In this document: positions 1 to 64,000 of the stretch, in pieces
Layout of the letters: the number at the start of each line of letters is the position of its first letter
Position numbering within the stretch: the first letter of the stretch is position 1
Source: Variovorax paradoxus
Lineage (GTDB): Bacteria > Pseudomonadota > Gammaproteobacteria > Burkholderiales > Burkholderiaceae_C
Length of the DNA stretch: 64,000 nucleotides
Direction of reading: 5' to 3'
NCBI GenBank assembly: GCA_016806145.1
Contig: CP063166.1
Span: 2,232,001 to 2,296,000 of the forward strand
Made by a program: the position numbers and the translations under genes
Notes under the pieces: generated by a model
What the model was told of the DNA's origin: nothing
Seen by the model: only the letters and a program-made list of their open reading frames with translations
The model's database searches: none

Positions 1-397
1 TCACCGTGACCTGGTCCGGCTTGGGGTCGAGCTCGGCCAGCATGTGGCGCGTGTCGTCCGACAGCCACTTGGCGGCCGCTCCTTCGCTCTCGGGCGCGAA
101 CGAGATCGAGCCGCCGACCTGGATGATCATCTCGGGCACGCGCGCCCGCACGCCGGCGATCAGCTCGTTGAACTTGGACAGGCGCTTGGAGCCCTTGCCG
201 TCGAGTTCGCGCACATGCAGGTGCAGCACGGTGGCGCCGGCTTCGTAGCAGTCCACCGCCTTCTGGATCTGCTCGTCCATCGTCACGGCGATCTCGCCGG
301 GAAAGTCCGAAGGCAGCCAGGACGGCGCGTAGGGGGCGGCGGTGATGATCAGCGGCTGCTGGTTTTCGGGGAACAGGTGACCGTCGAGGAAGTTCAT
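1..397 (-). CDS. BKACE family beta-keto acid cleavage enzyme (DUF849), 3' end outside window
   Basis: The frame starts at the ATG complementary to 395-397, behind a GGAG ribosome site, and runs off the left edge, so only about the first 132 residues are visible. The opening (MNFLDGHLF..., LIITAAPYAPSW) and the metal-site stretch ATVLHLHVRE match the BKACE/3-keto-5-aminohexanoate cleavage enzyme family. These TIM-barrel enzymes use a divalent metal to exchange a beta-keto acid with acetyl-CoA, giving acetoacetate and a new acyl-CoA. It lies 43 bases downstream of the dioxygenase gene on the same strand, so the two probably form a catabolic operon controlled by the divergent AraC regulator. The substrate cannot be deduced from this fragment. 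Confidence 0.85.
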   Translation of the reverse strand, partial: MNFLDGHLFPENQQPLIITAAPYAPSWLPSDFPGEIAVTMDEQIQKAVDCYEAGATVLHLHVRELDGKGSKRLSKFNELIAGVRARVPEMIIQVGGSISFAPESEGAAAKWLSDDTRHMLAELDPKPDQVTV

Positions 398-440
398 CGG
401 GGGCTCCGGGGATGCGGGTGGTTCGAAGGGGAGGGGAGGC

Positions 441-1289
441 TCAGGCGGTCGGCGTGCCGACGATGCCGGCGCGTTCCATCTTGCGGTGGCAGGGCGGGTA
501 GTCCATCACCGCGTAGTGCTGCGTGGCGCGGTTGTCCCAGATCGCCACGCTGTCGGGCTGCCAGCGCCAGCGCACCTGGTACTCGGGGATGGCGGCCTGG
601 TTGATCAGGTACTGCAGCAGCGCCGACGCGCCCTGCGTGAAGTCCTGGCCGTAGCGCACGTTGGCGGGCGTGTGGAAGTTGGTGAAGTGCGTCGTGAAGC
701 CGTTGACGTACAGCACCCGCTCGCCGGTCTCGGGATGGATGCGCACCACCGGGTGCTCCGCATCGGGATAGCGGGCCTTGAGCGCGAGGCGCTGCGCGAT
801 CGGCATCGCCGCGCCGAAGGTGCACTCGATGCCGTGGCGGGCGCGCAGCGGCGCGATCAGCTCCTTCACCTGCTCGGGCAGGCGCTCGTAGGCCAGCGCC
901 ATGTTGGCCCACATCGTGTCGCCGCCGACGGGCGGGCACTCGACGCAGCGCAGCACGCAGCCCATCGGCGGTGCCTCGCGCCAGCTGGCGTCGGAATGCC
1001 AGCTGTTCTCGTAGCGGTCGTTGGGCGCGTCCGGCGTCTTGTAGATGCGCACCAGCCCCGGGTGCTCCGGGTCGCTGCCGGCGACCGGATGGTCCTCCAG
1101 TTCGCCGAAGCGCCGCGCGAAGGCCACGTGCTCGGCCCGGCTGATCTTCTGGTCGCGCAGGAACAGCACCTTGTGCCGCAGCAGCAGCGCCCGGATTTCC
1201 TCGAACAGGCCATCGTCCCGGGCCGCGTCGGCCAGGCTGACGCCGCTGAGCTGGGCGCCGATGGCGCAGGTCAACGCTTCGATGCGCAT
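441..1289 (-). CDS. TauD/TfdA family Fe(II)/2-oxoglutarate-dependent dioxygenase
   Basis: The protein has 282 residues, the usual length for the TauD family. The iron ligands are visible as the HxD motif in NSWHSDASW (near residue 100) and the distal His in NRATQHYAV. The 2-oxoglutarate-binding Arg lies in CHRKMERAGI near the C-terminus. Members hydroxylate small substrates such as sulfonates, aryloxy acids or other organic acids while oxidising 2-oxoglutarate to succinate. I start it at the ATG complementary to 1287-1289 (MRIEALTCAIGAQLSGV), because the family always begins close to this motif and the longer upstream frame would run into the neighbouring promoter. The BKACE gene follows, suggesting that the oxygenase feeds a beta-keto acid to it; that link is inference. 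Confidence 0.9.
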   Translation of the reverse strand: MRIEALTCAIGAQLSGVSLADAARDDGLFEEIRALLLRHKVLFLRDQKISRAEHVAFARRFGELEDHPVAGSDPEHPGLVRIYKTPDAPNDRYENSWHSDASWREAPPMGCVLRCVECPPVGGDTMWANMALAYERLPEQVKELIAPLRARHGIECTFGAAMPIAQRLALKARYPDAEHPVVRIHPETGERVLYVNGFTTHFTNFHTPANVRYGQDFTQGASALLQYLINQAAIPEYQVRWRWQPDSVAIWDNRATQHYAVMDYPPCHRKMERAGIVGTPTA

Positions 1290-1381
1290 GTCTTGTCTCC
1301 GTTCTTTGTGGCGGTCCGACCGTCCCGGCCTCCGGGGTGCGGGCATGGGGCAACTGTAGGAGCCGGCCCCCCGCGGCGCTT

Positions 1382-1416
1382 TGCATTCGGTGCCAATCGC
1401 TGTGCATTTGGTGCCA
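1382..1416. promoter_or_regulatory. Direct repeat, probable AraC-type operator
   Basis: Two 14-base direct repeats, TGCATTCGGTGCCA (1382-1395) and TGCATTTGGTGCCA (1403-1416), differ at one base. They start exactly 21 bases apart, two helical turns, so both face the same side of the DNA. They lie between the divergent dioxygenase and AraC genes, ending 29 bases before the regulator's ATG. AraC-family activators typically bind such tandem sites. The spacing and position are seen; the binding is inferred. Confidence 0.65.
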
Positions 1417-1445
1417 GAATTCCCGCCACCCTGGAAAGGCTCGGC

Positions 1446-2438
1446 ATGACGGCACTCGTGCGCGCGGCGGCGCTGACGAACTTCTCGGAGCTCGCGCAGG
1501 AGCTCGGCCACGACCCCGGCGCGGCGCTGCGCCGGGCTGGGCTGCGCGCCAGGATGCTGCGCGAGCCGGACCAGTTGATCGAGGCCGACCGCGTGGCCCG
1601 CCTGTTCGAGGACGCGGCGCGCGACACGGGCTGCGAGTCCTTCGGACTGCGCATCGCCGCTCGGCGCCAGCTATCGAACTTCGGTGTGCTGAGCCTGCTG
1701 CTGATGCACCAGCCGACCTTGCGCCAGGTGCTGCTCACGCTGATCGAGCATCTGCACCTGCTCAACGAAAGGCTGGCGATCCAGGTCGAGGACGTCGGCA
1801 AGCTGGTGCTGCTGCGCGAGGAGCTGGCCGTGTCGGTGCCGGCGCGGCAGTCGATCGAACTCGCGATCGGCGTGCTCTATCGGATGTGCGCGGCCTTGCT
1901 GGGCGACCGGTGGCATCCGGCCAGCGTGAGCTTCAGCCATGGGCCGCCGGCCGATGCGTCCTTTCATCGCCGCTTCTTCCAGTGCCCGGTCGAGTTCGAC
2001 GGCAGCTTCAACGGACTGGTGTGCCGCGCGGCGGACCTCGACGTGCCCAATCCGGGCGGCGATCCGGTGCTGGCGGCCTATGCGCGCAAGCTGATCGACA
2101 CCGTCCCCGGCGAGCGCGAGCGCGCGATCGACCAGGAGGTGCGCAAGGCCATCTACCTGATGCTGCCGGCGGGGCGGGCCACCTGCAAGTCGGTGGCGCA
2201 GGGCCTGGGGCTCAGCATGCGCACCTTGCAGCGCCAGCTCGATGCGCGTGAACTGACCTTCAAGCAGCTGGTCAACGACGTCCGCCAGGAACTCGCGCGG
2301 CGCTACGTGGCCAATGGCCGCCACAGCCTGGGCGAGGTGGCGGCGATGCTGGGCTACAGCACGCACAGTGCCTTCACCCGCTGGTTCGGCACCCAGTTCG
2401 GTTGTTCGCCCGAAGCCTGGCGTGCTACAGCTCGATGA
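1446..2438 (+). CDS. AraC family transcriptional regulator (Arabinose_bd-type N-terminus)
   Basis: The protein has 330 residues. The N-terminal two thirds look like the PF12625-type sensor domain found in OruR/ArgR-like AraC regulators (LIEADRVARLFEDAA, LRIAARRQLSNFGVLS). The C-terminal hundred residues carry two helix-turn-helix units: KSVAQGLGLSMRTLQRQL and SLGEVAAMLGYSTHSAFTRW, followed by the usual F-G-C-SP-E-WR ending. The frame is open far upstream through the antisense strand of the dioxygenase gene, but the ATG at 1446 is where family homology begins. It is divergent from the dioxygenase/BKACE pair and most likely activates it through the tandem repeats at 1382-1416. Its 3' end overlaps the next convergent small gene by 14 bases. 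Confidence 0.9.
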   Translation: MTALVRAAALTNFSELAQELGHDPGAALRRAGLRARMLREPDQLIEADRVARLFEDAARDTGCESFGLRIAARRQLSNFGVLSLLLMHQPTLRQVLLTLIEHLHLLNERLAIQVEDVGKLVLLREELAVSVPARQSIELAIGVLYRMCAALLGDRWHPASVSFSHGPPADASFHRRFFQCPVEFDGSFNGLVCRAADLDVPNPGGDPVLAAYARKLIDTVPGERERAIDQEVRKAIYLMLPAGRATCKSVAQGLGLSMRTLQRQLDARELTFKQLVNDVRQELARRYVANGRHSLGEVAAMLGYSTHSAFTRWFGTQFGCSPEAWRATAR

Positions 2439-2664
2439 ACGCCGACGTTGCCTTGTTGAGCGCCAGCATGCCCTTGGCCGTGATGCTCTCGACCTGGGCC
2501 AGCTGGCGGATCGCGCGGCCCTGGGGATGGCGCTCGGACGGGGGAATGAAGGCGGTCACGAGGTCCGCGGCGCGCAGCACGCGCAGCTTGTCGATCTCGG
2601 CGGGCGCGTGCACGACGTATGGCAATTTCTGCTCGGCGATGGTCCGAAGAAACTCCATGGGCAT
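2425..2664 (-). CDS. Small hypothetical protein
   Basis: A 79-residue protein beginning MPMEFLRTIAEQKLPYVVH. The ATG complementary to 2662-2664 has an AAGGAG ribosome site seven bases upstream, which decides the start against longer alternatives. It has no signal peptide, membrane segment or recognisable catalytic motif. The middle holds RVLRAADLVTAFIPP and a basic-acidic C-terminus (ITAKGMLALNKATSAF). It is convergent with the AraC gene and overlaps its end. I do not recognise the family; composition and the ribosome site argue for a real gene rather than a chance frame. No function is proposed. Confidence 0.6.
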   Translation of the reverse strand: MPMEFLRTIAEQKLPYVVHAPAEIDKLRVLRAADLVTAFIPPSERHPQGRAIRQLAQVESITAKGMLALNKATSAFIEL

Positions 2665-2850
2665 ATGCCGTCTCCTTGAACGTTGATGGCAATGGGTTCG
2701 TGACATTGTGCGCAGAAACTCTTAGGACAGCCTAAACCCTGCGCCGGTCGTGCCTATGTCAGGTGGGGTCCGGCAGTACGGAAGCACTCTTTTTCATGAA
2801 GCGTCGCGCGTGGCGCGGCGCTTGGTTTCCAGCGGTGTCGCGAGCGCCCG

Positions 2851-3309
2851 TCAGAACATGCCGTTCGAATTGGCGCGCTGGATGTTCGGTGCGAGCCAGG
2901 GGACCGAATTCTTCGGATCGCCCACGGGCTGCAGCGTGTCCCAATGCTCGACCGCCTTGCCGTCGGCATCCATTTTGTAGATGTCGACGCCGGCGATCCC
3001 GCGGTCTTCGGGATCGTCGTTGAACAGGTTCAGGAACTCCACGTGGGCCCACACGTGGTCGCCGATGGCGGCGATCTTGTGGACCACGACGCGGGCCAGC
3101 ACGCGCTCCCGGGTGAGCTTGCCGAAGAATTCACCCAGGGCCTGCGCGCCATCTCCGATCAGGGGGTTGTGCTGGATGTAGGCGGCGCTGACGAAGCGGT
3201 GCACCGACTCTTCGGCCTTCTTCTGGTTGATCACCAGTTCGTAGAAGCCCAGGATGTTGTTCTTGTTGCGCACGGCGCGGCTGTCGCTCGGGTCGACGAG
3301 TTCGATCAT
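2851..3309 (-). CDS. SnoaL-like / NTF2-fold protein
   Basis: A 152-residue protein with the features of the SnoaL-like polyketide cyclase group: NKNNILGFYELVINQKKAEE, then YIQHNPLIGDG, and later IVEHWD-like KAVEHWDTLQPV. These cone-shaped alpha+beta proteins bind small hydrophobic molecules; some are isomerases or hydrolases and many have unknown substrates. I use the ATG complementary to 3307-3309 because a GGGAGA site sits at the right distance. The ATG six codons further upstream would consume that ribosome site. The gene stands alone between short intergenic gaps. An inverted repeat 47 bases upstream may be its operator. The family assignment is good, the substrate unknown. Confidence 0.8.
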   Translation of the reverse strand: MIELVDPSDSRAVRNKNNILGFYELVINQKKAEESVHRFVSAAYIQHNPLIGDGAQALGEFFGKLTRERVLARVVVHKIAAIGDHVWAHVEFLNLFNDDPEDRGIAGVDIYKMDADGKAVEHWDTLQPVGDPKNSVPWLAPNIQRANSNGMF

Positions 3310-3355
3310 GTTTGTTTCTCCCTGCATATGAAGCGTTGATCCATGGAAGGAATCC

Positions 3356-3381
3356 GGAAAAACTCGTTTCGAAAGTTTTTC
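3356..3381. repeat. Inverted repeat upstream of the SnoaL-like gene
   Basis: The arms GAAAAACT (3357-3364) and AGTTTTTC (3374-3381) are perfect complements around a 9-base spacer. The element is unusually AT-rich for this genome. It lies 47 bases upstream of the minus-strand start at 3309, so it could be an operator or a 5' leader hairpin. Nothing else is recognisable in the 215-base gap 3310-3524. Confidence 0.4.
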
Positions 3382-3524
3382 TGGAGACCGCCAAGGAAGC
3401 TATCACCGCGGTTGGCTGGAAGAGAGGGAGCATCGGCCCCGTGCACGCATCGATCGTGCGGGCCGTCACGCTCGGGGCCGGGAATTCTTGTGCACCGCGG
3501 CGCGAGCGCGCCGCGCGCGGCGTC

Positions 3525-4631
3525 TCAGCGCGCGGCCTGGGTCTGGGCCTGCATCGGCCACGCCGTCGTATCGGGCGCGATGAGGTGCCACAGCACCGGA
3601 TCGATGCCCTCGAAGGTGGCGCGGTAGCGTTCCGACAGCCGGCCTTCGCCGGTGACGTCGCGGATCACGATGCCGTCGATGCGCCCGGGGTTGTCGCGCA
3701 ACACCCTGGCGTAGATCTCGGGATCGGCCTCGCCCGAATCGCCGACCAGCACGAAGCGGCGCTGCGGGAAGTCGGCCAGCAGGCGCGCGATCACGCCGAG
3801 CTTGTGGGCGCGCGAATCCTCGTCGCCCGGGATCAGCGTGCGCCAGGTCGTGCTCTCGCGCAGGTGCATGCTGCCGGGCGGAAAGCCCGCCTCGCGCACG
3901 AACTCCGCGAGCGGCGGATAGAGCTGGATCGGGCTGGCCGACAGGTAGTGGAAGCGCGTGTCGGGCGCCTGCGCGAGCGCGCGGTACCAGCCGGCCATGT
4001 GCGGCGCGGGCTCGAAGCGGCGCGCGAAGGTGTTGAGCAGCATCTCGCGCCGCTCGCGCACCTGGGTGCGCTTGATGGTGTCGTCGATGTCCGAGATCAC
4101 CGACAGGCCCTGCGCCGGCACGATCAGCGCGCGGCCGCGGAAGCGGTGCAGCAGCTCGCCGGGGCCGGTGACCGCGTGGAACTCGAGCCACTGCTGCGCG
4201 GGCGACAGCCGCGGCACCTCGATCACCTGCCGCACGTTGACGCGGCCGTCGGCGCCGGAGGGCGGCATGGTCTTGCGCCCGGGGCTGCCATCGAACTCCA
4301 CGTCGAACACCTTGCCGTCTTCCGACTCGGCATGGAACAGCGCGGTGCGCTGGTTGAAACGCAGCTGCGCGGCCGGCGAGAGCTTCTTGAGATTGAGCCC
4401 GAGGTAGCGAGCGAACGCGGCATTGAGCCCCCAGCGGCGCTCGCGCTCGTAGACCCAGGCGTGGATGTCGACCTCGAGCCGGCCGTCGTCGGTGGGCCGC
4501 GCGGTGCCGTTCATGAACAGCGCCTCCTCGTCGGGCTCCAGCGGCTCGGCCGCCAGCGCAGGCGTGAGGCCGCCGGCCGCCAGCGCCGCGCCGGCCAGCA
4601 GCAGCGTGCGGCGGCGCGGCGCCAGCGTCAT
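3525..4631 (-). CDS. App1-type phosphatidate phosphatase catalytic-domain protein (DUF2183)
   Basis: A 368-residue exported protein. The N-terminus MTLAPRRRTLLLAGAALAAG has a twin-Arg-like basic stretch and hydrophobic core ending at ALAAE. The hallmark App1 block, LSVISDIDDTIKRTQVRER (near residue 180), carries the HAD-like DxDxT nucleophile motif. It is followed by FHYLSASPIQLYPPLAEFV, SMHLRES and VLVGDSGEADPEIY, all typical of the DUF2183 domain. In yeast this domain dephosphorylates phosphatidic acid; bacterial members are periplasmic or lipoprotein-like and poorly characterised. The start overlaps the end of folA by four bases (4628-4631), so translation is probably coupled to DHFR although the functions look unrelated. 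Confidence 0.85.
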   Translation of the reverse strand: MTLAPRRRTLLLAGAALAAGGLTPALAAEPLEPDEEALFMNGTARPTDDGRLEVDIHAWVYERERRWGLNAAFARYLGLNLKKLSPAAQLRFNQRTALFHAESEDGKVFDVEFDGSPGRKTMPPSGADGRVNVRQVIEVPRLSPAQQWLEFHAVTGPGELLHRFRGRALIVPAQGLSVISDIDDTIKRTQVRERREMLLNTFARRFEPAPHMAGWYRALAQAPDTRFHYLSASPIQLYPPLAEFVREAGFPPGSMHLRESTTWRTLIPGDEDSRAHKLGVIARLLADFPQRRFVLVGDSGEADPEIYARVLRDNPGRIDGIVIRDVTGEGRLSERYRATFEGIDPVLWHLIAPDTTAWPMQAQTQAAR

Positions 4632-5137
4632 GCGCCGGCCGTGACGCGCTCGTACGTCACGAAGCTGAAGGCCAGGCCGTCCTTGGCCGACACGTGCGAC
4701 TCGCGCTGCGTCTCGCGCCAGGCGCTGGCGTCGAGCACCGGCGCGAAGGCATCGCCCTCGTAGTCGCGTGCGATCTCGGTGACCAGCGCGCGCCGGGCGA
4801 AGGGCTCGGCCTCGGCGTAGATCTGCGCGCCGCCGATGACCCAGACATCGGGCGCCTCGAGCCGCTCGCAGACCTCGAGCGCCTCGCGCAGGCTGCCCGC
4901 GCGCTGCGCGCCCTCGGCCTGCCAGCCGGCCTGGCGCGTGACCACGATGTTGCGGCGCCCCGGCAGCGGCCGGAAGCGCGGCGGCAGCGAGTCCCAGGTC
5001 TTGCGGCCCATGATCACCGGCGCGCCCAGCGTGCGCGCCTTGAAGTGCGCCATGTCCTCGGGCAGGTGCCAGGGGATGGTGTTGCCGGCGCCGATGACGC
5101 CGTTGGCGGCGCGGGCGAAGATGAGATTGAGGTTCAT
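4628..5137 (-). CDS. folA: Dihydrofolate reductase
   Basis: A 169-residue protein of normal DHFR length that reduces dihydrofolate to tetrahydrofolate with NADPH. Visible signatures are NLIFARAANGVIGAGNTIPWHLPEDMAHFK at the N-terminus (substrate-site acidic residue and Trp), the cofactor-binding VIMGRKTWDSLP, RNIVVTR, and VIGGAQIYAEA. I chose the ATG complementary to 5135-5137 (MNLNLIF), since the longer frame adds a non-homologous extension. It lies 67 bases after thyA on the same strand, the classic pairing: thymidylate synthase makes the dihydrofolate that this enzyme recycles. Confidence 0.97.
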   Translation of the reverse strand: MNLNLIFARAANGVIGAGNTIPWHLPEDMAHFKARTLGAPVIMGRKTWDSLPPRFRPLPGRRNIVVTRQAGWQAEGAQRAGSLREALEVCERLEAPDVWVIGGAQIYAEAEPFARRALVTEIARDYEGDAFAPVLDASAWRETQRESHVSAKDGLAFSFVTYERVTAGA

Positions 5138-5204
5138 GGGGCGCGAAGCAGGTTCGAAACCGGCCGATTCTGACCGCATCCGCGCCCGCCCGGCCCCGAA
5201 CGGC

Positions 5205-6038
5205 TCAGACCGCCACCGGCGCCTTGATCGGATCGTGGTGCCGGTAGTCCTCGAACTCGAAGTCCTCGTACCGGTAGTCGAAGATCGAGTCGGGCCGGCG
5301 CTTGATGCGCAGCGTGGGATAGGGGTAGGGCTCGCGGCTCAGTTGCAGCGCGACCTGCTCGGCATGGTTGCTGTAGATGTGGCAGTCGCCGCCGGTCCAG
5401 ATGAAGTCGCCGACGTCGAGGTCGCACTGCTGCGCCATCATGTGCGTGAGCAGCGCGTAGCTCGCGATGTTGAAGGGCACGCCGAGGAAGATGTCGGCGC
5501 TGCGCTGGTAGAGCTGGCAGCTGAGCCGGCCGCGTTCGCCGTCGTTCTGCGGCGGCGCCACGTAGAACTGGAAGAAGGCGTGGCAGGGCATCAGCGCCAT
5601 CTTCGAGAGCTCGGCCACGTTCCAGGCGCTCACGATGATGCGGCGCGAATCGGGGTTGGACTTGAGCGTCTTCACGACCTCGGCGATCTGGTCGATGTGG
5701 CCGCCGTCGGGCGTGGGCCAGCTGCGCCACTGCACGCCGTACACCGGGCCCAGGTCGCCGTCCTCGCGTGCCCACTCGTCCCAGATGGTGACGCCGCGTT
5801 CCTTGAGCCAGTTGTTGTTGCTCGAGCCGGTCAGGAACCACAGCAGTTCCTGGATGATGGACTTCACGTGCACCTTCTTCGTGGTGACCAGCGGGAAGCC
5901 CTCGTTGAGGTCGAAGCGCATCTGGTGGCCGAACACGCTCTTGGTGCCGGTGCCGGTGCGGTCGCTCTTGTACACGCCGTGGGTGTCGACGTGGCGCATG
6001 AAGTCTTCGTACTGGGAGCGGATGGGGCGTTGGGTCAT
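5205..6038 (-). CDS. thyA: Thymidylate synthase
   Basis: A 277-residue ThyA that converts dUMP to dTMP with methylenetetrahydrofolate as methyl donor and reductant. The family landmarks are clear: [55 protein letters not shown], the catalytic Cys in [27 protein letters not shown] and HIYSNH. The start is the ATG complementary to 6036-6038 ([13 protein letters not shown]); the longer frame adds seven residues without support. It is the first gene of a likely thyA-folA-App1 operon and is separated from the divergent FecI sigma gene by about 110 bases. Confidence 0.97.
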
Positions 6039-6145
6039 GGCGGTGGAGGGCGGCGGCAACGGCGCGCCCGGGACGGCGGGGCTGGAGCCCCGAATCTTAT
6101 TCGGATGAGGGGCCGGCGGCTGGCCGGGCAGGCCAAGACTATAAG

Positions 6146-6721
6146 ATGAGAACTATTCTCAACATTCCGCAAGCGCAACCCGTGTCCGCCCCGGCCCTCG
6201 ACGACAGCCTCCAGGTGCTCTACCGCAGCCATCACGGCTGGCTGCAGGCCTGGCTGCGGCGCCGGCTCGGTTGCGCCGAGGATGCCGCCGACCTCGCGCA
6301 CGATGCCTTCGTGCGGCTGCTGGCCGCGCGGCCGCCGCAGGCGGTGCCGGTCGAGATGAAGGAGCCGCGGGCCTACCTGACGACGGTGGCGCGCGGCCTG
6401 CTGATCGACCGCTTCCGCCGCGCCGACCTGGAGCGCGCCTACCTCGCCGACCTCGCGGCGCTGCCGCCGGCCCTCTATCCCTCGCCCGAGGAGCAGCTGC
6501 AGGCGGTGCAGGCGCTGCGCGCTCTCGATGCGCTGCTCGCGAGCCTCACGCCGAAGACCCGCGCCGCCTGGCTGCACAGCCGGCTCGACGGCATGACCCA
6601 TGCCGAGATCGCGGCGCAGCTCGGCGTGTCGGTGCCGCGCGTGCGGCAGTACCTGGCGACGGCCGCGCGCCGCGGCTACGAACTGCGTTTCGGCGTCGCG
6701 CTGCCGGCAGCGTCGGCATGA
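6146..6721 (+). CDS. FecI-like ECF sigma factor
   Basis: A 191-residue ECF sigma factor of the iron-uptake (FecI) group. Region 2 is seen in [17 protein letters not shown] and [11 protein letters not shown], with [19 protein letters not shown] after it. Region 4 is [29 protein letters not shown]. It would direct RNA polymerase to the downstream receptor gene when released by FecR. The first ATG, at 6146, overlaps a Fur-like palindrome and has no ribosome site; a GTG at 6182 (VSAPALDD) is an alternative that fits FecI lengths equally well. The stop overlaps the fecR start (ATGA), so the two are coupled. Function is confident, the start is not. Confidence 0.9.
6147..6161. promoter_or_regulatory. 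Fur-box-like palindrome
   Basis: TGAGAACTATTCTCA is a nearly perfect 7-1-7 inverted repeat resembling the TGATAAT/ATTATCA Fur core as it appears in betaproteobacteria. It lies in the promoter/start region of the sigma gene, so iron-replete Fur would repress the whole FecI-FecR system. The match is seen; binding is inferred. Confidence 0.65.
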
Positions 6722-7734
6722 GCGCGCAGGCCTCGGCGTCGCTGCCGGTCTCCGCGGCCGTGCTCGACGAGGCAATCGGCTGGCAACTGCGCATGGGCTC
6801 GGGCGAAGCCGACACGCGCGATGCCGAAGGCCTGCGCCGCTGGCTCGACGCCCACGCCGACCACCGGCGTGCCTGGGCCCAGCTCGGCGAACTCGATGCA
6901 CAACTGGCGCCCGCGCGCAGCGAGGCCGTGCGTTCGGCGCTGGTGCGCCGCGGCGCCGCGCGGCGCTGGAAGCAGTCGGTGGGTGTGCTGGGGCTGCTGG
7001 CCGCGCTGCTGCTGGGGCTCGGGGCCGTCGACCGCTTCGAACCGCTGGCCACCCTGAGCGCCGACTACCGCACCGGCACCGGCGAGCGGCTCACCGTGGT
7101 GCTGCCCGACCGCAGCGTGCTGCACCTCGACACCCGCAGCGCGGTCGACCTGGCCTTCGATGGCAGCCGGCGCGCGATCGTGCTGCGCGCGGGCGAGATC
7201 GCCATCGAGACCGCCCATGGCGACGCGGCCGAGCAGCGCCCCTTCGTCGTGCTGACGCCCGAGGGAAGCCTGCGCGCGCTGGGCACGCGCTTCGTCGTGC
7301 GCCGGCTCGACGACGGTGCCGGCACCCGGCTCACGGTCACGCAGTCCGCGGTGGCGGCCCGGCCGGCCGCCTGCGCCGCCGATCCGGCCCGGGCCTGCGA
7401 AGGCGAACGCGTCGTGCAGCAGGGCCAGAGCCTGGAACTGCACGCCGATGGCGTCGGCACTCCCGGCCCCGCGCGCCCCGACGCCGATGCCTGGAAGGAC
7501 GGCATGCTGGTGGTCGACGACCAGCCGCTGGCCGAGGTGGTGGCCGAACTCGCGCGCTACCGGCCCGGCCATCTCGCGGTCGACCCGCGCGTGGCCGGCC
7601 TGCGCGTGACCGGCACGCTGCCGCTGGACGACACCGACAAGGCGCTGCTGGCGCTCACCGCCGCGCTGCCGGTCGAACTCGTGGGCGGCACGCGCTGGTG
7701 GCTGCGCATCGAGCCGAGGCAGGCGCCGCGCTGA
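6718..7734 (+). CDS. FecR-type anti-sigma/transmembrane signal transducer
   Basis: A 338-residue inner-membrane protein. The N-terminal DUF4880 region is EAIGWQLRMGSGEA...AEGLRRWLDAHADHRRAW. A single membrane segment near residues 84-103 (VGVLGLLAALLLGLGAV) leads to the periplasmic FecR domain with YRTGTGERLTVVLPDRSVLHL-type sequence, LDTRSAVDLAF and LGTRFVV. A short C-terminal secretin-like domain (ARYRPGHLAVD, VTGTLPLDD) would contact the TonB receptor's signalling domain. It relays receptor occupancy to the sigma factor encoded just upstream, with a four-base overlap. Domain order and length are typical. Confidence 0.92.
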   Translation: MSAQASASLPVSAAVLDEAIGWQLRMGSGEADTRDAEGLRRWLDAHADHRRAWAQLGELDAQLAPARSEAVRSALVRRGAARRWKQSVGVLGLLAALLLGLGAVDRFEPLATLSADYRTGTGERLTVVLPDRSVLHLDTRSAVDLAFDGSRRAIVLRAGEIAIETAHGDAAEQRPFVVLTPEGSLRALGTRFVVRRLDDGAGTRLTVTQSAVAARPAACAADPARACEGERVVQQGQSLELHADGVGTPGPARPDADAWKDGMLVVDDQPLAEVVAELARYRPGHLAVDPRVAGLRVTGTLPLDDTDKALLALTAALPVELVGGTRWWLRIEPRQAPR

Positions 7735-7764
7735 AGCCTGGATCGGGCGGCGCCGGCTTTTTTT
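7735..7764 (+). terminator. Possible intrinsic terminator between fecR and receptor gene
   Basis: AGCC (7735-7738) can pair with GGCT (7755-7758) around a GC-rich loop that can itself pair weakly, and seven T residues follow (7758-7764). Stem strength is poor, so this is tentative. It would separate the regulatory pair from a more highly expressed receptor transcript. Confidence 0.3.
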
Positions 7765-7845
7765 CGGCCACCCCCTCTCACTTTTCGAAGCTCGTCCGGC
7801 AAGCAGGAAGAGAACCCTCGTCCTTCCCCTGCCTGGAGTCCCGCC

Positions 7846-10272
7846 TTGTCCTCGTCCTTCCCGTTCCGTCCGACCCCGCTCGTCGCCGCGCTGCTCTTCG
7901 CCACCGCCGCGCCGGCCCTGCTGCCGACCGTGGCCCGCGCGCAGGCGCAGGCCGCACCCGTGCTGCGCGACTACGACCTGCCGTCCGGCCCGCTCGGCGC
8001 CACGCTCAACCGCATCGCGCGCGAGGCCGGGCTGGCGCTCACGGTCGATGCCGCGCTGGTCGGCCAGCGCGCCTCGGCGCCGGTGCGCGGCCGCTACGAC
8101 GCGCCGCAGGCGCTGCGCCGCGCGCTGGCCGACAGCGGCCTCGAGCTGCTGCCGACCGACGCGGGCGGCTACACCGTGCGCGCGGGCGCGCCGGCCGCGT
8201 CCACCGCGCCGCAGGTGGTGGCGCCCGCGCCGTCGGCCATGCTCGCCGAGGTGCGCGTGAATGCCGAACGCGCCGCCGGCGGGCCGGCCGATGGCTACAT
8301 CGCGCGCCGCAGCTCGGCCGGCACCAAGACCGACACGCCGGTCCTCGAGACGCCGCAATCGATCTCGGTGGTCACGGCCGAGCAGATCGAGGCCCAGCAG
8401 CCCACCAGCCTGGTCGACGCCTTCAACTACACGGCCGGCGTGAGGCGCTCGGAAGGCGCCGACCGCACCACCGACTCGTTCGTGATCCGCGGCTTCCAGG
8501 CCGGCGCCGGCACGGGCAGCCTCTACCGCGACGGCTCGAAGTTCATGGTCAACGCCTACGACGGCCAGCAGGAGCTCTACGGGCTCGAGCGCGCCGAGGT
8601 GCTCAAGGGCGCGGCCTCGCTGCTCTACGGCACGGCCGCGCCCGGCGGCGTGGTCAACACCGTGACCAAGCAGCCCACGGCGGAGCCGCTGCGCGAGCTC
8701 GGCGTGGAGCTCGGCAACCGCGACCGCCGCCAGATCAAGGGCGACTTCGGCGGCAAGCTCGATGAGCAGGGCACGCTGAGCTACCGGCTCACGGGCCTGG
8801 TGCGCGACAGCAACACCTTCATCGACCACGTGCCCGATGACCGGCGCTTCCTGTCGGGCGCGATCCGCTGGCAGCCGAGCGCGGCGACCTCGCTCACGCT
8901 GCAGGCGGAGTACCTGCGCAACCGCACCGACTACGTGTACGGGCTGGCCGGCGGCATCACGATCCTGCCGAACATCCACGGACCGGTGCCGAGCAGCCGC
9001 TACACCGGCACGCCGGGGCGCGACCGCTACGCCGGCACCAACACCGCCGTCGGCTACCGCTTCGAGCATGCCTTCAGCGATCGCCTGAAGCTGCGCCACA
9101 GCGCGCATGCCTTCCGTTCGGAGGTCGACTTCCCGAGCACCTCCGCCTCCGGCGTGAGTCCCGACGGCGCCAGCTCCACCTCGCACGAGTCCTACGACCG
9201 CCGCGACCGCTCGCGTGCGCGCACCACCGACACCTCGCTCGAGTACCGCGTCGACAGCGGCCCGGTCGCGCACACGCTGCTGGCCGGCGTGGACACCACC
9301 TACCAGTCCTACACCACGCGGCGCGCGTCGCGCGAGATCGCGACCCAGTTCAATTACTACGCGCCGAACTACGTCTACGTCGCGGGCGCGCCGGTGCCGA
9401 ACACCTACTTCCCCGACATGGCCGGCAACGCCACCGGGCTGTACCTGCAGGACCAGATGAAGATCGCCGGGCGCTGGGTGGTGGTGCTCGGCGCGCGGCA
9501 CGACCGCGTCACCGACCGCCAGGTGCCGGTCGACGGCGAGACCGCGAACTCGAAGGAGAAGACCTCGGCCACCACCGGCCGCGCCGGCCTGGTCTACCTG
9601 GCCGACAACGGGCTCGCGCCGTTCGCGAGCTTCAGCCAGTCGTTCCAGCCGCAGAGCGGCGTCGACCGCATGGGCGCGCGCTTCGAGCCCACGCGCGGCG
9701 AGCAGTACGAGCTCGGCCTGCGCTACCAGCCGCCGGGCAGCGACACCCTGCTGAGCGCCGCCGTCTACCAGCTCCGGCAGCAGAACGTGCTGTCGACCGA
9801 CCCCGTCGACACCGGCTTCTCGGTGCAGACCGGCGAGGTGCGTTCGCGCGGGCTGGAGATCGAGCTGCGCACGCGCATCGGCCGCTCGGCCAGCCTGATC
9901 GCCGCCTATGCCTACACCGACGCGCGCGTCACCGCCGACACCACCGCCGCCAACGTCGGCAAGCGGCGCGGCAACGTGCCCTACAACACCTTCTCGGCCT
10001 GGGGCGAGTACGACTTCGGCGCGGCCGGCGCGCCGGGCCTGCGCGCGGGGCTGGGCGTGCGCTACGTGGGCGCCTCCACCGGGCTCTACGTGAACGGCAT
10101 CGTGCCCTCGTACACCGTGTTCGACGCGATGGTGTCGTACGACACCGGCCACTGGCGCTACGCGTTCAACCTCACCAACCTGGCCGACAAGGCCTACATC
10201 GCCTCGTGCACCTACGGCTGCTTCTACGGCGAGCGGCGCAAGGCGGTGGCCTCGGCCACCTACCGCTGGTAG
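7846..10272 (+). CDS. TonB-dependent siderophore receptor with N-terminal signalling (STN) domain
   Basis: An 808-residue outer-membrane receptor starting at TTG 7846, which has a GGAG site eight bases upstream; no ATG fits. A signal peptide ends near AQAQA. Residues about 40-105 form the STN domain (LPSGPLGATLNRIAREAG, APQALRRALADSGLEL) used to signal through FecR. The plug follows (TPVLETPQSISVVTAEQIE, RGFQAGAGTGSLYRDG, LKGAASLLYGTAAPGGVVN). A 22-strand barrel fills the rest, with a C-terminal NLTNLADKAYIASC...YRW ending. It resembles ferrichrome/pyoverdine-type receptors. Placement after FecI/FecR makes it the transducer of that system. The ligand is unknown. The next gene starts only 24 bases later. 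Confidence 0.93.
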   Translation: MSSSFPFRPTPLVAALLFATAAPALLPTVARAQAQAAPVLRDYDLPSGPLGATLNRIAREAGLALTVDAALVGQRASAPVRGRYDAPQALRRALADSGLELLPTDAGGYTVRAGAPAASTAPQVVAPAPSAMLAEVRVNAERAAGGPADGYIARRSSAGTKTDTPVLETPQSISVVTAEQIEAQQPTSLVDAFNYTAGVRRSEGADRTTDSFVIRGFQAGAGTGSLYRDGSKFMVNAYDGQQELYGLERAEVLKGAASLLYGTAAPGGVVNTVTKQPTAEPLRELGVELGNRDRRQIKGDFGGKLDEQGTLSYRLTGLVRDSNTFIDHVPDDRRFLSGAIRWQPSAATSLTLQAEYLRNRTDYVYGLAGGITILPNIHGPVPSSRYTGTPGRDRYAGTNTAVGYRFEHAFSDRLKLRHSAHAFRSEVDFPSTSASGVSPDGASSTSHESYDRRDRSRARTTDTSLEYRVDSGPVAHTLLAGVDTTYQSYTTRRASREIATQFNYYAPNYVYVAGAPVPNTYFPDMAGNATGLYLQDQMKIAGRWVVVLGARHDRVTDRQVPVDGETANSKEKTSATTGRAGLVYLADNGLAPFASFSQSFQPQSGVDRMGARFEPTRGEQYELGLRYQPPGSDTLLSAAVYQLRQQNVLSTDPVDTGFSVQTGEVRSRGLEIELRTRIGRSASLIAAYAYTDARVTADTTAANVGKRRGNVPYNTFSAWGEYDFGAAGAPGLRAGLGVRYVGASTGLYVNGIVPSYTVFDAMVSYDTGHWRYAFNLTNLADKAYIASCTYGCFYGERRKAVASATYRW

Positions 10273-10296
10273 GGCGCAGCGCTTAGCATCGTGGGC

Positions 10297-10929
10297 ATGA
10301 GCGAACACACCCATGCCCACGGCGATGACCACAGCGAGCTCGACGAGATGGACTTGCGCGTGCGCGCGCTCGAGAGCGTGCTCACCGAGAAGGGCTACAT
10401 CGAGCCGGCCGCGCTCGACGCGCTGATCGACACCTACCAGACCCGCATCGGCCCGCGCAACGGCGCGCGCGTGGTGGCCAAAGCCTGGGTCGACCCGGCC
10501 TTTCGCGACTGGCTGCTGGCCGACGCCACCGCGGCCATCGCCTCGCTGGGCTATACCGGCCGCCAGGGCGAGCACATGGTGGCGGTGGCCAACAGCGACG
10601 ATCAGCACCACATGGTGGTCTGCACCCTGTGCAGCTGCTATCCGTGGCCGGTGCTGGGCCTGCCGCCCACCTGGTACAAGAGCGCGCCCTACCGCTCGCG
10701 CGCGGTGCGCGACCCGCGCGGCGTGCTCGCGGATTTCGGCACGGTGCTGCCCGAGACCACGCGCATCCGCATCTGGGACTCGACCGCAGAGGTGCGCTAC
10801 CTCGTGATTCCGCAGCGGCCTGCGGGCACAGAGCAGCTGGGCGAGGAGGAGCTCGCGGCGCTGGTGTCGCGCGATTCGATGATCGGCACCCGGCTCGCCG
10901 ATGCGCCGGGGCAGGGGAGCCAGCCATGA
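10297..10929 (+). CDS. nthA: Nitrile hydratase alpha subunit, cobalt type
   Basis: A 210-residue subunit of the enzyme that hydrates nitriles to amides. The metal-binding claw [17 protein letters not shown] is intact near residue 107. The Thr in C-T-L-C-S-C and the following Tyr are the signature of the non-corrin cobalt form, whereas iron enzymes have Ser and Thr there. [11 protein letters not shown] and [12 protein letters not shown] are further family blocks. The start is ATG 10297; a GTG two codons earlier is possible, and neither has a strong ribosome site. The His-rich N-terminus ([14 protein letters not shown]) is common in this family. The stop overlaps nthB by four bases. Confidence 0.95.
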
Positions 10930-11585
10930 GCTACCAGACCCAGGCCGACCTCGGCGGCCGCACCGGCTTCGGCGCGGTGCAGCCCGAGCCTGAGGGCGAG
11001 CTGTTCCATGCCGACTGGGAGCCGCGCGCGCTGGCGCTGGTGCTCGCGATGGGCGCCACCGGCTCGTGGAACATCGATGCGAGCCGCGCCGTGCGCGAGA
11101 CCTTGCCGCACTACCTGCAGCTGAGCTATTACCGGATCTGGCTCGCGGCGCTCGAGCGTCTGATGATCGAGCGCGGTCAGCTGTTCGAGGACGAGATCGC
11201 GCAGGGCCGCATGCTGCATGCGCCCGCGCCCGTCAAGCGCGTGCTGCATGCGGCCGACGTGGCCGCGGTGCTGGCCCGGGGTTCGCCCACCGAGCGGCCG
11301 GCCGCGGCGCCCGCGCGCTTCGCGATCGGCCAGGCGGTGCGCATGCGCGCGGGCCGCGTCGACCATCACACGCGGCTGCCGGGCTATGTGCAGGGGCGGC
11401 GCGGCACCGTCGAGCGGCTGCATGGCGCGCACGTGTTCGCCGACAGCAATGCGCAGGGCGCGGGCGAGGCGCCGCAGTGGCTCTACACGGTGGTGTTCGA
11501 GGAGGCCGAGCTCTGGGGCTCGCGGGCGCAGCAGCTCTCGGTGTCGGTCGATGCCTGGGAAAGCTACCTGGAGGCGGCCGAATGA
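10926..11585 (+). CDS. nthB: Nitrile hydratase beta subunit
   Basis: A 219-residue beta subunit that pairs with the alpha subunit to close the active site. The N-terminal block [23 protein letters not shown] and the C-terminal SH3-like barrel with [29 protein letters not shown] and [13 protein letters not shown] are characteristic. It starts at ATG 10926 inside the alpha stop (ATGA) and ends overlapping the activator gene, so all three products are probably made in stoichiometric ratio. Confidence 0.95.
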
Positions 11586-11953
11586 CGCAGTACCCCGACG
11601 GGATGCTGGCCCCCGGCATGCCGCGCGACGCCGACGGCCCGGTCTTCGGCGCGCCCTGGCAGGCCCAGGCCTTCGCGATGACGCTGGCGCTGCACCAGAA
11701 GGGCCTGTTCAGCTGGAGCGAGTGGGCCGAGACCCTGGCCGCGCAGATCCAGGCCGCGCAGGCCGCGGGCGACCCCGATGCGGGCGACACCTACTACCGG
11801 CACTGGCTCGCCGCGCTCGAGACGCTGGTGGCGCGCAAGGGCGCGAGTTCGCACGACGAGCTGGCGCGCTACCGCGAGGCCTGGGACCACGCGGCCGATC
11901 GCACGCCGCATGGGCAGGCGATCGAGCTGCGGCCTGGCGACTTCGGGCATTGA
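11582..11953 (+). CDS. Nitrile hydratase accessory/activator protein
   Basis: A 123-residue protein with the beta-subunit-like fold of the small cobalt nitrile hydratase activators (P14K/NhlE type): DGPVFGAPWQAQAFAMTLALHQKGLFSWSEWAE, then YYRHWLAALETLV. These helpers deliver cobalt by exchanging an alpha subunit with the apo-enzyme. It begins at ATG 11582 overlapping the nthB stop. Its presence agrees with the cobalt signature in the alpha subunit and completes an alpha-beta-activator operon. No amidase or cobalt permease gene is visible in the window. Confidence 0.88.
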   Translation: MTQYPDGMLAPGMPRDADGPVFGAPWQAQAFAMTLALHQKGLFSWSEWAETLAAQIQAAQAAGDPDAGDTYYRHWLAALETLVARKGASSHDELARYREAWDHAADRTPHGQAIELRPGDFGH

Positions 11954-11994
11954 CGTCGCGTGTCGCCAGCTTGATCGGCGGGGCCACGTCAATA

Positions 11995-12012
11995 GTCCAA
12001 CAGCTGTTGGAC
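11995..12012. repeat. Perfect 18-bp palindrome in convergent intergenic gap
   Basis: GTCCAACAGCTGTTGGAC reads identically on both strands with no spacer. It sits between the 3' ends of the nitrile hydratase activator gene and the FAD-linked oxidase gene. A spacer-less palindrome is a poor hairpin but a good dimeric-repressor site. No promoter is evident next to it. Confidence 0.6.
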
Positions 12013-12040
12013 AAATGCCGCGCCCGACAGGGCGTCGGCG

Positions 12041-13477
12041 TCAGACCCGGATCACCCGCCCCGGATTCAGGATGTTCTTCGGATCGAGCCCGCGCTTGAT
12101 CGCGCGCATCATCTCCAGCGCCACCGGCGACTTGTGCTTCTCGAGCGTCTCGACCTTGAGCGAACCCACGCCGTGCTCGGCCGAGAACGAGCCGCCGAAC
12201 TTCTCGACCGCCTCGTAGACCAGCGTGTTGATGCGGTCTTCCTCGTTCTTCAGGAAGGCCTTGGTATCGACGTTCTCGGGCGCCTGCACGTTGTAGTGCA
12301 GGTTGCCGTCGCCGAGGTGGCCGAAGTTCACCAGCCGCACGCCGGCGATCTCGCGCGCCAGCAGCGCGTCGGTCTCGGCCACGAAGGCCGGGATGCGCGA
12401 GACGGGGATCGAGATGTCGTGCTTGATGTTCAAGCCTTCCTCGGCCTGCGCGAGCGGGATGCTCTCGCGGATGTGCCAGAGCTGGTGCGCCTGCGCGAGG
12501 TTCTCGGCCACCACCGCGTCGATCACGCAGCCGTCCTCGAAGGCGGTTTCGAGCAGGGCCTCGAAGCGCGCGCGCGCATGGTCTTCCGATTCGCTGTCGG
12601 AGTTCTCGAGCAGCACGCAGTAGGGCACGTTCTCGTCGCCGATGAAGGGCACGCGCAGCTGCGGCATGTGCTTGTCGACCAGGCTCAGCGCGAACTTGCC
12701 CATCACCTCGAAGCCCGTGAGGCCCGGGCCCAGCTGCTTGTGGGCCAGGCCCAGCAGCGTGACCGCGTGGTCGAGCGAGGGCACGGCGGCCCAGGCCGTG
12801 AGCTGCGCGGCCGGCAGCGGGTAGAGCTTCATGGTCGCGGCCGTGATCACGCCCAGCGTGCCCTCGCTGCCGACGAACAGGTCGCGCAGGTCGTAGCCGG
12901 TGTTGTCCTTGCGCAGGCCGCTGGTGCCGTGCCAGATCTCGCCCTGCGGCGTAACCACTTCCAGGCCCAGGCAGAGCTCGCGCGTGTTGCCGTAGCGCAC
13001 GACCTGCGTGCCGCCGGCGTTGGTCGCGAGGTTGCCGCCGATGGTGCAGCTGCCCTCGGCCGCGAGGCTCAGCGGGAACAGGTAGCCGGCCTTCTCGGCG
13101 GTCTCCTGCAGGGTCTGCAGGATGCAGCCCGACTCCACCGTCATCGTGAGGTTGGCCGCGTCGATGTTGCGGATGGCATTGAGTCGCTGCAGGCTCAGCA
13201 CCACCTGGGTGCCGCTGTCGTCGGGAATGGAGCCGACCGCCAGGCCGGTGTTGCCGCCCTGCGGGATGACGGCGGTGCCGGCCTCGGCGCAGGCCTTGAC
13301 CACCTCGGCCACCTGCTGCGCATCGGCCGGGCGCACCACGGCCAGCGCCTTGCCGCGCGAGCGCTTGCGCCAGTCCTGTTCGTAGGCCGTGAGGTCGCCC
13401 TCGTTGAGCAGGTGGTTGGCGCCGACGATGGCGCGCAGCCGCTCGAGCAGGGCGGCGGAAGAAGCGGACGTGGTCAT
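12041..13477 (-). CDS. FAD-linked oxidase, GlcD / D-2-hydroxyacid dehydrogenase family
   Basis: A 478-residue flavoprotein. The N-terminal FAD_binding_4 domain shows VVRPADAQQVAEVVKACAEAG, the pyrophosphate-binding IPQGGNTGLAVGS, and AAEGSCTIGGNLATNAGG with LRDLFVGSEGTLGVIT. The C-terminal FAD-oxidase domain contains HLGDGNLHYNV and GGSFSAEHGVGSLK, whose histidines bind metal and substrate in D-2-hydroxyglutarate and D-lactate dehydrogenases. It oxidises a D-2-hydroxyacid and passes electrons to an acceptor; the exact acid cannot be told. It starts at the ATG complementary to 13475-13477, overlapping the small membrane-protein gene upstream by four bases. Confidence 0.92.
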   Translation of the reverse strand: MTTSASSAALLERLRAIVGANHLLNEGDLTAYEQDWRKRSRGKALAVVRPADAQQVAEVVKACAEAGTAVIPQGGNTGLAVGSIPDDSGTQVVLSLQRLNAIRNIDAANLTMTVESGCILQTLQETAEKAGYLFPLSLAAEGSCTIGGNLATNAGGTQVVRYGNTRELCLGLEVVTPQGEIWHGTSGLRKDNTGYDLRDLFVGSEGTLGVITAATMKLYPLPAAQLTAWAAVPSLDHAVTLLGLAHKQLGPGLTGFEVMGKFALSLVDKHMPQLRVPFIGDENVPYCVLLENSDSESEDHARARFEALLETAFEDGCVIDAVVAENLAQAHQLWHIRESIPLAQAEEGLNIKHDISIPVSRIPAFVAETDALLAREIAGVRLVNFGHLGDGNLHYNVQAPENVDTKAFLKNEEDRINTLVYEAVEKFGGSFSAEHGVGSLKVETLEKHKSPVALEMMRAIKRGLDPKNILNPGRVIRV

Positions 13478-13881
13478 GGGGTGGAAGCCTCCAGGGGACG
13501 GGCGGCGGCCTTGGCGTGGCGCAGCCGCAGGCGGACGTGCCAGGCGCAGGCGACGAAGAGCACGAGGCACAGCAGCACCTCGGCCAGCGCGAGCAGCTGG
13601 CTGATGCCGTTGGTGTCGCTCCAGGCGCGCACCACGCCCTCGGTGAAATAGAGCCAGACCATCAGGCTGACCCAGCGGTAGGTGTACATGCGGTTCTTCA
13701 GCAGGCCGGCGAGCGGGATCGCGAGCGGCAGCACCTTGAGCGCCATCAACGAGCCGCCGGGGCGCAGCGGTGCCAGCCAGAGTTCCCAGGCCAGGCCCAG
13801 CACGATCAGCCCGGCGAGGCTGCCGACCGCGAGCCAGCGGGTGGTCGCGACGGAGGAGGGCGGGGGCGGGGAGATGGACAC
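13474..13881 (-). CDS. DUF2069 small membrane protein
   Basis: A 135-residue protein with four hydrophobic segments (WLAVGSLAGLIVLGLAWELWL, LKVLPLAIPLAGLL, WVSLMVWLYFTEGVVRAW, ALAEVLLCLVLFVACAW). The conserved core around KNRMYTYRWVSLMVWLYF...EGVVRAWSD matches the DUF2069 family of inner-membrane proteins of unknown function. It overlaps the oxidase gene by four bases and is probably its upstream operon partner. It is divergent from the YihY gene. Confidence 0.85.
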   Translation of the reverse strand: MSISPPPPSSVATTRWLAVGSLAGLIVLGLAWELWLAPLRPGGSLMALKVLPLAIPLAGLLKNRMYTYRWVSLMVWLYFTEGVVRAWSDTNGISQLLALAEVLLCLVLFVACAWHVRLRLRHAKAAARPLEASTP

Positions 13882-13958
13882 GGGCTGGCGACGGTGAAGA
13901 GAGGAAAGGGGAGCGATCCCGGCGAGCGCCGCGTGGCGAAACGGAAAAGGCGGATGGC

Positions 13959-15170
13959 ATGATACCGGCCATGAATCGTCGTCAGCTCTGGAGGGATCTC
14001 TCCCGTTTCCCCTGGCGAAACACCGCCGCGGTGCTCGGGGAGCGTTTTCGCGAGGACCGCCTCGGCCTCACGGCCAGCAGCCTGACCTTCACCACGACCA
14101 TCGCGATGGTGCCGTTCTTCACGGTGGCGCTCGCGCTGTTCACCGTGTTCCCGATGTTCGCCAAGATGCAGGGCCGCCTGCAGCGCTGGCTGATCGAGAG
14201 CCTGATCCCCGAGAACATCGCGCGCCAGGTGCTGGGCTACCTCAACCAGTTCGCGAGCAAGGCCAGCGGCCTGGGGATCGCGGGCCTGATCGTGCTGCTG
14301 ATCACCGCCATCGCGCTGATCCTCACCATCGACAAGACGCTCAACAACATCTGGCGCGTGCGCTCGCCGCGGCCGTTCGCGCAGCGGGTGCTGATCTACT
14401 GGGCCACGATCACGCTCGGGCCGCTGATCCTGGCGGTGAGCCTGTCCACCACCTCCTACGTGTTCGCGGCCTCGCGCGACGTCGTGGGCGTGAGCGTGGT
14501 CAAGCTGTTCTTCGACGCCTTCGAGTTCGTGCTGCTGGCCGCCGGCATGGCCTCGCTCTACCACTACGTGCCCAACACCAACGTGCGCTGGTCGCATGCC
14601 TGGGCCGGCGGCGTGTTCGTGGCGGCGGCGATCGAGATCGCCAAGCGGGTGCTGGGCTACTACCTGAGCCTGGTGCCGACCTACTCGGTGCTCTACGGCG
14701 CCTTCGCCACCTTCCCGATCCTGCTGGTGTGGATCTACGTGGCCTGGGTCATCGTGCTGCTGGGCGCGGTGATCGCGGCCTACCTGCCGAGCATCCTGAC
14801 CGGCGTGGCCCGGCGCGGCGGCGGTGCCGGCTGGCCGATGCAGCTGGCGCTCGAGGTGCTGCAGCAGCTCGCCCGGGCCCGCGCGACGCCCGACAAGGGC
14901 GTGGGCGCGGCGCGGCTGGTGGCCTCGATGCGCGTCGACGCGCTGCAGTTGGTGCCGGTGCTCGAGACCCTGGTGGCGCTCGACTGGATCGCGCCGCTGG
15001 CCGAGGACGGCGATGGCGGCGACCCGCGCTACGTGCTGCTGGCCGACCCGTCGACGCCGATCGAGCCGCTGCTCGAGGCGTTGCTGATGCCCAAGGCCGA
15101 GCCGCTCGAGGACCTGTGGCAGAAGGGGCCGCTGCGCTCGCTGCGGCTGGGTGACGTGCTATTGATCTAG
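13959..15170 (+). CDS. YihY/BrkB family inner-membrane protein
   Basis: A 403-residue protein (or 399 if the ATG at 13971 is used; the first has an AAGG stretch upstream, so I prefer it slightly). Six membrane segments and the family signatures GLTASSLTFTTTIAMVPFFTVALALF, LYHYVPNTNVRW and YSVLYGAFATFPILLVWIYVAWVIVLLGA are present. A C-terminal cytoplasmic domain of about 110 residues follows. Once called RNase BN by mistake, YihY proteins are of unknown function, possibly transport. It is monocistronic; the next gene converges on it. Confidence 0.92.
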   Translation: MIPAMNRRQLWRDLSRFPWRNTAAVLGERFREDRLGLTASSLTFTTTIAMVPFFTVALALFTVFPMFAKMQGRLQRWLIESLIPENIARQVLGYLNQFASKASGLGIAGLIVLLITAIALILTIDKTLNNIWRVRSPRPFAQRVLIYWATITLGPLILAVSLSTTSYVFAASRDVVGVSVVKLFFDAFEFVLLAAGMASLYHYVPNTNVRWSHAWAGGVFVAAAIEIAKRVLGYYLSLVPTYSVLYGAFATFPILLVWIYVAWVIVLLGAVIAAYLPSILTGVARRGGGAGWPMQLALEVLQQLARARATPDKGVGAARLVASMRVDALQLVPVLETLVALDWIAPLAEDGDGGDPRYVLLADPSTPIEPLLEALLMPKAEPLEDLWQKGPLRSLRLGDVLLI

Positions 15171-15179
15171 GAGCAAGGC

Positions 15180-15536
15180 TCAGATCTTCACGCGGCCCAG
15201 CCAGATGTCGCGGTACATCGCCCAGTCGCCCATGAAGCTGTAGAGCGGCCGCTTGAACGAGGCCGGCTTGTTCTTCTCGAAGCCGAAATGCCCGACCCAG
15301 GCGAAGCCGTAGCCGACCAGCAGCCCGGCCAGCAGCCACAGCGGATGGAGCGTCAGCACCAGCATCGCGAGGCAGGCCAGCGACAGCGTGGAGCCCGCGA
15401 AATGCAGCCGCCGGCAGGTGCGGTTGGCGTGTTCGGTCAGGTAGAAGGGATAGAACTCCGCGAAGCTCTTGAACTGGCGCGGATCGACGCTCGCGGGCGC
15501 GGCGCTGCCAGGGGTGGTGGCGGTGGAGGTGTTCAT
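15180..15536 (-). CDS. Mpo1-like / DUF962 membrane protein
   Basis: A 118-residue protein with the DUF962 pattern: FKSFAEFYPFYLTEHANRTCRRLHFAGS, two membrane hairpins (LACLAMLVLTLHPLWLLAGLLVGYGFAWVGHF), and EKNKPASFKRPLYSFMGDWAMYRDIW. The conserved His residues and EKNKP block match yeast Mpo1, an Fe-dependent 2-hydroxy fatty acid dioxygenase, so a lipid oxidation role is possible but unproven for bacteria. The start complementary to 15534-15536 has an AGGAG site. It ends ten bases from the YihY stop, convergent. Confidence 0.88.
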   Translation of the reverse strand: MNTSTATTPGSAAPASVDPRQFKSFAEFYPFYLTEHANRTCRRLHFAGSTLSLACLAMLVLTLHPLWLLAGLLVGYGFAWVGHFGFEKNKPASFKRPLYSFMGDWAMYRDIWLGRVKI

Positions 15537-15637
15537 CGTGCGTCTCCTGCGCCCCGGAGGGGCTTTGTCCATAATAGCCACGACCTTCCGGGCGCACCAC
15601 CCGGGTCTTTCTTCTCCTTTCTGCCCACGTACGAGCC

Positions 15638-16033
15638 TTGAGCGCCCTGCCTTCCACCCCCGATTCCGCCGCGCCGGCCGGCGGCGCGCCCTGGGTCGTG
15701 TGCCTGTGCGCCGAATGGTGCGGCACCTGCCGCGACTACCGGCCGCTGTTCGAGCAGGTGGCGCGCGCGCATCCCGGGCTGCGCTTCGCCTGGGTCGACA
15801 TCGAGGACCATGCCGACATCGCCGACGAGTTTGACGTCGAGACCTTCCCGACCCTCCTGGTGGCCGATTCCGCGGGCACGCGCTTCCTCGGTCCGCTGCT
15901 GCCGCATGCCGAGACGCTGTCGCGCATGCTGACCGCGCTGCCGGCGCCCCAGCCCTCGAGCCTGCATGCCGAGCTGATGGTGGCGGTGCTCGAGAAGAAG
16001 CCCGCGCTCTTTGCAGTGCCGCGGGCGGCCTGA
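15638..16033 (+). CDS. Thioredoxin-like protein
   Basis: A 131-residue cytoplasmic thioredoxin-fold protein. The active site is WCGTCRDYRPLFEQ, a C-G-T-C variant of the usual C-G-P-C, and the cis-Pro loop is VETFPTLLV. The start is TTG 15638; no ATG or GTG gives a full fold. There is no signal peptide. It is divergent from the DUF962 gene. Its stop is immediately followed by the truncated epimerase frame, with no intergenic bases. Confidence 0.85.
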   Translation: MSALPSTPDSAAPAGGAPWVVCLCAEWCGTCRDYRPLFEQVARAHPGLRFAWVDIEDHADIADEFDVETFPTLLVADSAGTRFLGPLLPHAETLSRMLTALPAPQPSSLHAELMVAVLEKKPALFAVPRAA

Positions 16034-16576
16034 TTGCGCGATCTCGTGCTGAGCGACATGTACGACTACACGGCGGTCGAGCCGCAACTCACGGGCTTCG
16101 ACGCCTGCTTCTTCTGCCTCGGCGTGTCCTCGGTCGGCATGAAGGAGGACGCGTACCGGCGCGTGACCTACGACCTCACGCTGGCCGCCGCCACCGTGCT
16201 CGCGCGGCTCAACCCGCGGATGACCTTCGCCTACGTGACCGGCTCGGGCACCGACAGCAGCGAGCGCGGCCGCAGCATGTGGGCGCGCGTGAAGGGCGCG
16301 ACCGAGAACGCGCTGCTGAAGCTGCCGTTCAGGGCCGCCTACATGTTCAGGCCCGGTGCGATCCAGCCGCTGCACGGCGCCAACACGAAGACGCCGCTGT
16401 ACAAGGCGGGCATCGTGCTGCTGACGCCGGTGTTCGGGCTCGCGCGGCGGCTGTGGCCGCACCTGGTGACCACCACCGAGAACATGGGGCTCGCGATGCT
16501 GGCGGTGGCGCGGCACGGGGCGCCCAGGCAGGTGCTCGACCCCGTCGACATCAACGAGCTGGCCGCGCGCGGCTGA
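16034..16576 (+). pseudogene. 5'-truncated NAD(P)-dependent epimerase/oxidoreductase
   Basis: This 180-residue frame corresponds to the last three quarters of a small atypical short-chain reductase (DYTAVEPQLTGFDACFFCLGVSS, YRRVTYDLTLAAATVLA, FAYVTGSGTDSSERG, ARVKGATENALL, FRPGAIQPLHG). The first Rossmann strand with its GxxGxxG dinucleotide loop, about 50 residues, is missing. The frame begins at a TTG directly after the thioredoxin stop codon with no ribosome site of its own. The coding pattern is well preserved, so the loss is recent or the remnant is still translated by coupling. I treat it as a pseudogene. Confidence 0.7.
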
Positions 16577-16578
16577 GG

Positions 16579-16667
<89 letters not shown>

Positions 16668-16684
16668 ATGGGGCGGCGTCTCTT

Positions 16685-17491
16685 TCAGCGCGACACGAAA
16701 TCCCGCAGCGCGAACAGCACCGCGTCGGGCGCCTCGCTCATCAGCGCGTGCCCCGCGTGCACCGTCACCGTCCGTCCGTCGCGTGCCTTGGCGGCCAGCG
16801 CCTTCACGGCGCGCGGCGGCGTCATCTGGTCGGCGTCGCCGAGCAGGAACAGCACCGGGCACTGCAGCTTCTCCATCGCCGCCTCGCCGCCCGCATAGTC
16901 GTTGCAGGCCTTGAAGCCGACATGGAACACGTTGACCTCGCGGTTGCTCGCGAGCACGCGGCGCATCAGCGCGCGCGAGCTGCCGTAGAGCCAGGTGCCG
17001 GGGCCGAGCGCCGAGGGCGGCGGCGCCAGCAGCGCATGCGAGAAGGTGTTGACCATCGCGATCGCGCGCTGCGGGTCGTTGAGCGAGCTCTCGAGCAGCG
17101 CCGGCGACACCACCATCGGGTAGGCGCTGCCGACCATCGCCAGGTGCGTCACGCGCTCGGGCGCGCGCGCGGCCGCCTCCAGCGCGATCAAAGAGCCGAA
17201 GCTGTGGCCGATCAGCGCCGCCTTCCGCACGCCCGCCGCGTCGAGCAGCGCGTGCACGAACTGCGCGGCCTCCTCGACGCTGGCCGGCGGCGGGCCCTCG
17301 CTCTTGCAATGGCCCGGCAGGTCGACCGCGAGCACGTTCCAGCCGTGGTTGGCGAACCAGCGGCTCTGCAGGATCCAGACGCTGTGGTCGTTGAGCACGC
17401 CGTGGATGAAGACCACGGTGGGCTTGGCGGCATCGAAGGGCTTGCCGCCCGTGTAGCAGTAGGTGGCGTGGCCGTTGACGGTGTAGTGCAT
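16685..17491 (-). CDS. Alpha/beta hydrolase
   Basis: A 268-residue alpha/beta-hydrolase. The oxyanion region is VVFIHGVLNDHSVW, the nucleophile elbow LIGHSFGSLIALEAA (Ser near residue 117), the acid in FLLGDADQMTP and the catalytic His in VHAGHALMSEAPD. Substrates of such small esterases cannot be read from sequence. It lies four bases downstream of metY on the same strand, so the pair is almost certainly co-transcribed. A neighbouring homoserine-acetylation or ester-cleaving role is possible but not shown. Confidence 0.88.
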   Translation of the reverse strand: MHYTVNGHATYCYTGGKPFDAAKPTVVFIHGVLNDHSVWILQSRWFANHGWNVLAVDLPGHCKSEGPPPASVEEAAQFVHALLDAAGVRKAALIGHSFGSLIALEAAARAPERVTHLAMVGSAYPMVVSPALLESSLNDPQRAIAMVNTFSHALLAPPPSALGPGTWLYGSSRALMRRVLASNREVNVFHVGFKACNDYAGGEAAMEKLQCPVLFLLGDADQMTPPRAVKALAAKARDGRTVTVHAGHALMSEAPDAVLFALRDFVSR

Positions 17492-17495
17492 GGTG

Positions 17496-18806
17496 TCAGG
17501 CCCCCGCTTTCTCGGCCGCCTTCAGGGCGCGCTTCAGGTCGTCGATCAGGTCGGCCGGATCCTCGAGGCCGATCGACAGCCGGATCGTGCCCTGCGAGAT
17601 GCCCGCGCCCGCGAGCGCCTCGTCGGTCATGCGGAAGTGGGTGGTGCTGGCCGGATGGATCACCAGGCTGCGGCAGTCGCCCACGTTGGCCAGGTGGCTG
17701 AAGAGCTTGAGCGATTCGATGAAGGCCTTGCCCTGGGCGCGGCTGCCCTTGATGTCGAAGCTGAACACGGCGCCCGCGCCGCGCGCGCCGTGGCGCAGCA
17801 GCTTCTGCGCCAGCGCGTGGCTCGGGTGCGACTCGATCAGCGGATGGCCGACGCGCGAGACGAAGGGATGGGTGGCGAGGAACTCGACGATCTTCTGCGT
17901 GTTGTCGATGTGGCGCTCCATGCGCAGCGGCAGGGTCTCGATGCCCTGCAGGATCAGCCAGGCGGTGTGCGGGCTCATCGCGGCGCCGAAGTCGCGCAGG
18001 CCTTCGCGGCGCGCGCGCAGCAGGAAGGCGCCGACCGTGCTCTCCTCGCTGAACACCATGTTGTGGAAGCCGTCGTAGGCCTGGGTCAGCTCGGCGAATC
18101 TGCCGGACTTCTCCCAGTCGAAGCTGCCGCCATCGACCACCACGCCGCCGATCACCGTGCCGTGGCCCGAGAGGAACTTGGTGGCCGAGTGGTAGACCAG
18201 GTCGGCGCCGAAGTCCAGCGGCTTGATCAGGTAGGGCGAGGTCAGGGTGGAGTCGACCAGCAGCGGCACGCCGGCCTCGTGCGCGATCTCGGCCACGGCC
18301 GGGATGTCGAGCACGTCGAGGCCGGGGTTGCCCACGGTCTCGCCGAAGAACAGCTTGGTTTCGGGCCGCACCGCGGCGCGCCAGCCGTCGAGGTCGTTGG
18401 GCTTCACGAAGGTGGTCTCGATGCCGAAGCGGCGCATCGTGTAGTGCAGCAGGTTCTGCGAGCCGCCGTACAGCGCGGTGCTGGCCACGATGTGCGAGCC
18501 CGCGCCCATCAGCGTGGCGATGGAAAGGTGCAGCGCCGCCTGGCCGCTGGCGGTGGTGATCGCGCCGATGCCACCCTCGAGCGCCGACACCCGCTGTTCG
18601 AGCACCGCGTTGGTCGGGTTGCTGATGCGCGAGTAGACGTGGCCCGAGCGCTCGAGGTTGAAGAGGGCGGCCGCATGGTCGCTCGACTCGAAGACGAAGG
18701 AGGTGGTCAGGTGGATCGGCACCGCGCGCGCGCCGGTCGTGGGGTCGGGCGAGGCGCCCGCGTGCAGCGCGAGGGTGTCGAAACCGGGGTCGGAATAGCC
18801 GGGCAT
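17496..18806 (-). CDS. metY: O-acetylhomoserine aminocarboxypropyltransferase
   Basis: A 436-residue Cys/Met-metabolism PLP enzyme. Family blocks are TLALHAGASPDPTTGARAVP, YSRISNPTNAVLEQRVSALEGG, SGQAALHLSIATL, the PLP-binding Lys in LVYHSATKFLSGHGT, and HPASTTHFRMTDE. The length and the LHAGxxPDPxTGARxxP opening favour MetY, which makes homocysteine from O-acetylhomoserine and sulfide, over the roughly 390-residue MetB/MetC/MetZ. It sits upstream of the alpha/beta hydrolase and divergent from the CBS protein. I found no convincing SAM riboswitch in the 145-base gap. Confidence 0.92.
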   Translation of the reverse strand: MPGYSDPGFDTLALHAGASPDPTTGARAVPIHLTTSFVFESSDHAAALFNLERSGHVYSRISNPTNAVLEQRVSALEGGIGAITTASGQAALHLSIATLMGAGSHIVASTALYGGSQNLLHYTMRRFGIETTFVKPNDLDGWRAAVRPETKLFFGETVGNPGLDVLDIPAVAEIAHEAGVPLLVDSTLTSPYLIKPLDFGADLVYHSATKFLSGHGTVIGGVVVDGGSFDWEKSGRFAELTQAYDGFHNMVFSEESTVGAFLLRARREGLRDFGAAMSPHTAWLILQGIETLPLRMERHIDNTQKIVEFLATHPFVSRVGHPLIESHPSHALAQKLLRHGARGAGAVFSFDIKGSRAQGKAFIESLKLFSHLANVGDCRSLVIHPASTTHFRMTDEALAGAGISQGTIRLSIGLEDPADLIDDLKRALKAAEKAGA

Positions 18807-18951
18807 GGGGTCCTTTCTGGAGAGGCGCTTTGGACCGGTGGCGTCCGCTGCGTGACAGCGACAAACCGGGCCGTGGAGGTCGGCGCCGATTGTGGGCTAT
18901 ATTCAAAAAAGGCAGGCCGCCAGGAAAGACAGAGTCCGAGAGGAGCACACG

Positions 18952-19401
18952 ATGAAAGTCACCGACATCCTTCGCGTCAAGGGCAACACGCTCTTCACCA
19001 TCACGCCAGACGATCTGCTGGCCGAAGCCGTCAAGACGATGGCGGACAAGGACATCGGTTCGCTGGTCGTCATGGAGCATGGCGACCTCGTGGGCATGCT
19101 CACCTTCCGTGAAGTGATCGTGACCATCGTCGCCAACGGCGGCCAGGTCGGCGGCACGCTGGTGCGCAAGGCCATGGACGACGCCCCCGTCACCTGCACC
19201 CTCGAAACCGACCTCGACGAAATCCGCCGCATCATGCTCGAGCGCCATGCCCGCTACATGCCGGTGATGGACAAGCGCATGCTGATGGGCGTGATCAGCT
19301 TCTACGACGTGGCCAAGGCCGTGGTCGACGCGCAGAATTTCGAGAACAAGATGCTCAAGGCCTACATCCGCGACTGGCCGGCGGAAGACGAGAAGAACTG
19401 A
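18952..19401 (+). CDS. Twin CBS-domain protein
   Basis: A 149-residue protein built of one CBS pair: VTDILRVKGNTLFTITPDDLLAEAVKTMADKDIGSLVVME with VGMLTFREVI, then VRKAMDDAPVTCTLETDLDEIRRIMLERHARYMPVMD with LMGVISFYDVAKAVVD. CBS pairs bind adenine nucleotides or S-adenosyl compounds and act as regulatory modules. The start at ATG 18952 has an AGAGGAG site; the upstream extension is not supported. It is divergent from metY, which makes an adenosyl or sulfur-linked sensor role thinkable, but the promoter arrangement is the only evidence. Confidence 0.92.
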   Translation: MKVTDILRVKGNTLFTITPDDLLAEAVKTMADKDIGSLVVMEHGDLVGMLTFREVIVTIVANGGQVGGTLVRKAMDDAPVTCTLETDLDEIRRIMLERHARYMPVMDKRMLMGVISFYDVAKAVVDAQNFENKMLKAYIRDWPAEDEKN

Positions 19402-19428
19402 AGCGCCGCAACGCGGCGATCGGCGCGG

Positions 19429-20982
19429 TCAGTGGATGGCCGCGTACATGATCGCTTCCTGCGTCGCCTCGGTGGCCGAGAATTCCGTCACCACCTTGCC
19501 CTGCTTGGCCACGAGGATGCGGTCCGACAGCGCCATCACCTCGGGCAGGTAGGAAGAGATCACCACCACCGCCTTGCCGGCATCGGCCAGCCGGTTGATC
19601 TCGGCATGGATCTCGGCGATGGCGCCCACATCGACCCCGCGCGTGGGTTCGTCGAAGATCACGATGTCGGGCTCCTGCACCAGCGACTTGGCGATCACCA
19701 CCTTCTGCTGGTTGCCGCCCGACAGCTCGATCACCTTCACGTCCTTGCCGATGGCGCGCACATTGAGCAGCCGGCTCCAGTGCTCGCCCACCGAACGCGC
19801 CTTCGCGCCCGACACCAGCCCGCGCGCGCCGGCCAGCTTGCCCTGCAGCCCCATGTAGATGTTCTGCGCGATCGACATGGTCTCGAAGAAGCCCTCGAAC
19901 TTGCGGTCCTCGGTGATGTAGGCGATGCCGTCGCGCACCGCCTGGCGCGCGACGCGGTAGCGCACCGGCCGGCCGCGCAGCAGGATCTCGCCGCCATGGA
20001 AGAAGTCGCGCTTGATCAGCCCGGCCACCACCTTGAAGGTCTCGGTGCGGCCCGCGCCCACCAGGCCGAACACGCCGGTGATCTGGCCCGCGAACACCGA
20101 CAGCGAGTTGTTCTTGACCATCGCCGCCATGCGCAGGTTGCGCACCGACAGCAGGCAGTCGCCCTGCGGTCGCACCTGGGTCTTCTTCTGCCCGTAGAGC
20201 GTCTGCGAGAGATCGCGCCCCACCATCGCCTGCACGATGCGCTCGCGATCGAAATTCACCTTGTCGTCGGTCACCACGTGGCGGCCGTCGCGCAGCACCG
20301 TGATGCGGTCGGCCAGCAGCAGCGCCTCCTCGAGCGCGTGCGAGATGAAGATCACCGACACGCCGCGCGCCTTGAGGTCGAACACCAGGTCGAAGAAGTA
20401 CTTCTTCTCCTCGGGCGTGAGGCTGGCCGTGGGCTCGTCGAAGATGATGATGCGCGCCTTGTGCAGCACCGCGCGCGCGATCTCCACCATCTGCTTCTTG
20501 GCCGCGCCGAGCATGCCCACGGTGGCGGTCGGGTCGACGTAGAAATTGAGCGACTGCAGGAACTGCTGCGCCGAGATGTAGACGCCGCGCAGCCGGTTGA
20601 AGAAGGACTCCTGGCCCAGGAACAGGTTCTGCGCCACCGTCATCGTCGGCACCAGGCTGGTTTCCTGGAACACCATCGCGATGCCCTCGTGGCGAGCCTC
20701 CAGCGGCGTGCGCAGCTGCACCGGCCGCCCTTCCACCAGCATCTGGCCCGCGCTCAGCGGCACCACGCCGGCCATCACCTTGGTCAGCGTCGACTTGCCG
20801 GCGCCGTTCTCGCCGAGCAGCGCATGGATCTCGCCGCGGCGCAGCGTGAAGTCGACGTCCTCGATGGCGGGCACGCCCGCGTATTTCTTGGTGGCCTGGC
20901 GCAGCTCGAGCATGGTCTCGTGCGCGGCCGGCGCGCCCGTTTCAACGGCCACGGTGTCGGCGCTGGTATCGCGGGCATTCAT
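19429..20982 (-). CDS. CUT2-type sugar ABC transporter ATPase (tandem nucleotide-binding domains)
   Basis: A 517-residue protein with two ABC domains. The first has Walker [10 protein letters not shown], a signature in the region [13 protein letters not shown], and Walker [13 protein letters not shown]. The second has the degenerate Walker [10 protein letters not shown] typical of RbsA/XylG proteins, signature [15 protein letters not shown] and [12 protein letters not shown]. It powers the two permeases encoded upstream. It is the last gene of the operon and overlaps the propeller gene by four bases. The CUT2 family moves monosaccharides and related small polar molecules. Confidence 0.93.
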
Positions 20983-22082
20983 CGCGCGGCTCCCTGTTCC
21001 TCGGCGGTCATGCGCACCCGCAGCAGCCGGCCGCCGCCTTTCGAGGCCGCGAACAGCGCCCCCCCATGCTCGGCCACCGCGGTGATGCCGTGGTGGCGGC
21101 CGTCGACCTGGCTGTGCAGCGAGGACACGACCTGGCCCTGCGCATTCACGCGCACCACCAGCCCGTAGGAGCGCGGCGGCGCCCAGGGCTTGAGCACGCC
21201 CATCTGCTTGACGCCCGCGCCCTGCAGCGGCTCGAGGAAGCTGTGGCCCGACGAGAGCGCCGGCGCGATCCAGTAGCGCGGATCGATCTCGGCCACCATG
21301 CGGCGGCGGTAGGCCTCCTCGCGCAGCACGAATTCCACCAGCTGCGTGCGGCAGACGAAACAGCTGAGCCAGAAGCCGCCGCCGGCCGCCGCAGCCATGC
21401 GCGAGGGATAGCCGGGCAGGTCGGCCACGCGCGGCGCGGTGCCGCCCGATCCGAGCGCGAGCACGCGATGCGCCCAGCTCTCGCCGACCAGCACCGTGCC
21501 GCCCGCCTGCGGCAGCACGCCGAAGGCATGGCGCAGCCCGGCCGATAGCTGCTGCGCGGCACCGCCGCCCGGCGCCCAGGCGCAGACGCGGCCGCTCGCG
21601 CCATGCGCCATCAGGTCGTGGCACCAGCGTTCGGGTGCATGCTCGGCCGATCCCTCGGTGAAGAGCCAGCGCCGGCCGGCCTCGTCCCAGGCCAGCGCAT
21701 TGACGCAGCGCAGCGCGCGGCCGCCGGCCTCCGTGAGCGTGTGGGCGGTGGCGCCGTCGGGTGCGAGCAGCAGCACCTGCGTGCCGCCGAGCGCCAGCGC
21801 GAGCCGTCCACCCGGCGCCGCGGCCAGCGCCGTGATCGGGCGCTCGAAGCGCCGCAGCTCGACGGGCACGCCTCCGTCGAGCCGGTACAGCGCATGTCCG
21901 GCCGCAATCCACAGCACGCCGTCGGCCACGGCGAGGTCGTCGATGTCGGCGAGCTCGGCCACCACCTCGGCGTTGTCGAGCGCGCGGTTGGGCTTGAGCA
22001 CGCCGTCCATCACCGGCACCGTGATGGCGGCGCTGCCGCGCCCGAGCAGGCGGTCGGTGAAACCGCGAAGGGTGTCGAGCAT
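20979..22082 (-). CDS. SMP-30/gluconolactonase/strictosidine-synthase-like beta-propeller protein
   Basis: A 367-residue cytoplasmic protein with repeating beta-propeller strands (DIDDLAVADGVLWIAAGHALYRLDGG, NALAWDEAGRRWLFTEGS, GVLPQAGGTVLVGESWAHRVLAL, LPGYPSRMAAAAGGGFWLSCF, VDGRHHGITAVAEHGGALFAAS). The combination of an early asymmetric ESW(A)HR block with GYPS is typical of strictosidine-synthase-like lactonases. It has no signal peptide. It overlaps the permease-propeller fusion gene by one base (ATGA) and the ATPase gene by four. The likely job is hydrolysis of a lactone or ester ring in the imported substrate; this is inference. Confidence 0.8.
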   Translation of the reverse strand: MLDTLRGFTDRLLGRGSAAITVPVMDGVLKPNRALDNAEVVAELADIDDLAVADGVLWIAAGHALYRLDGGVPVELRRFERPITALAAAPGGRLALALGGTQVLLLAPDGATAHTLTEAGGRALRCVNALAWDEAGRRWLFTEGSAEHAPERWCHDLMAHGASGRVCAWAPGGGAAQQLSAGLRHAFGVLPQAGGTVLVGESWAHRVLALGSGGTAPRVADLPGYPSRMAAAAGGGFWLSCFVCRTQLVEFVLREEAYRRRMVAEIDPRYWIAPALSSGHSFLEPLQGAGVKQMGVLKPWAPPRSYGLVVRVNAQGQVVSSLHSQVDGRHHGITAVAEHGGALFAASKGGGRLLRVRMTAEEQGAAR

Positions 22083-24196
22083 CAGGCTGCCCTCCAGCGC
22101 CGTTCGTACTGCACGAAGTCGGGGTCGGCGCCCTCGAGCTTGTAGCGGCCGATGCGGTTGTTCGAGATGCCGCCCAGGTAGAGGTGGCCGCGGTGCTCGC
22201 GCATCGAGGTGATCATCGGGTGGTTCTCGCCGCCCAGGTCCCACAGCGTCTCGAGGATCTCGCCGGCCTCGCTGAACTTGAGCACGCAGCCGGTGTTGAT
22301 GTTGGGGAACAGCCATTCGTCCACCGGCACGCGCGTGGCCATGCGGCGGCGAAAGCCCGGCATGCGCATCGCGAGGTCGTAGGCCGGGCAGCGCATGCCC
22401 ACCAGCGCGAGCCAGTAGTGGCCGTCGGAGGCGAGGTTGATGTTGTCGGGATAGCCGGGCAGGTTGTCGATCACCATCTGCACCTGGCCGGCCTTCGGCC
22501 CGTCGAACCAGTAGCGCTTGATGCAGCAGCCCCAGGTCTCGGCGAACAGGATCGACTGGCCGTCGCTCGCGATCGCGATGCCGTTCGGGAAGCGCAGCCC
22601 GCGCAGCACGGTGCGCGTCGAGCCGTCGCGCGGATCGAAGCAGACGATGCGCCCGTTGCCGCGCGCCTCCAGCCCGTCGACCGGCCACTCGTGCATCTCG
22701 TAGCGCACCGTGGCCTCGCTGAAGAAGATGCGGCCGTCGTCGGCGATGTCGAGATCGTCGGCCAGCCGCAGCCGGCTGTCGTCGTTGATCGAGGTCCAGC
22801 TGCGGTTGGTCTCGTCGGTCACGCGCTCGACCTTGCGCTCGGGCGTGACGCGGTACAGGCCCATGCCGCCCACGCACACGTGCAGGTTGTCCTCGCGGTC
22901 GAAGGCCAGGCCCAGCGGCTGGCCGCCGATGTGGGCATAGACCTCCATGCGCTCGTAATCGGGCGCGAGGAAGCGGATCACGTCGCCATGGCGCGAGCCC
23001 GCATAGAGGTTGTCGTCGCGGTCGAGGATCACGTCCTCGGGCGACTCGATGCGGCCCAGGCCGATCAGCGTGACGTCGCGCAGCTTGTTGTTGACCGCGT
23101 AGACGCTCGCGCCGTCGCCGCTGCTGGCCGGTGCCGGCGGCAGCGCGAAGTAGGTCGGGCTCACGTAGACCTTGCTGATGATGCGCTGGCGGTTCTTGAG
23201 CCAGCGCACGTCGATCACGGCCGCCAGCACCAGGATCGCGGCCAGCACCATGCGGATCACACCGCCGGGCGCCGACATCGAGGTCAGGCCGTTGGTGATC
23301 AAGAGCACCAGCAGCGTGCCGACCAGCGCCTTGGCGACCGAGCCGCGCCCGCCGCCCAGGCTGATGCCGCCGAGCACCGCGGCCGTGAGCACCAGCACCT
23401 CCATGCCCACGCCGATGTCGGCGCCGGCCGTGGCCAGCCGCGAGGCGAAGAAGCAGCCGGCCGCGCCGCACAGCGTGCCCGAGGCCACGTAGCACAGCGC
23501 GACCGTGCGCCGCACCGCGATGCCGCTGTTGTAGGCCGAGCGGCGCGAGCCGCCGATGGCCATGATGTGCCAGCCCGCGCGCAGCCGCGTGAGCAGCACA
23601 TGGCCGGCGATCGCCACCGCCGCGTAGGCCCAGGCCACCGTCGGCAGGCCCAGCAAGGTGCCGTTGCCCAGGAAGTCCCAGGCCGGCGAGTCGGGCAGCG
23701 AGCCCGCGATCGCGGTCGAGTACTGCAGGCTCAGGATCTCGTAGAACGAGCGGAAGATGATCAGCGTGATGAGGGTGGTGAGGAAGGCGCGCAGCCGCAG
23801 GTAGCCGATCAACACGCCATTGACCGCGCCCAGCAGCGCGCCGACGGCCAGCGTGGCCAGCACCGACGCGCCCATCGGCCACTTCAGCACGTGCATGCAC
23901 ATCAGCGCGCAGAAGTTGGTGAGCGCGAAGATGGAACCCACCGACAGGTCGATGCCGCCGACGATCATCACCAGCGCCAGGCCGAGCACGATGAAGCCGA
24001 TCTCGCCGGCCTGCCGCAGCGTGTCGGCCAGCACCACCGGCGACCAGAAGTTGCCGATGAGCTGGCCCGAGGCCAGCAGCACCGCCACCAGCAGCAGCAC
24101 CGGGATCGCGGTCTCGGTCCAGCGCTTGGACAGGATCTCGCCGACCCAGTGGTCGGGCCACCAGCGGTAGCGCAGGCGCGTGAGGGTCTCGTTCAT
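22082..24196 (-). CDS. Fusion: CUT2 ABC permease + SMP-30/strictosidine-synthase-like beta-propeller
   Basis: A 704-residue protein. Residues 1-340 are an RbsC-like permease: about eight to ten membrane segments, LGLALVMIVGGIDLSVGSIFALTN, NGVLIGYLRLRAFLTTLITL, and AVLGGISLGGGRGSVAKALVGTL. A linker with a short basic stretch (RWLKNRQRIISK) leads to a soluble propeller of about 320 residues (ESPEDVILDRDDNLYAGSR, QPLGLAFDREDNLHVC, LADDLDIADDGRIFFSEAT, FPNGIAIASDGQSILFAET, LPGYPDNINLASDGHYWLAL). RbsC-type C-termini face the cytoplasm, so the propeller should meet substrate as it enters. The fusion is in one uninterrupted frame with strong family matches on both halves. The following gene encodes a second, free propeller. 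Confidence 0.88.
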   Translation of the reverse strand: MNETLTRLRYRWWPDHWVGEILSKRWTETAIPVLLLVAVLLASGQLIGNFWSPVVLADTLRQAGEIGFIVLGLALVMIVGGIDLSVGSIFALTNFCALMCMHVLKWPMGASVLATLAVGALLGAVNGVLIGYLRLRAFLTTLITLIIFRSFYEILSLQYSTAIAGSLPDSPAWDFLGNGTLLGLPTVAWAYAAVAIAGHVLLTRLRAGWHIMAIGGSRRSAYNSGIAVRRTVALCYVASGTLCGAAGCFFASRLATAGADIGVGMEVLVLTAAVLGGISLGGGRGSVAKALVGTLLVLLITNGLTSMSAPGGVIRMVLAAILVLAAVIDVRWLKNRQRIISKVYVSPTYFALPPAPASSGDGASVYAVNNKLRDVTLIGLGRIESPEDVILDRDDNLYAGSRHGDVIRFLAPDYERMEVYAHIGGQPLGLAFDREDNLHVCVGGMGLYRVTPERKVERVTDETNRSWTSINDDSRLRLADDLDIADDGRIFFSEATVRYEMHEWPVDGLEARGNGRIVCFDPRDGSTRTVLRGLRFPNGIAIASDGQSILFAETWGCCIKRYWFDGPKAGQVQMVIDNLPGYPDNINLASDGHYWLALVGMRCPAYDLAMRMPGFRRRMATRVPVDEWLFPNINTGCVLKFSEAGEILETLWDLGGENHPMITSMREHRGHLYLGGISNNRIGRYKLEGADPDFVQYERRWRAA

Positions 24197-24218
24197 CGGT
24201 GCGGCTCCGGCGTCGGCG

Positions 24219-25244
24219 TCACTTGGCGGCGGTGAGCTTCCAGCAGGTGCCGTCGGCACCCGCGTTCTCCTTCGTGATCGGGATCAGCGTGGTGTAGATG
24301 TTCTGCTTGGCCGCGCCGGGCTTCATGCCGCCCTGCACCAGCCACTTGATCATCGCGGCCATGTTGGCGGCCTGCGTCGGCACGTCGTAGCTCACGTCGA
24401 GGTCGAAGGCGCCCGACTTTACCTGGTCGCAGGCACCTTTCTGCTCGCCGCCGCCCGAGGTCGCGAGGTAGACCTTGCCGGTCAGGCCCGCTTCCTTGAT
24501 GGCGGCCGCGGTACCGATGTCCATGCCGTCCCAGAAGCCGACGATGCCGCACAGGTCGGGGTTCTGCTTGAGCACCGTCTGCGTCAGGCCCTTGGCCTTG
24601 GCCGCGTCCCAGTCGGCGGCCTGGTTCGACACCACCTTGATCTGCGGGTTCTTCGCCAGCACGTTCTCCACGCCCTTGAGCGTGTAGGCGCTGGTGGCCG
24701 CGGTCGGCGCGCCCTGCACGATGGCGATCTTGTTCGACTTGCCCTTGCAGGCCTGCACCACCGCCTCGGCATTGCGCTCGCCCACGTCGACCCAGTCGGC
24801 GCCCACGAACACGGTCGAGGGCTGCACCGAGCGCATGTTGATCTGCACCACGTAGATGCCGTCTTCCTCGGCCTTCTTGATCAGCTTGGCGTAGGTCTGC
24901 ACGTCGGGGTTGTGGATCACGATCACCGCGGGCTTCTCGGCCATCAGCGCGGTGAAGGCCTGCGCGCCGGCGTTGGTGTTCCAGTTGGGATCGCGCGCCA
25001 CCACCTTCATGCCGGCGGGCTCGAGCTCCTTCTTGAGGCCGTTGTACCAGCCCTGCGCGAGGTCGAAGCCCATGGCCACCGGGATGTAGCCCACGGTCTT
25101 GCCGGCCAGCGACTTCTTGTAGCCGTCGCGGAAGGGCTCGTCGAGGCCCTTGCCCTGGGCGGCCGCGTGCTGCGATACGGCAACCAGTGCCAGCGCGATG
25201 CCCGCGAGCTTCGCGGATGCGGCGAGTGTGCGAACGAAGTGCAT
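24219..25244 (-). CDS. Periplasmic sugar-type ABC substrate-binding protein
   Basis: A 341-residue RbsB-like (Peripla_BP_4) protein with signal peptide ending near VSQHAAAQG. It shows KTVGYIPVAMGFDLAQGWYNGLKKELEPAG, FTALMAEKPAVIVIHNPDVQTYAKLIKKAEEDG, VFVGADWVDVGE and GIVGFWDGMDIGTAAAIKEAG. The start complementary to 25242-25244 has a GGAG site in a run of A residues. The 95-base gap upstream contains a small CGCCA/TGGCG hairpin (25278-25295) that may stabilise the more abundant binding-protein message. It feeds substrate to the two permeases around it. Confidence 0.92.
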   Translation of the reverse strand: MHFVRTLAASAKLAGIALALVAVSQHAAAQGKGLDEPFRDGYKKSLAGKTVGYIPVAMGFDLAQGWYNGLKKELEPAGMKVVARDPNWNTNAGAQAFTALMAEKPAVIVIHNPDVQTYAKLIKKAEEDGIYVVQINMRSVQPSTVFVGADWVDVGERNAEAVVQACKGKSNKIAIVQGAPTAATSAYTLKGVENVLAKNPQIKVVSNQAADWDAAKAKGLTQTVLKQNPDLCGIVGFWDGMDIGTAAAIKEAGLTGKVYLATSGGGEQKGACDQVKSGAFDLDVSYDVPTQAANMAAMIKWLVQGGMKPGAAKQNIYTTLIPITKENAGADGTCWKLTAAK

Positions 25245-25339
25245 TGCATGTCTCCTTTTTTCGGTGGTCTCGGATGACGCCAAAATCGCCTGGCGCCCGG
25301 CTTCGGAAAACAGGTGGATCCGCGCGCGGACCCCGGGGA

Positions 25340-26317
25340 TCAGATGTCGCCCTGCTGCGCGGTCTCTTCGTTGCGCGGGTTGAGCATGGAGTCGATCAGG
25401 ATCGCGGCCAGCAGCACCACGCCCTTGACGATGTTCTGCACGGAATAGGAGAGGTCCATGATCGTCATGCCGTTGAGCATGGTGCCGATCAGGAGCGTGC
25501 CGATCACGACGTTGAACACGCCGCCGCGTCCGCCCGACAGGCCGATGCCGCCGAGCACGACCACCAGCACCACGTCGTAGATCATGGTGGAGTTGAAGAT
25601 CCGCGTCGGCATGCTGCTGACCGAGGCCGCCATCACCACGCCCGCGAACAGCCCGATCAGCGCCGCCAGCACGTACTGCAGCAGCACCATCGGCCGCGTC
25701 GGCAGGCCGGTGGCGCGCGCGGCGAAGGGGTTGTCGCCGATCGCGTAGACGAAGGCGCCCGCGCGCATGCGGCGCAGGAAGAAGGCCATGGCCGCGGCCG
25801 CCACGCCGAACATCACGACCGGTGTCGGCACGCCGGCCAGGGTGCCGCGGCCCAGCCAGGCGGCCGGGTCGAGCGCGGCCGGCCACTGGACCACCTCGAG
25901 CTGGAAGAAGTAGGCCTGGCCCAGTCCCGCGAGAAAGAGGCCCGAGGCCAGCGTGGTGAAGAGCGACGGCACCTCGGCATAGGCGATCAGCCAGCCGTTG
26001 ACCAGCCCGAAGGCCAGCGCCAGGCCCAGCGCGATCGGGAAGGCCGAGCCGAGCGAATGGCCGTTCTGCACCAGCTGCAAGAGCAGGCCCGAGGGCACGG
26101 CCAGCGCGGCGATCATCGAGATGTCGATGCCGCGGCCGATCACCACCACCGCCATGCCCAGCCCCAGGATGCCGAGGAAGGCCACGTTCTGCACCAGCGT
26201 GAGCAGGTTGTCGATCTGCGCGAAGCCCGGCAGGAACGCCGCGAAGCCCGCGAACAGCAGCGCGAACAGCGCCGACACGATGCCCTGCTGCGTGGCCTTG
26301 AATTTCTTCGTCGTCAT
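25340..26317 (-). CDS. CUT2-type ABC transporter permease
   Basis: A 325-residue inner-membrane permease with about nine hydrophobic segments. The motifs LGLGMAVVVIGRGIDISMIAALAV, NGWLIAYAEVPSLFTTLASG and VLVVVLGGIGLSGGRGGVFNVVIGTLLIG are those of the RbsC/XylH family. It is a stand-alone permease and would pair with the permease half of the fusion protein to form a heterodimer. The gene begins 16 bases after the TetR/ligase fusion stop. Confidence 0.93.
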   Translation of the reverse strand: MTTKKFKATQQGIVSALFALLFAGFAAFLPGFAQIDNLLTLVQNVAFLGILGLGMAVVVIGRGIDISMIAALAVPSGLLLQLVQNGHSLGSAFPIALGLALAFGLVNGWLIAYAEVPSLFTTLASGLFLAGLGQAYFFQLEVVQWPAALDPAAWLGRGTLAGVPTPVVMFGVAAAAMAFFLRRMRAGAFVYAIGDNPFAARATGLPTRPMVLLQYVLAALIGLFAGVVMAASVSSMPTRIFNSTMIYDVVLVVVLGGIGLSGGRGGVFNVVIGTLLIGTMLNGMTIMDLSYSVQNIVKGVVLLAAILIDSMLNPRNEETAQQGDI

Positions 26318-26333
26318 GGTGTGGCGCCCCGCT

Positions 26334-28613
26334 TCAGCTCAATGCCGCGTGCAGCGACTGGCGCAGCTCGCGCTTCATGACCTTGCCGTTGAGGTTGCGC
26401 GGCAGTGCCTCGGTGCCGACGGTCCAGGTCTCGGGCACGGCGTAGTCCGACAGCCGCTCGGCGCAGAAGGCCTGCAGGGCCGCGGCCTGGGTGCGCTCGT
26501 CGAGCTCGCTCACGCAGACGAAGGCATGCACGCGCTCGCCGAGCACCGCGCAGGGCACGCCCACCAGCGCGGCCTCGACGATCTGCGGATGCTCCATCAG
26601 CGTGTTCTCGACCGTGGCGCAGAAGATCTTGTAGCCGCCGCGGTTGATCACGTCCTTCTTGCGGTCGAGGATGCGCACGTAGCCGTCGGCGTCCATGCTG
26701 CCGATGTCGCCCGAGCGCCAGTAGCCGCCGCGGAATTCGCTGGCCGTGGCCTGCGGGTTGCGCCAGTAGCCGGGCACCACCATCGGGCCCGCGATCCAGA
26801 TCTCGCCGACCTCGCCGCGCGCCACCTCGTTGCCGTTCTCGTCGACCACGCAGATCTCGCCGCAGGGCACGGCCAGGCCCACGCTGTCGCGGTGCTCGGC
26901 CGTCATGCCGGGCGGCATGATGGTCGCGGGCGAGCAGGTCTCGGTGGCGCCGTAGGCGTTCATCAGCGTGAGGCCCGGCAGCCGCGCCGCGATGCCCTCG
27001 ATGGTGGCGGTGGGCATCGAGGCGCCGCCGTAGGCACCGATGCGCCAGGCCGAGAGGTCGTGCGCCTGCAGGTCCGGCAGCAGCAGGCACAGGTTGTACA
27101 TGGCCGGCACCATGATCGTGTGCGTGATGCGCTCGGCCGCGGCCAGCCGCGCGAACTCGGCCGCCTTGAACTGCGTCATCAGCACCGCGCAGCCGCGCGC
27201 ATGCAGCATGGTGTAGAGCTGCGCCACCAGCCCGGTGACGTGGCTCAGCGGCACCGCCACGATGCTGCGGTCCGATTCGCCCAGGCTCATCGCGTGCACG
27301 AAGTGCATCACCGAGTGCGCGATGTTCAGGTGCGTGAGCATCGCGCCCTTGGGCTTGCCGGTGGTGCCCGAGGTGTAGAGCAGCACCGCGAGGTCTTCCT
27401 CGGCGGCCGCGTGCGCGCTGGCCAGCGGCTCGGCCTGCATCAGCGCCGTGAAGGATTCGAAGCCAGCCTGCGCGGCGCCGGTGCAAAAGCGCAGGCGCAG
27501 CAGCGGCAGCGCCTCGGGCGAGGGCACCAGCGCCTGCAGCTCCTGCGAGCAGACGATCGCCACCGCCTCGGCGTCGGCCAGCGAGAACTCGAGCTCGGCC
27601 GTGCGCGCCCGAGCGCTCACCGGCATCGCCACCGCGCCGAGCCAGGCGCAGGCGAACACCGCGATCGCGAACTCGGGGCCGTTCGAGAGGTAGAGCGCCA
27701 CCCGGTCGCCCGGCCGCACGCCGCGCTGCGCGAGGCCGCCCGCGCACTTGGTGGTGGCATGGTGCAGCTCGCGCCAGCTCAGGCGCAGCGTGTCGCAGAC
27801 CAGCGCCTCGCCCTCGGGCGAGAGCCGCACCGCGTCGGCCAGCATCTGGGCCACGTTGGCGGGCCGCTCGGCGAAGCAGCGCACCACGCGCTCGTTGAAG
27901 TGCACTTCACGTCGCATCTTGGGCATGGAATCTCCCCACTGGGACCACGAGGACGCGGAGGTCTGCGAGGGCCGCAGCTCCGTCGGGGCGCTGAGCACGC
28001 CGTGCATGAGCATCTCGATGCAGTGCCGCACGGCATCCTGCAGGCTGCGCGCCGGATGGCTGTCGGGCCGGTACCAGCGGCCGATGCCGCTGAGCGCACC
28101 GACCACCGTGTACGAGGCCATCGCCGCGTCGCCGCGCGCGATCCAGCCCTCGGCCATGCCGGCCTCGATCAGCGCGCGGAACTCGGTGTCGATCTCGCCC
28201 TTTAGCGCGCGCAGCTCGCGTCGCCGCGGTTCGGCCAGCGGGTCCTCGCCGACGCGGATCACGCACAGGCCGAAGTCGCTGGTCACGATGCCCGCGTAGT
28301 TCTCCATCGCCACGCGCAGCCGCTCGCGCGGCGGCAGCCCGCGCCGTGCCGCCTCGAGGATGCCCGCGCGCAGCGCCTCAAGCCCGCGCTGCACGCACTC
28401 GAACAGGATCTGTTCCTTGTTCTCGACGTAGTGGTAGACGGTCGGCTTGGTCACGCGCAGGGCGCGCGCGATGTCGTCGAGCGAGGTGCCCTGGAAGCCC
28501 TTGGTCGTGAACAGGCGCGCCGCCGCCAGCAGCACCGCGTCCTTCTTGGCATGGCGGTCCTGCTGCCGCTCTCCGCGGCTTTGCCAAGGCGATTCGACCA
28601 GCTCGGTAGACAT
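26334..28613 (-). CDS. TetR regulator fused in frame to AMP-dependent acyl-CoA ligase
   Basis: One open frame of 759 residues. Residues 24-210 are a TetR regulator: KKDAVLLAAARLFTTKGFQGTSLDDIARALRVTKPTVYHYVENKEQIL, then an all-helical ligand domain with ALSGIGRWYRP. After a Ser/Thr-rich linker comes a complete ANL ligase: LLYTSGTTGKPKGAMLTH (P-loop), NAYGATETCSP, GYWRNPQAT, YWRSGDIGSMDADGYVRILDRKKDVI and the catalytic-Lys ending NLNGKVMKREL. No stop separates the halves. An ATG at 27924-27926 with its own GGGGAGA site could also give free ligase of 530 residues. First gene of the transporter operon. The acid substrate is unknown. Confidence 0.88.
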   Translation of the reverse strand: MSTELVESPWQSRGERQQDRHAKKDAVLLAAARLFTTKGFQGTSLDDIARALRVTKPTVYHYVENKEQILFECVQRGLEALRAGILEAARRGLPPRERLRVAMENYAGIVTSDFGLCVIRVGEDPLAEPRRRELRALKGEIDTEFRALIEAGMAEGWIARGDAAMASYTVVGALSGIGRWYRPDSHPARSLQDAVRHCIEMLMHGVLSAPTELRPSQTSASSWSQWGDSMPKMRREVHFNERVVRCFAERPANVAQMLADAVRLSPEGEALVCDTLRLSWRELHHATTKCAGGLAQRGVRPGDRVALYLSNGPEFAIAVFACAWLGAVAMPVSARARTAELEFSLADAEAVAIVCSQELQALVPSPEALPLLRLRFCTGAAQAGFESFTALMQAEPLASAHAAAEEDLAVLLYTSGTTGKPKGAMLTHLNIAHSVMHFVHAMSLGESDRSIVAVPLSHVTGLVAQLYTMLHARGCAVLMTQFKAAEFARLAAAERITHTIMVPAMYNLCLLLPDLQAHDLSAWRIGAYGGASMPTATIEGIAARLPGLTLMNAYGATETCSPATIMPPGMTAEHRDSVGLAVPCGEICVVDENGNEVARGEVGEIWIAGPMVVPGYWRNPQATASEFRGGYWRSGDIGSMDADGYVRILDRKKDVINRGGYKIFCATVENTLMEHPQIVEAALVGVPCAVLGERVHAFVCVSELDERTQAAALQAFCAERLSDYAVPETWTVGTEALPRNLNGKVMKRELRQSLHAALS
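27924..27937 (-). promoter_or_regulatory. Internal ribosome binding site and start inside the TetR/ligase fusion
   Basis: On the minus strand GGGGAGA (27931-27937) precedes an in-frame ATG (27924-27926) by four to six bases. The ATG opens MPKMRREVHFNERVVR, where homology to acyl-CoA ligases begins. This would allow a stand-alone ligase to be made from the same message as the fusion. Confidence 0.6.
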
Positions 28614-28679
28614 TCGACTCCTGCGGCGACGACCAGGGACCGATGCCGCGCGGAGGCCGCGTGGCGCCTTGAAAACCGG

Positions 28680-28698
28680 GGGTTACTCGAAAGTACCC
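28680..28698. promoter_or_regulatory. Candidate TetR operator
   Basis: GGGTTACTCGAAAGTACCC is an inverted repeat, GGGT-ACT / AGT-ACCC, with one extra T in the left arm. It lies 67 bases upstream of the TetR/ligase start, the expected place for autoregulation. The remainder of the 174-base gap 28614-28787 shows nothing recognisable. Confidence 0.45.
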
Positions 28699-28787
28699 TG
28701 GTTGACTGGCGCGATTATTCGGAGCGTCGGAGGAGGGCGGTTCGGGGAATTTCCCTTAGCTGCGGCGCACCAAAAAATCCGCGGGGT

Positions 28788-29933
28788 TCAGGCGCGCGCA
28801 ACGGACAGGCGCCCTCGCAGCCAGCGGTTCATGGGCTCGCTGTAGCAGCGCGCAATGGCGTCGCACAGGGCCATCGACAGCAGCAGGTAGCCGCCGAGCA
28901 GCCACATCCTGTCGCCGCCGATCGCGAGCGCGGGCGGGAACAGGGTCCGCAGCAGGCCGAGCACGATCAGGTGGAACAGGTAGAGCTCGTAGCTGCGGCG
29001 GCCGAACCATCCGAAGGCGGTGGAGAGCCAGCGAAGGCGTGCGGGCGCGGTGCCGTGCGTGGATCGATCGCGCATCGTCGCCAGCAGCACGGCCGTGCCC
29101 AGCGCCATCGCCGTGACGCCGAGCACATGGCTCTGCGCGATCGGCCACCGCAGGTAGAGGAACGCCATGGCGATCGCCACGGCCCATTGCAGCAAGGTCT
29201 TGAGCCGCGCGGAGAGCGCGATCGAGTCCGCGAGCAGCGCGGTGCAGCAGCCGATCGCAATGCCGTCGAAGGCCGCGAAGTAGGCATAGAGGTAGCCGCC
29301 TTCGTCGTCCTGGCGATGGAAGCGGTAGACCGGCGCCAGCACCGCGATCGCGAGCCAGAAGGCGATCAGCCGGCGCTCCCGGCGCAGCAGCGCGCAGAGG
29401 ATCGGGAAGAAGAGATAGAAGACCTCCTCGACCGACAACGACCACAGCACGCCGAGCGCGTAGTTGGTCCAGCCGTACTTGTCGACCACCACGTTCATCC
29501 AGAAGGTCAGCGAGGCGAGGTTGACCAACCACAGCGGCAACGCGGTCGCACCTGCCGGCGCCCGGTTTTGGAAGATGACCACGCCCGCCCAGGCCAGCAG
29601 GTTGACCGCGACCAGCAGGAGCAGCAGGCACGGCACGATGCGCGCCACGCGCAGGCCGTAGAAGGCGCGCGCCTTCACGTCCCGCAGCGCGCCCCAGCGG
29701 CGCCGCGCGTTCGAGGTGATCAGGAAGCCCGAGATCACGAAGAACATCGTGACGCCGTAGTTGCCGTTGCGCGCCACCGCGCGCACCGCTTCCCAGCCGA
29801 GGAGTTGCGACAGCACGGTGCCGTCGAGACGGTAGGCGATGTTGAAGTGGTGGAACAGCACCAGCAGGATCGCGATGCCGCGCAGCACGTCGATGCGCGT
29901 GCTGCGTGGTCCGGTGCTCGGCGCCGCCGTCAT
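28788..29933 (-). CDS. Acyltransferase 3 (OafA-like) membrane protein
   Basis: A 381-residue protein with about ten membrane segments. Family landmarks are RIDVLRGIAILLVLFHHF (catalytic-type His), FFVISGFLIT, and WSLSVEEVFYLFFPIL. Such proteins O-acylate surface sugars or antibiotics from the cytoplasmic side. The start is the ATG complementary to 29931-29933; the frame stays open much further upstream through the beta-lactamase gene, but that part is a shadow. It overlaps the beta-lactamase stop by four bases, an unusual pairing that suggests co-translation. Confidence 0.9.
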   Translation of the reverse strand: MTAAPSTGPRSTRIDVLRGIAILLVLFHHFNIAYRLDGTVLSQLLGWEAVRAVARNGNYGVTMFFVISGFLITSNARRRWGALRDVKARAFYGLRVARIVPCLLLLLVAVNLLAWAGVVIFQNRAPAGATALPLWLVNLASLTFWMNVVVDKYGWTNYALGVLWSLSVEEVFYLFFPILCALLRRERRLIAFWLAIAVLAPVYRFHRQDDEGGYLYAYFAAFDGIAIGCCTALLADSIALSARLKTLLQWAVAIAMAFLYLRWPIAQSHVLGVTAMALGTAVLLATMRDRSTHGTAPARLRWLSTAFGWFGRRSYELYLFHLIVLGLLRTLFPPALAIGGDRMWLLGGYLLLSMALCDAIARCYSEPMNRWLRGRLSVARA

Positions 29934-30739
29934 CTCGCGGCGGAACCGATCAGCGCGGGCAGGGCCGGCAGCAGCGCGTCGCGCGTGCGGACGCCCGGTG
30001 TGGTCGCCTGCTTCCGGTCGTCCTGCGTCAGCCGCGCGAACACCACGGTGCGCTCGCCGCGCGTGGCCCAGCCGACATACCAGCCATAGCCATGGGCTTC
30101 GTCGAGCGAGCCGTCGGCCTTCTTCGGGTAGGCCGCGCCGGTCTTGCCCTGCACGGTCCAGCCCTCGGGCAGCTCGGTCGTCTCCATCGAACGCCGCGTC
30201 AGCTCGATCGCGCGCGGCGACACCGGCAGCCGGTTCGACAGCAGCTTGCGCAGGAACTCGACCTGCTCGCGCGGCGAGATGCGCAGCGACGACGCGACCC
30301 ACGAACGCTCGAGCCCGTTGTTCTTTCCCGGGTCGCCCGACACGTTGGCGTTGCCGTAGTCGAAGTCCTTCGCATAGCGCGCGAAGCGTTCGGCACCCAG
30401 CGATTCGGTCACCCGCTGCGAGAACCAGAACACCGAGAGCTTGAGCCAGCGTTGCGGGTCGGTCGGCTGCTTCCAGCCTTCGACCCAGGCCGGATAGCCT
30501 TCCTTGAACGGCAGCACGGGGTCGTGTTCGTTCTGGAGGAAGCCCGCGTCGAAGCCCATCAGCGCGATCGCGATCTTGAAGGTGGAGGCAGGGGTGACGC
30601 GTTCGTCGCAGCGGCCTTGCTTCACGATGAACTGGCCGGTGGTCGCGTCGGCGATGGCGGTGCAGAGGGTGCGGGCGTGGGTGGTGGCGGCGAGGGTGGC
30701 GAGCAGGGCTGCGGACAGGAGGCGAAGCGGTCTTTTCAT
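29930..30739 (-). CDS. Class D (OXA-type) beta-lactamase
   Basis: A 269-residue periplasmic serine beta-lactamase, normal length for class D. The signal peptide ends near ATTHA. The active-site motif S-T-F-K is at residues 52-55 in PASTFKIAIALMGFDAG, the class D Y-G-N motif in FDYGNANVSGDPG, and K-T-G in VQGKTGAAYP. LERSWVASSLRISPREQVEFL matches the OXA core, including the Trp that stabilises the carboxylated Lys. It hydrolyses beta-lactams through an acyl-enzyme. There is no mobile element nearby, so it looks like a resident chromosomal gene. It is translated just ahead of the acyltransferase. Confidence 0.93.
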   Translation of the reverse strand: MKRPLRLLSAALLATLAATTHARTLCTAIADATTGQFIVKQGRCDERVTPASTFKIAIALMGFDAGFLQNEHDPVLPFKEGYPAWVEGWKQPTDPQRWLKLSVFWFSQRVTESLGAERFARYAKDFDYGNANVSGDPGKNNGLERSWVASSLRISPREQVEFLRKLLSNRLPVSPRAIELTRRSMETTELPEGWTVQGKTGAAYPKKADGSLDEAHGYGWYVGWATRGERTVVFARLTQDDRKQATTPGVRTRDALLPALPALIGSAAR

Positions 30740-30850
30740 GGGAGGGACGGGGATTGGTCCGTGATCGTAGAAAAGGCCGGGCTTCGTGTCCTCCGACTGG
30801 CAAGCGAGGGACGTCTCGGCCGTAACGCGTGTAACGCCGAAGGGCCCTCG

Positions 30851-31222
30851 CTAGCTCGCGGGCCTCGAAAACACATTCACCAGACTCCCATCCGGATCGC
30901 GAAGCAGCAGCGACAGGTTGCCCCACGGCATCGTGGTCGGCCGCATCACGACCTCGGCCGTTTCCTCCATGCGCGCCAGCGTCCCTTCGACATCGGCGAC
31001 CTCGAACTCGAGGATCGCCGAACGGTTCGATGCGGCCGTGGCGGCCCCGGCGTTGAAGCGCTGCACGAGCTGCTCTTCGGAGATGGCCAGCGTCGCGCCC
31101 GCCAGCCGGATCTCCGCGAAGCCGTCGGCCAGGCGGGTGGCCTCGGTGCCCGAGAGGCGCGCGTAGAACGCAACGAGGGCTTCGAATTGTTGGGTGACTA
31201 GACGCACGGATGCAAACTTCAC
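30851..31222 (-). CDS. VOC-family (glyoxalase/bleomycin-resistance fold) protein
   Basis: A 123-residue single VOC module: VRLVTQQFEALVAFYARLSG, FAEIRLAGATLAI, ILEFEVADVEGTLARM, and the C-terminal strand WGNLSLLLRDPDGSLVNVF with a metal-type acidic/Arg context. VOC proteins bind metals for ring-opening or thiol chemistry, or merely sequester ligands. The gene follows the WYL regulator by 34 bases on the same strand, a common arrangement in which the regulator controls its VOC neighbour. Confidence 0.85.
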   Translation of the reverse strand: MKFASVRLVTQQFEALVAFYARLSGTEATRLADGFAEIRLAGATLAISEEQLVQRFNAGAATAASNRSAILEFEVADVEGTLARMEETAEVVMRPTTMPWGNLSLLLRDPDGSLVNVFSRPAS

Positions 31223-31256
31223 GCCGATCTCCTGATGAATGAACGATGGCGCGATC

Positions 31257-31979
31257 TTAGGAAGAGGGCATGTCAGATTCCGGCAGTATCGTGCGGCCGC
31301 TTTCCTTCACGCGCTGCTGCCAGGCCTTGAGCAGCGCCTGGCGACGCTGCGGGTAGCGCACATCGAGCATCTCGGCGGCGACGATGCGGTCGGCGCGGAA
31401 GTTGCGGAAGTCGTTGCGCAGTTCGCACCAGGCGCTGAGCACGCGCGACTGTTCGAAGTACACGAGCGCGAAGGGCCAGATGACGCGTTTCGACGCGGTT
31501 CCGTCGGGATCGCTGTAGCCGATCCGCAGCTTGTGCTCGGCACGGATGGCGGCGCGCAGCAGGTCGGGCTCGACCGCGGCCGGTGCGCGCTTCGCACCCG
31601 CGGCCACGAGCAGCGCGGAGGCCTCGAGTTCGCGCTTCAGTTCGGGCGGCAGCACGGCGGCGATCTTCGCGAGCGCATCGTGCGCGCCGCCCGACAGGGC
31701 CTTGTCGCCGCGGTCCGCCACCCAGCGCAGGCCCAGCGCGAGCGCCTCGATCTCCTCGGGGCCGAACATCAGCGGCGGCAGCACGTAGCCCGGCTTGAGC
31801 ACATAGCCCAGGCCGGGCGAACCTTCGATCAGCGCGCCCTGCGACTGCAGGCTCGCGATGTCGCGGTACAGCGTGCGCAGGCTGATGCCGAGCTGCTCGG
31901 CCAGGGCCTGGCCGCTGAGGGGCCGGCGATGGCGGCGCAGGGTCTGGACCAGGGCGAGCAGGCGTTCGGAGCGGGACAT
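31257..31979 (-). CDS. YafY-type HTH/WYL-domain transcriptional regulator
   Basis: A 240-residue regulator. The N-terminal HTH_11 domain is RLLALVQTLRRHRRPLSGQALAEQLGISLRTLYRDIASLQSQGA. The WYL domain spans residues about 135-220 (IRAEHKLRIGYSDPDG, VIWPFALVYFEQSRVLSAWCELRNDFRNFRADRI); here the namesake residues are replaced by V-Y-F, which is frequent. It probably controls the VOC gene downstream. The phospholipase gene lies 12 bases upstream on the same strand. Confidence 0.9.
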   Translation of the reverse strand: MSRSERLLALVQTLRRHRRPLSGQALAEQLGISLRTLYRDIASLQSQGALIEGSPGLGYVLKPGYVLPPLMFGPEEIEALALGLRWVADRGDKALSGGAHDALAKIAAVLPPELKRELEASALLVAAGAKRAPAAVEPDLLRAAIRAEHKLRIGYSDPDGTASKRVIWPFALVYFEQSRVLSAWCELRNDFRNFRADRIVAAEMLDVRYPQRRQALLKAWQQRVKESGRTILPESDMPSS

Positions 31980-31991
31980 GCGTGCGGCCCT

Positions 31992-33617
31992 CTAGAGCTG
32001 GCTCTGCGGAATCAACGGCCCCAGCAGCCTCAGCTTGAAGCGCTGCCACGCCGTCGTCTCGGGCGGCACGTCGAACACGCGCGTGTCGTCGTCCTGGTCC
32101 ACCCATTCGACGTTGCGGCCCTTCGCATCGAGCCGCAGCCGGTAGAAGCTGCGCGTGTCGGCGAAGCTCTCGAGCTGGCGCGCCATGTCGGGGCTGTCGA
32201 TGATCAGGCCGAGCTCGGTGTTGAGCCGTGCCGAGCGCGGGTCGAGGTTCATCGAGCCGAGGAAGACCTGGCGATGGTCGACGATGCCGTTCTTCATGTG
32301 CAGCGCGCCGGTGCCATGGCCGAACAGGCCGAGCTTGCCGCGGTGCACGCTCAGCGAGGGGCTCAGTTCGTAGATCTCGACGCCGGCCTCGAGCAGCCGA
32401 TGGATGTGCGGCCAGTAGCCGACGTAGACCCAGGGCTCGTCGGTGGAGGCCAGCGAGTTGGTGACGAGCTCGACCTGCAGGCCCGCGGCCCGCGCCTCGG
32501 CGAGGCTGGCGACGGCGGCGTCCGAAGGCACGAAATAGGGCGAGACCATCTTGATGGTCCGCTGCGCGGTGCGGAACCAGCGGATCACGGCCTCGGTGAC
32601 GGTGCCCTTGTTCGAGTTCTCGCGCTCGTTCCAGCCTTGGGTCTTGGTCAGCGGATCGAACAGCACGCGCGCATCGGCCGCGAGCAGCGGACTGAGCCTG
32701 CGCTCGGCCAGCTCGAAGGGCAGGTTCATCATCGGCACCATCTCGAGCGGGATCGAGGCCGGCTCGCCCTCGGTCGCGTTGGGGATGATGCCGTCGGCCG
32801 GGATGCGCGGCGCCTGCGGCGGCCTGGCCGTGGCGGTGCGCTCCTCGAAGGCTTGCCGCAGCTGCGCCGGCGACAGGCTGCTGCGCGCGATGCGCTGCAC
32901 GGGATAGACGGCCTCGCTGTTCCAGTAGTGGTCGAAGGCGTCGGAGAGTTCGCGCACCACCGAGCCCGCGGCGAACACGTCCATGTCGATGAAGTTGCTG
33001 GCGCTGGCGTTCATCACGTACTCGTCGGCCATGTTGCGCCCGCCGGCCACGGCGGCGGCGTTGTCGGCCACGAACAGCTTGTTGTGCATGCGCCGGTTGA
33101 TGCGCTCGAAATCCATCGCCGAGGCGGCGAAGCGCGTGAGGTCGCTGCCGCGGCCGGCCGGGAAGGGATTGAACAGGCGCACCTCCACGTTCGGATGGCT
33201 GGCCAGGCCGAGCAGCAGCTCGTCCTCGCCGGTGGTGTAGAGATCGTCCACCAGCAATCGCACGCGCACGCCGCGCGCGGCGGCATCGCGCAGCGCGCGC
33301 ATCAGGGCGCGGCCGGTGTTGTCGCCGGCCAGCAGGTAGTACTGCACGTCGAGGCTGCGGGTGGCGAGCTTCGCGAGCTCGATGCGGCTGGCGAAGGAGG
33401 TCGGGCCGTAGGGCAGCAGGCGAAAGCCCGATGCGTTGCCCGGTGCCAGTGCCTGCTGCGCGATGGCGTTCAGCGGCGTGGCGGCGTAGTCGGCGATCGC
33501 GGCGACGGGCGCCTGTGCGACGGGCGGCGGCAGGCTGGCGCAGGCGCCGAGCAGGGCGGGCAGCAGCAGGGCGGCGAGCAGCAGGCGAAGGCGCGGGAGC
33601 GGGGACGCGGTCGGCAT
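31992..33617 (-). CDS. Phospholipase D family lipoprotein, cardiolipin-synthase-C-like
   Basis: A 541-residue protein with a lipoprotein signal (LLPALLGAC, lipidated Cys near residue 25). Two HKD half-sites are intact: HNKLFVADNAAAVAGGRN in the first half and HMKNGIVDHRQVFLGSMN in the second. The layout matches YmdC/ClsC-type enzymes that transfer phosphatidyl groups between phospholipids. The start complementary to 33615-33617 has a GGAG site; the longer frame adds a basic tail that would spoil the signal. The lipid anchor means it acts in the periplasm. Confidence 0.88.
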   Translation of the reverse strand: MPTASPLPRLRLLLAALLLPALLGACASLPPPVAQAPVAAIADYAATPLNAIAQQALAPGNASGFRLLPYGPTSFASRIELAKLATRSLDVQYYLLAGDNTGRALMRALRDAAARGVRVRLLVDDLYTTGEDELLLGLASHPNVEVRLFNPFPAGRGSDLTRFAASAMDFERINRRMHNKLFVADNAAAVAGGRNMADEYVMNASASNFIDMDVFAAGSVVRELSDAFDHYWNSEAVYPVQRIARSSLSPAQLRQAFEERTATARPPQAPRIPADGIIPNATEGEPASIPLEMVPMMNLPFELAERRLSPLLAADARVLFDPLTKTQGWNERENSNKGTVTEAVIRWFRTAQRTIKMVSPYFVPSDAAVASLAEARAAGLQVELVTNSLASTDEPWVYVGYWPHIHRLLEAGVEIYELSPSLSVHRGKLGLFGHGTGALHMKNGIVDHRQVFLGSMNLDPRSARLNTELGLIIDSPDMARQLESFADTRSFYRLRLDAKGRNVEWVDQDDDTRVFDVPPETTAWQRFKLRLLGPLIPQSQL

Positions 33618-33684
33618 GGGGTCGATCTCCGAAGGCCGGTGACGGTGCGGCGATCGATCATGCGCCATGGCGGCCGCGCCGCGC

Positions 33685-34680
33685 TCATTCCTTGATGTTG
33701 GCCGTCTGCACGATCTTCTGGTTGCGCGCGTACTCGGCCTGCACGAAGCGGCCGAAGGCTTCGGGCGTGCCGCTGCCCGGCAGCGCGCCCTGCTCGGCGA
33801 GCTTGGTTCGCACGCCTTCCTCCTGCAGCACGGCCTCGAGTTCCTGGTGGAGGCGCGCGACGATGGCGGGGGGCGTCTTCGCGGGCGCGAAGATGCCGGT
33901 CCAGCTCACCATGTCGAAGCCCTTGAGGCCGGGCATCTCGTCGAAGGTGGGCACGCCGGGCAGCGAGGGCAGGCGCTTGGTGCCGGTGATGCCCAGCGCC
34001 TGCAGCCGCTTGCCGCTGACGTGCGGGATGGCGCTGGTGCTCACGAGCATCGCGAGGTCGACCTGGTCGCCGATCACGTCGGTGGCGATCTGCGCGCCGC
34101 CGCGGTAGGGCACGTGGGTCACGAAGATGCCGCTGCGCTGCTTGAGCAGTTCCATCGCGAGCTGCAGCACGGTACCCACGCCCGAGGTGGCGTAGTTGTA
34201 TTTGCCGGGCGCGGCCTTGGCGAGCTGCACGAAGTCGGCGTAGCTCTTCGCGGGCAGGCCGGGGCGCGCCACCAGCACCATCGGCGCGGTGTTGAGCAGG
34301 CCGACCGGCGCCAGGTCCTTGAGCGGATCGAAGCGGAAGGCCGAGGGGTTGACCAGCCGGCCGATGGCGATCGCGCTGTCGGGGCCGACCACCAGGGTGT
34401 AGCCGTCGGGCGCGGCGGCCACGGCCTTGGCCACGCCGATGGCGCCCCCGGCACCGGCCACGTTGTCGATCACCACCGCCTGCTTGAGCCGCTCGGCCAG
34501 CCGCGTGGCGACCAGGCGCGCATTGACGTCGACGCTGCCGCCCGCGGTGTAGGGAACGATCAGCGTGATCGGCATGGCCGCGGGCCAGGCCGGCTGGGCC
34601 GAGGCCAGGGTGGGCAGCAGGGCGGGCAGCGCGGCGCAGAGCGTCGCGGCCACGAGCAGGGGACGGCGGAGGTGGTTCAT
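33685..34680 (-). CDS. Bug-family (TctC-like) tripartite tricarboxylate binding protein
   Basis: A 331-residue periplasmic protein with signal peptide ending at TLASAQP. Bug landmarks are ITLIVPYTAGGSVDVNARLVA, VVIDNVAGAGGAIG, APDGYTLVVGP, FVTHVPYRGGAQIATDVIGDQVDLAM and IFAPAKTPPAIVARL. Bug proteins bind small carboxylates or amides for tripartite transport or sensing and are greatly expanded in Burkholderiales. No TctAB membrane genes are nearby, as is usual for orphan Bugs. It follows the adenosine deaminase gene by eight bases, so the two likely serve one pathway. Confidence 0.92.
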   Translation of the reverse strand: MNHLRRPLLVAATLCAALPALLPTLASAQPAWPAAMPITLIVPYTAGGSVDVNARLVATRLAERLKQAVVIDNVAGAGGAIGVAKAVAAAPDGYTLVVGPDSAIAIGRLVNPSAFRFDPLKDLAPVGLLNTAPMVLVARPGLPAKSYADFVQLAKAAPGKYNYATSGVGTVLQLAMELLKQRSGIFVTHVPYRGGAQIATDVIGDQVDLAMLVSTSAIPHVSGKRLQALGITGTKRLPSLPGVPTFDEMPGLKGFDMVSWTGIFAPAKTPPAIVARLHQELEAVLQEEGVRTKLAEQGALPGSGTPEAFGRFVQAEYARNQKIVQTANIKE

Positions 34681-34688
34681 GGCGGGCT

Positions 34689-35804
34689 TCAGGCGTGGGC
34701 TGGGGAAGAGGGTGGCGCATCGCCGAGGCGGCTGCGCAGGTGGTCGAAGGCATCGCTCCATTGCGCGTGCCAGTCGCGGCGCTGCGTCTCGTCGATCCAG
34801 GCGCCGTCGAGGCCGTTGAGCATGAAGCCGCGCAGGTCGTCGAGGCCGAAGCCGAAGTCGCGCACCATCATCAGCCAGGCCTGCGTGGGCGTGACCTTGT
34901 GCAGGGTCGGGTCGTCGGTGTTGGGATGGATGCGCAGGCCCAGGCCCGGCATGCGGCGGATCGGATGGTCGAGCGCCCAGCGCTCGGGCGGCAGGGTGCG
35001 CAGGTAGTAGGAGTTGGTCGGCACCACGGTGAACAGCACGCCGCGCTCGGCGCATTCGCGCGCGAACTCGGGCGCGTCGACCACGGTGTAGCCATGGTCG
35101 ATGCGGTCCACGCGCAGCACGTCGAGCGCGGTGCGCACGTTGGTCCAGGGCATGCCGAACTCGCCGGCATGCGCGGTGGTGCGCAGGCCGACCTGCCGCG
35201 CGCGCGCATAGGCCTCGGTGAAGAGCTCGGGCGGGCGGTCGACCTCGCGGTAGTCGATGCCGATGCCGATCGCTTCGTCGCAGCGGTTCGCGGCCATCCA
35301 CTCGACCATCTCGAGCGCGGCCGCGGGCGAGGCCTCGCGGTCGATGGCGCCGATCAGCCGGCCGTCGATGCCGAACTGCTGCTTCGCGTCGCGGATCGCG
35401 CGCACGATCGCGCCTTGCGCGAGCGCATAGGGGATGCCCGACACCTGCACCGTGCCGGTCGGGTTCCACGAGAACTCGGCATGGCGCACGTTGTGCTGCG
35501 CCGCGTCCTGCAGGTATTCGAACGTGAGCTGGTGCAGGTCGTCGGGGCTGCGCACCAGCTCGGCGTCGAGCGCGCGCAGCACGCGCAGCACGCCCACGGG
35601 CTTCTCGCCGCGCGTGTAGAAGCCCTCGATCTCGTCGGCCGCCAGCGGCGAGCCGGCGCGCAGGTTGAGCTGCTTGAAGGTCTCGTGGCGCACGGTGCCG
35701 AACAGGTGGCAGTGCAGCTCGACCTTGGGAATGGCGCGCAGCAGGGCTTCGAGGTCGAAGCCCGGGGCGGCGGAAGACGGGCTGGCGGAGGGGCTGGCGG
35801 TCAT
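34689..35804 (-). CDS. Adenosine deaminase family protein
   Basis: A 371-residue TIM-barrel metal hydrolase. Zinc ligands and catalytic residues are visible: KVELHCHLFG (HxH), TTAHAGEFG (His, and catalytic Glu in HAGE), RIDHGYTVV and LRIHPNTDDPTLH with the Asp pair. These remove ammonia from adenosine, adenine or modified purines; the opening residues and FGTVRHETFKQL differ from the E. coli enzyme, so a related substrate is possible. The start is the ATG complementary to 35802-35804. It is first in an operon with the Bug protein and divergent from a LysR regulator, which probably controls it. Confidence 0.88.
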   Translation of the reverse strand: MTASPSASPSSAAPGFDLEALLRAIPKVELHCHLFGTVRHETFKQLNLRAGSPLAADEIEGFYTRGEKPVGVLRVLRALDAELVRSPDDLHQLTFEYLQDAAQHNVRHAEFSWNPTGTVQVSGIPYALAQGAIVRAIRDAKQQFGIDGRLIGAIDREASPAAALEMVEWMAANRCDEAIGIGIDYREVDRPPELFTEAYARARQVGLRTTAHAGEFGMPWTNVRTALDVLRVDRIDHGYTVVDAPEFARECAERGVLFTVVPTNSYYLRTLPPERWALDHPIRRMPGLGLRIHPNTDDPTLHKVTPTQAWLMMVRDFGFGLDDLRGFMLNGLDGAWIDETQRRDWHAQWSDAFDHLRSRLGDAPPSSPAHA

Positions 35805-35880
35805 GCGGGCCAGTCTAGTGAGGGCGAGGCGATAAGGAAAATTTTGAATTTCTATAATTTGATTCGCCCGATCTATAAGC
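35805..35880. promoter_or_regulatory. Divergent promoter region between adenosine deaminase and LysR genes
   Basis: A 76-base gap containing a strikingly AT-rich core (about 35830-35865). A perfect TATAAT (35853-35858) is placed as a -10 element for the LysR gene, 22 bases before its ATG. LysR regulators normally bind such shared regions and control both directions. Confidence 0.5.
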
Positions 35881-36900
35881 ATGGCCACCTCTTCGCGCGT
35901 TCCCAAGCCCTTGCCGGCGCCCGAACCGGCCGCGTCCTCGCTGCCGCTGCGCGCGCTCACGTTGCGCCAGCTGCAGTGCTTCTCGGTGCTGGTCGAGGAG
36001 GCGCACTTCGGCCGTGCCGCGCGGCGGCTGGCCATCACGCAGCCCGCGCTCAGCAATGCGATCAAGCAGGTCGAGAAGCTGCTGGGCGCGCAACTGCTCA
36101 CGCGCTCCACGCACCGCGTCGAGCTCACGCCGCTGGGCGCCGAGGTGCTGGCGCGCACCGACTTCCTGGTCCACACGGTCGAGGTGGCGCTGCGCGACAT
36201 CGAGAGCACGGTGCGGCGCGGCCGTGCCTTCGTGCGCATCGGCGTGATCCCCTCGGCCGCCGCGCGCGTGGCCGCGGCCGCGAGCGAGTTCGCGGCGGCG
36301 CATGCCGAGCGCCTCGGCGAAGTCGAACTGTCGTGGCGCGACGCGCCCTCGACAGCGTTGCTCGCCGAGCTGCGCAACGGCCAGCTCGACATGGCCGTGG
36401 CCGCCATCACCGAGCCGCCGGGTGGGCTCGAATGCGTGGACCTGTTCCGCGACCCACTGGTGCTGGTGGTGCGGCGCGACCATGCGCTGGCCGCGGCCGG
36501 TGAGACCGAATGGGAGCGGATCGGCCGCGAGCGGCTGGTGCTGTTCGAGAGCGGCAGCATGCCGGCGCTCGGCAATCCCGCGCGCGCCCAGTTCGCGCAG
36601 GGGCTCGAGCCCTTGCGCGTGAGCTATTCCGAAACCCTCTATGCGCTGGTGCGCGGCGGCCAGGCGCTCGGGCTGATGCCGCGCCTGTACACGGCCTCGC
36701 TGCGCGATCCCGAACTGGTCGTGCTGGCGCTGTCGAAGCCGCGCATCGAACGCCGCGTGGTGCTGGCCTATCTGCCCGGGCCGATGCGCAACGTGGCGGC
36801 GCAGGCGCTGATCGACTTCCTGCGCGAGCGCCTGCCGCAGGCCGGCGAAAGGCCGGTTCGGCGGGTCGCGAAAGCTTCGCGTGCCCACCGAAAACCGTAG
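35881..36900 (+). CDS. LysR family transcriptional regulator
   Basis: A 339-residue regulator. The winged helix is LTLRQLQCFSVLVEEAHFGRAARRLAITQPALSNAIKQVEKLLGAQLLTRSTHRVELTPLGAEVL, preceded by a Pro/Ala-rich tail of about 25 residues. The effector domain begins at VRIGVIPSAAARVAA and includes LRNGQLDMAVAAI and LVLVVRRDHALAAAG. It is transcribed away from the adenosine deaminase/Bug pair and is its probable regulator. The effector may be a purine-related compound; that is only inferred from the neighbour. Confidence 0.93.
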   Translation: MATSSRVPKPLPAPEPAASSLPLRALTLRQLQCFSVLVEEAHFGRAARRLAITQPALSNAIKQVEKLLGAQLLTRSTHRVELTPLGAEVLARTDFLVHTVEVALRDIESTVRRGRAFVRIGVIPSAAARVAAAASEFAAAHAERLGEVELSWRDAPSTALLAELRNGQLDMAVAAITEPPGGLECVDLFRDPLVLVVRRDHALAAAGETEWERIGRERLVLFESGSMPALGNPARAQFAQGLEPLRVSYSETLYALVRGGQALGLMPRLYTASLRDPELVVLALSKPRIERRVVLAYLPGPMRNVAAQALIDFLRERLPQAGERPVRRVAKASRAHRKP

Positions 36901-36980
36901 TGCTCAGTGCTCGGAATATCGTTGTAAAGGTTAACGAATTGTCTCCCGCGTGAGGTATCTGCCGCTAAGATTTCCCGGTC

Positions 36981-37340
36981 ATGTCTCGCCCGCTCATCGC
37001 GCTCGTCCTCGCGGTCCTTCTGTGCTGTCAGGCCGTGGTGGTGTTCGCGCAGATCCTCGTCGAGGCAGGCATGCATCGCGACCTCGTGGCGCAGACGCTG
37101 TGGTCCGATGCCTCGGCCTCCCCCGATGACTATCAGCGCGGCGCGGGCACGTCCGTCTCCGCTTCGGCCGCCGCCGACGACACGGACATCGGCCACGGCA
37201 TCGAGATCCTGTTCGAGGGCTACGTGCTCGAACTGATCGTGTTGCCCGTGGCGCTGCCGCGCTCCTTCGCCTTCTTCTCCTCCAAGACCTTCTTCGCGCC
37301 GCCCAAGCGGCCGCCGCGCCTTTCCTCCGTCCTCGCCTAG
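36981..37340 (+). CDS. Small exported or membrane protein of unknown function
   Basis: A 119-residue protein starting MSRPLIALVLAVLLCCQAVVVFAQ, a clear signal peptide or signal anchor. The mature part is acidic in the middle (DDYQRG, ADDTDIGHG), has a second hydrophobic stretch (GYVLELIVLPVALP) and ends in a basic Pro/Lys-rich tail (KTFFAPPKRPPRLSS). It matches no family I recognise. It stands between the LysR gene and the beta-hydroxylase-like gene, 137 bases before the latter, and could be the first gene of that operon. Composition and signal argue for a real gene. Confidence 0.55.
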   Translation: MSRPLIALVLAVLLCCQAVVVFAQILVEAGMHRDLVAQTLWSDASASPDDYQRGAGTSVSASAAADDTDIGHGIEILFEGYVLELIVLPVALPRSFAFFSSKTFFAPPKRPPRLSSVLA

Positions 37341-37477
37341 GTCCGGCTTCGTGCCCGGACCGCGCTGCCGCTTCGGCGTGCAGCGCCCGCGCAGCCATTG
37401 CGCATCGCCCGCCGCGCGCGGGCCGGCGCCACCGTTCGCGGTGGCCATCCATCCAGAGGAACCGAGGAGAGAGAGCC

Positions 37478-38122
37478 GTGAAGCATTCCAAGGACGTCAT
37501 GTTCGCCCGGCTGGCGAACTTCAAGATCGACATCGACGCGCTGCGCGCGCATTTCCTGGACCATGTGAAGACGCTGCCGTCGACGCCCTACCGCGACAAC
37601 CGCGTCGACTACATCGGTTGGGCGGTGACCAGCCGCGATGGCACGCTGATCGACGGCATCCGCCGCATCAATCCCAATGCCGCCATGCCCAGCCGCGGCA
37701 CGCAACCCACCGATGCCTGCTCGGGCAGCCTCGCCGAGGTGATGGGCGCGCTGTCCGCGCTCGGCCTCAAGCCCTTTCGCGCGCGCATCATGCAGCTCGA
37801 GAGCGAAGGCGACGAGATGCCGCTGCACACCGACGCCGTGCGCGAGGCCTGGCGCCTGCACGTGCCGATCGTCACCAACCCCAACTGCTTCTTCGAATGG
37901 CAGCGCGCCGACGGCAGCATCGAGAGCGTGCACCTGCCGGCCGACGGTTCGGCCTGGCTGGTGCGCGTGGACGTGCACCACCGCGCCGTCAACCGCAGCA
38001 ACCAGCCCTCGAGCCGGGCCCACCTGCTGATGAGCCTGGAGACGCCGCCGCCGATCGGCATGCTGACCACCCCCTGGCTGCCGGTGGTGCGCGAGGCCGA
38101 AGCCGTCGCGCTGGCGGCTTGA
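37478..38122 (+). CDS. Aspartyl/asparaginyl beta-hydroxylase-like 2-oxoglutarate oxygenase
   Basis: A 214-residue cupin-type oxygenase. The first iron ligands form HTD in EGDEMPLHTDAVREAWRLHVPIVTNP, and the distal His lies in VRVDVHHRAVNRS; the Arg after it fits the 2-oxoglutarate site. Between them, NCFFEWQRADG is typical of the Asp_Arg_Hydrox group. Family members hydroxylate Asp/Asn in peptides or free amino-acid derivatives. The gene is three bases ahead of the glycosyltransferase-like gene, opening a tight operon with HAD, kinase and nucleotidyltransferase genes. The target is unknown; a peptide or amino-acid moiety of a glycoconjugate is a reasonable guess. Confidence 0.85.
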   Translation: MKHSKDVMFARLANFKIDIDALRAHFLDHVKTLPSTPYRDNRVDYIGWAVTSRDGTLIDGIRRINPNAAMPSRGTQPTDACSGSLAEVMGALSALGLKPFRARIMQLESEGDEMPLHTDAVREAWRLHVPIVTNPNCFFEWQRADGSIESVHLPADGSAWLVRVDVHHRAVNRSNQPSSRAHLLMSLETPPPIGMLTTPWLPVVREAEAVALAA

Positions 38123-38125
38123 GCG

Positions 38126-39919
38126 ATGTGGCGGGAAGAAGCGCCCTCCGAAGCGATCGCCACCGAGGCATGGAGCTCGGTCGCCGACATGGACGCCACG
38201 CTGGCGGCCTTCGCGCGCGCGGACCAGCATGAGCTGAGCCTGTATCGGCTGCGCCGCGCCCTCGGCGAGGGCCATGCGTTCGAGAAGGACATCGCGCTGC
38301 GCTACCACGAGGCGCTCGTGCTGTCGGGCAACGTCGCGGCGGCGCTCGAGCTGCGCGCCGGCGAGGTCTGGGCGCGCCACTTTCCCGCCCAGGGCGTGAT
38401 GGATGCGAGCGCGGTGCAGATGATCGCGGGCCAGATCGATGGCCATGCGGCACGGCTGGGCCAGGTCCTCGAGGCCTTTCCTTTCGCCTTCGCGAGTTTC
38501 CTCGCGGGCCTCAAGCGGCACCAGGGCGCGAGCTACCGCAGCCTGGCCGGCGTGGCCCGGCCGCTGTTCGAGCATCGCGCCTTCGCCGACCCGCGCGATC
38601 GCACCGCGCTGATGCTCGCGGTCGAGGGCTTCCGCGGCTATGGCGAGGACCTGCGGCGCGAGATGCTGGTCGAACTCTTCCAGAGCTGCGACCACGAGAC
38701 GCTGTGCCGCTTCTTCCAGAGCGTGCTGCCGGCGAACGGCGCGCTGCTGCGCGCCTTCGCGAACGATCTGCTGGACGACCCGCAGGGCCTGCGCTGTCTC
38801 AGCGACGCGGCGATCTGCCGGCTGCTGATCCTCGGCTACGGCCTGTTCGACGAAGCGCTGTACGAACGCATCCTCGCGCAGGTGCGCAGCCTGCCGCCGG
38901 CCGAGGGCGGCAAGCAGGCGAGGCAGGCACGCGCGAGCGCGAGGATCGCGCGCGCCTTCGAATCGGGCGCGGCGCGGTCCGATGCAACCGCGCCGGCCAC
39001 CGGCGCGCCGCTGCGCATCGCCGTGTGCGTGTCGGGCCAGATGCGCGGCTACGCGGCCGCCTTCCAGACCTGGAAGCACCTGGGCCTGGACGGCCACCAA
39101 GTGAAGTACTTCGTCCATACCTGGGAGGACACGGGCTGGCGCTTTCCCGATCCGATGTCGGGCAACGGCGTGGACCGGATCTTCAAGTTCGCGCCCTTCG
39201 CCGAGGCCTACCGGCAGGCCGGCTTCCGCTACGGGCTGGCCGCGATGAAGAAGGCCTATCCGAACTTCTTCGCCAGGCTCGAGGTGTCGTCGACGCTCGG
39301 CGAAGCGGACCTGCGCGCGGTGTACGGCACCGATGCGGTGGTGGCGATCGAGAACCACCGGCGGCCCGAGTTCGAGCACGACACGAACAACCAGCTCAAG
39401 ATGTTCTACAAGATCCAGGAAGCGCACCGCCTGATGCTGCAGGACGGTGGCGACTACGACCTGGTGATCCGCATCCGGCCCGACCGCGCCTTCCGCGCCG
39501 GCACGGCCGCGCCCGACTGGGCCGGCATGGCCGAGGCCTGCCGCCGCCAGCGGGTGCTGTTCTTCAACCACCTCGCCGTGACCAAGACGCTGTATGCCGG
39601 CGACCAGTTCGCGGTCGGCTCGCCCGAAGCCATGGGCTGCTATGCCAACACGCTGGGGCTGCAGACCCAGGCGATCCGCGAGAACTGGTTCGGCTTTCCG
39701 AAGCGGCTGCGTTCGCACTGTTCGCTCGCGCATGCGCTGCTGTTCCAGGGCGTGCGGCGGCGGCCGCTCGAGCACATCCATGCCGTCGAGGCCGTGCCCG
39801 CCGCCGCCTATGGCCGCGGCGAGCTGCGCGCGATGCTGTCGGCCGACCTGCCCGCGGGCCCGGTCAGCGAGATGGACCGCCTGCTGTGGAACGCCCTGGC
39901 CGGCGCGGCGCCGCGGTGA
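38126..39919 (+). CDS. Two-domain putative glycosyltransferase
   Basis: A 597-residue protein. Residues 1-280 are helical, Ala/Leu-rich and without recognised motif. From residue about 293 it resembles a bacterial surface-polysaccharide glycosyltransferase-like family: LRIAVCVSGQMRGYAAAFQTWKHLG, VKYFVHTWEDTGWR, FEHDTNNQLKMFYKIQEAHRLM, YDLVIRIRPDRAF, and FFNHLAVTKTLYAGDQFAVGSPEAM. The DLVIRIRPD block probably serves as the nucleotide-sugar/metal site. It has no membrane segment. The start follows the oxygenase stop by three bases and the stop overlaps the peptidase start, so it is translationally embedded in the operon. The function as a transferase is inferred from the C-terminal half only. 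Confidence 0.65.
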   Translation: MWREEAPSEAIATEAWSSVADMDATLAAFARADQHELSLYRLRRALGEGHAFEKDIALRYHEALVLSGNVAAALELRAGEVWARHFPAQGVMDASAVQMIAGQIDGHAARLGQVLEAFPFAFASFLAGLKRHQGASYRSLAGVARPLFEHRAFADPRDRTALMLAVEGFRGYGEDLRREMLVELFQSCDHETLCRFFQSVLPANGALLRAFANDLLDDPQGLRCLSDAAICRLLILGYGLFDEALYERILAQVRSLPPAEGGKQARQARASARIARAFESGAARSDATAPATGAPLRIAVCVSGQMRGYAAAFQTWKHLGLDGHQVKYFVHTWEDTGWRFPDPMSGNGVDRIFKFAPFAEAYRQAGFRYGLAAMKKAYPNFFARLEVSSTLGEADLRAVYGTDAVVAIENHRRPEFEHDTNNQLKMFYKIQEAHRLMLQDGGDYDLVIRIRPDRAFRAGTAAPDWAGMAEACRRQRVLFFNHLAVTKTLYAGDQFAVGSPEAMGCYANTLGLQTQAIRENWFGFPKRLRSHCSLAHALLFQGVRRRPLEHIHAVEAVPAAAYGRGELRAMLSADLPAGPVSEMDRLLWNALAGAAPR

Positions 39920-41046
39920 CACGGGTGCGTCGCATGCAGGCCGTGCTGGCCCTGTCGGTGCTGTGGGGCCTGTTCCTTGGCTTGCTGCCGGGCGCGGCGC
40001 GCGCGCAGGACCAGGCCGACCGCGAACCGGGCCTGCAGCAGGGGCCCGAAGGCGCGGGTTGCCGCGTCTCGAAGAACGCGCACCGGCTGGCGCTGACGCA
40101 GCGCCACGAGTTCAACGGCATCCGCGTCTTCTATGCGCTCGACGGACCGCATGCGCTCTACACCGGCGTCGACCTCAACGGCAATGGCGTGCCCGACATG
40201 GTCGAGGACGCCGCGCTGCACCTGGACACCGTGCGCCGCATCTACCTGGCCAACGGCTTTCGCGATCCGCTGCGCAGCCCGCGCTTCCGCCAGGCCGAGA
40301 CCATCGACATCGACCTGCTGAACTTCGATGCCTACAGCCCCGGCGTCGCGGACAAGCGCGGGCTCGCGTTCTCGGCCGTGATCCGCTACCCCGACAGCCG
40401 CGCGCGCGCCGACCGCTGCGCGCTCTCGATGGCGATCAACTCGGCGCTCGCGGGCAACCACGAGCGGGTGAAGGACTACCTGATCCCGCACGAGCTGTTC
40501 CACCTGTTCCAGTACGGCCACGCGATGTTCCGCGCCAGCTGGTACCTCGAGGGCATGGCGAAGTGGGCCGAGTGGGTGACGCTGGCCGAGAACCGCCGCA
40601 ACGCCACCTTGTGGAGCACGCCGCTGCCGGCCACGCCCACCGAACTGCGCGCGCGCGTGTTCGCCAATCCCAATCCCTACGACGTGCGGCATTTCTGGAA
40701 CCGGCTGGCCGAGCTCGCCAAGGCCGGCGAACCGCCGATGGCCATGCCCGAAGAGCTGCGCGCGCGCCGCTTCGCCGATGGCAGCCCCGTGGTGCGCGAC
40801 GAGATCTGGCGCGGCCATGCGCTGATGCTGCGCATCCTGCAGGCGCTGGGCGAGGAGACCGAGGCCGTCGCGCGCGAGCGCGGTCTGCCGCCGTACCAGT
40901 GGCCCGATGCCGACCAGCGCGACACGGCGCACAACCCGCGGCTCATGCGCGTGGTGCAGCGCGCGGTGGCCGCCGCCGGCATACGCAACAACGACGAGAT
41001 CGCGCGCTTCCTGGCGATCGACCCGGCCGCCGCGAACCGGAATTAG
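39916..41046 (+). CDS. Secreted zinc metallopeptidase-like protein with calcium-binding loop
   Basis: A 376-residue exported protein starting at GTG 39916 (GTGA overlap with the previous stop) or ATG 39934. The signal peptide ends near GAARAQD. A D-x-N-x-N-G-x-x-D loop, GVDLNGNGVPDMVEDA, is like the calcium loops of EF-hand or thrombospondin-type repeats. The metal site HELFHLFQYG fits HExxH, with a Glu-containing helix (YLEGMAKWAEWV) a short distance on that could supply the third ligand. A protease acting outside the cytoplasm is expected. Its place in the middle of a sugar-nucleotide operon is unexpected. Confidence 0.75.
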   Translation: MTRVRRMQAVLALSVLWGLFLGLLPGAARAQDQADREPGLQQGPEGAGCRVSKNAHRLALTQRHEFNGIRVFYALDGPHALYTGVDLNGNGVPDMVEDAALHLDTVRRIYLANGFRDPLRSPRFRQAETIDIDLLNFDAYSPGVADKRGLAFSAVIRYPDSRARADRCALSMAINSALAGNHERVKDYLIPHELFHLFQYGHAMFRASWYLEGMAKWAEWVTLAENRRNATLWSTPLPATPTELRARVFANPNPYDVRHFWNRLAELAKAGEPPMAMPEELRARRFADGSPVVRDEIWRGHALMLRILQALGEETEAVARERGLPPYQWPDADQRDTAHNPRLMRVVQRAVAAAGIRNNDEIARFLAIDPAAANRN

Positions 41047-41057
41047 AGGAGCCCCGC

Positions 41058-41429
41058 TTGAAACGCCTGATCTTCGACCTGGACCACACGCTGTGCGTGG
41101 CGGAACAGAAGGACTACCCCAATGCCCGCCCGCGCGAGGACATGATCGAGCGGCTGCGCAGCTACCGCGAGCAGGGATTCGCGATCTCGATCTACACCAG
41201 CCGCAACGTCAACAGCTTCGGCGGCAACGTCGGCCGCATCAACGCCCACACGCTGCCGATCATCATCGACTGGCTGGCCCGTCACGACGTGCCCTACGAC
41301 GAGATCCACGTCGGCAAGCCCTGGTGCGGCGAGGAGGGCTTCTACGTCGACGACCGCGCGATCCGACCGTCGGAGTTCCTCAAGTACAGCCGCGAGGAGA
41401 TCGACCGGCTGCTGGAGCACGAGAAGTGA
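41058..41429 (+). CDS. HAD-superfamily phosphatase-like protein
   Basis: A 123-residue minimal HAD protein beginning at TTG 41058, which has an AGAGGAG site seven bases upstream. Motif I is LIFDLDHTLCV (nucleophile Asp and acid/base Asp), motif II is the Ser in ISIYTSRN, and motif IV is FYVDDRAI with a Lys from VGKPWCG. Cap-less small HADs of this form accompany capsule and sugar-phosphate gene sets and remove phosphate from sugar or alcohol phosphates. The stop overlaps the following GTG start by four bases. Confidence 0.85.
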   Translation: MKRLIFDLDHTLCVAEQKDYPNARPREDMIERLRSYREQGFAISIYTSRNVNSFGGNVGRINAHTLPIIIDWLARHDVPYDEIHVGKPWCGEEGFYVDDRAIRPSEFLKYSREEIDRLLEHEK

Positions 41430-42991
41430 TCGTCGTCACCTCGGCGGCCTACGTCGACTCCGAGCTGCAGTCGGAGTTCGGCCGCCTGCCGCCGGCCTTC
41501 CTGCCGGTGGCCAACCATCGGCTGTTCGTGCACCAGGCCGAGCTGCTGGCGCGGCATTTCCCGGGCGAGCCGATCTATCTCTCGCTGCCCGAGAGCCATG
41601 CCGTCTCGCACCGCGACGCGCAGGCGCTCGAAGCGCATGCGATCCAGGTGCTGCGCGTGCCCGACGGGCTCACGCTGGCCGATTCGCTGCTGTTCTCGAT
41701 CAACACCATCGGCCGCTACGGCGACGGCATGCGGCTGCTGCTGGGCGACACGCTGATCAGCGACCTGCCGACCGGCTGGGACTGCCTGAGCGTGGCCGAG
41801 TCGGCCGACGACTACGACTGGCAGGTGGACCACGGCACGGAGACCGCGGTGCGCGTGTGGTGCGGCTACTTCGCGTTCCAGTCGGTCAGCCGGCTCGCCA
41901 AATGCCTGGTGGCCGCGCGCGGCTCGTTCGAGCGCGCGGTCTCGGCCTACGACGAGGCCTGCTACCTGCAGCGCGTGCAGACCGCGCAGTGGTCGGACTT
42001 CGGCCACGTCAACACCTTCTACCGCTCGCGCGCGCGCATCACCACGCAGCGCGCGTTCAACGACCTCGCCATCGGCGACCGGCGCGTGCGCAAGACCGGT
42101 TGCCAGCCGCGTAAGCTCGAGGCCGAGGCGCGCTGGTTCGACGCACTGCCGCCGCGGTTGCGCGTGTATGCGCCGCAGCTGCTCGACCGCGGCGCGGTCG
42201 AGGACGGGGGCGGCGGCTATGGCTACGAACTCGAGTACCTGTGCATGGCGCCGCTCAACGAGCTCTACGTGCACGGCCGCAACTCCACGGCCTTCTGGTC
42301 GCGCGTGTTCAGGCACCTGGCCGACTGGCTGGCGGCCTGCCAGACGGCCATGCCGCTGGGCGAGCGCGAGTGCCAGGCGGTGGCGCAGGACAGCCGCGGC
42401 ATGCTGGGCGACAAGACGCGCGCGCGGCTCGATGCCTATGCAACTGCGAGCGGCATGAGCCTGTCGGCGCCCACGCGGCTCAACGGGCGCGCGCTGCCCT
42501 CGCTGGCCGAGATCGTCGAGCGCTGCCTCGAGACCGCGGCGCGCGTGCCGCTGGTGCCGGGCGTGATGCATGGCGACCTGTGCTTCAGCAACATCCTGTT
42601 CGACACCCGCTCGGACTGCATCAAGCTGATCGATCCGCGCGGCCTCAATTTCCGCGACGAGCCGCGGCTCGTCGGCGACCTGCGCTACGACCTCGCCAAG
42701 CTCGCGCATTCGGTGCTGGGCCTGTACGACTACATCGTGGCCGACGCCTTCGAGATCGACGACGGGACGGGGCTGGATTTCCGCCTGCGCATCCATGCCG
42801 ACGAGGACGTGGCCGCGATCCAGAAGCTGTTCGCGGCGCTGCCGCTGCTCAACGGCATGACCGCGCGCCACGTGGCGCCGATCACTGTGCTGTTGTTCCT
42901 GTCGATGCTGCCGCTGCACCAGGACGCGCCGCGCCGCCAGCGCGCGATGCTGGCCAATGCGCTGCGCCTTTACGAACAGATGGAGCACTGA
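41426..42991 (+). CDS. Nucleotidyltransferase-like / APH-kinase-like fusion protein
   Basis: A 521-residue protein starting at GTG 41426. Residues 1-215 resemble a degenerate nucleotidyltransferase (VIVVTSAAYVDSE, LPPAFLPVANHRLFVHQAELL, RLLLGDTLISDLP). The C-terminal 300 residues have an aminoglycoside/choline-kinase fold: YELEYLCMAPLNELYVHG, the catalytic loop VMHGDLCFSNILFD and the metal-binding IKLIDPRG, followed by GDLRYDLAKLAHSVLG. A kinase joined to a nucleotidyltransferase recalls LicA/LicC activation of choline: phosphorylate an alcohol, then attach CMP. The N-terminal half may be inactive, since a classical GxGxR loop is not seen. The neighbouring gene supplies an intact-looking nucleotidyltransferase. 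Confidence 0.75.
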   Translation: MIVVTSAAYVDSELQSEFGRLPPAFLPVANHRLFVHQAELLARHFPGEPIYLSLPESHAVSHRDAQALEAHAIQVLRVPDGLTLADSLLFSINTIGRYGDGMRLLLGDTLISDLPTGWDCLSVAESADDYDWQVDHGTETAVRVWCGYFAFQSVSRLAKCLVAARGSFERAVSAYDEACYLQRVQTAQWSDFGHVNTFYRSRARITTQRAFNDLAIGDRRVRKTGCQPRKLEAEARWFDALPPRLRVYAPQLLDRGAVEDGGGGYGYELEYLCMAPLNELYVHGRNSTAFWSRVFRHLADWLAACQTAMPLGERECQAVAQDSRGMLGDKTRARLDAYATASGMSLSAPTRLNGRALPSLAEIVERCLETAARVPLVPGVMHGDLCFSNILFDTRSDCIKLIDPRGLNFRDEPRLVGDLRYDLAKLAHSVLGLYDYIVADAFEIDDGTGLDFRLRIHADEDVAAIQKLFAALPLLNGMTARHVAPITVLLFLSMLPLHQDAPRRQRAMLANALRLYEQMEH

Positions 42992-42994
42992 GCG

Positions 42995-43711
42995 ATGTTC
43001 GTGATTCCGATGATGGGCAAGAGCCGCCGCTTCACCGAAGCCGGCTATGCGCTGCCCAAGTACCGGCTGCCGCTGCACGGGCGCACGGTGTTCTTCCATG
43101 TGGTGAAGTCCTTCGAGCGCTACTTCCAGGACGACCTGTTCCTGTTCGTGGTGCGGCGCGATCACGACGTGGTCGAGTTCCTGGTGCGCGAACTGCAGGC
43201 GCTGGGCGTCAAGTCCTTCCACATCGTCGAGCTCGACGGCGACACGCTGGGTCAGGCCGACTCGGTGCACCGCGGGCTGCAGGCGCTGCGCAGCGAGGAG
43301 GCGGTCTACGTCTTCAACATCGACACCATCCGGCCCGGTTTCCGCAAGTCGGCGCTGGCCGATGGCGCCGCGGGCTACCTCGAGGTGTTCGAGGGCGAGG
43401 GCGAGCACTGGTCCTTCGTCGAGCCCGGACCCGATCGCTCGGTGCTGCGCACCACCGAGAAGGAGCGCATCTCCAACCTGTGCAGCGACGGCCTCTACCA
43501 CTTCGCCGATGCGCGGGTCTTCGACGAGGCCTTCGAGCACCAGCAGCGCCACCAGCTGCTGACGCGCGGCGAGTACTACATCGCGCCTTGCTACAACGCG
43601 CTGATCGAGCGCGGCGCGCGCGTGGCCTACGAGCTGATCGGGCCCGAGCAGATCGTCTTCTGCGGCACGCCGCAGGAGTACGAAGCGGCGGTCGCCCGGC
43701 GCTGGGAATGA
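42995..43711 (+). CDS. Sugar/alcohol-phosphate nucleotidyltransferase
   Basis: A 238-residue protein of the NTP_transferase (GT-A-like) fold. The nucleotide loop is FVIPMMGKSRRFTEAGYALPKYRLPLHG, a variant of the GxGxR...PK signature. FLFVVRRDHDV, TLGQADSVHRGL and the metal-site VYVFNIDTIRP follow the family order. It should activate a phosphorylated small molecule as an NDP derivative. It begins three bases after the kinase fusion, making a joint pathway likely. Confidence 0.8.
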   Translation: MFVIPMMGKSRRFTEAGYALPKYRLPLHGRTVFFHVVKSFERYFQDDLFLFVVRRDHDVVEFLVRELQALGVKSFHIVELDGDTLGQADSVHRGLQALRSEEAVYVFNIDTIRPGFRKSALADGAAGYLEVFEGEGEHWSFVEPGPDRSVLRTTEKERISNLCSDGLYHFADARVFDEAFEHQQRHQLLTRGEYYIAPCYNALIERGARVAYELIGPEQIVFCGTPQEYEAAVARRWE

Positions 43712-43781
43712 CACCGGGACGAGGGACAATGCGCGCAGCCATCGCATCGCCAGCCGATGGAAGCCATGTGAGGAATCTTCG

Positions 43782-45488
43782 ATGAGTCTGGGTGAACTGC
43801 TCGCGTGCGCGAAGCCCGCGGTGGCCGCGACGTGGGCCGAGTGCATGGAGGCGTCTGCATCCGAGGGTGCGGGCGTGTTGTTCCTGTCGGCCTGCAACGC
43901 CAAGGACCGCGCGCACGTGGTCACGGTACGCGGCAAGGCCTTCGACGAGGTCTGGCGCCGCGGCGCCCAGCTGCTGCAGGTCTGGCTGCGCAAGCAGAGC
44001 ACGGCGCCGATCTGGCTGCGCGCGGACGTGGTCCACACGGTGCAGGCGATGAACTGGAAGGGACTGCAACAGGCGTTCTCGACCACCAAGCGCAACTACT
44101 TCCGCAGCGGCATCGCCTTCGACGCCGAGCTGTCGGTGGCCATGCTCGAGCAGGACATCGGCGCCCATGCCGTGCTCTACGACGGCAAGTTCGACGAGGC
44201 CGCGCCCAATGCGGCGAACCTCAAGCTGTTCGGCAAGCACCGCTACGGACGCGAGCTGAGCTGGCCCACCGATCCGCAGCAGCCGGTGTGGGTGTTCGAC
44301 ACGCGCGCCGTGTTCACCGACGGCAAGGAGGCGCACCGCATCGAGCACGAGGGCGTGGGCCGCGGCTATCGCCGGCTGCCGGCCTGGAACGCGCCGCGCG
44401 TGCGCCAGATCGTCGAGACCAGCACCGCCTACCTTGCGCGCCAGGTCAAGAGCTCGGGCGCCTATCACTACGGCTGGTTTCCCTGCTTCGACCGCGCCAT
44501 TCCCACCTACAACGCGCTGCGCCATGCGAGCTCGACCTATGCGCTGATCGAGGGCTGGGAGCTGACGCGCAAGCCCGAGCACAAGGCGGCGATCGACCGC
44601 GCGCTGGGCCACCTGACGGGCGAGCTGATCCGGCCCGCCACCTTGCCCGATGGTTCGCAGGCCGCGTTCTTGGTCGACATCGAGGACGAGATCAAGCTCG
44701 GTGGCAATGCCGTGTGCCTGCTCGCGATGGTCAAGTACACCGAGCTCACGGGCGAGCAGGCCTACCTGCCGCTGATGGAACAGCTCGCGCTCGGCATCCT
44801 GCACATGCAGGACCCGGCTAGCGGCCGCTTCGTGCACGTGCTCCACCATCCCGACCTGAGCGTGAAGGAGGAGAACCGCATCATCTACTACGACGGCGAG
44901 GCCGCCTTCGGGCTGATGCGGCTGTACGGTCTGACGCGCGACGAGCGCTGGCTGCGCGCGGTCGAGAAGGCCTTCGCTCATTTCATCGAGGCGCGCCACT
45001 GGGAGGCGCACGACCACTGGCTCAGCTACTGCGTCAACGAGCTCACGCTGTACCGGCCGGAAGAGCGCTACTTCCGCTTCGGGCTGGACAACGTGCGCGA
45101 CCACCTCGAGTTCGTGCTCAACCGCATCACCACATTTCCGACCTTGCTGGAGCTGATGATGGCGGCGCAGAAGATGGTGACGCGGCTGCAGGCCGACCCC
45201 GCGCATGCGCACCTGCTCGAGGGCTTCGACATCGAGAAGTTCTACCGCGCGCTCGAGCAGCGCGCGCGCTACCTGCTCACGGGGCACTTCTGGCCCGAGC
45301 TCGCGATGTTCTTCCGCAATCCGCAGCGCATCGTCGGCAGCTTCTTCATCCGCCATCACAGCTTCCGTGTGCGCATCGACGACGTGGAGCACTACCTCTC
45401 GGGGTACGTGGCGTACTGGAAATACCTGGAGGCGGGTGGACGGCCGGCGCAGCCGCAGGTGACGGCGCGAGCATCGATCCATCCCTGA
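43782..45488 (+). CDS. Unrecognised helical-toroid (six-hairpin-like) protein of the glycan operon
   Basis: A 568-residue cytoplasmic protein. Residues 1-150 form a separate domain (GVLFLSACNAKDRAHVVTVRGKAF, WLRADVVHTVQAMNW). Residues about 200-545 show repeating helical pairs with aromatic and acidic clusters (YHYGWFPCFDRAIPTYNALRHASSTYAL, IKLGGNAVCLLAMVKYTELTG, IYYDGEAAFGLMRLYGLTRDERWL, HDHWLSYCVNELTLY), as in (alpha/alpha)6 barrels of epimerases, lyases and six-hairpin glycosidases. No catalytic assignment is possible by eye. It is the last gene of the operon, 70 bases after its neighbour, and a REP palindrome follows its stop at once. Perhaps it builds or trims the product; this is speculation. 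Confidence 0.7.
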   Translation: MSLGELLACAKPAVAATWAECMEASASEGAGVLFLSACNAKDRAHVVTVRGKAFDEVWRRGAQLLQVWLRKQSTAPIWLRADVVHTVQAMNWKGLQQAFSTTKRNYFRSGIAFDAELSVAMLEQDIGAHAVLYDGKFDEAAPNAANLKLFGKHRYGRELSWPTDPQQPVWVFDTRAVFTDGKEAHRIEHEGVGRGYRRLPAWNAPRVRQIVETSTAYLARQVKSSGAYHYGWFPCFDRAIPTYNALRHASSTYALIEGWELTRKPEHKAAIDRALGHLTGELIRPATLPDGSQAAFLVDIEDEIKLGGNAVCLLAMVKYTELTGEQAYLPLMEQLALGILHMQDPASGRFVHVLHHPDLSVKEENRIIYYDGEAAFGLMRLYGLTRDERWLRAVEKAFAHFIEARHWEAHDHWLSYCVNELTLYRPEERYFRFGLDNVRDHLEFVLNRITTFPTLLELMMAAQKMVTRLQADPAHAHLLEGFDIEKFYRALEQRARYLLTGHFWPELAMFFRNPQRIVGSFFIRHHSFRVRIDDVEHYLSGYVAYWKYLEAGGRPAQPQVTARASIHP

Positions 45489-45548
45489 CCGTTCGGGCTG
45501 AGCTTGTCGAAGCCTCGCGCGGCGCTTCGACAGGCTCGGCGTGAACGG
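45489..45548. repeat. REP-like palindrome, copy 2
   Basis: A 60-base inverted repeat starting CCGTTCGGGCTGAGCTTGTC immediately after the TGA of the toroid-protein gene. Arms differ from copy 1 at a few positions. It separates two convergent genes and may end transcription from both sides. Confidence 0.9.
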
Positions 45549-45582
45549 TCGATGGGGCTCGATCCTTCGAGAGCGAAACGAC

Positions 45583-46803
45583 TCAGTGCAGCTCGGCCGC
45601 CGCGTGGATGGTCTCGCGCACGCGCGGATAGATCTGCGCGTTCCACTTGCTGCCGCTGAACACGCCGTAGTGCCCCACGCCGGCCTGCAGGTGGTGGGCC
45701 TTGAGGTAGGGCCGAACGCCGGTGCACAGGTCCTGCGCGGCCACGGTCTGGCCCACGGCGCAGATGTCGTCGCGCTCGCCCTCGACCGTGAGCAGCGCGG
45801 TGCGGCGGATCGCGGCCGGGTTCACGGTGCGCTCGCCCACGGTGAGCCGGCCGCGCGGCAGGTCGTAGGTCTGGAACACGCGCTCCACGGTCTCGAGGTA
45901 GAACTCCGCGGGCAGGTCGTTGACCGCGAGGTATTCGTCGTAGAAGTTGCCGATGGTGTGGGCCTTCTCGAGCTCGCCCTCGACCAGGTGGCGGTACATG
46001 TCCTCGAACTGCTTCTTGTGGCGCTCGGGGTTCATGCTCATGAAGGCCGCGAGCTGCAGGAAGCCCGGGTACACGCGCCGCATCGCGCCCGCATGCGGCC
46101 AGGGCACGTGGCTGATGAGGTTGCGGCGGAACCAGTCGATGGGCCGGTCGGTCGCGAGGCGGTTCACCGCGGTCGGGTTGATGCGGCAGTCGACCGGTCC
46201 GGCCATCAGCGTGAGGCTGCGCGGGGTGGCGGGGTTGTCGTCCTCGGCCATGAGCGCGGTGGCGGCCAGCGCGGCCACGCAGGGCTGGCACACCGCGACC
46301 ATGTGCACGCCGGGGCCGACGGCCTCGAGGAAGGCGATGAGCTGCAGCGTGTAGTCGTCGAGGCCGAAGCGGCCCTGCCACAGCGGCACGTCGCGCGCGT
46401 TGTGCCAGTCGGTCAGGTAGACGTCGTGGTCGCTCAGCAGGGTGCGCACGGTTTCGCGCAACAGGGTGGCGAAATGGCCCGACAACGGTGCGACCAGCAG
46501 CACGGGCGGGTGCGTGGGGTGGTCGCCGTCCTTCCTGAAATGCAGCAGGGTGCCGAAGGGCGCGCTCAGCGCCACCTCCTCGTGCACCGCGACCTCGTCG
46601 CCGTCGACCGGCACGCTCGCGATGCCGTAGGGCGGCCGGCTGTGGGTGAGCCGCATGCGCGAGAACACCTCGCACTGCGCCGCCAGCCGCCGCTGCATGG
46701 TGCGCTCGCTGCCGTCCTGCCAGAGCGCGCGCGCCATGTACTGGGAGGCGAGCCGCAGCGGGGAGAGCAGGTCGGCCTGGTTCTGGTAGACGCGGTAGAG
46801 CAT
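45583..46803 (-). CDS. phaZ: Intracellular polyhydroxyalkanoate depolymerase
   Basis: A 406-residue enzyme that mobilises stored PHB granules. The N-terminus MLYRVYQNQADLLSPLRLASQYMA, DHDVYLTDWHNARDVPLWQGRFGLDDY, and MAGPVDCRINPTAVN match PhaZ1-type proteins. The nucleophile box is VCQPC, with Cys172 where extracellular depolymerases have Ser, as known for the Ralstonia enzyme. The acid and His lie in LTVEGERDDICAVGQT and AGVGHYGVFSGSKW. The start is the ATG complementary to 46801-46803. It is divergent from the GST gene. Confidence 0.93.
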   Translation of the reverse strand: MLYRVYQNQADLLSPLRLASQYMARALWQDGSERTMQRRLAAQCEVFSRMRLTHSRPPYGIASVPVDGDEVAVHEEVALSAPFGTLLHFRKDGDHPTHPPVLLVAPLSGHFATLLRETVRTLLSDHDVYLTDWHNARDVPLWQGRFGLDDYTLQLIAFLEAVGPGVHMVAVCQPCVAALAATALMAEDDNPATPRSLTLMAGPVDCRINPTAVNRLATDRPIDWFRRNLISHVPWPHAGAMRRVYPGFLQLAAFMSMNPERHKKQFEDMYRHLVEGELEKAHTIGNFYDEYLAVNDLPAEFYLETVERVFQTYDLPRGRLTVGERTVNPAAIRRTALLTVEGERDDICAVGQTVAAQDLCTGVRPYLKAHHLQAGVGHYGVFSGSKWNAQIYPRVRETIHAAAELH

Positions 46804-46934
46804 GGTTGTGGTGCGTTGTCTGCGCAGAGGCAAGTTGCGGGCCAAGGCCGGGCGCACCGGGATGGAACGGGTGGCACAGGGCTTGCACGTCGCAGCCCAC
46901 CGGCGGCGCTTGCCGGCACCAAGGAGCACACCCG

Positions 46935-47591
46935 ATGGCCAAACCCGTTCTCACCATCAGCAGCAAGAACTACGGCGCGTGGTCGCTGCGCGGCTGGCTG
47001 ATGTGCAGGCTGGCGGGCCTGGACTTCAGCGAGAAGATCATCCCGCCCGACGACCCGGCCATGAAGGCCGAGATGCTGCTGCTGTCGTCCTCGATGCTGG
47101 TGCCATCGCTGCAGCACGGCTCGGTCAAGGTGTGGGACACGCTCGCCATCGGCGAGTACCTCAACGAGATCAAGCCCAAGGCCGGCCTGCTGCCCGCCGA
47201 CGTGGCGGCCCGCGCCCACTGCCGCGCGATCTGCGGCGAGATGCATTCGGGCTTCGCGGCCATGCGCGGCGCGCTGCCGATGAACATCAAGGCCCGCTTC
47301 AAGAACTTCAAGGTGTGGTCGCGCGCGCAGGCTGACATCGACCGCATCGTGGCGATCTGGCGCGAATGCCTGAAGGCCTACGGCGGCCCCTACCTGTTCG
47401 GCGGGCAGCCGGGCATCGCCGATGCGATGTACGCGCCCGTGGTCACGCGCTTCCTGAGCTACGACGTGGCGCTCGACAGCGCCTGCACGGCCTACTGCAA
47501 GCGCGTGATGGAACTGCCCGCGATGAAGGAATGGGTGGCGGCGGCGAAGCAGGAGCCCGACGAGATCGACGAGCTCGACGCCGAGTTCTAG
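46935..47591 (+). CDS. Glutathione S-transferase family protein
   Basis: A 218-residue GST. The thioredoxin-like N-domain has VLTISSKNYGAWSLRGWLMC with the catalytic Ser/Tyr region, the cis-Pro in MLVPSLQHG and the glutathione-binding DTLAIGEYLNE. The helical C-domain includes PYLFGGQPGIADAMYAPV, the N-capping motif. An AAGGAG site precedes ATG 46935. It conjugates or shuttles glutathione; the substrate is unknown. It converges on the DOPA-dioxygenase-like gene, one base apart. Confidence 0.92.
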   Translation: MAKPVLTISSKNYGAWSLRGWLMCRLAGLDFSEKIIPPDDPAMKAEMLLLSSSMLVPSLQHGSVKVWDTLAIGEYLNEIKPKAGLLPADVAARAHCRAICGEMHSGFAAMRGALPMNIKARFKNFKVWSRAQADIDRIVAIWRECLKAYGGPYLFGGQPGIADAMYAPVVTRFLSYDVALDSACTAYCKRVMELPAMKEWVAAAKQEPDEIDELDAEF

Positions 47592-47592
47592 C

Positions 47593-47940
47593 TCAGTGGC
47601 GGAACATCCGCAGGTCGAGCGCGCTCTCGTCGCCCAGCCACATCGCGTGATCGGTGTGGTCGGCGAGGTCGTTGCCGGTCAGGCCGTGCACGAAGACGTC
47701 GAGGCCGTCGCGGTGGCTGTCGAGCCAGCCGATGACCGTGTCGAACTCGGCCGCGTCGAAGGCGAGCTGGCAGCTCCAGTGCGGATGCGGGCCGACTGGG
47801 CGCTCGTGCACCCGGCCCACCACCACCATCAGCTCGCGGCCCGCCTGCTCGCACAGCGCGCGGGCCTGGGCCACGGTGGCGGGGCCGAAATAGACGTGGG
47901 CGTGGTACTGCGGGTAGAGGTTCTCGGGGCGGCGCGGCAT
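47593..47940 (-). CDS. DOPA 4,5-dioxygenase family protein
   Basis: A 115-residue protein with the DOPA_dioxygen pattern: YHAHVYFGPATVAQARALCEQAG, GRVHERPVGPHPHWSCQLAF, LDVFVHGLTGNDLADHTDHAMWLG. Conserved His residues in YHAHVYF, GPHPHW and VHGLTG are the presumed iron ligands. Plant and fungal relatives open the DOPA ring in betalain synthesis; bacterial ones are small and uncharacterised. It ends one base from the GST stop, convergent, and is 28 bases beyond the DUF4166 gene on its strand, so it may be the tail of that operon. Confidence 0.88.
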   Translation of the reverse strand: MPRRPENLYPQYHAHVYFGPATVAQARALCEQAGRELMVVVGRVHERPVGPHPHWSCQLAFDAAEFDTVIGWLDSHRDGLDVFVHGLTGNDLADHTDHAMWLGDESALDLRMFRH

Positions 47941-47968
47941 GGTGGGGCGATTGTGGCGCGGGCGCGGA

Positions 47969-48619
47969 TCACCTGTCGCTGAGAAGGTCGCCGGGAAGGT
48001 CGTCGGGCAGCCGGAAGCTGCCGCTGTAGCGGAACACGTCGCCGAACCAGCGGTGGCGCAGCAGCATGCGCATGCTGAAGGCGTCGGGGTCGCGCGGGTC
48101 GGGCCGCTCCTCGACGTAGGCCGTGCCCATCAGCAGGCCCAGCGGCAGCGGGATGCGCAGGCGGCCCAGGCGCCAGACGTAGCCGCGGTCGCGGAACACC
48201 AGCGCGCCTTCTTCGGCGCTCACGGCCAGCCGCATGCCGATGCCGAAGCGCACGTACTCGATCACCAGCGCGCCGTCGGCCGCCTCGTGCTCCATGTGCG
48301 AGCGGAAGTGGAAGGGCGCGCGGCCCGCGAAGCGGAAGATGCGGTCCCAGTAGAGATGCGGGTCGTCGGGCCGGCAGCGGTAGTGGACCTCGATCGGCAC
48401 CGCGCGCCCGGTGTAGGGCACGAGGGCACCGAACAGCCTGCCGAGGGGCATCAGCAACGCGGCCCAGGGCGCATGGTGGACCTCGTGCATGGTGCCGCGC
48501 ACGCAGACATGGTCGTTCGAATGCGGCGCCATGGTGTAGTGGCGGCGGATCGCGTCGCCCAGCCGGTCCCAGTCGGGGCCGAGCGCTTGCTGGAAGACCG
48601 GACGAATGTCGTGGTTCAT
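47969..48619 (-). CDS. DUF4166 domain protein
   Basis: A 216-residue protein. The blocks LGPDWDRLGDAIRRHYTM, VRGTMHEVHHAPWAALLMPLGRLFGALVPYTGRAVPIEVHYRC, YWDRIFRFAGRAPFHFRSHM, and YVRFGIGMRLAVSAEEGALVFRDRGYVW define the DUF4166 family, whose function is unknown. There is a possible amphipathic or membrane-touching helix but no signal peptide. It overlaps the SRPBCC gene by four bases. Co-transcription with a methyltransferase and an SRPBCC protein suggests handling of a hydrophobic molecule. Confidence 0.85.
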   Translation of the reverse strand: MNHDIRPVFQQALGPDWDRLGDAIRRHYTMAPHSNDHVCVRGTMHEVHHAPWAALLMPLGRLFGALVPYTGRAVPIEVHYRCRPDDPHLYWDRIFRFAGRAPFHFRSHMEHEAADGALVIEYVRFGIGMRLAVSAEEGALVFRDRGYVWRLGRLRIPLPLGLLMGTAYVEERPDPRDPDAFSMRMLLRHRWFGDVFRYSGSFRLPDDLPGDLLSDR

Positions 48620-49683
48620 GGCTGGATGATGGCGCCAGCGGTGGCCGTGCCTTCGCTGCGGGCCTTGTAAAAGCGCAGGATGTTCTCGGACGCGTCGTTC
48701 AGCAGCAGGTGCATGACGCGGTCGGCATACCAGTTGAAGCTGGTGCTCAGCCGCCACGAGACCTCCACGCGCAGCTCGGTGCCGCCGTCGCGCGGCGTCA
48801 GCGTGTAGGTGGCATCGCGCAGGTCGAAGTACTGGCCGCCGATCATCACGTGGTCGTCGAGCGCGCCGGCCGGAAAGGAGTCGGGCGAGAAGCGGAAGCG
48901 CCATTGCAGCCTGCGGTTGGGTTGCCAATCGGTGATGACCTCCTCGAAGTGCACGTTCTTCTGCCACTGCACCTGGCGCACGCGGCCCTCGGGCGTGTCG
49001 ACCGTGACGCCCGACACCGGCATCGGCACGCCGGCGCGGTAGGCCCAGGCGCCGTCGACCTCGGCCGGGCGGATGTCGCGCGCGGCGTTGAGCTCGTGCC
49101 ATACGCGTTCGGCCGGTGCGGCGATGTAGAGCGTGCGCGAGGTGTTCGAGAAGCGGTCGGGGTTGGGCAGGTTCGGCTCGATGGCGCCGAGCACCAGCGG
49201 CAGCAGCGCGAAGCCGTAGAGGGTCTGCTTCGGCCAGTGGGTGATGCGGCACACGATGCCCATGGCCAGCCCGCCGACGCTGCCCATCACCGCGAACAGC
49301 GGCACGATGAAGACGGCGCAGATCAGGCCCTCGATGAACACCACCAGCGTGCCGCCCACGAACAGCGCGGTCGCGACCCAGGGCGCCCACAGGTAGTACC
49401 CCCAGCTGCGCCGCTCGATGCGCTCGGCCAGGTACACCGTGACCGCGCCGCACACCGCGGGCGCCAGGTAGACGAAGGAGCCCAGCATGGCCGAATAGGC
49501 CTTGCCGGGGCCGCCGCTGAAGACCAGGCGCAGCACGAGCGCGATCGCGGCGCCGATCGCCATCGGCCAGAACCAGCCGAAGGGCATGCCGCGCACGGGC
49601 TTGTTCGCAGGCGGCTCGTCGTTCGTGGCGGGCTCGATGGGCGCCAGCTCGGTCAGCAAGCGGTCTTCGGGATCGGTGTGCAT
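48616..49683 (-). CDS. Membrane protein with C-terminal SRPBCC lipid-binding-like domain
   Basis: A 355-residue protein. Residues 35-185 contain four to five hydrophobic segments (GWFWPMAIGAAIALVLRLVF, YLAPAVCGAVTVYLAE, VATALFVGGTLVVFIEGLICAVFIVPLFAVMG). From about residue 188 an SRPBCC (START-like) domain follows: LYIAAPAERVWHELNAARDI, VQWQKNVHFEEVITDWQPNRRLQWRFRF, ATYTLTPRDGGTELRVEVSW. Such domains form a hydrophobic pocket. It overlaps the DUF4166 gene and follows the methyltransferase gene by 37 bases. A membrane-tethered carrier or modifier of a lipid is plausible. Confidence 0.8.
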   Translation of the reverse strand: MHTDPEDRLLTELAPIEPATNDEPPANKPVRGMPFGWFWPMAIGAAIALVLRLVFSGGPGKAYSAMLGSFVYLAPAVCGAVTVYLAERIERRSWGYYLWAPWVATALFVGGTLVVFIEGLICAVFIVPLFAVMGSVGGLAMGIVCRITHWPKQTLYGFALLPLVLGAIEPNLPNPDRFSNTSRTLYIAAPAERVWHELNAARDIRPAEVDGAWAYRAGVPMPVSGVTVDTPEGRVRQVQWQKNVHFEEVITDWQPNRRLQWRFRFSPDSFPAGALDDHVMIGGQYFDLRDATYTLTPRDGGTELRVEVSWRLSTSFNWYADRVMHLLLNDASENILRFYKARSEGTATAGAIIQP

Positions 49684-49720
49684 GGAAGTCCTCTTCTCCT
49701 CGATGTGTTCGTTCGTCCGC

Positions 49721-50653
49721 TCAACTGGCGCGCCGCGTGGCGCTGACCATGCAGTAGTCGAAGTCGCGCCAGAACAGGCCCAGCGCGAGCGCGCAGTAGC
49801 TGGCCACGATGTGCTTGCGGCGCCAGGGGCTCAGGCTTCCGCGTGCCTTCCAGAGTTCGGCCAGCGTGAAGCGGGTGGCGAGCGCGGGGATGTGCAGCGC
49901 GCTCGGCGCGACGCGCCAGCGCAGCGAGCGCACCTCGATGTCCTCGAAGCCGTGTTCGCGCAGCGCGGCCGTGAACTCGTCGCGCACGGCCAGTGTCGGC
50001 ACGGCCCAGCTGTCGGCCCACAGGCGGTGCAGCCAGCGCGCGAGGCGGCCGGGCTCGCGGCGCAGCAGGAAGCCGTCGACCACCACCAGCCGTGCGCCGG
50101 GCCTGAGCAGGCGCGCGGCCTCGCGCGCGAAGTCGGCCTTGGCGGTGCCCTCGGCATAGCAGGCGCTCTCGAGCGCCCAGGCGCCGTCGGCCTGCGCGGC
50201 CGGCAGGCCGGTGCGCGTGTAGTCGGCCTCGATGTGGGCCATGCGGTCGGCCACGCCGGCCCGCGCATCGAGGCGCTCGGCGATGCGGTTCTGCACCGGC
50301 ACGTTGGTGACGGTCACGGCGTAGAGGCGCGGGTCGTCGCCGACCAGCGTGCGCGCGGTGGCGCCGGCGCCGCAGCCCAGGTCGAGCACGCAGCGGCGGC
50401 CGTCTTCCGTCGGGCGCTCGCCGAGCCGCAGCGCGCGGCCGACCTCGCGGTTCATCTGGACCAGCATGCTTTCGCGGCGCAGCGGATTCAGGCCCGCTCG
50501 CCAGTAGCCGAAGTGCATGTTGTAGCTGGGGCTCCAGGCGCGGTAGTCGGTGGCGACCTCGGTGAAGTAGTCCTGGGTGTCGGCGCGGCTGACCGGGGCC
50601 GGGGCAGCGGCGGCCCGCGGCAGGTGGAAATCGGGTTGGAAGACGCTGGGCAT
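49721..50653 (-). CDS. SAM-dependent methyltransferase
   Basis: A 310-residue class I methyltransferase. Motif I is CVLDLGCGAGATART near residue 100, motif II/III LYAVTVTNVPVQNRIAERL and HIEADYTRTGLP, with ALESACYAEGTAKADFAREAARLLRPGARLVVVDGF after it. The N-terminal YFTEVATDYRAWSPSYNMHFGYWRAG block is like cyclopropane-fatty-acid, sterol and tocopherol methyltransferases, which act on lipids. The start is the ATG complementary to 50651-50653. It is second in the operon behind the DCC thiol protein. Confidence 0.9.
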   Translation of the reverse strand: MPSVFQPDFHLPRAAAAPAPVSRADTQDYFTEVATDYRAWSPSYNMHFGYWRAGLNPLRRESMLVQMNREVGRALRLGERPTEDGRRCVLDLGCGAGATARTLVGDDPRLYAVTVTNVPVQNRIAERLDARAGVADRMAHIEADYTRTGLPAAQADGAWALESACYAEGTAKADFAREAARLLRPGARLVVVDGFLLRREPGRLARWLHRLWADSWAVPTLAVRDEFTAALREHGFEDIEVRSLRWRVAPSALHIPALATRFTLAELWKARGSLSPWRRKHIVASYCALALGLFWRDFDYCMVSATRRAS

Positions 50654-50688
50654 GCGATGGACTCCTGGTCGGAAATGCGGTGCGGATG

Positions 50689-51120
50689 TCAGAGCCGGCA
50701 CTGGTCGTCGGCGCAGGTGCGCGAGGCCTTCGCGGCCGGGCCGGCGAGCAGGGTCACGAGCCAGTCCGGCAGGCGCTGGCGGTTGCGCGCCAGCGCGGCA
50801 TAGGCGCGGTCGGCCAGCGGCGCGACCAGCGGCAAGTCGAGCAGGGCGCCGCCGTTGGGCAGGCCCACCGCCTCGCGGCAGGCGCGGATCGCGGGCACGC
50901 CGACCCGCACGCGGCCGGCGGCATCGACCGCGTGGATCGCGGTCATGAGCGCGTCGCGCGGCGCCGGGCCGGCATCGAAATCGGGCGGCGAGCAGTCGAC
51001 CAGGACGAGCCGCGCGGCCGCGCCGCGCGCCTTCATCGCGCCCATTTCGGCGGTGCACAGGCGGCAGGTGGCGTCGTAGTAAACGGTCAGAGGGTAGGCG
51101 ATGGCGGTGTGTCGGGACAT
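50689..51120 (-). CDS. DCC family thiol-disulfide oxidoreductase-like protein (DUF393)
   Basis: A 143-residue protein with the DCC signature near the N-terminus: LTVYYDATCRLCTAEMGAM, giving D-x-x-C-x-x-C, and a later VGVPAIRACREAVGLP. The fold is thioredoxin-like and function is unknown. I start at the ATG complementary to 51118-51120; the frame extends ten codons further but that would place the start inside the upstream palindrome. It heads the DCC-methyltransferase-SRPBCC-DUF4166 operon and lies just downstream of the GbsR/MarR regulator gene. Confidence 0.85.
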   Translation of the reverse strand: MSRHTAIAYPLTVYYDATCRLCTAEMGAMKARGAAARLVLVDCSPPDFDAGPAPRDALMTAIHAVDAAGRVRVGVPAIRACREAVGLPNGGALLDLPLVAPLADRAYAALARNRQRLPDWLVTLLAGPAAKASRTCADDQCRL

Positions 51121-51139
51121 GGTGTTCTTTGTTCTCGAT

Positions 51140-51159
51140 ATTTCTGTCAAAACAGAAAT
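51140..51159. promoter_or_regulatory. Operator palindrome in front of the DCC/methyltransferase operon
   Basis: ATTTCTGTCAAAACAGAAAT has perfect 8-base arms around CAAA. A near-identical copy stands in front of the adjacent GbsR/MarR regulator gene at 51796-51815. This copy lies 20 bases upstream of the DCC start. Confidence 0.75.
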
Positions 51160-51167
51160 GAATGGGC

Positions 51168-51202
51168 AAAAAAAGAGCCGGCCTCAGATCATCGGCAGGC
51201 TC
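51168..51202 (-). terminator. Possible intrinsic terminator after the GbsR/MarR gene
   Basis: Read on the minus strand, GAGCC (51198-51202) pairs with GGCTC (51175-51179) and seven T residues follow (51168-51174). The stem overlaps the last codons and stop of the regulator gene. The loop is long, so confidence is limited. It would isolate the regulator transcript from the operon. Confidence 0.4.
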
Positions 51203-51771
51203 GCATGGTGAGCGTCGGGATCGTCCTTGCCGGCAGCGGGCGCGGGCGCGTCGCCGCGCACGAACTTCTGCACGCTCGCGCCCAGCGTCAGCACCTTGTC
51301 GAGCGTGCCGGGCGACAGCCGCAGCATCTCGTCGGCCCAGGTGGCGAGCTTGGCCATCAGGTCCATGGTGGAGCGGATGCGGTCCTGTGCATCGGCCGAT
51401 TCCTTCTGGAAGTCGGGGCTCGCGACGACCTCGCGCAGCATGCGGATGGTGGGATCGAACTCGCGTTCCTTGCGCTCGCGCACGACGGTGCGGAACAGCT
51501 CCCAGACGTCGACGCTGGTCTCGAAGTAGTCGCGCCGGTCGCCCAGCATGTGGGTGACGCGCACCAGGTTCCAGGCCTGCAGTTCCTTCAGGCTGTTGCT
51601 TACGTTGGAGCGCGCCACGCCCAGGGTGTCGGACAGCTCCTCGGCGTGGATCGGCTTGCCGTGCACGAACAGCAGCGCATGGATCTGCGAGACGGTGCGG
51701 TTGACGCCCCACATGGAGCCCATCTCGCCCCAGTGGAGGACGAACTTGCGTTGGATGTCGGTGAGTTCCAT
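51184..51771 (-). CDS. GbsR/MarR-type transcriptional regulator
   Basis: A 195-residue winged-helix protein. The start MELTDIQRKFVLHWGEMGSMWGVNRTVSQIHALLFVHGKPIHAEELSDTLGVARSNVSNSLKELQAWNLVRVTHMLGDRRDYFET is the typical GbsR (COG1510) DNA-binding domain. A helical dimerisation tail follows. I use the ATG complementary to 51769-51771; the longer frame would run through its own operator. In Bacillus GbsR senses choline, but members in proteobacteria have varied roles. Twin palindromes at its own promoter and at the next operon make autoregulation and control of that operon likely. Confidence 0.9.
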   Translation of the reverse strand: MELTDIQRKFVLHWGEMGSMWGVNRTVSQIHALLFVHGKPIHAEELSDTLGVARSNVSNSLKELQAWNLVRVTHMLGDRRDYFETSVDVWELFRTVVRERKEREFDPTIRMLREVVASPDFQKESADAQDRIRSTMDLMAKLATWADEMLRLSPGTLDKVLTLGASVQKFVRGDAPAPAAGKDDPDAHHASLPMI

Positions 51772-51795
51772 GCGCTGGAGTCTAGGACTTCCGAA

Positions 51796-51815
51796 ATTTC
51801 TGTCAAGAAAGAAAT
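51796..51815. promoter_or_regulatory. Operator palindrome in front of the GbsR/MarR gene
   Basis: ATTTCTGTCAAGAAAGAAAT matches the 51140-51159 palindrome at 18 of 20 positions. It lies 25 bases upstream of the regulator's ATG on the minus strand and 37 bases before the LexA box of the divergent radical SAM gene. Confidence 0.75.
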
Positions 51816-51851
51816 CAAAAAACTGCCGAAGTCTGAGCGAATGGTGAAATA

Positions 51852-51867
51852 CTGTATGTTTAAACAG
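51852..51867. promoter_or_regulatory. LexA (SOS) box
   Basis: CTGTATGTTTAAACAG fits CTGT-N8-ACAG exactly and is extended by A on the left and T on the right (ACTGT...ACAGT), with an AT-rich spacer as in strong enterobacterial sites. It ends 26 bases before the ATG of the radical SAM gene. Betaproteobacterial LexA recognises this same consensus. Confidence 0.8.
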
Positions 51868-51893
51868 TGAAACGACCGCGAAGGAGTCGCGCC

Positions 51894-52991
51894 ATGCCAC
51901 CCGCCGCCCACATCCCCATCCATGCCATCAAGGGCCGCGGCGCCGCCACGCGGCTCGCGCACCGCTTCTCGAAGGACGAGCGCGATGCCTTCGACGACGG
52001 CTGGGGCACGCTCGAGGAGAATGCGGCCGAGGCCGACGAGCTCGAGCCGCTGGCCACCGAGGTGCGCTTCGAGGACGTGAAGTCGGCCCTGAACGAGAAC
52101 GACTCGCCGGACATCCACTTCGACCGCTCGATCAACCCCTACCGCGGCTGCGAGCACGGCTGCATCTACTGCTTCGCGCGGCCCACGCACAGCTACCTCA
52201 ACCTGTCGCCGGGGCTGGACTTCGAGACCAAGCTGATCGCCAAGCGCAACCTGGTCGAGGTGCTGCGCCGCGAACTGGGCCGCAAAAGCTACCGGCCCAG
52301 CCACCTCGCGATCGGCACCGCCACCGACTGCTACCAGCCGATCGAGCGCGAATTGCGCATCACGCGCTCGGTGATCGAGCTGCTGTCCGAAGCCAACCAT
52401 CCCTTCGGCCTGGTGACCAAGTCCAGCGCGGTCGAGCGCGACCTCGACCTGATCGCGCCGGCCGCCGCGCGCGGGCTGGCGGCCGTGTACGTGACCGTGA
52501 CCACGCTCGACGGCGACCTGGCGCGCAAGCTCGAGCCGCGCGCCGCGGCGCCGCACCGTCGGCTGCGCACCATCCGCACGCTGGCCGAGGCCGGCGTGCC
52601 GGTGGGCGTGAGCGTGGCGCCGCAGATCCCGTTCGTGACGGAAGACATGGAGCAGGTGCTTGAGGCGGCCTGGGAGGCGGGCGCGCGCAGCGCCTTCTAC
52701 ACGATGATCCGGCTGCCCTGGGAGGTGGCGCCGCTGTTCAAGCAGTGGCTGGCGCTGCACTACCCGCAGCGCGCCGACCGCATCATGGCGCGCATCCACG
52801 ACGTGCGCGGCGGCAAGGACTACGACGCCGACTTCGCCACGCGCATGAAGGGCACGGGCCTGTGGGCCGACCTGCTGCGCCAGCGCTTCGAGAAGGCGAC
52901 CGCGCGCATCGGCTTCAACCGCGAGCGCATCGCGCTCGACCTCAGCGCTTTTCGGCCACCTGGCGACCCGGGGCAGGGCAGCCTGTTCTAG
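51894..52991 (+). CDS. PA0069-type radical SAM protein (COG1533, SplB-like)
   Basis: A 365-residue radical SAM protein. The iron-sulfur site is C-x3-C-x2-C in YRGCEHGCIYCFARPTHSY, near residue 90. INPYRGCEHGC, LAIGTATDCYQPIERELRITRSVIELL, GLVTKSSAVERDLDLI and VYVTVTTLDGDLARKLEPRA are the PA0069/Rv2578c family blocks. Spore photoproduct lyase is a distant relative, so a DNA-repair role is often suggested but unproven. ATG 51894 has an AAGGAG site; the GTG at 51867 would overlap the LexA box. The box predicts induction by DNA damage. Its last 50 bases overlap the convergent efflux gene. Confidence 0.92.
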   Translation: MPPAAHIPIHAIKGRGAATRLAHRFSKDERDAFDDGWGTLEENAAEADELEPLATEVRFEDVKSALNENDSPDIHFDRSINPYRGCEHGCIYCFARPTHSYLNLSPGLDFETKLIAKRNLVEVLRRELGRKSYRPSHLAIGTATDCYQPIERELRITRSVIELLSEANHPFGLVTKSSAVERDLDLIAPAAARGLAAVYVTVTTLDGDLARKLEPRAAAPHRRLRTIRTLAEAGVPVGVSVAPQIPFVTEDMEQVLEAAWEAGARSAFYTMIRLPWEVAPLFKQWLALHYPQRADRIMARIHDVRGGKDYDADFATRMKGTGLWADLLRQRFEKATARIGFNRERIALDLSAFRPPGDPGQGSLF

Positions 52992-54441
52992 CGGCGAGCG
53001 CGGCGTCCGCGTTGCCGTCGCCGCACCAGTCGCCGCCCAGCGCCTTCACGAGGAACACCGAGGTCAGCAGGCGCTGGCCCTGCAGCTGCGCGGCCTGGCG
53101 CTCCACCGTCAGCAGCGACTGCTGCGCGGTGATCACGTCGAGGTAGGTCGAGGCACCGCCCTCGTAGCGGCTGTTCGCCATGTCGAGCACGCGCCGCGCG
53201 GCCGCCACGGCCGATTGCGCCTGGGCGGTGGCGCGCTCGAGCGCCGCAAGGCCGTCGATGCCGTCCTGCACTTCCTGCATCGCGGTCAGCACCACGCGGC
53301 GGTAGTTGCCCACGTTGGCTTCGTAGCCGGCCTTCGCGAAGTCCACGCCCGCGCGCACGCGGCCGCCGTCGAACAGCACCTGCGTGGCCGACACGCCGAC
53401 CGACCACAAGAGGCTGGGCGCATCGAACAGCGATTCGATCAGCCGGCTGTCGACGCCGATCGTGGGCGCGATCAGGATGCTCGGATAGAAGGCCGCCGTC
53501 GCCACGCCGATCTGCGCATTGGCCGCGGCCATCGCGCGCTCGGCCGAGGCCACGTCGGGCCGGCGCTCGAGCACGTCCGAGGGCACGCCCAGCGGCACCG
53601 CGGGCGGACGGATCTCGCGCAGGTCGGTCGCCAGCGCGAACGAGGGCGCGGGCGTGCCGGTCAGGGTGGCGAGCGCATGTTCGTACTGCGCGCGCTGCTT
53701 CCTGAGCACGTCGACCTGCGTCAGCGTGGTCTCGAGCAGTGCCTGCTGCTGCGCCACGTCGAGGCCCGAGACGGCGCCCAGGTCGTGCCGCGACGTCACC
53801 AGCTCGAGCGCGCGCCGCTGCAGCGCGATCGAGCGCGTCAGCACGTCGAGCTCGATGTCGGTGGAGCGCAGGTTGAAATAGCTGCTCGCCACGTCGGCCG
53901 ACAGCAGCAGCCGCGTGTTGGCGAGGTCGGCGGCCGACTGCTCGGCCGAGGCGGTCGCGCCTTCCACGCTGCGCTGCACGCGGCCCGCGAGATCGAGCTC
54001 GTAGCTGGCGTTGAGCGAGAGCGCGAAGTCGTTCTGCACCGTCGAGAAATTGGAGGCGTTGTAGTTGGTCAGCGGCCGGTTGGCCGAGATCTTGAGCCGC
54101 GAGGCGCGCGTGCCCAGGCCGAGCTGCGGGTACTGCGCGGCCGAGCTCGAGGCCAGCGTGGCGCGCGCCTGCGCGAGCCGCGCGCCGGCGATGGCGAGCG
54201 TGGGGCTGCCGGCCACGGCGCGGTCCTGCAGCGCGTCGAGCTGCGCGTCGCCGTAGCGCTTCCACCACGGGCCCTTGTCGGCGATGTCGTTGGGCGTGCC
54301 TTCGCGCCACGGTGCCTCGAGCTTCCAGCTCACGGGCAGTGGGGTCTCGGGCGCCTTGTAGTCGGGACCGACCGCGCAGCCCGCGGCCAGCATCACGGCG
54401 GCGAGCGCGATCGCCGCGAGGGCGGGGCGGCGCATGGTCAC
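52942..54441 (-). CDS. RND efflux outer-membrane channel lipoprotein (NodT family)
   Basis: A 499-residue TolC-like outer-membrane factor. The lipobox is LAAGC (Cys22), followed by AVGPDYKAPETPLPVSW. Two OEP repeats are visible, the first ending in YELDLAGRVQRSVEGATASAEQSAADLANTRLLLSADVASSYFNLR and the second with LERRPDVASAERAMAAANAQIGVATAAFYPSI. The start is GTG 54441, overlapping the adaptor stop (GTGA), or ATG 54435. The C-terminal tail of about 16 residues is encoded antisense to the radical SAM gene. It completes the tripartite pump. Confidence 0.93.
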   Translation of the reverse strand: MTMRRPALAAIALAAVMLAAGCAVGPDYKAPETPLPVSWKLEAPWREGTPNDIADKGPWWKRYGDAQLDALQDRAVAGSPTLAIAGARLAQARATLASSSAAQYPQLGLGTRASRLKISANRPLTNYNASNFSTVQNDFALSLNASYELDLAGRVQRSVEGATASAEQSAADLANTRLLLSADVASSYFNLRSTDIELDVLTRSIALQRRALELVTSRHDLGAVSGLDVAQQQALLETTLTQVDVLRKQRAQYEHALATLTGTPAPSFALATDLREIRPPAVPLGVPSDVLERRPDVASAERAMAAANAQIGVATAAFYPSILIAPTIGVDSRLIESLFDAPSLLWSVGVSATQVLFDGGRVRAGVDFAKAGYEANVGNYRRVVLTAMQEVQDGIDGLAALERATAQAQSAVAAARRVLDMANSRYEGGASTYLDVITAQQSLLTVERQAAQLQGQRLLTSVFLVKALGGDWCGDGNADAALAARTGCPAPGRQVAEKR

Positions 54442-55721
54442 GCGGGTTCCTTCTTGGCCGCGGCCGGTGCTGCAGCCGGCGCCGCGCCCGGCTTGGCCCC
54501 ATCGGCCGGCGCATCGGGCGCCACCGCGACCATGTCGCCATCGGCCAGTGAATCCGAGGGGTTGAGCACCATGCGGTCGGTGCCCGCGAGCCCGTCGACC
54601 ACCTCGACGTTCTCGCCGTAGTTGCGGCCCAGCGTCACGGGCCGCAGGCCGACGCGGCCCTGCGCGTCGACCACCGCCACGCGCGTGCCCTCGGCACGGA
54701 ACAGCAGCGCATTGGCCGGCACGGTGATGGTGCCGCTCGCGGCCAGCGGCAGCTCGACCTGCACGTAGGCGCCCGGCAGCAGCGCGCCGTCGCGGTTGGG
54801 CAGCGAGACCTCAACCTGCATCATGCGCGTGGTGGTGTCGATGGCGCCCGCGGTGCGCGCGACCTGGCCGCTGAACTTCTGGCCGCGCAGCTCGGCCTGC
54901 GTCACCACCACCGGCTGCCCGGCCTTCACGAGCTGGGCATAGGCCTGCGGCACGTTGATGTACACGCGCAGCGGATCGGTCTGCGCCAGCACGAACAGCG
55001 CGCGGCCCGCACCGCCGCCGGCCCCGGCATCGATCAGGTCGCCGGTGTCGACGTTGCGCCGCGTGATCACGCCGGAAAACGGCGCGACCACGCGCTTGAA
55101 GCCCTCGGTCTGCCGGAGCCGCTGCACGTTGGCATCGGCGGCCGCCACGTTGGCGGTGGCCTGCGCGACCGCGCTGCGGCGCTCGTCGAGGTCCTGCTGC
55201 GAGACCACGTCCTTCTTGCGCAGGTTCTCCCAGCGCGCGGCCGTGCTCTGCGCGAGCTCGAGGCCCGAGGCCGCCTGGTTGCGCGCGGCGATGGCCTGCG
55301 ACAGCTGCTGGTCGATCTCGGGCGTCTCGATCTCGGCCAGCAGCTCGCCCTTCTCGACGCGGCTGCCGATGTCCTTGGTCCAGCGCTTGAGGTAGCCGCT
55401 GGCGCGCGCCGAGATCGGCGACTGCACGTAGCCCTGCAGCGTGCCCGGCAGCGCCAGCTTCTGGCCCCCGGTGGGCGTGCGCGGCAGCGCGGTCTGCACG
55501 TATTGCTTTGCATGCTCGACCGAGCTGGCCTGCAGCTCGCGCGCGTTGGCGATGCGCACGAACACCGTGCGTGCCGCGCCGAGCGCCAGCAGCACGAGCA
55601 CGATCAGCACGAGCCAGCGGGTGCGCCGCACGATCTGGCGCCGCCGCAGCAGTTCGGGGCCGTCGCCGTCGTCGCCGGCGATGGGGTGGATGGCCAATGC
55701 CGAATGGCGTTGCTCTGTCAT
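54438..55721 (-). CDS. RND efflux periplasmic adaptor (membrane fusion protein)
   Basis: A 427-residue adaptor anchored by one membrane helix (LVLIVLVLLALGAARTVFV, residues about 36-54). The lipoyl/barrel-sandwich parts are YVQSPISARASGYLKRWTKDIGSRVEKGELLAEIETPEID and APFSGVITRRNVDTGDLIDAG. Between them lies a coiled-coil hairpin (ARNQAASGLELAQSTAARWENLRKKDVVSQQDLDERR). An Ala/Pro-rich tail ends the protein. It links the inner-membrane pump encoded 119 bases upstream to the NodT channel. Confidence 0.93.
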   Translation of the reverse strand: MTEQRHSALAIHPIAGDDGDGPELLRRRQIVRRTRWLVLIVLVLLALGAARTVFVRIANARELQASSVEHAKQYVQTALPRTPTGGQKLALPGTLQGYVQSPISARASGYLKRWTKDIGSRVEKGELLAEIETPEIDQQLSQAIAARNQAASGLELAQSTAARWENLRKKDVVSQQDLDERRSAVAQATANVAAADANVQRLRQTEGFKRVVAPFSGVITRRNVDTGDLIDAGAGGGAGRALFVLAQTDPLRVYINVPQAYAQLVKAGQPVVVTQAELRGQKFSGQVARTAGAIDTTTRMMQVEVSLPNRDGALLPGAYVQVELPLAASGTITVPANALLFRAEGTRVAVVDAQGRVGLRPVTLGRNYGENVEVVDGLAGTDRMVLNPSDSLADGDMVAVAPDAPADGAKPGAAPAAAPAAAKKEPA

Positions 55722-55840
55722 GCGCTAGACGGCGCGGGGCCGTTTCCGTGGCGGGCCGCGCGGCCGTGGGAGGGCTGGGTGCGCGGCGGGTACAACAAGT
55801 CGAACAGGGTGTCGAAACGATCGGATGGCGCGGGCATCGC

Positions 55841-58800
55841 TCAGTGCTCCTGCGCGGTGGCGCCGGCCGGCGGATGGGCGCCGCCGCCGTGCGCGGCGCG
55901 CCGGTGCGCGAGCCAGCTGTGCACGCCCGCATAGACCGCGGGCACGAAGAACAGCGTCGACACCGTCGCGAACAGCAGGCCGCCGATCACGGCGCGGCCC
56001 AGCGGCGCGTTCTGCTCGGCGCCTTCGCCCAGGCCCAGCGCCATCGGGATCATGCCGATGATCATCGCCAGCGCCGTCATCAGCACCGGGCGGATGCGGG
56101 TGGCGCCGGCCTCGAGCGCGGCCGACAGCGGCGGGATGCCCGCGGCCAGCCGTTCGCGCGCGAAGGACACCATCAGGATCGAGTTGGCCGTGGCCACGCC
56201 CATGGTCATGATCGCGCCCGTGAGCGCGGGCACGCTCAGCGTGGTGCCGGTGATGAACAGCATCCAGGCGATGCCCGCCAGCGCGGCGGGCAGGGCGGTG
56301 ATGATGATCGCGGCGTCGAGCCAGGACTGGAAGGTCACGACGATCAGCAGGTAGACCAGCACGATCGCCATCGCCAGGCCCACGCCCAGGCCGATGAACG
56401 AGGACTGCATGGTCTGCACCTGGCCGCGGATGTCGACGCGGCTGCCGCGCGAGAGCTTGGGCCGCATCTCGTCGACGAGCGCCTGCACCTTGCTCGCCAC
56501 GCTCGCGAGGTCGGTGCCCTGCACGCTGACGTAGACGTCGATCACCGGCGCGATGTTGTAGCGCGACTGGATCGCCGGCTGGCGCGCCGCGCGCGCGTCG
56601 ACCAGGTTGCCCAGCAGCTGCTGTGCGCCGCCGGGCGTGGCCGCGCCGGGCGCGCCCACCGGAATGTTGAGCAGCGAATCGAGCGAGTCGACGTTGTACT
56701 GCGGCGTCTGCACCGCGATGCTGTAGACCACGCCGTTCTGCGGATTGAGCCAGTAGGCCGGCGCCGTCTGCGAGCTGCCCGACAGCGCGATCAGCACGTT
56801 CTGCCCCACGTTGGAGGCGGTCAGGCCGTACTGCTGCAGCCGCGAGCGGTCCATCGTCAGGTCCACCGAGGGGCCGTCGAGGCGCTGGTGCACGTGGGCG
56901 TCGACCGCGCCCGGGATCTGCCGGATCGCCTTGGTGAGCTCGGCCGCGCGCGCCGCGTTGCCCGCGATGTCGTTGCCGCTGAACTGCACGTCGATGGCCG
57001 CCGGCAGGCCGAAGTTGAGGATCTGCGTGACGATGTCGGCCGGCTGGAAGAAGAACTCGATGCCCGGGAAGCGCTTGGGCAGCTCGGCGCGCAGCGTGGT
57101 CACGAACTCCTCGGTCGGCCGGTGGCCGTCCTTCAGCGACATCAGGATCTCGGCGTCGAAGGTGCCGATGGTGCCGGCGTTGCTGTACGACAGGTTGATG
57201 CCGCTGTTCGGCACGCCGAGGTTGTCGAGGATGGTCTCGAGCTGGTCGGGCGGCACCAGCTCGCGGATCGCGGCCTCCACCCGGTCGGTGAGGCGCGCGG
57301 TCTCCTCGATGCGGGTGCCGGTGGGCGCGCGCATGTGCAGCCGGATCTGGCCGGCGTCCACGGTCGGGAAGAAGTCGCGGCCCAGCGCCGGATAGAGTAG
57401 GCAGGACAGCAGGCAGAAGCCGAGGAACACCGAGATGAAGCCGCCGCGGCGCGACAGCAGCGCCGACAGCAGCAGCGTGTAGGCGCGGCGCACGCGCTCG
57501 AAGCGGCGGTCGAAGGCGCGGTACACGCGCTGCAGCGCGCTGGGCTTCGCGTTCTCGTCGGCCTGCTGGCCGTGCACGCCGCCCATCAGCAGCATCACCA
57601 GCGTGGGCACCAGCGTGCGCGACAGCAGGTAGGAGGCCAGCATCGCGAACACCACGGCCTCGGCCAGCGGCACGAACAGGAAGCGCGCCACGCCCGAGAG
57701 GAAGAACATCGGCACGAACACGATGCAGATGCACAGCGTGGAGACGAAGGCCGCATTGCCGATCTCGCCGGCGCCGATCTCGATCGCCTCCTTGAGCGGC
57801 GTGCCCATGTGCAGGTGGCGCTCGATGTTCTCGATGGTCACGATCGCCTGGTCCACCAATATGCCGACCGAGAGCGCGAGCCCGCCCAATGTCATGAGGT
57901 TGAGCGTTTCGCCGAGGCCGTAGAGCACCAGGATCGAGGCCAGGATCGACAGCGGGATGGTCAGGCCGATGATCAGCGTGCTGCGCCAGTTGCCGAGGAA
58001 CAGCAGCACCATCGCGGCGGTGAGCGCGGCGGCCAGGATGGCTTCGAACACCACGCCCTTGACGGCCGCCTTCACGAACACCGACTGGTCGAACAGCGGC
58101 GTGATCTTGATGTCCTGCGGCATGGTCTGCGCCGCCACCGGCAGCATCGCGCGCAGGTTGGCCACGATGTCCAGCGTGGAGGCGCCGCCGTTCTTGAGCA
58201 CCGACAGCAGCACGCCGCGCACGCCGTCCTGGCGCACCACGTTGGTCTGCGGCGAGAAGCCGTCGCGCACGTAGGCCACGTCGCGCACGTAGACGGTGGC
58301 GCCGTTCACGGTGCGGATCGGCAGGTCGTTGAGGCCCGCGATCGCATCGGGCGAGCCGTTCATGCGCACGCCGTACTCGGTGGCGCCGAACTTGGCGGTG
58401 CCCGAGGGCAGGATCAGGTTCTGCGTGTTGATCGCGTTCACCACGTCCGACGGCGACAGGCCGCGCGCCTGCAGCGCCTGGGTGTTGAGGTCGACCGAGA
58501 TCAGCCGGTTCTTGCCGCCGTAGGGAAAGGGGATCGCCGCGCCCGGCACCGTGATGAGCTGCGGGCGCAGCTGGTTCACGGTGGCGTCGAACAGGGAGTT
58601 CTCGGAGCGCGTCGGGCTCGACAGCGCGAGCTGGATCACGGGCACGCTCGAGGCCGAGTACTTGATCACCAGCGGCGGCGTGATGCCCGGCGGCAGCTGC
58701 CGCACCTGGGCCTGCATCGAGGCCACCACCTGCGAGATCGCCATCTCGATGTTGGCGGTGGGCTGGAAGAAAACCTTGATGATCGACACGCCCGCGAGCG

Positions 58801-59047
58801 ACTGCGATTCGATGTGCTCGATGTCGCTGACGGTGGTGGTCAGGCCGCGCTCCACCTGGCCCGAGATGCGCTGGCCCATCTCCTGGGCCGGCAGGCCGGT
58901 GTAGTTCCAGATGACCGACACCACCGGGATATTGATCTCCGGAAAGATGTCGGTGGCCATCCGCAAGAGGACGAAGGGCGTGGCCAGCACGATCAGCATC
59001 GCCATGACGATGAAGGTGTAAGGACGACGCAACGCGAGCTGAACCAT
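55841..59047 (-). CDS. RND efflux inner-membrane transporter
   Basis: A 1068-residue RND pump with the expected two halves. The first segment is RPYTFIVMAMLIVLATPFVLL. The TM4 proton-relay motif reads GILVDQAIVTIENIERHL, where AcrB-type pumps have two Asp (LVDDA); here the second is Gln. Periplasmic domains contain FPEINIPVVSVIWNYTGLPAQEM and GIDVQFSGND-like AAIDVQFSGNDIAG. The C-terminal half has IVYLLIVVTFQSW-type and GATRIRPVLMTALAMIIGMIPMALGLG. It exports small toxic molecules using the proton gradient; the substrates are unknown. It is the first gene of the three-gene operon. Confidence 0.93.
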   Translation of the reverse strand: MVQLALRRPYTFIVMAMLIVLATPFVLLRMATDIFPEINIPVVSVIWNYTGLPAQEMGQRISGQVERGLTTTVSDIEHIESQSLAGVSIIKVFFQPTANIEMAISQVVASMQAQVRQLPPGITPPLVIKYSASSVPVIQLALSSPTRSENSLFDATVNQLRPQLITVPGAAIPFPYGGKNRLISVDLNTQALQARGLSPSDVVNAINTQNLILPSGTAKFGATEYGVRMNGSPDAIAGLNDLPIRTVNGATVYVRDVAYVRDGFSPQTNVVRQDGVRGVLLSVLKNGGASTLDIVANLRAMLPVAAQTMPQDIKITPLFDQSVFVKAAVKGVVFEAILAAALTAAMVLLFLGNWRSTLIIGLTIPLSILASILVLYGLGETLNLMTLGGLALSVGILVDQAIVTIENIERHLHMGTPLKEAIEIGAGEIGNAAFVSTLCICIVFVPMFFLSGVARFLFVPLAEAVVFAMLASYLLSRTLVPTLVMLLMGGVHGQQADENAKPSALQRVYRAFDRRFERVRRAYTLLLSALLSRRGGFISVFLGFCLLSCLLYPALGRDFFPTVDAGQIRLHMRAPTGTRIEETARLTDRVEAAIRELVPPDQLETILDNLGVPNSGINLSYSNAGTIGTFDAEILMSLKDGHRPTEEFVTTLRAELPKRFPGIEFFFQPADIVTQILNFGLPAAIDVQFSGNDIAGNAARAAELTKAIRQIPGAVDAHVHQRLDGPSVDLTMDRSRLQQYGLTASNVGQNVLIALSGSSQTAPAYWLNPQNGVVYSIAVQTPQYNVDSLDSLLNIPVGAPGAATPGGAQQLLGNLVDARAARQPAIQSRYNIAPVIDVYVSVQGTDLASVASKVQALVDEMRPKLSRGSRVDIRGQVQTMQSSFIGLGVGLAMAIVLVYLLIVVTFQSWLDAAIIITALPAALAGIAWMLFITGTTLSVPALTGAIMTMGVATANSILMVSFARERLAAGIPPLSAALEAGATRIRPVLMTALAMIIGMIPMALGLGEGAEQNAPLGRAVIGGLLFATVSTLFFVPAVYAGVHSWLAHRRAAHGGGAHPPAGATAQEH

Positions 59048-59204
59048 GGACGGGTCTCTCTGCTTCCGGCGAAAAAAGGTTTCGCATCATAAGGAAGTAG
59101 TTTTAAGTTTGTTTAACTTGGTTACTTCGACCTCTTCGATGCGCTTTTCGGAGCGCTTCCGGCGACGCATGGAGCGTGCCGGGTGGGGTGACGATGGCTA
59201 TTCC

Positions 59205-59300
59205 TGTGATTGAGTAAAGCTCATAAATAAGAGCCGAGAGCCAGGTTGTTGGCGGCTGACTCCATAGTTTTCAGTGGCTTGTGATTGAGTAGTACTCAAT
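59205..59300. promoter_or_regulatory. Repeated operator-like motif upstream of the DUF2000 gene
   Basis: TGTGATTGAGTA occurs at 59205-59216 and again at 59280-59291, 75 bases apart. The second copy is part of a perfect palindrome, ATTGAGTAGTACTCAAT (59284-59300), and the first is followed by the imperfect partner AAGCTCAT. The downstream copy ends 20 bases before the DUF2000 ATG, over the probable promoter. The rest of the 272-base gap 59048-59319 is AT-rich near 59095-59120 and otherwise featureless. Confidence 0.6.
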
Positions 59301-59319
59301 TTATCTTCTTCCATCTGCC

Positions 59320-59766
59320 ATGAGCCAGACCGATCCTTCCCCCACCGCTGCCGCGCTGCCCGAACGCTGCGTCATCGTCGTCGACGCCGCCTTGCCGCCG
59401 GGCCTGGCCGCCAATGCCGCGGCCGTGGTCGCGCTGACCGTGGGCCAGCGCCATCCGGGGCTGGTCGGCGAGCCGCTAGTCGATGCCTCGGGACGGACGC
59501 ATCCCGGCCTGATCCCGATCGGCATCGCGGTGCTCGGCGCCTCGCAGGAGGAACTCGCGGCCGTGCGGCAGAAGGCGCTCGCCAGCACCGAGTGCGACGT
59601 GATCGACTTCCCGGTGCAGGGCCAGCAGACCACCAACTACGCGGCCTTCCGCGAGGCGGTGGCGGGAGTGCCGGCCGAGGCACTGCGCTACGTGGCGGTC
59701 GGTTTCGTCGGCGAGCGCAAGCCGCTGGGCAAGGTGGTGTCGAAGCTGGGCCTGCTCGGGCAGTAG
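59320..59766 (+). CDS. DUF2000 family protein
   Basis: A 148-residue protein with the DUF2000 features: ERCVIVVDAALPPGLAANAAAVVALTVGQRHP, the central HPGLIPIGIAVLGAS and FPVQGQQTTNYAAF. Structures of this family show a peptidyl-tRNA-hydrolase-II-like fold, without known activity. No signal peptide is present. It stands alone, divergent from the RND operon and convergent with the GNAT gene. Two operator-like motifs precede it, so its expression is probably regulated. Confidence 0.85.
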   Translation: MSQTDPSPTAAALPERCVIVVDAALPPGLAANAAAVVALTVGQRHPGLVGEPLVDASGRTHPGLIPIGIAVLGASQEELAAVRQKALASTECDVIDFPVQGQQTTNYAAFREAVAGVPAEALRYVAVGFVGERKPLGKVVSKLGLLGQ

Positions 59767-59773
59767 GCGGAGG

Positions 59774-60337
59774 TCACGCCGGCGCGTCCAGCGCGAGACG
59801 CAGCCGGCTGACGTTCGGGTTGCCCGGGTCGCGCTGCACCTTGAAGCCCAGCTTGCGCGCCAGCGCGATCATCGCGAGGTTGTCGTAGAGGGTGATGTCG
59901 GCCAGTTCGCGCACGCCCGCGGCGCGCGCCGCCGAGATCAGGCTGCGCATCAGTTTCTCGGCCAGCCCCTGGCGCTGCCAGGCATCGGCGATCACCACCG
60001 CGAACTCGGCCACCTCGGTTGTTTCGGGCGTGTCGCCGCGCACGTAGCGCACCACCCCCATCTCCTGCTCGGCGCCATCGACCTCGAGGGTGGCGATCAG
60101 CGCGAGCTCGTGCGCGTAGTCGACATGGGTCATGCGCCAGAGCTCGTCGGGCTGCGGCTTGCGCGGCGAGAGCAGCCGGTGGTAGCCGGTGCGGTCCGAC
60201 AGGCCCGCGACGAAGGCGGTGTGCATCGCAAGGTCGTCGGCATGGATCGGGCGGATGCGTACCGCGCGGCCATCGCGAAGCCGCCAGTCTTCGACCAGGT
60301 GCGCGGGATAGGCGTGGGGTGCGGCCGGTGCTGCCAT
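59774..60337 (-). CDS. GNAT family N-acetyltransferase
   Basis: A 187-residue GNAT enzyme. WRLRDGRAVRIRPIHADDLAMHTAFVAGLSDRTGYHRLL opens the fold, and the acetyl-CoA pyrophosphate loop is WQRQGLAEKLMRSLISAARAAGV. ITLYDNLAMIALARKLGFKVQRDP ends the core. The RxRPIxxxD start resembles the acetyltransferase modules that modify protein lysines (PatZ/Pat group), but here the domain is free. It ends seven bases from the DUF2000 stop, convergent, and follows the gnd gene by 44 bases. Confidence 0.88.
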   Translation of the reverse strand: MAAPAAPHAYPAHLVEDWRLRDGRAVRIRPIHADDLAMHTAFVAGLSDRTGYHRLLSPRKPQPDELWRMTHVDYAHELALIATLEVDGAEQEMGVVRYVRGDTPETTEVAEFAVVIADAWQRQGLAEKLMRSLISAARAAGVRELADITLYDNLAMIALARKLGFKVQRDPGNPNVSRLRLALDAPA

Positions 60338-60381
60338 GGCGGGGGTTGTGCCATGGCGGCGGGCCGCGGGTCAATCCGGGT

Positions 60382-61809
60382 TCAGCCGATGACTTCCGGC
60401 CACTCCGTGTGGAAGAACTGCCCCTCGGGCTTGTCCACGCGCTCGTAGGTGTGGGCGCCGAAGAAGTCGCGCTGCGCCTGCAGCAGGTTGGCGCTGAGGC
60501 GCTCGGTGCGGTAGCTGTCGTAGTAGGCCAGCGAGGCGCTGAAGGCCGGCACCGGGATGCCGTTGCTCACGGCCAGCGCCACCACCTCGCGCCAGTTCTG
60601 CTGGGTGCGGTTGAGCAGGTCCTTGAAGAAGGGATCGAGCATCAGGTTGGCCAGCGCCGGATCGGTGCGGAAGGCGTCGGTGATGCGGTTGAGGAAGCGC
60701 GCGCGGATGATGCAGCCGCCGCGCCAGATCGCCGCGATGCGGCCGAGGTCGAGGCCCCAGCCCTTCTTGTCGCCCATGGTCTTGATGAGGTCGAAGCCCT
60801 GGGTGTAGCTGATGACCTTGGAGGCATAGAGCGCGTCGTGCACCTTGGCCACCAGCGCCTTCTTCTCGAGCGAGAGCTCGACCTTCGGGCCCTGCAGCAG
60901 CTTGCTCGCGCCCACGCGCGCCTTCTTCTGCGACGACAGCACGCGCGCCTCGACCGCGGCGTTGATGGTGCTGATGACCACCGCGTTCTCGGCCGCGTTG
61001 ATCAAGGTCCACTGGCCCGTGCCCTTCTGGCCGGCCTTGTCGAGGATCACGTCGACGATGGGCTTGCCGGTTTCCGGGTCCTTCTGCTCGAGCGCCTTGG
61101 CGGTGATCTGGATCAGGTAGCTCTGCAGCTCGCCGTCGTTCCATTCGTTGAAGATCGCGGCCATCTCGTCGGTCGTGAAGCCGGCGGCCTTGAACAGGCT
61201 GTAGGCCTCGCAGATCAGCTGCATGTCGCCGTACTCGATGCCGTTGTGCACCATCTTCACGTAGTGGCCGGCGCCGCCCGGGCCGATGTGGATCACGCAG
61301 GGCTCGCCGTCGACCTTGGCCGCGATGCTCTCGAAGATCGGCTTCATCACCTCCCAGGTCGAGGCCGGGCCGCCCGGCATGATCGACGGCCCCTTGCGCG
61401 CGCCTTCCTCGCCGCCCGAGACGCCCGCGCCGATGAAGCGCAGGCCCTTGCTCGAGAGGTAGGCGTCGCGGCGCTCGGTGTCGGTGTAGAGGCTGTTGCC
61501 GCCGTCGATGACGATGTCGTCCTTGTCGAGCAGCGGGATGAGCTGCTCGATCACCTGGTCGACCGGCGCGCCGGCCTTGACCATGATCTGGATCTTGCGC
61601 GGCTTGGCGAGGCTCTGCACGAACTCTTCGAGCGTCTTCGCGCCCACCAGCTTCTTGCCGGGGTTGGCGGCGATGAAGGCCTCGGTGGTGGCTTCGGTGC
61701 GGTTGTAGACGCTGACCTGGAAGCCGCGGCTTTCCACGTTCAGCACGAGGTTCTGGCCCATCACGGCCAGGCCGATCAGTCCGAAGTCGCTTTTGTTGGT
61801 GGTGGTCAT
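60382..61809 (-). CDS. gnd: 6-phosphogluconate dehydrogenase, decarboxylating
   Basis: A 475-residue enzyme of the oxidative pentose phosphate pathway that turns 6-phosphogluconate into ribulose 5-phosphate, CO2 and NADPH. The dinucleotide fold is DFGLIGLAVMGQNLVLN with an N-R-T after strand 2 (VYNRTEA), favouring NADP+. VDGGNSLYTDTERR, GAGVSGGEEGARKGPSIMPGG, the catalytic KMVHNGIEYGDMQLI and the C-terminal YDSYRTERLSANLLQAQRDFFGAHTYER are classic. Length fits the long, dimeric type. It appears monocistronic or joined to the GNAT gene. Confidence 0.97.
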   Translation of the reverse strand: MTTTNKSDFGLIGLAVMGQNLVLNVESRGFQVSVYNRTEATTEAFIAANPGKKLVGAKTLEEFVQSLAKPRKIQIMVKAGAPVDQVIEQLIPLLDKDDIVIDGGNSLYTDTERRDAYLSSKGLRFIGAGVSGGEEGARKGPSIMPGGPASTWEVMKPIFESIAAKVDGEPCVIHIGPGGAGHYVKMVHNGIEYGDMQLICEAYSLFKAAGFTTDEMAAIFNEWNDGELQSYLIQITAKALEQKDPETGKPIVDVILDKAGQKGTGQWTLINAAENAVVISTINAAVEARVLSSQKKARVGASKLLQGPKVELSLEKKALVAKVHDALYASKVISYTQGFDLIKTMGDKKGWGLDLGRIAAIWRGGCIIRARFLNRITDAFRTDPALANLMLDPFFKDLLNRTQQNWREVVALAVSNGIPVPAFSASLAYYDSYRTERLSANLLQAQRDFFGAHTYERVDKPEGQFFHTEWPEVIG

Positions 61810-62010
61810 GGCCTGGGTGTTTCCTTCCTTGTGCGCACGCCGGCGGCGGCCGGTGCGCGGGGTTGATGCAGCAGGCCATTGTGCCGACCGGCCGTCGGCC
61901 GCGTCGTCAGCCGCCGCCTATAACCGGGCCGGCTTCCCGGGCGAGCCCGCTTGGCAAGCCCGGCCGGCTTCGGTATGTTGCTGCCGACCCATCCTCGGGG
62001 AGAACCCTCC

Positions 62011-63022
62011 ATGCCCACCCAGTCCCTCGCCGAAGCCCACCGTCCGCCGGCCGCGATCGAGCGCTGGTCCACCGACGCGGTGCCGCCCGCGCAGCGGCTC
62101 GATTACTGGGTCGGCGCGGTCTGCGAGGGTTTCCTCGAGATGGAGGTGACCAGCCCGCAGGCGCGGCATTTCGATGCCATGCTCGAATCGGCCCCGCTGG
62201 GCACGCCGGCGCTCGGCATCGGTGTCAACCGCGTGCGCGGCAGCGCGCAGGATGTCTACCGCACGCGCCGCGCGATCGAGCGCAGCCACAGCAACTTCTA
62301 CTACCTGCTGTGCAAGACCGACAGCGCCTGGAGCGTCGAGCAGGAAGGGCGCAGCGCACGCATGCTGCCGGGCGACGCGGTGCTGGTCGATTCGCGGCGC
62401 AGCTACGCCTTCCACTTCGTGCAGTCGGCCGACACCGTCTCGCTCGAGCTGCCCACGGCCTGGGTCGAATCGTGGCTGCCCGACGCGCCGGGCCAGCTCG
62501 CCTGCCGCATCGACGGCAGCGCGGGCTGGGGCAGCGTGCTGAGCCGCTTCGTGCAGCAGCTCACGCCCGAGGCCGCGGGCGCGCCGCCGCTGCCGCCGCG
62601 CCTGCTGGCCGACCAGCTCGGCGGACTGCTCGCGCTGGCCACCGGGCCGGGCGTGGCCGCGGCGGTGGAGCCGGGCGCGCGCGCCGCTGCGCCGGCGCGT
62701 GCTCGAGGCCACGCGCGAGCGCCACGCCGAGCCCGGCCTCACGGCCGAGGCGGTGGCGCGCGAGCTCGGCATCTCGCAGCGCAGCCTGCACCGCTGCCTG
62801 GCCGAGCGCGGTGAAGGCGGGGAGGGCGGCACCACCTTCGCCACCGCGCTGCTGGGCTTTCGCATGCAGGCCGCGCGTCGCATGCTGGGCGACGCGCGCT
62901 TCGACCGGCTCGCGGTGGCGGAGATCGGCTTTCGCGTCGGCCTGCGCGACGCCTCGCATTTCGTGCGCCTGTGCCGCCAGCAACTGGGCGCCACGCCGGG
63001 CGCGCTGCGGCGCCTGCGCTGA
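62011..63022 (+). pseudogene. AraC family regulator disrupted by a frameshift
   Basis: From ATG 62011 the first frame encodes a cupin-like AraC sensor domain (PAQRLDYWVGAVCEGFLEMEV, RSHSNFYYLLCKTDSAW, ARMLPGDAVLVDSRRSYAF, LLADQLGGLLALATGPG). The DNA-binding domain is in another frame from about 62690: VLEATRERHAEPGLTAEAVARELGISQRSLHRCLAERG and LAVAEIGFRVGLRDASHFVRLCRQQLGATPGALRRLR. A one-base gain or two-base loss between about 62640 and 62700, in a GC-rich run, explains the switch. It may be a sequencing error, since both parts are otherwise perfect. Convention would put the full protein near 335 residues. It precedes the alpha/beta hydrolase gene, its probable target. Confidence 0.85.
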
Positions 63023-63139
63023 GCTGGCGCGAATCGGCCATCGCGCTGGCGGCCAGCGGCCAGCGGCGCGGCGGCGGGATTCCTACAGTCGCTGCGTTTG
63101 ATCGCCAGCAACCCGCATCCACCCCTCGAGGAGACCCCC

Positions 63140-63877
63140 ATGTCCGACACCTATGTCCTGATTCACGGCGCCTGGCACACCGGTGCCGAAATGGAGGCCG
63201 TCGCGAACGGCCTGCGCGAGGCCGGCCACACCGTGCACTGCCCCACGCTCGCGGGCAACCGGCCCGGCGACGACCGCGCGAAGATCGGGCTGGCCGACGC
63301 GATCGATTCGGCGCTGCAGTACATCGAGGAGAAGAATCTCTCGCAGCTGCGGCTCGTGGGCCACAGCTATGGCGGGATGGTGATCACCGGCGTGGCCGAC
63401 CGCCTCGCGCAGCAGCCGGGCCGGATCGCGCGGCTGGTGTACGTGAATGCCTTCGTGCCGCAGCCCGGCGAGTCGCTCAACGACATGGTGCCGCCGCATT
63501 ACGTGGCGCTGTTCGACGCGGTGGCGGGCGCCAACGACCAGGCCGTGACGCTGCCCTTCGAGATCTGGCGCGATGCCTTCATCAACGACGCCGACATGGC
63601 GCTCGCGCGCTCGGCCTACGAGCAGCTCAACCCGCACCCGTACCGCACCTTCACCGACAAGATCGTGCTGAGCCAGCCGATGGCCGCGCTGCAGGTGGGC
63701 AAGTCCTACGTCAACTGCCAGCAGGACATCGCGCTGCCGCACAGCCTGCCGTGGCATCCGCGGCTGTCGGAGCGGCTGGGCCTCTTCAGGCTGGTCGAGT
63801 GCCCGGGCAGCCACGAGATGTTCTTCTCGAACCCGAAGCGGCTCGCGCAGGCGATTCTCGAGGCGGGGCGGGACTGA
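63140..63877 (+). CDS. Alpha/beta hydrolase (MenH/esterase-like)
   Basis: A 245-residue alpha/beta-hydrolase similar to plant salicylate-esterase and hydroxynitrile-lyase relatives. The start is TYVLIHGAWHTGAEMEAVANGLREAGH, with the oxyanion HGAWH. The nucleophile elbow is LVGHSYGGMVITGVA (Ser near 77) and the catalytic His is in ECPGSHEMFFSNPKRLA. GAGGAG precedes ATG 63140. It follows the frameshifted AraC gene by about 115 bases and ends before a REP array. Confidence 0.9.
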   Translation: MSDTYVLIHGAWHTGAEMEAVANGLREAGHTVHCPTLAGNRPGDDRAKIGLADAIDSALQYIEEKNLSQLRLVGHSYGGMVITGVADRLAQQPGRIARLVYVNAFVPQPGESLNDMVPPHYVALFDAVAGANDQAVTLPFEIWRDAFINDADMALARSAYEQLNPHPYRTFTDKIVLSQPMAALQVGKSYVNCQQDIALPHSLPWHPRLSERLGLFRLVECPGSHEMFFSNPKRLAQAILEAGRD

Positions 63878-63890
63878 GGCGTGGTGCAAG

Positions 63891-63953
63891 AACCGTTCGG
63901 GCTGAGCTTGTCGAAGCCTCGCGCGGCGCTTCGACAGGCTCAGCGTGAACGGT
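63891..63953. repeat. REP-like palindrome, copy 3
   Basis: The inverted repeat AACCGTTCGGGCTGAGCTTG ... to GAACGGTT lies 13 bases after the alpha/beta hydrolase stop. Its sequence is closest to copy 2 (same TCGCGCGGCGCTTCGACAGG centre). Confidence 0.9.
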
Positions 63954-64000
63954 TGTGCGGCGCTTCGACAAGCTCAGCGCGAACGGTTGTGCAGCGCTTC
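63927..64000. repeat. 34-bp tandem duplication of the REP right arm, running off the window
   Basis: A unit of 34 bases starting CGCTTCGACA occurs at 63927-63960 and 63961-63994 with three differences. A third copy begins at 63995. Each unit holds the right half of the REP palindrome plus GGTTGTGC. Confidence 0.85.

Follow-up and report, generated by a model that had tools for sequence, protein, structure and literature searches.

A seven-gene operon of Variovorax paradoxus, located in a 64-kb window (the whole stretch of DNA analysed, 64,000 nucleotides), is probably a cassette that acts in trans to decorate giant surface adhesins carrying (Ala-Asp)n or (Ser-Asp)n stalks. An initial annotation had treated these genes, designated here A to G, as one system; comparison with relatives divides them into two modules, D-E-F and A-C-G, which are separate in relatives and joined in Variovorax. 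At one Variovorax site the B-D-E-F part has been swapped for other chemistry, and this same-site replacement of a sugar part by an amide-bond-forming enzyme suggests an undescribed plug-in system of adhesin decoration.

Gene organization

All seven predicted open reading frames were found on the forward strand in an uninterrupted run. Gene A (37499..38122) encodes an AspH/LpxO-type oxygenase of the Asp/Asn beta-hydroxylase family, B (38126..39919) a protein with a predicted helical N-terminal half and GT-A glycosyltransferase domain, and C (39934..41046) a secreted, gluzincin-like HExxH metallopeptidase. These are followed by D (41058..41429), a HAD phosphatase of the EcbF/BcbF type; E (41426..42991), a degenerate nucleotidyltransferase-like domain fused to an APH-type kinase; F (42995..43711), a nucleotidyltransferase; and G (43782..45488), modelled as an unnamed N-terminal domain joined to a toroid of AGE/GH76 fold. 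The tight packing originally described (mostly 3–11 bases or 4-base overlaps) applies to every junction except F-G, which measures 70 bases; the others are 3 bases (A-B), 5 bases (B-C, with a GTG start at 39925), 11 bases (C-D), a 4-base overlap (D-E) and 3 bases (E-F). The frame of A is open from a GTG at 37478 and translation may instead start at the ATG at 37499; C starts at 39925 or 39934, and D at a TTG at 41058. All seven are real genes under purifying selection, with dN/dS values of 0.09 to 0.29 in comparison with V. beijingensis (L008).

A small gene (36981..37340, forward strand) precedes A and encodes a 119-aa product with an N-terminal hydrophobic segment and no match in a Pfam search. 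Its homologs lie directly upstream of A in L009–L011 (the same three genomes as L102–L104), L105 and L208, with a weaker homolog (E 1.3e-13) also just upstream of A in L207, and are absent from L008, L176, L177 and L005. Because the small gene stands right upstream of A in several relatives, the unit may comprise eight genes.

The A protein passes the PF05118 gathering cut-off of 22.6 marginally, at 23.7 bits; by our reading, the stretches LHxD and HRAVNRS are kept in five aligned Variovorax copies, and among the loci examined A is confined to Variovorax. C resembles the MXAN_6640 family of HExxH peptidases (NCBIfam NF045524; E 6e-14) at 52.4 bits, under the curated cut-off of 140. The HExxH motif of C (HELFH) occurs in 20 of 21 aligned rows, the remaining row being a 185-aa piece, and Glu206, conserved in all 21, is presumably the third metal ligand, as in gluzincins. 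A signal peptide was recognized in C on inspection of its sequence.

B has no Pfam family in a profile search and no convincing PDB match by sequence. In the structure model, a helical half (residues ~1–280) is followed by a domain (residues ~291–560) predicted to have the GT-A glycosyltransferase fold. Profile comparison with WavE by hhalign, in one pair, gave a probability of 54% (E 1.3e-4), which is suggestive only of kinship. Three B homologs (P0250, P0251 and P0253) have TPR families adjacent to the shared region and in this resemble OGT-like TPR-glycosyltransferase proteins; OGT has a GT-B fold, however, whereas that of B is modelled as GT-A. G likewise has no Pfam family and no convincing PDB match by sequence; its N-terminal domain spans residues ~1–190 and its toroid, residues 200–555, has an AGE/GH76 (alpha/alpha)6 fold in the model. 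Several relatives carry G as a fusion with a CapA, Mur ligase or ATP-grasp domain, unlike the free-standing G of this operon, and family members are currently annotated, for example, as "Mur ligase" or "poly(glycerol-phosphate) alpha-glucosyltransferase".

Module exchange within Variovorax

The order A-B-C-D-E-F-G is found in V. paradoxus 2u118 (L177 and L175 combined) and in V. beijingensis. At the identical site in V. paradoxus SPNA7 (L176) the order is A-Mur ligase-C-G, with the Mur domains confirmed. DNA identity between strains 2u118 and SPNA7 is 96–97% in the left flank and 95.6% in G but only 75% in A, and C is too diverged for blastn. Two further arrangements are GT4, small gene, A, C, G (L207) and small gene, A, C, G with no partner module (L208). 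In Variovorax, A-C-G is thus constant and the partner module varies among B plus D-E-F, Mur ligase, GT4 and none. The operon lacks D in L009, L010, L011 and L105, and lacks G in L009.

Association of G with alternating-aspartate stalks

A protein with an (XD)8 or longer stretch was present in 21 of 39 fetched G loci, versus 0 of 74 control loci that carry the D-E-F trio without G (p=1.8e-12). Across 61 Variovorax genomes the adhesin N-terminus was detected in 30, all of them G-positive; it occurred in 30 of the 33 G-positive genomes and in none of the 28 G-negative ones (p=2.6e-14). Part of this co-occurrence comes from one and the same adhesin-side operon being counted in each genome. All six E-positive genomes had at least two adhesin matches, versus 17 of 61 overall (p=2.2e-4; p=0.024 when restricted to the 30 adhesin-positive genomes), and these genome counts are not independent events, since five of the six, the source genome included, share one site.

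The (XD)8 stretch was absent from 18 of the 39 G loci, and in 11 of these (L144–L154) neither an HlyD match nor a Gly-Leu-Gly-rich protein was found within 7 to 20 kb. The 64-kb window holds no (XD)8 protein, and a search of it for an SD pattern was also negative; the source genome encodes two stalk adhesins, both at sites other than this operon, one of which already comes with a G::Mur ligase of its own (L100). Because both adhesins are Ala-Asp rich (AD 101 and 38, SD 6 and 4), an O-glycan would need a hydroxylated aspartate or another acceptor.

Matches to a type I secretion (T1SS) ABC protein and HlyD were found in 18 of 19 Gram-negative (XD)n loci. In Staphylococcus plasmids (L112 and L116), a protein of the form YSIRK-like...(AD/SD)n...LPDTG is followed by G and then a Mur ligase, and as these plasmids show the same association, the link between G and the stalk is independent of the secretion route. 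C comes after G or G::Mur in all 12 of the loci L155–L166, 11 of which have (AD)n, and after G::GT4 in a Klebsiella locus with an (SD)n adhesin (L109). In L106 and L109, which have (SD)n adhesins, G is accompanied by group 1 glycosyltransferases.

The two modules also meet outside Variovorax. In Acinetobacter puyangensis (L028) one strand carries, in order, an (SD)127 adhesin (cut by the start of the locus), G, an S11 peptidase, an ATP-grasp protein, a WavE-like protein, D, F and E, with two C homologs further down, one of them a fragment; the WavE-like protein, which matches no Pfam family, came from an iterated search. The A. rudis locus (L026) has the same core, and in L005 G::CapA lies ~0.8 kb before B, followed by D and E/F. 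The peptide-linked target suspected from the oxygenase and peptidase agrees with these loci, as G and C recur in loci of alternating-aspartate adhesins and the Acinetobacter run has such an adhesin together with G and D-F-E. Ser-Asp stalks had a sugar-type partner in 3/3 cases versus 0/18 (p=7.5e-4), or 3/3 versus 0/6 after collapsing (p=0.012), a trend that is biased because L028 was found via E, the GT4 queries were taken from L106 and L109 themselves, and the search was limited to the queried transferase families.

The predicted sugar-activation genes and alternative readings

D scores 183.4 bits against TIGR01689 (EcbF-BcbF), above the curated cut-off of 162, and matches PDB 1xpj at E 1.5e-47. 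E matches the APH kinase family (PF01636) at E 6.7e-07 and conserves HGDxCxSN and DPR in a 21-sequence alignment; a PDB sequence search gave no convincing match, and its N-terminal half reads in the alignment as nucleotidyltransferase-like without G-x-G-x-R/PK, the usual signature of nucleotidyltransferases. F scores 31.5 bits against NTP_transf_3 (PF12804; cut-off 27) and matches PDB 4evw at E 2.6e-60. In a survey of 80 loci, 73 had both D and F no more than 3 kb away from E, and D-E-F is a widespread, presumed sugar-activation trio. One suspected fusion of F to a transferase (L018) was rejected, as by our reading it looks like a methyltransferase.

A B-type or WavE-type protein lies within 5 kb in 59 of 82 trio loci. 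Where G is absent, the trio and these proteins occur mostly in LPS-core or capsule loci, and B-D-E-F may accordingly be read as placing an unusual sugar on LPS core or capsule, with A, C and G as genes for adhesins or the envelope, brought under the common promoter by random cassette shuffling. This reading is consistent with the WavE-type proteins within 5 kb of 38 of the 82 trio loci (PF07507 having been checked for one protein) and the B-type proteins in 22, with an Escherichia coli plasmid capsule locus carrying B-like-D-E-F, and with Vibrio, where the representatives of the neighbouring clusters are KdtA and a heptosyltransferase. VC0231, an E homolog by our reading of its primer, is described in PMC10458087 as having a role in the adsorption of phage VP3 to its host. 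In this operon, in contrast, the trio has an oxygenase and a secreted peptidase on one side and G on the other, and ten flanking proteins in the window include no LPS or capsule family. A Mur ligase takes the place of B-D-E-F between A and G in SPNA7, and in the two Acinetobacter loci the trio shares a run with G and an adhesin; we consider the LPS or capsule reading unlikely, though the most credible of the alternatives.

G could also be an AGE-type sugar epimerase or isomerase making the donor for B, its adhesin link arising through sugars that those loci also use. G shares the predicted (alpha/alpha)6 fold with AGE/GH76 enzymes but, unlike them, matches no sequence family, carries an additional N-terminal domain and is associated in genomes with stalk adhesins. 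It is present in just 6 of 80 trio loci and is kept with a Mur ligase or ATP-grasp protein and no queried sugar enzyme in L100, L111, L112, L114–L117 and L176, which makes this role improbable.

Activation of a small alcohol by kinase and cytidylyltransferase for transfer as a phosphodiester, the phosphocholine-like comparison of the initial annotation, has the adjoining kinase, nucleotidyltransferase and phosphatase and the CDP-linked alcohols of capsules (PMC10918830) in its favour, but was rejected as the main reading and is very improbable, since, as first noted, no LicD-type transferase as in the LicA/C/D system is matched in Pfam by the seven proteins or the ten flanking ones, B is modelled as GT-A, and the usual partners of the trio are B-type and WavE-type proteins. 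The broader view of the operon as a decoration system fits the relatives.

Proposed mechanism

In the preferred reading, that of a stalk-decoration cassette, A-C-G would be the constant part that handles the stalk and B-D-E-F the exchangeable chemistry. G, through its N-terminal domain and AGE/GH76-like toroid, would recognize or first act on the repeat in the cytoplasm, and A may hydroxylate stalk aspartate, creating a hydroxyl acceptor. D would remove phosphate from a sugar phosphate and E, through its kinase half, would phosphorylate the sugar again, probably at the anomeric position; F would make the NDP-sugar, and B, a putative GT-A transferase with a helical arm, would transfer it. C would be exported and would trim or mature the adhesin outside the cell. 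Fructose as the donor sugar is a guess; fructose occurs in the V. cholerae LPS core. The Campylobacter jejuni HS1.08 fructose transferase is described in PMC7901785 and PMC11924219, and Cj1435 is described as a HAD phosphatase whose substrates are phosphorylated amides (PMC11800397). A limited literature search on BcbF, VC0231/VC0232, NDP-fructose, and Mur ligase with Ser-Asp adhesins found nothing matching this system.

More tentatively, and somewhat against the odds, the operon may represent a modular post-translational system that uses ribosomally made alternating-aspartate stalks as the backbone of a polymer and is common to T1SS adhesins of Gram-negative and sortase-anchored adhesins of Gram-positive bacteria. 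G would be its universal enzyme for handling the stalk, and the swappable module (Mur ligase, ATP-grasp, GT4, or GT-A plus D-E-F) would set whether amide-linked residues or sugars are placed on Asp or Ser; the Variovorax oxygenase would hydroxylate stalk aspartate so that a serine-free Ala-Asp stalk could carry sugar.

Relationship to known systems

CapA, Mur ligase and ATP-grasp are components of poly-gamma-glutamate- and cyanophycin-type ligases, which the fusion partners of G in relatives resemble. G here is free-standing, however, with neighbours that resemble sugar enzymes, and the presumed backbone is a ribosomal repeat protein rather than a polymer of free amino acids.

The catalytic domain of SdgA and SdgB is of group 1 (GT4) type, whereas the seven proteins have no group 1/GT4 Pfam match and B is predicted to be GT-A. 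The operon further differs in having its own donor-making trio and A-C-G core, a transferase that is swapped for a Mur ligase in relatives, stalks in this genome that are mostly (AD)n, and no SD-repeat adhesin beside it, the adhesins lying elsewhere in the genome. SdgA and SdgB glycosylate staphylococcal Ser-Asp repeat proteins by adding GlcNAc (PMC3794999). The likeness would be in enzymes acting on alternating-aspartate dipeptide stalks of surface adhesins, and extends to the group 1 glycosyltransferases found with G at (SD)n adhesins.

Long Ser-Asp or Ala-Asp stalks are present in many large bacterial adhesins, and to our knowledge the known stalk chemistry is the addition of GlcNAc by SdgA/SdgB in staphylococci. 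If the preferred reading is true, such stalks would be decorated across phyla by one shared stalk-handling protein, G, together with ligase or sugar modules that can replace each other, and a function would be gained for a family now under other enzyme names. The exchange of the sugar module for a Mur ligase at the same site in V. paradoxus makes this reading directly testable in a soil bacterium.

Organisation of the operon and exchange of its chemistry module

The seven genes A to G occupy 37499-45488 on the plus strand; successive genes are separated by 3, 5, 11, -4, 3 and 70 bases, and all seven exhibit dN/dS values of 0.09 to 0.29 when compared with V. beijingensis (L008). They encode an AspH-type oxygenase (A), a GT-A glycosyltransferase-like protein (B), a secreted HExxH peptidase (C), an EcbF/BcbF phosphatase (D), a nucleotidyltransferase-kinase fusion (E), a second nucleotidyltransferase (F) and an AGE/GH76-fold toroid protein (G). 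The genome comprises 9.4 Mb in three contigs, and a genome scan places its nearest named relatives in Variovorax. Ten flanking proteins were tested. The families they matched, among them adenosine deaminase, LysR, PHB depolymerase and GST, are non-glycan ones, and two of the ten gave a weak match or none.

Common flanks surround the operon in five of the six E-positive Variovorax genomes, this one included, and it occupies other sites in G482 (L101) and V. beijingensis. D is missing from the operon at L009, L010, L011 and L105, and G at L009. V. paradoxus 2u118 (L177, L175) matches V. beijingensis at 96% across 11.5 kb. Strain SPNA7 (L176) is 96.5% identical to 2u118 in the left flank, 95.6% in G and 94.8% beyond G, with A at 75%, and between A and G lie a Mur ligase and a C gene that has diverged. 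The order at L207 is GT4, the small gene that here precedes A (36981..37340), A, C, G; L208 has the same order from the small gene onward. A-C-G is thus what the forms compared have in common, the exception being L009, which is without G.

Distribution of the D-E-F trio

When genomes were scanned with an E alignment, 467 relatives were found. At the best 80 of these 467, which were kept, F lies within 3 kb of E in every case and both D and F within 3 kb in 73; the titles of the kept loci range over Proteobacteria, Bacteroidota, Actinomycetota and Campylobacterota. Within 5 kb of the trio, a B-type protein was found in 22, a WavE-type protein (PF07507, confirmed by checking one such protein) in 38, and neither in 23 of 82 loci (the 80, from which L012 was dropped because it duplicates L005, and to which L005-L007 were added). 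D-E-F is a recognisable sugar-activation module, of which no characterisation was found in the literature searched. The clusters recurring around the trio in Vibrio have KdtA and heptosyltransferases as representatives, and these surroundings are the LPS-core region. VC0231 has a role in host adsorption of phage VP3, according to PMC10458087, where the VC0231 primer reads as an N-terminus of the E family.

An E. coli plasmid (L110, 9512-19443) carries a capsule locus that includes genes for Stealth and CDP-glycerol glycerophosphotransferase proteins; there D-E-F is immediately preceded by a B-like gene. In a Paracidovorax MAG (L005, 8123-10675; also L002 and L012), E and F form a single 850-aa ORF in which F's N-terminal NTP-binding signature is absent, either through deletion or as an assembly artefact. 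At L029 and L054, which lack G, a C homolog and a CapA::Mur ligase protein occur close to the trio and a B-type protein.

Association of G with stalk adhesins

Several relatives carry a G homolog fused to CapA, Mur ligase, ATP-grasp or GT4, and G neighbourhoods contain giant adhesins with alternating-aspartate stalks: (SD)519 at L106, (SD)787 in Klebsiella aerogenes (L109), and (AD)n in Agrobacterium (L114, L117), Nitratireductor (L111), Sulfitobacter (L115) and the present genome (L100). T1SS ABC and HlyD matches accompany 18 of 19 Gram-negative stalk loci, the exception being L028. Two Staphylococcus plasmids (L112, L116) encode a protein that combines a YSIRK-like signal, an (AD/SD)n stalk and an LPDTG anchor; its gene precedes those for G and a Mur ligase, in that order. 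A C homolog follows G at L109 and at all twelve loci L155-L166, which come from one family. The G proteins of L112 (443-2059) and L109 (14914-18048) are labelled poly(glycerol-phosphate) alpha-glucosyltransferase; the former has zero Pfam matches and the latter a group 1 glycosyltransferase domain.

Stretches of at least eight X-Asp dipeptides were found at 21 of the 39 G loci fetched outside Variovorax A-C-G operons (two paralogs from this genome, L106, eight plasmid loci drawn from the 52 matching plasmid records outside Variovorax, the trio-with-G loci L005, L026 and L028, and 25 from class and family searches). Among the 80 trio loci only L028 has one, and the 74 where G was not found have none. 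Such stretches also occur in all four adhesin-side Variovorax loci L209-L212, which were fetched on purpose and kept out of the 39. They were not found at the other 18 G loci: T1SS genes are present at L143, together with a Gly-Leu-rich repeat protein, and at L164, which a contig end truncates; L113 and L026 adjoin other adhesins; and the rest are L099, L005, L167 and L144-L154, these last eleven having neither an HlyD match nor a Gly-Leu-rich repeat protein. At L144-L154, G is free-standing or G::Mur, with no stalk adhesin in the stretch examined.

In Acinetobacter puyangensis (L028), one strand encodes an (SD)127 adhesin, incomplete because the locus start cuts through it, then G, an S11 peptidase, a YheCD ATP-grasp, a WavE-like protein, D, F and E; beyond these lie two C homologs, one of which is a fragment. 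The trio, G and a stalk therefore share one locus outside Variovorax. A. rudis (L026) has a Bap-like adhesin followed by G, ATP-grasp, a WavE-like protein, D, F and E.

Of 61 Variovorax genomes, 33 have G. Every one of the 30 with the adhesin N-terminus is among these 33, and the three remaining G-positive genomes are in 240 to 1310 contigs each. All six E-positive genomes have at least two adhesin matches, compared with 17 in the whole set of 61 (p 2.2e-4; p 0.024 within the 30 adhesin-positive genomes), p values that are too small because related genomes are not independent.

At L100 (11393-16333), the adhesin of this genome carries not only (AD)n but also 139 G[LV][LV]G motifs set among Asp residues; L115 and L143 share this second type of repeat. 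At L099 (7958-12988; C1:1309158), the present genome encodes a 1676-aa G::CapA::Mur ligase fusion with no stalk adhesin adjoining; similar long frames are present in many Variovorax genomes.

Proposed decoration of adhesin stalks

Sequence shows the operon, the exchange of its module and the link to adhesins, and the reading that best accommodates them is that the operon would decorate adhesin stalks in trans. A second (AD)n adhesin of this genome, at L174 (9152-13768, contig C2), is a candidate target; the surrounding 20 kb contain no match to G, ABC or HlyD. The operon may work like the SdgA/SdgB stalk glycosylation described in PMC3794999; since B is not a GT4 enzyme and no adhesin adjoins the operon, membership of that family is not claimed.

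A sugar-type partner accompanies all three Ser-Asp stalks (L028, L106, L109) and none of the 18 Ala-Asp-rich ones, whose partner is a Mur ligase or ATP-grasp. This trend is a lead and not a test, because the search with E led to L028, and L106 and L109 supplied the GT4 queries. Both adhesins encoded here are rich in Ala-Asp, which counts against decoration by the operon. One answer is that hydroxylation of Asp by A could provide the acceptor for B on an Ala-Asp stalk. The most likely working scheme for stalk decoration is that G would bind or pre-process the stalk in the cytoplasm, A might hydroxylate Asp, D-E-F would synthesise an NDP-sugar from which B would transfer the sugar, and the adhesin would be exported via T1SS, with C acting outside the cell.
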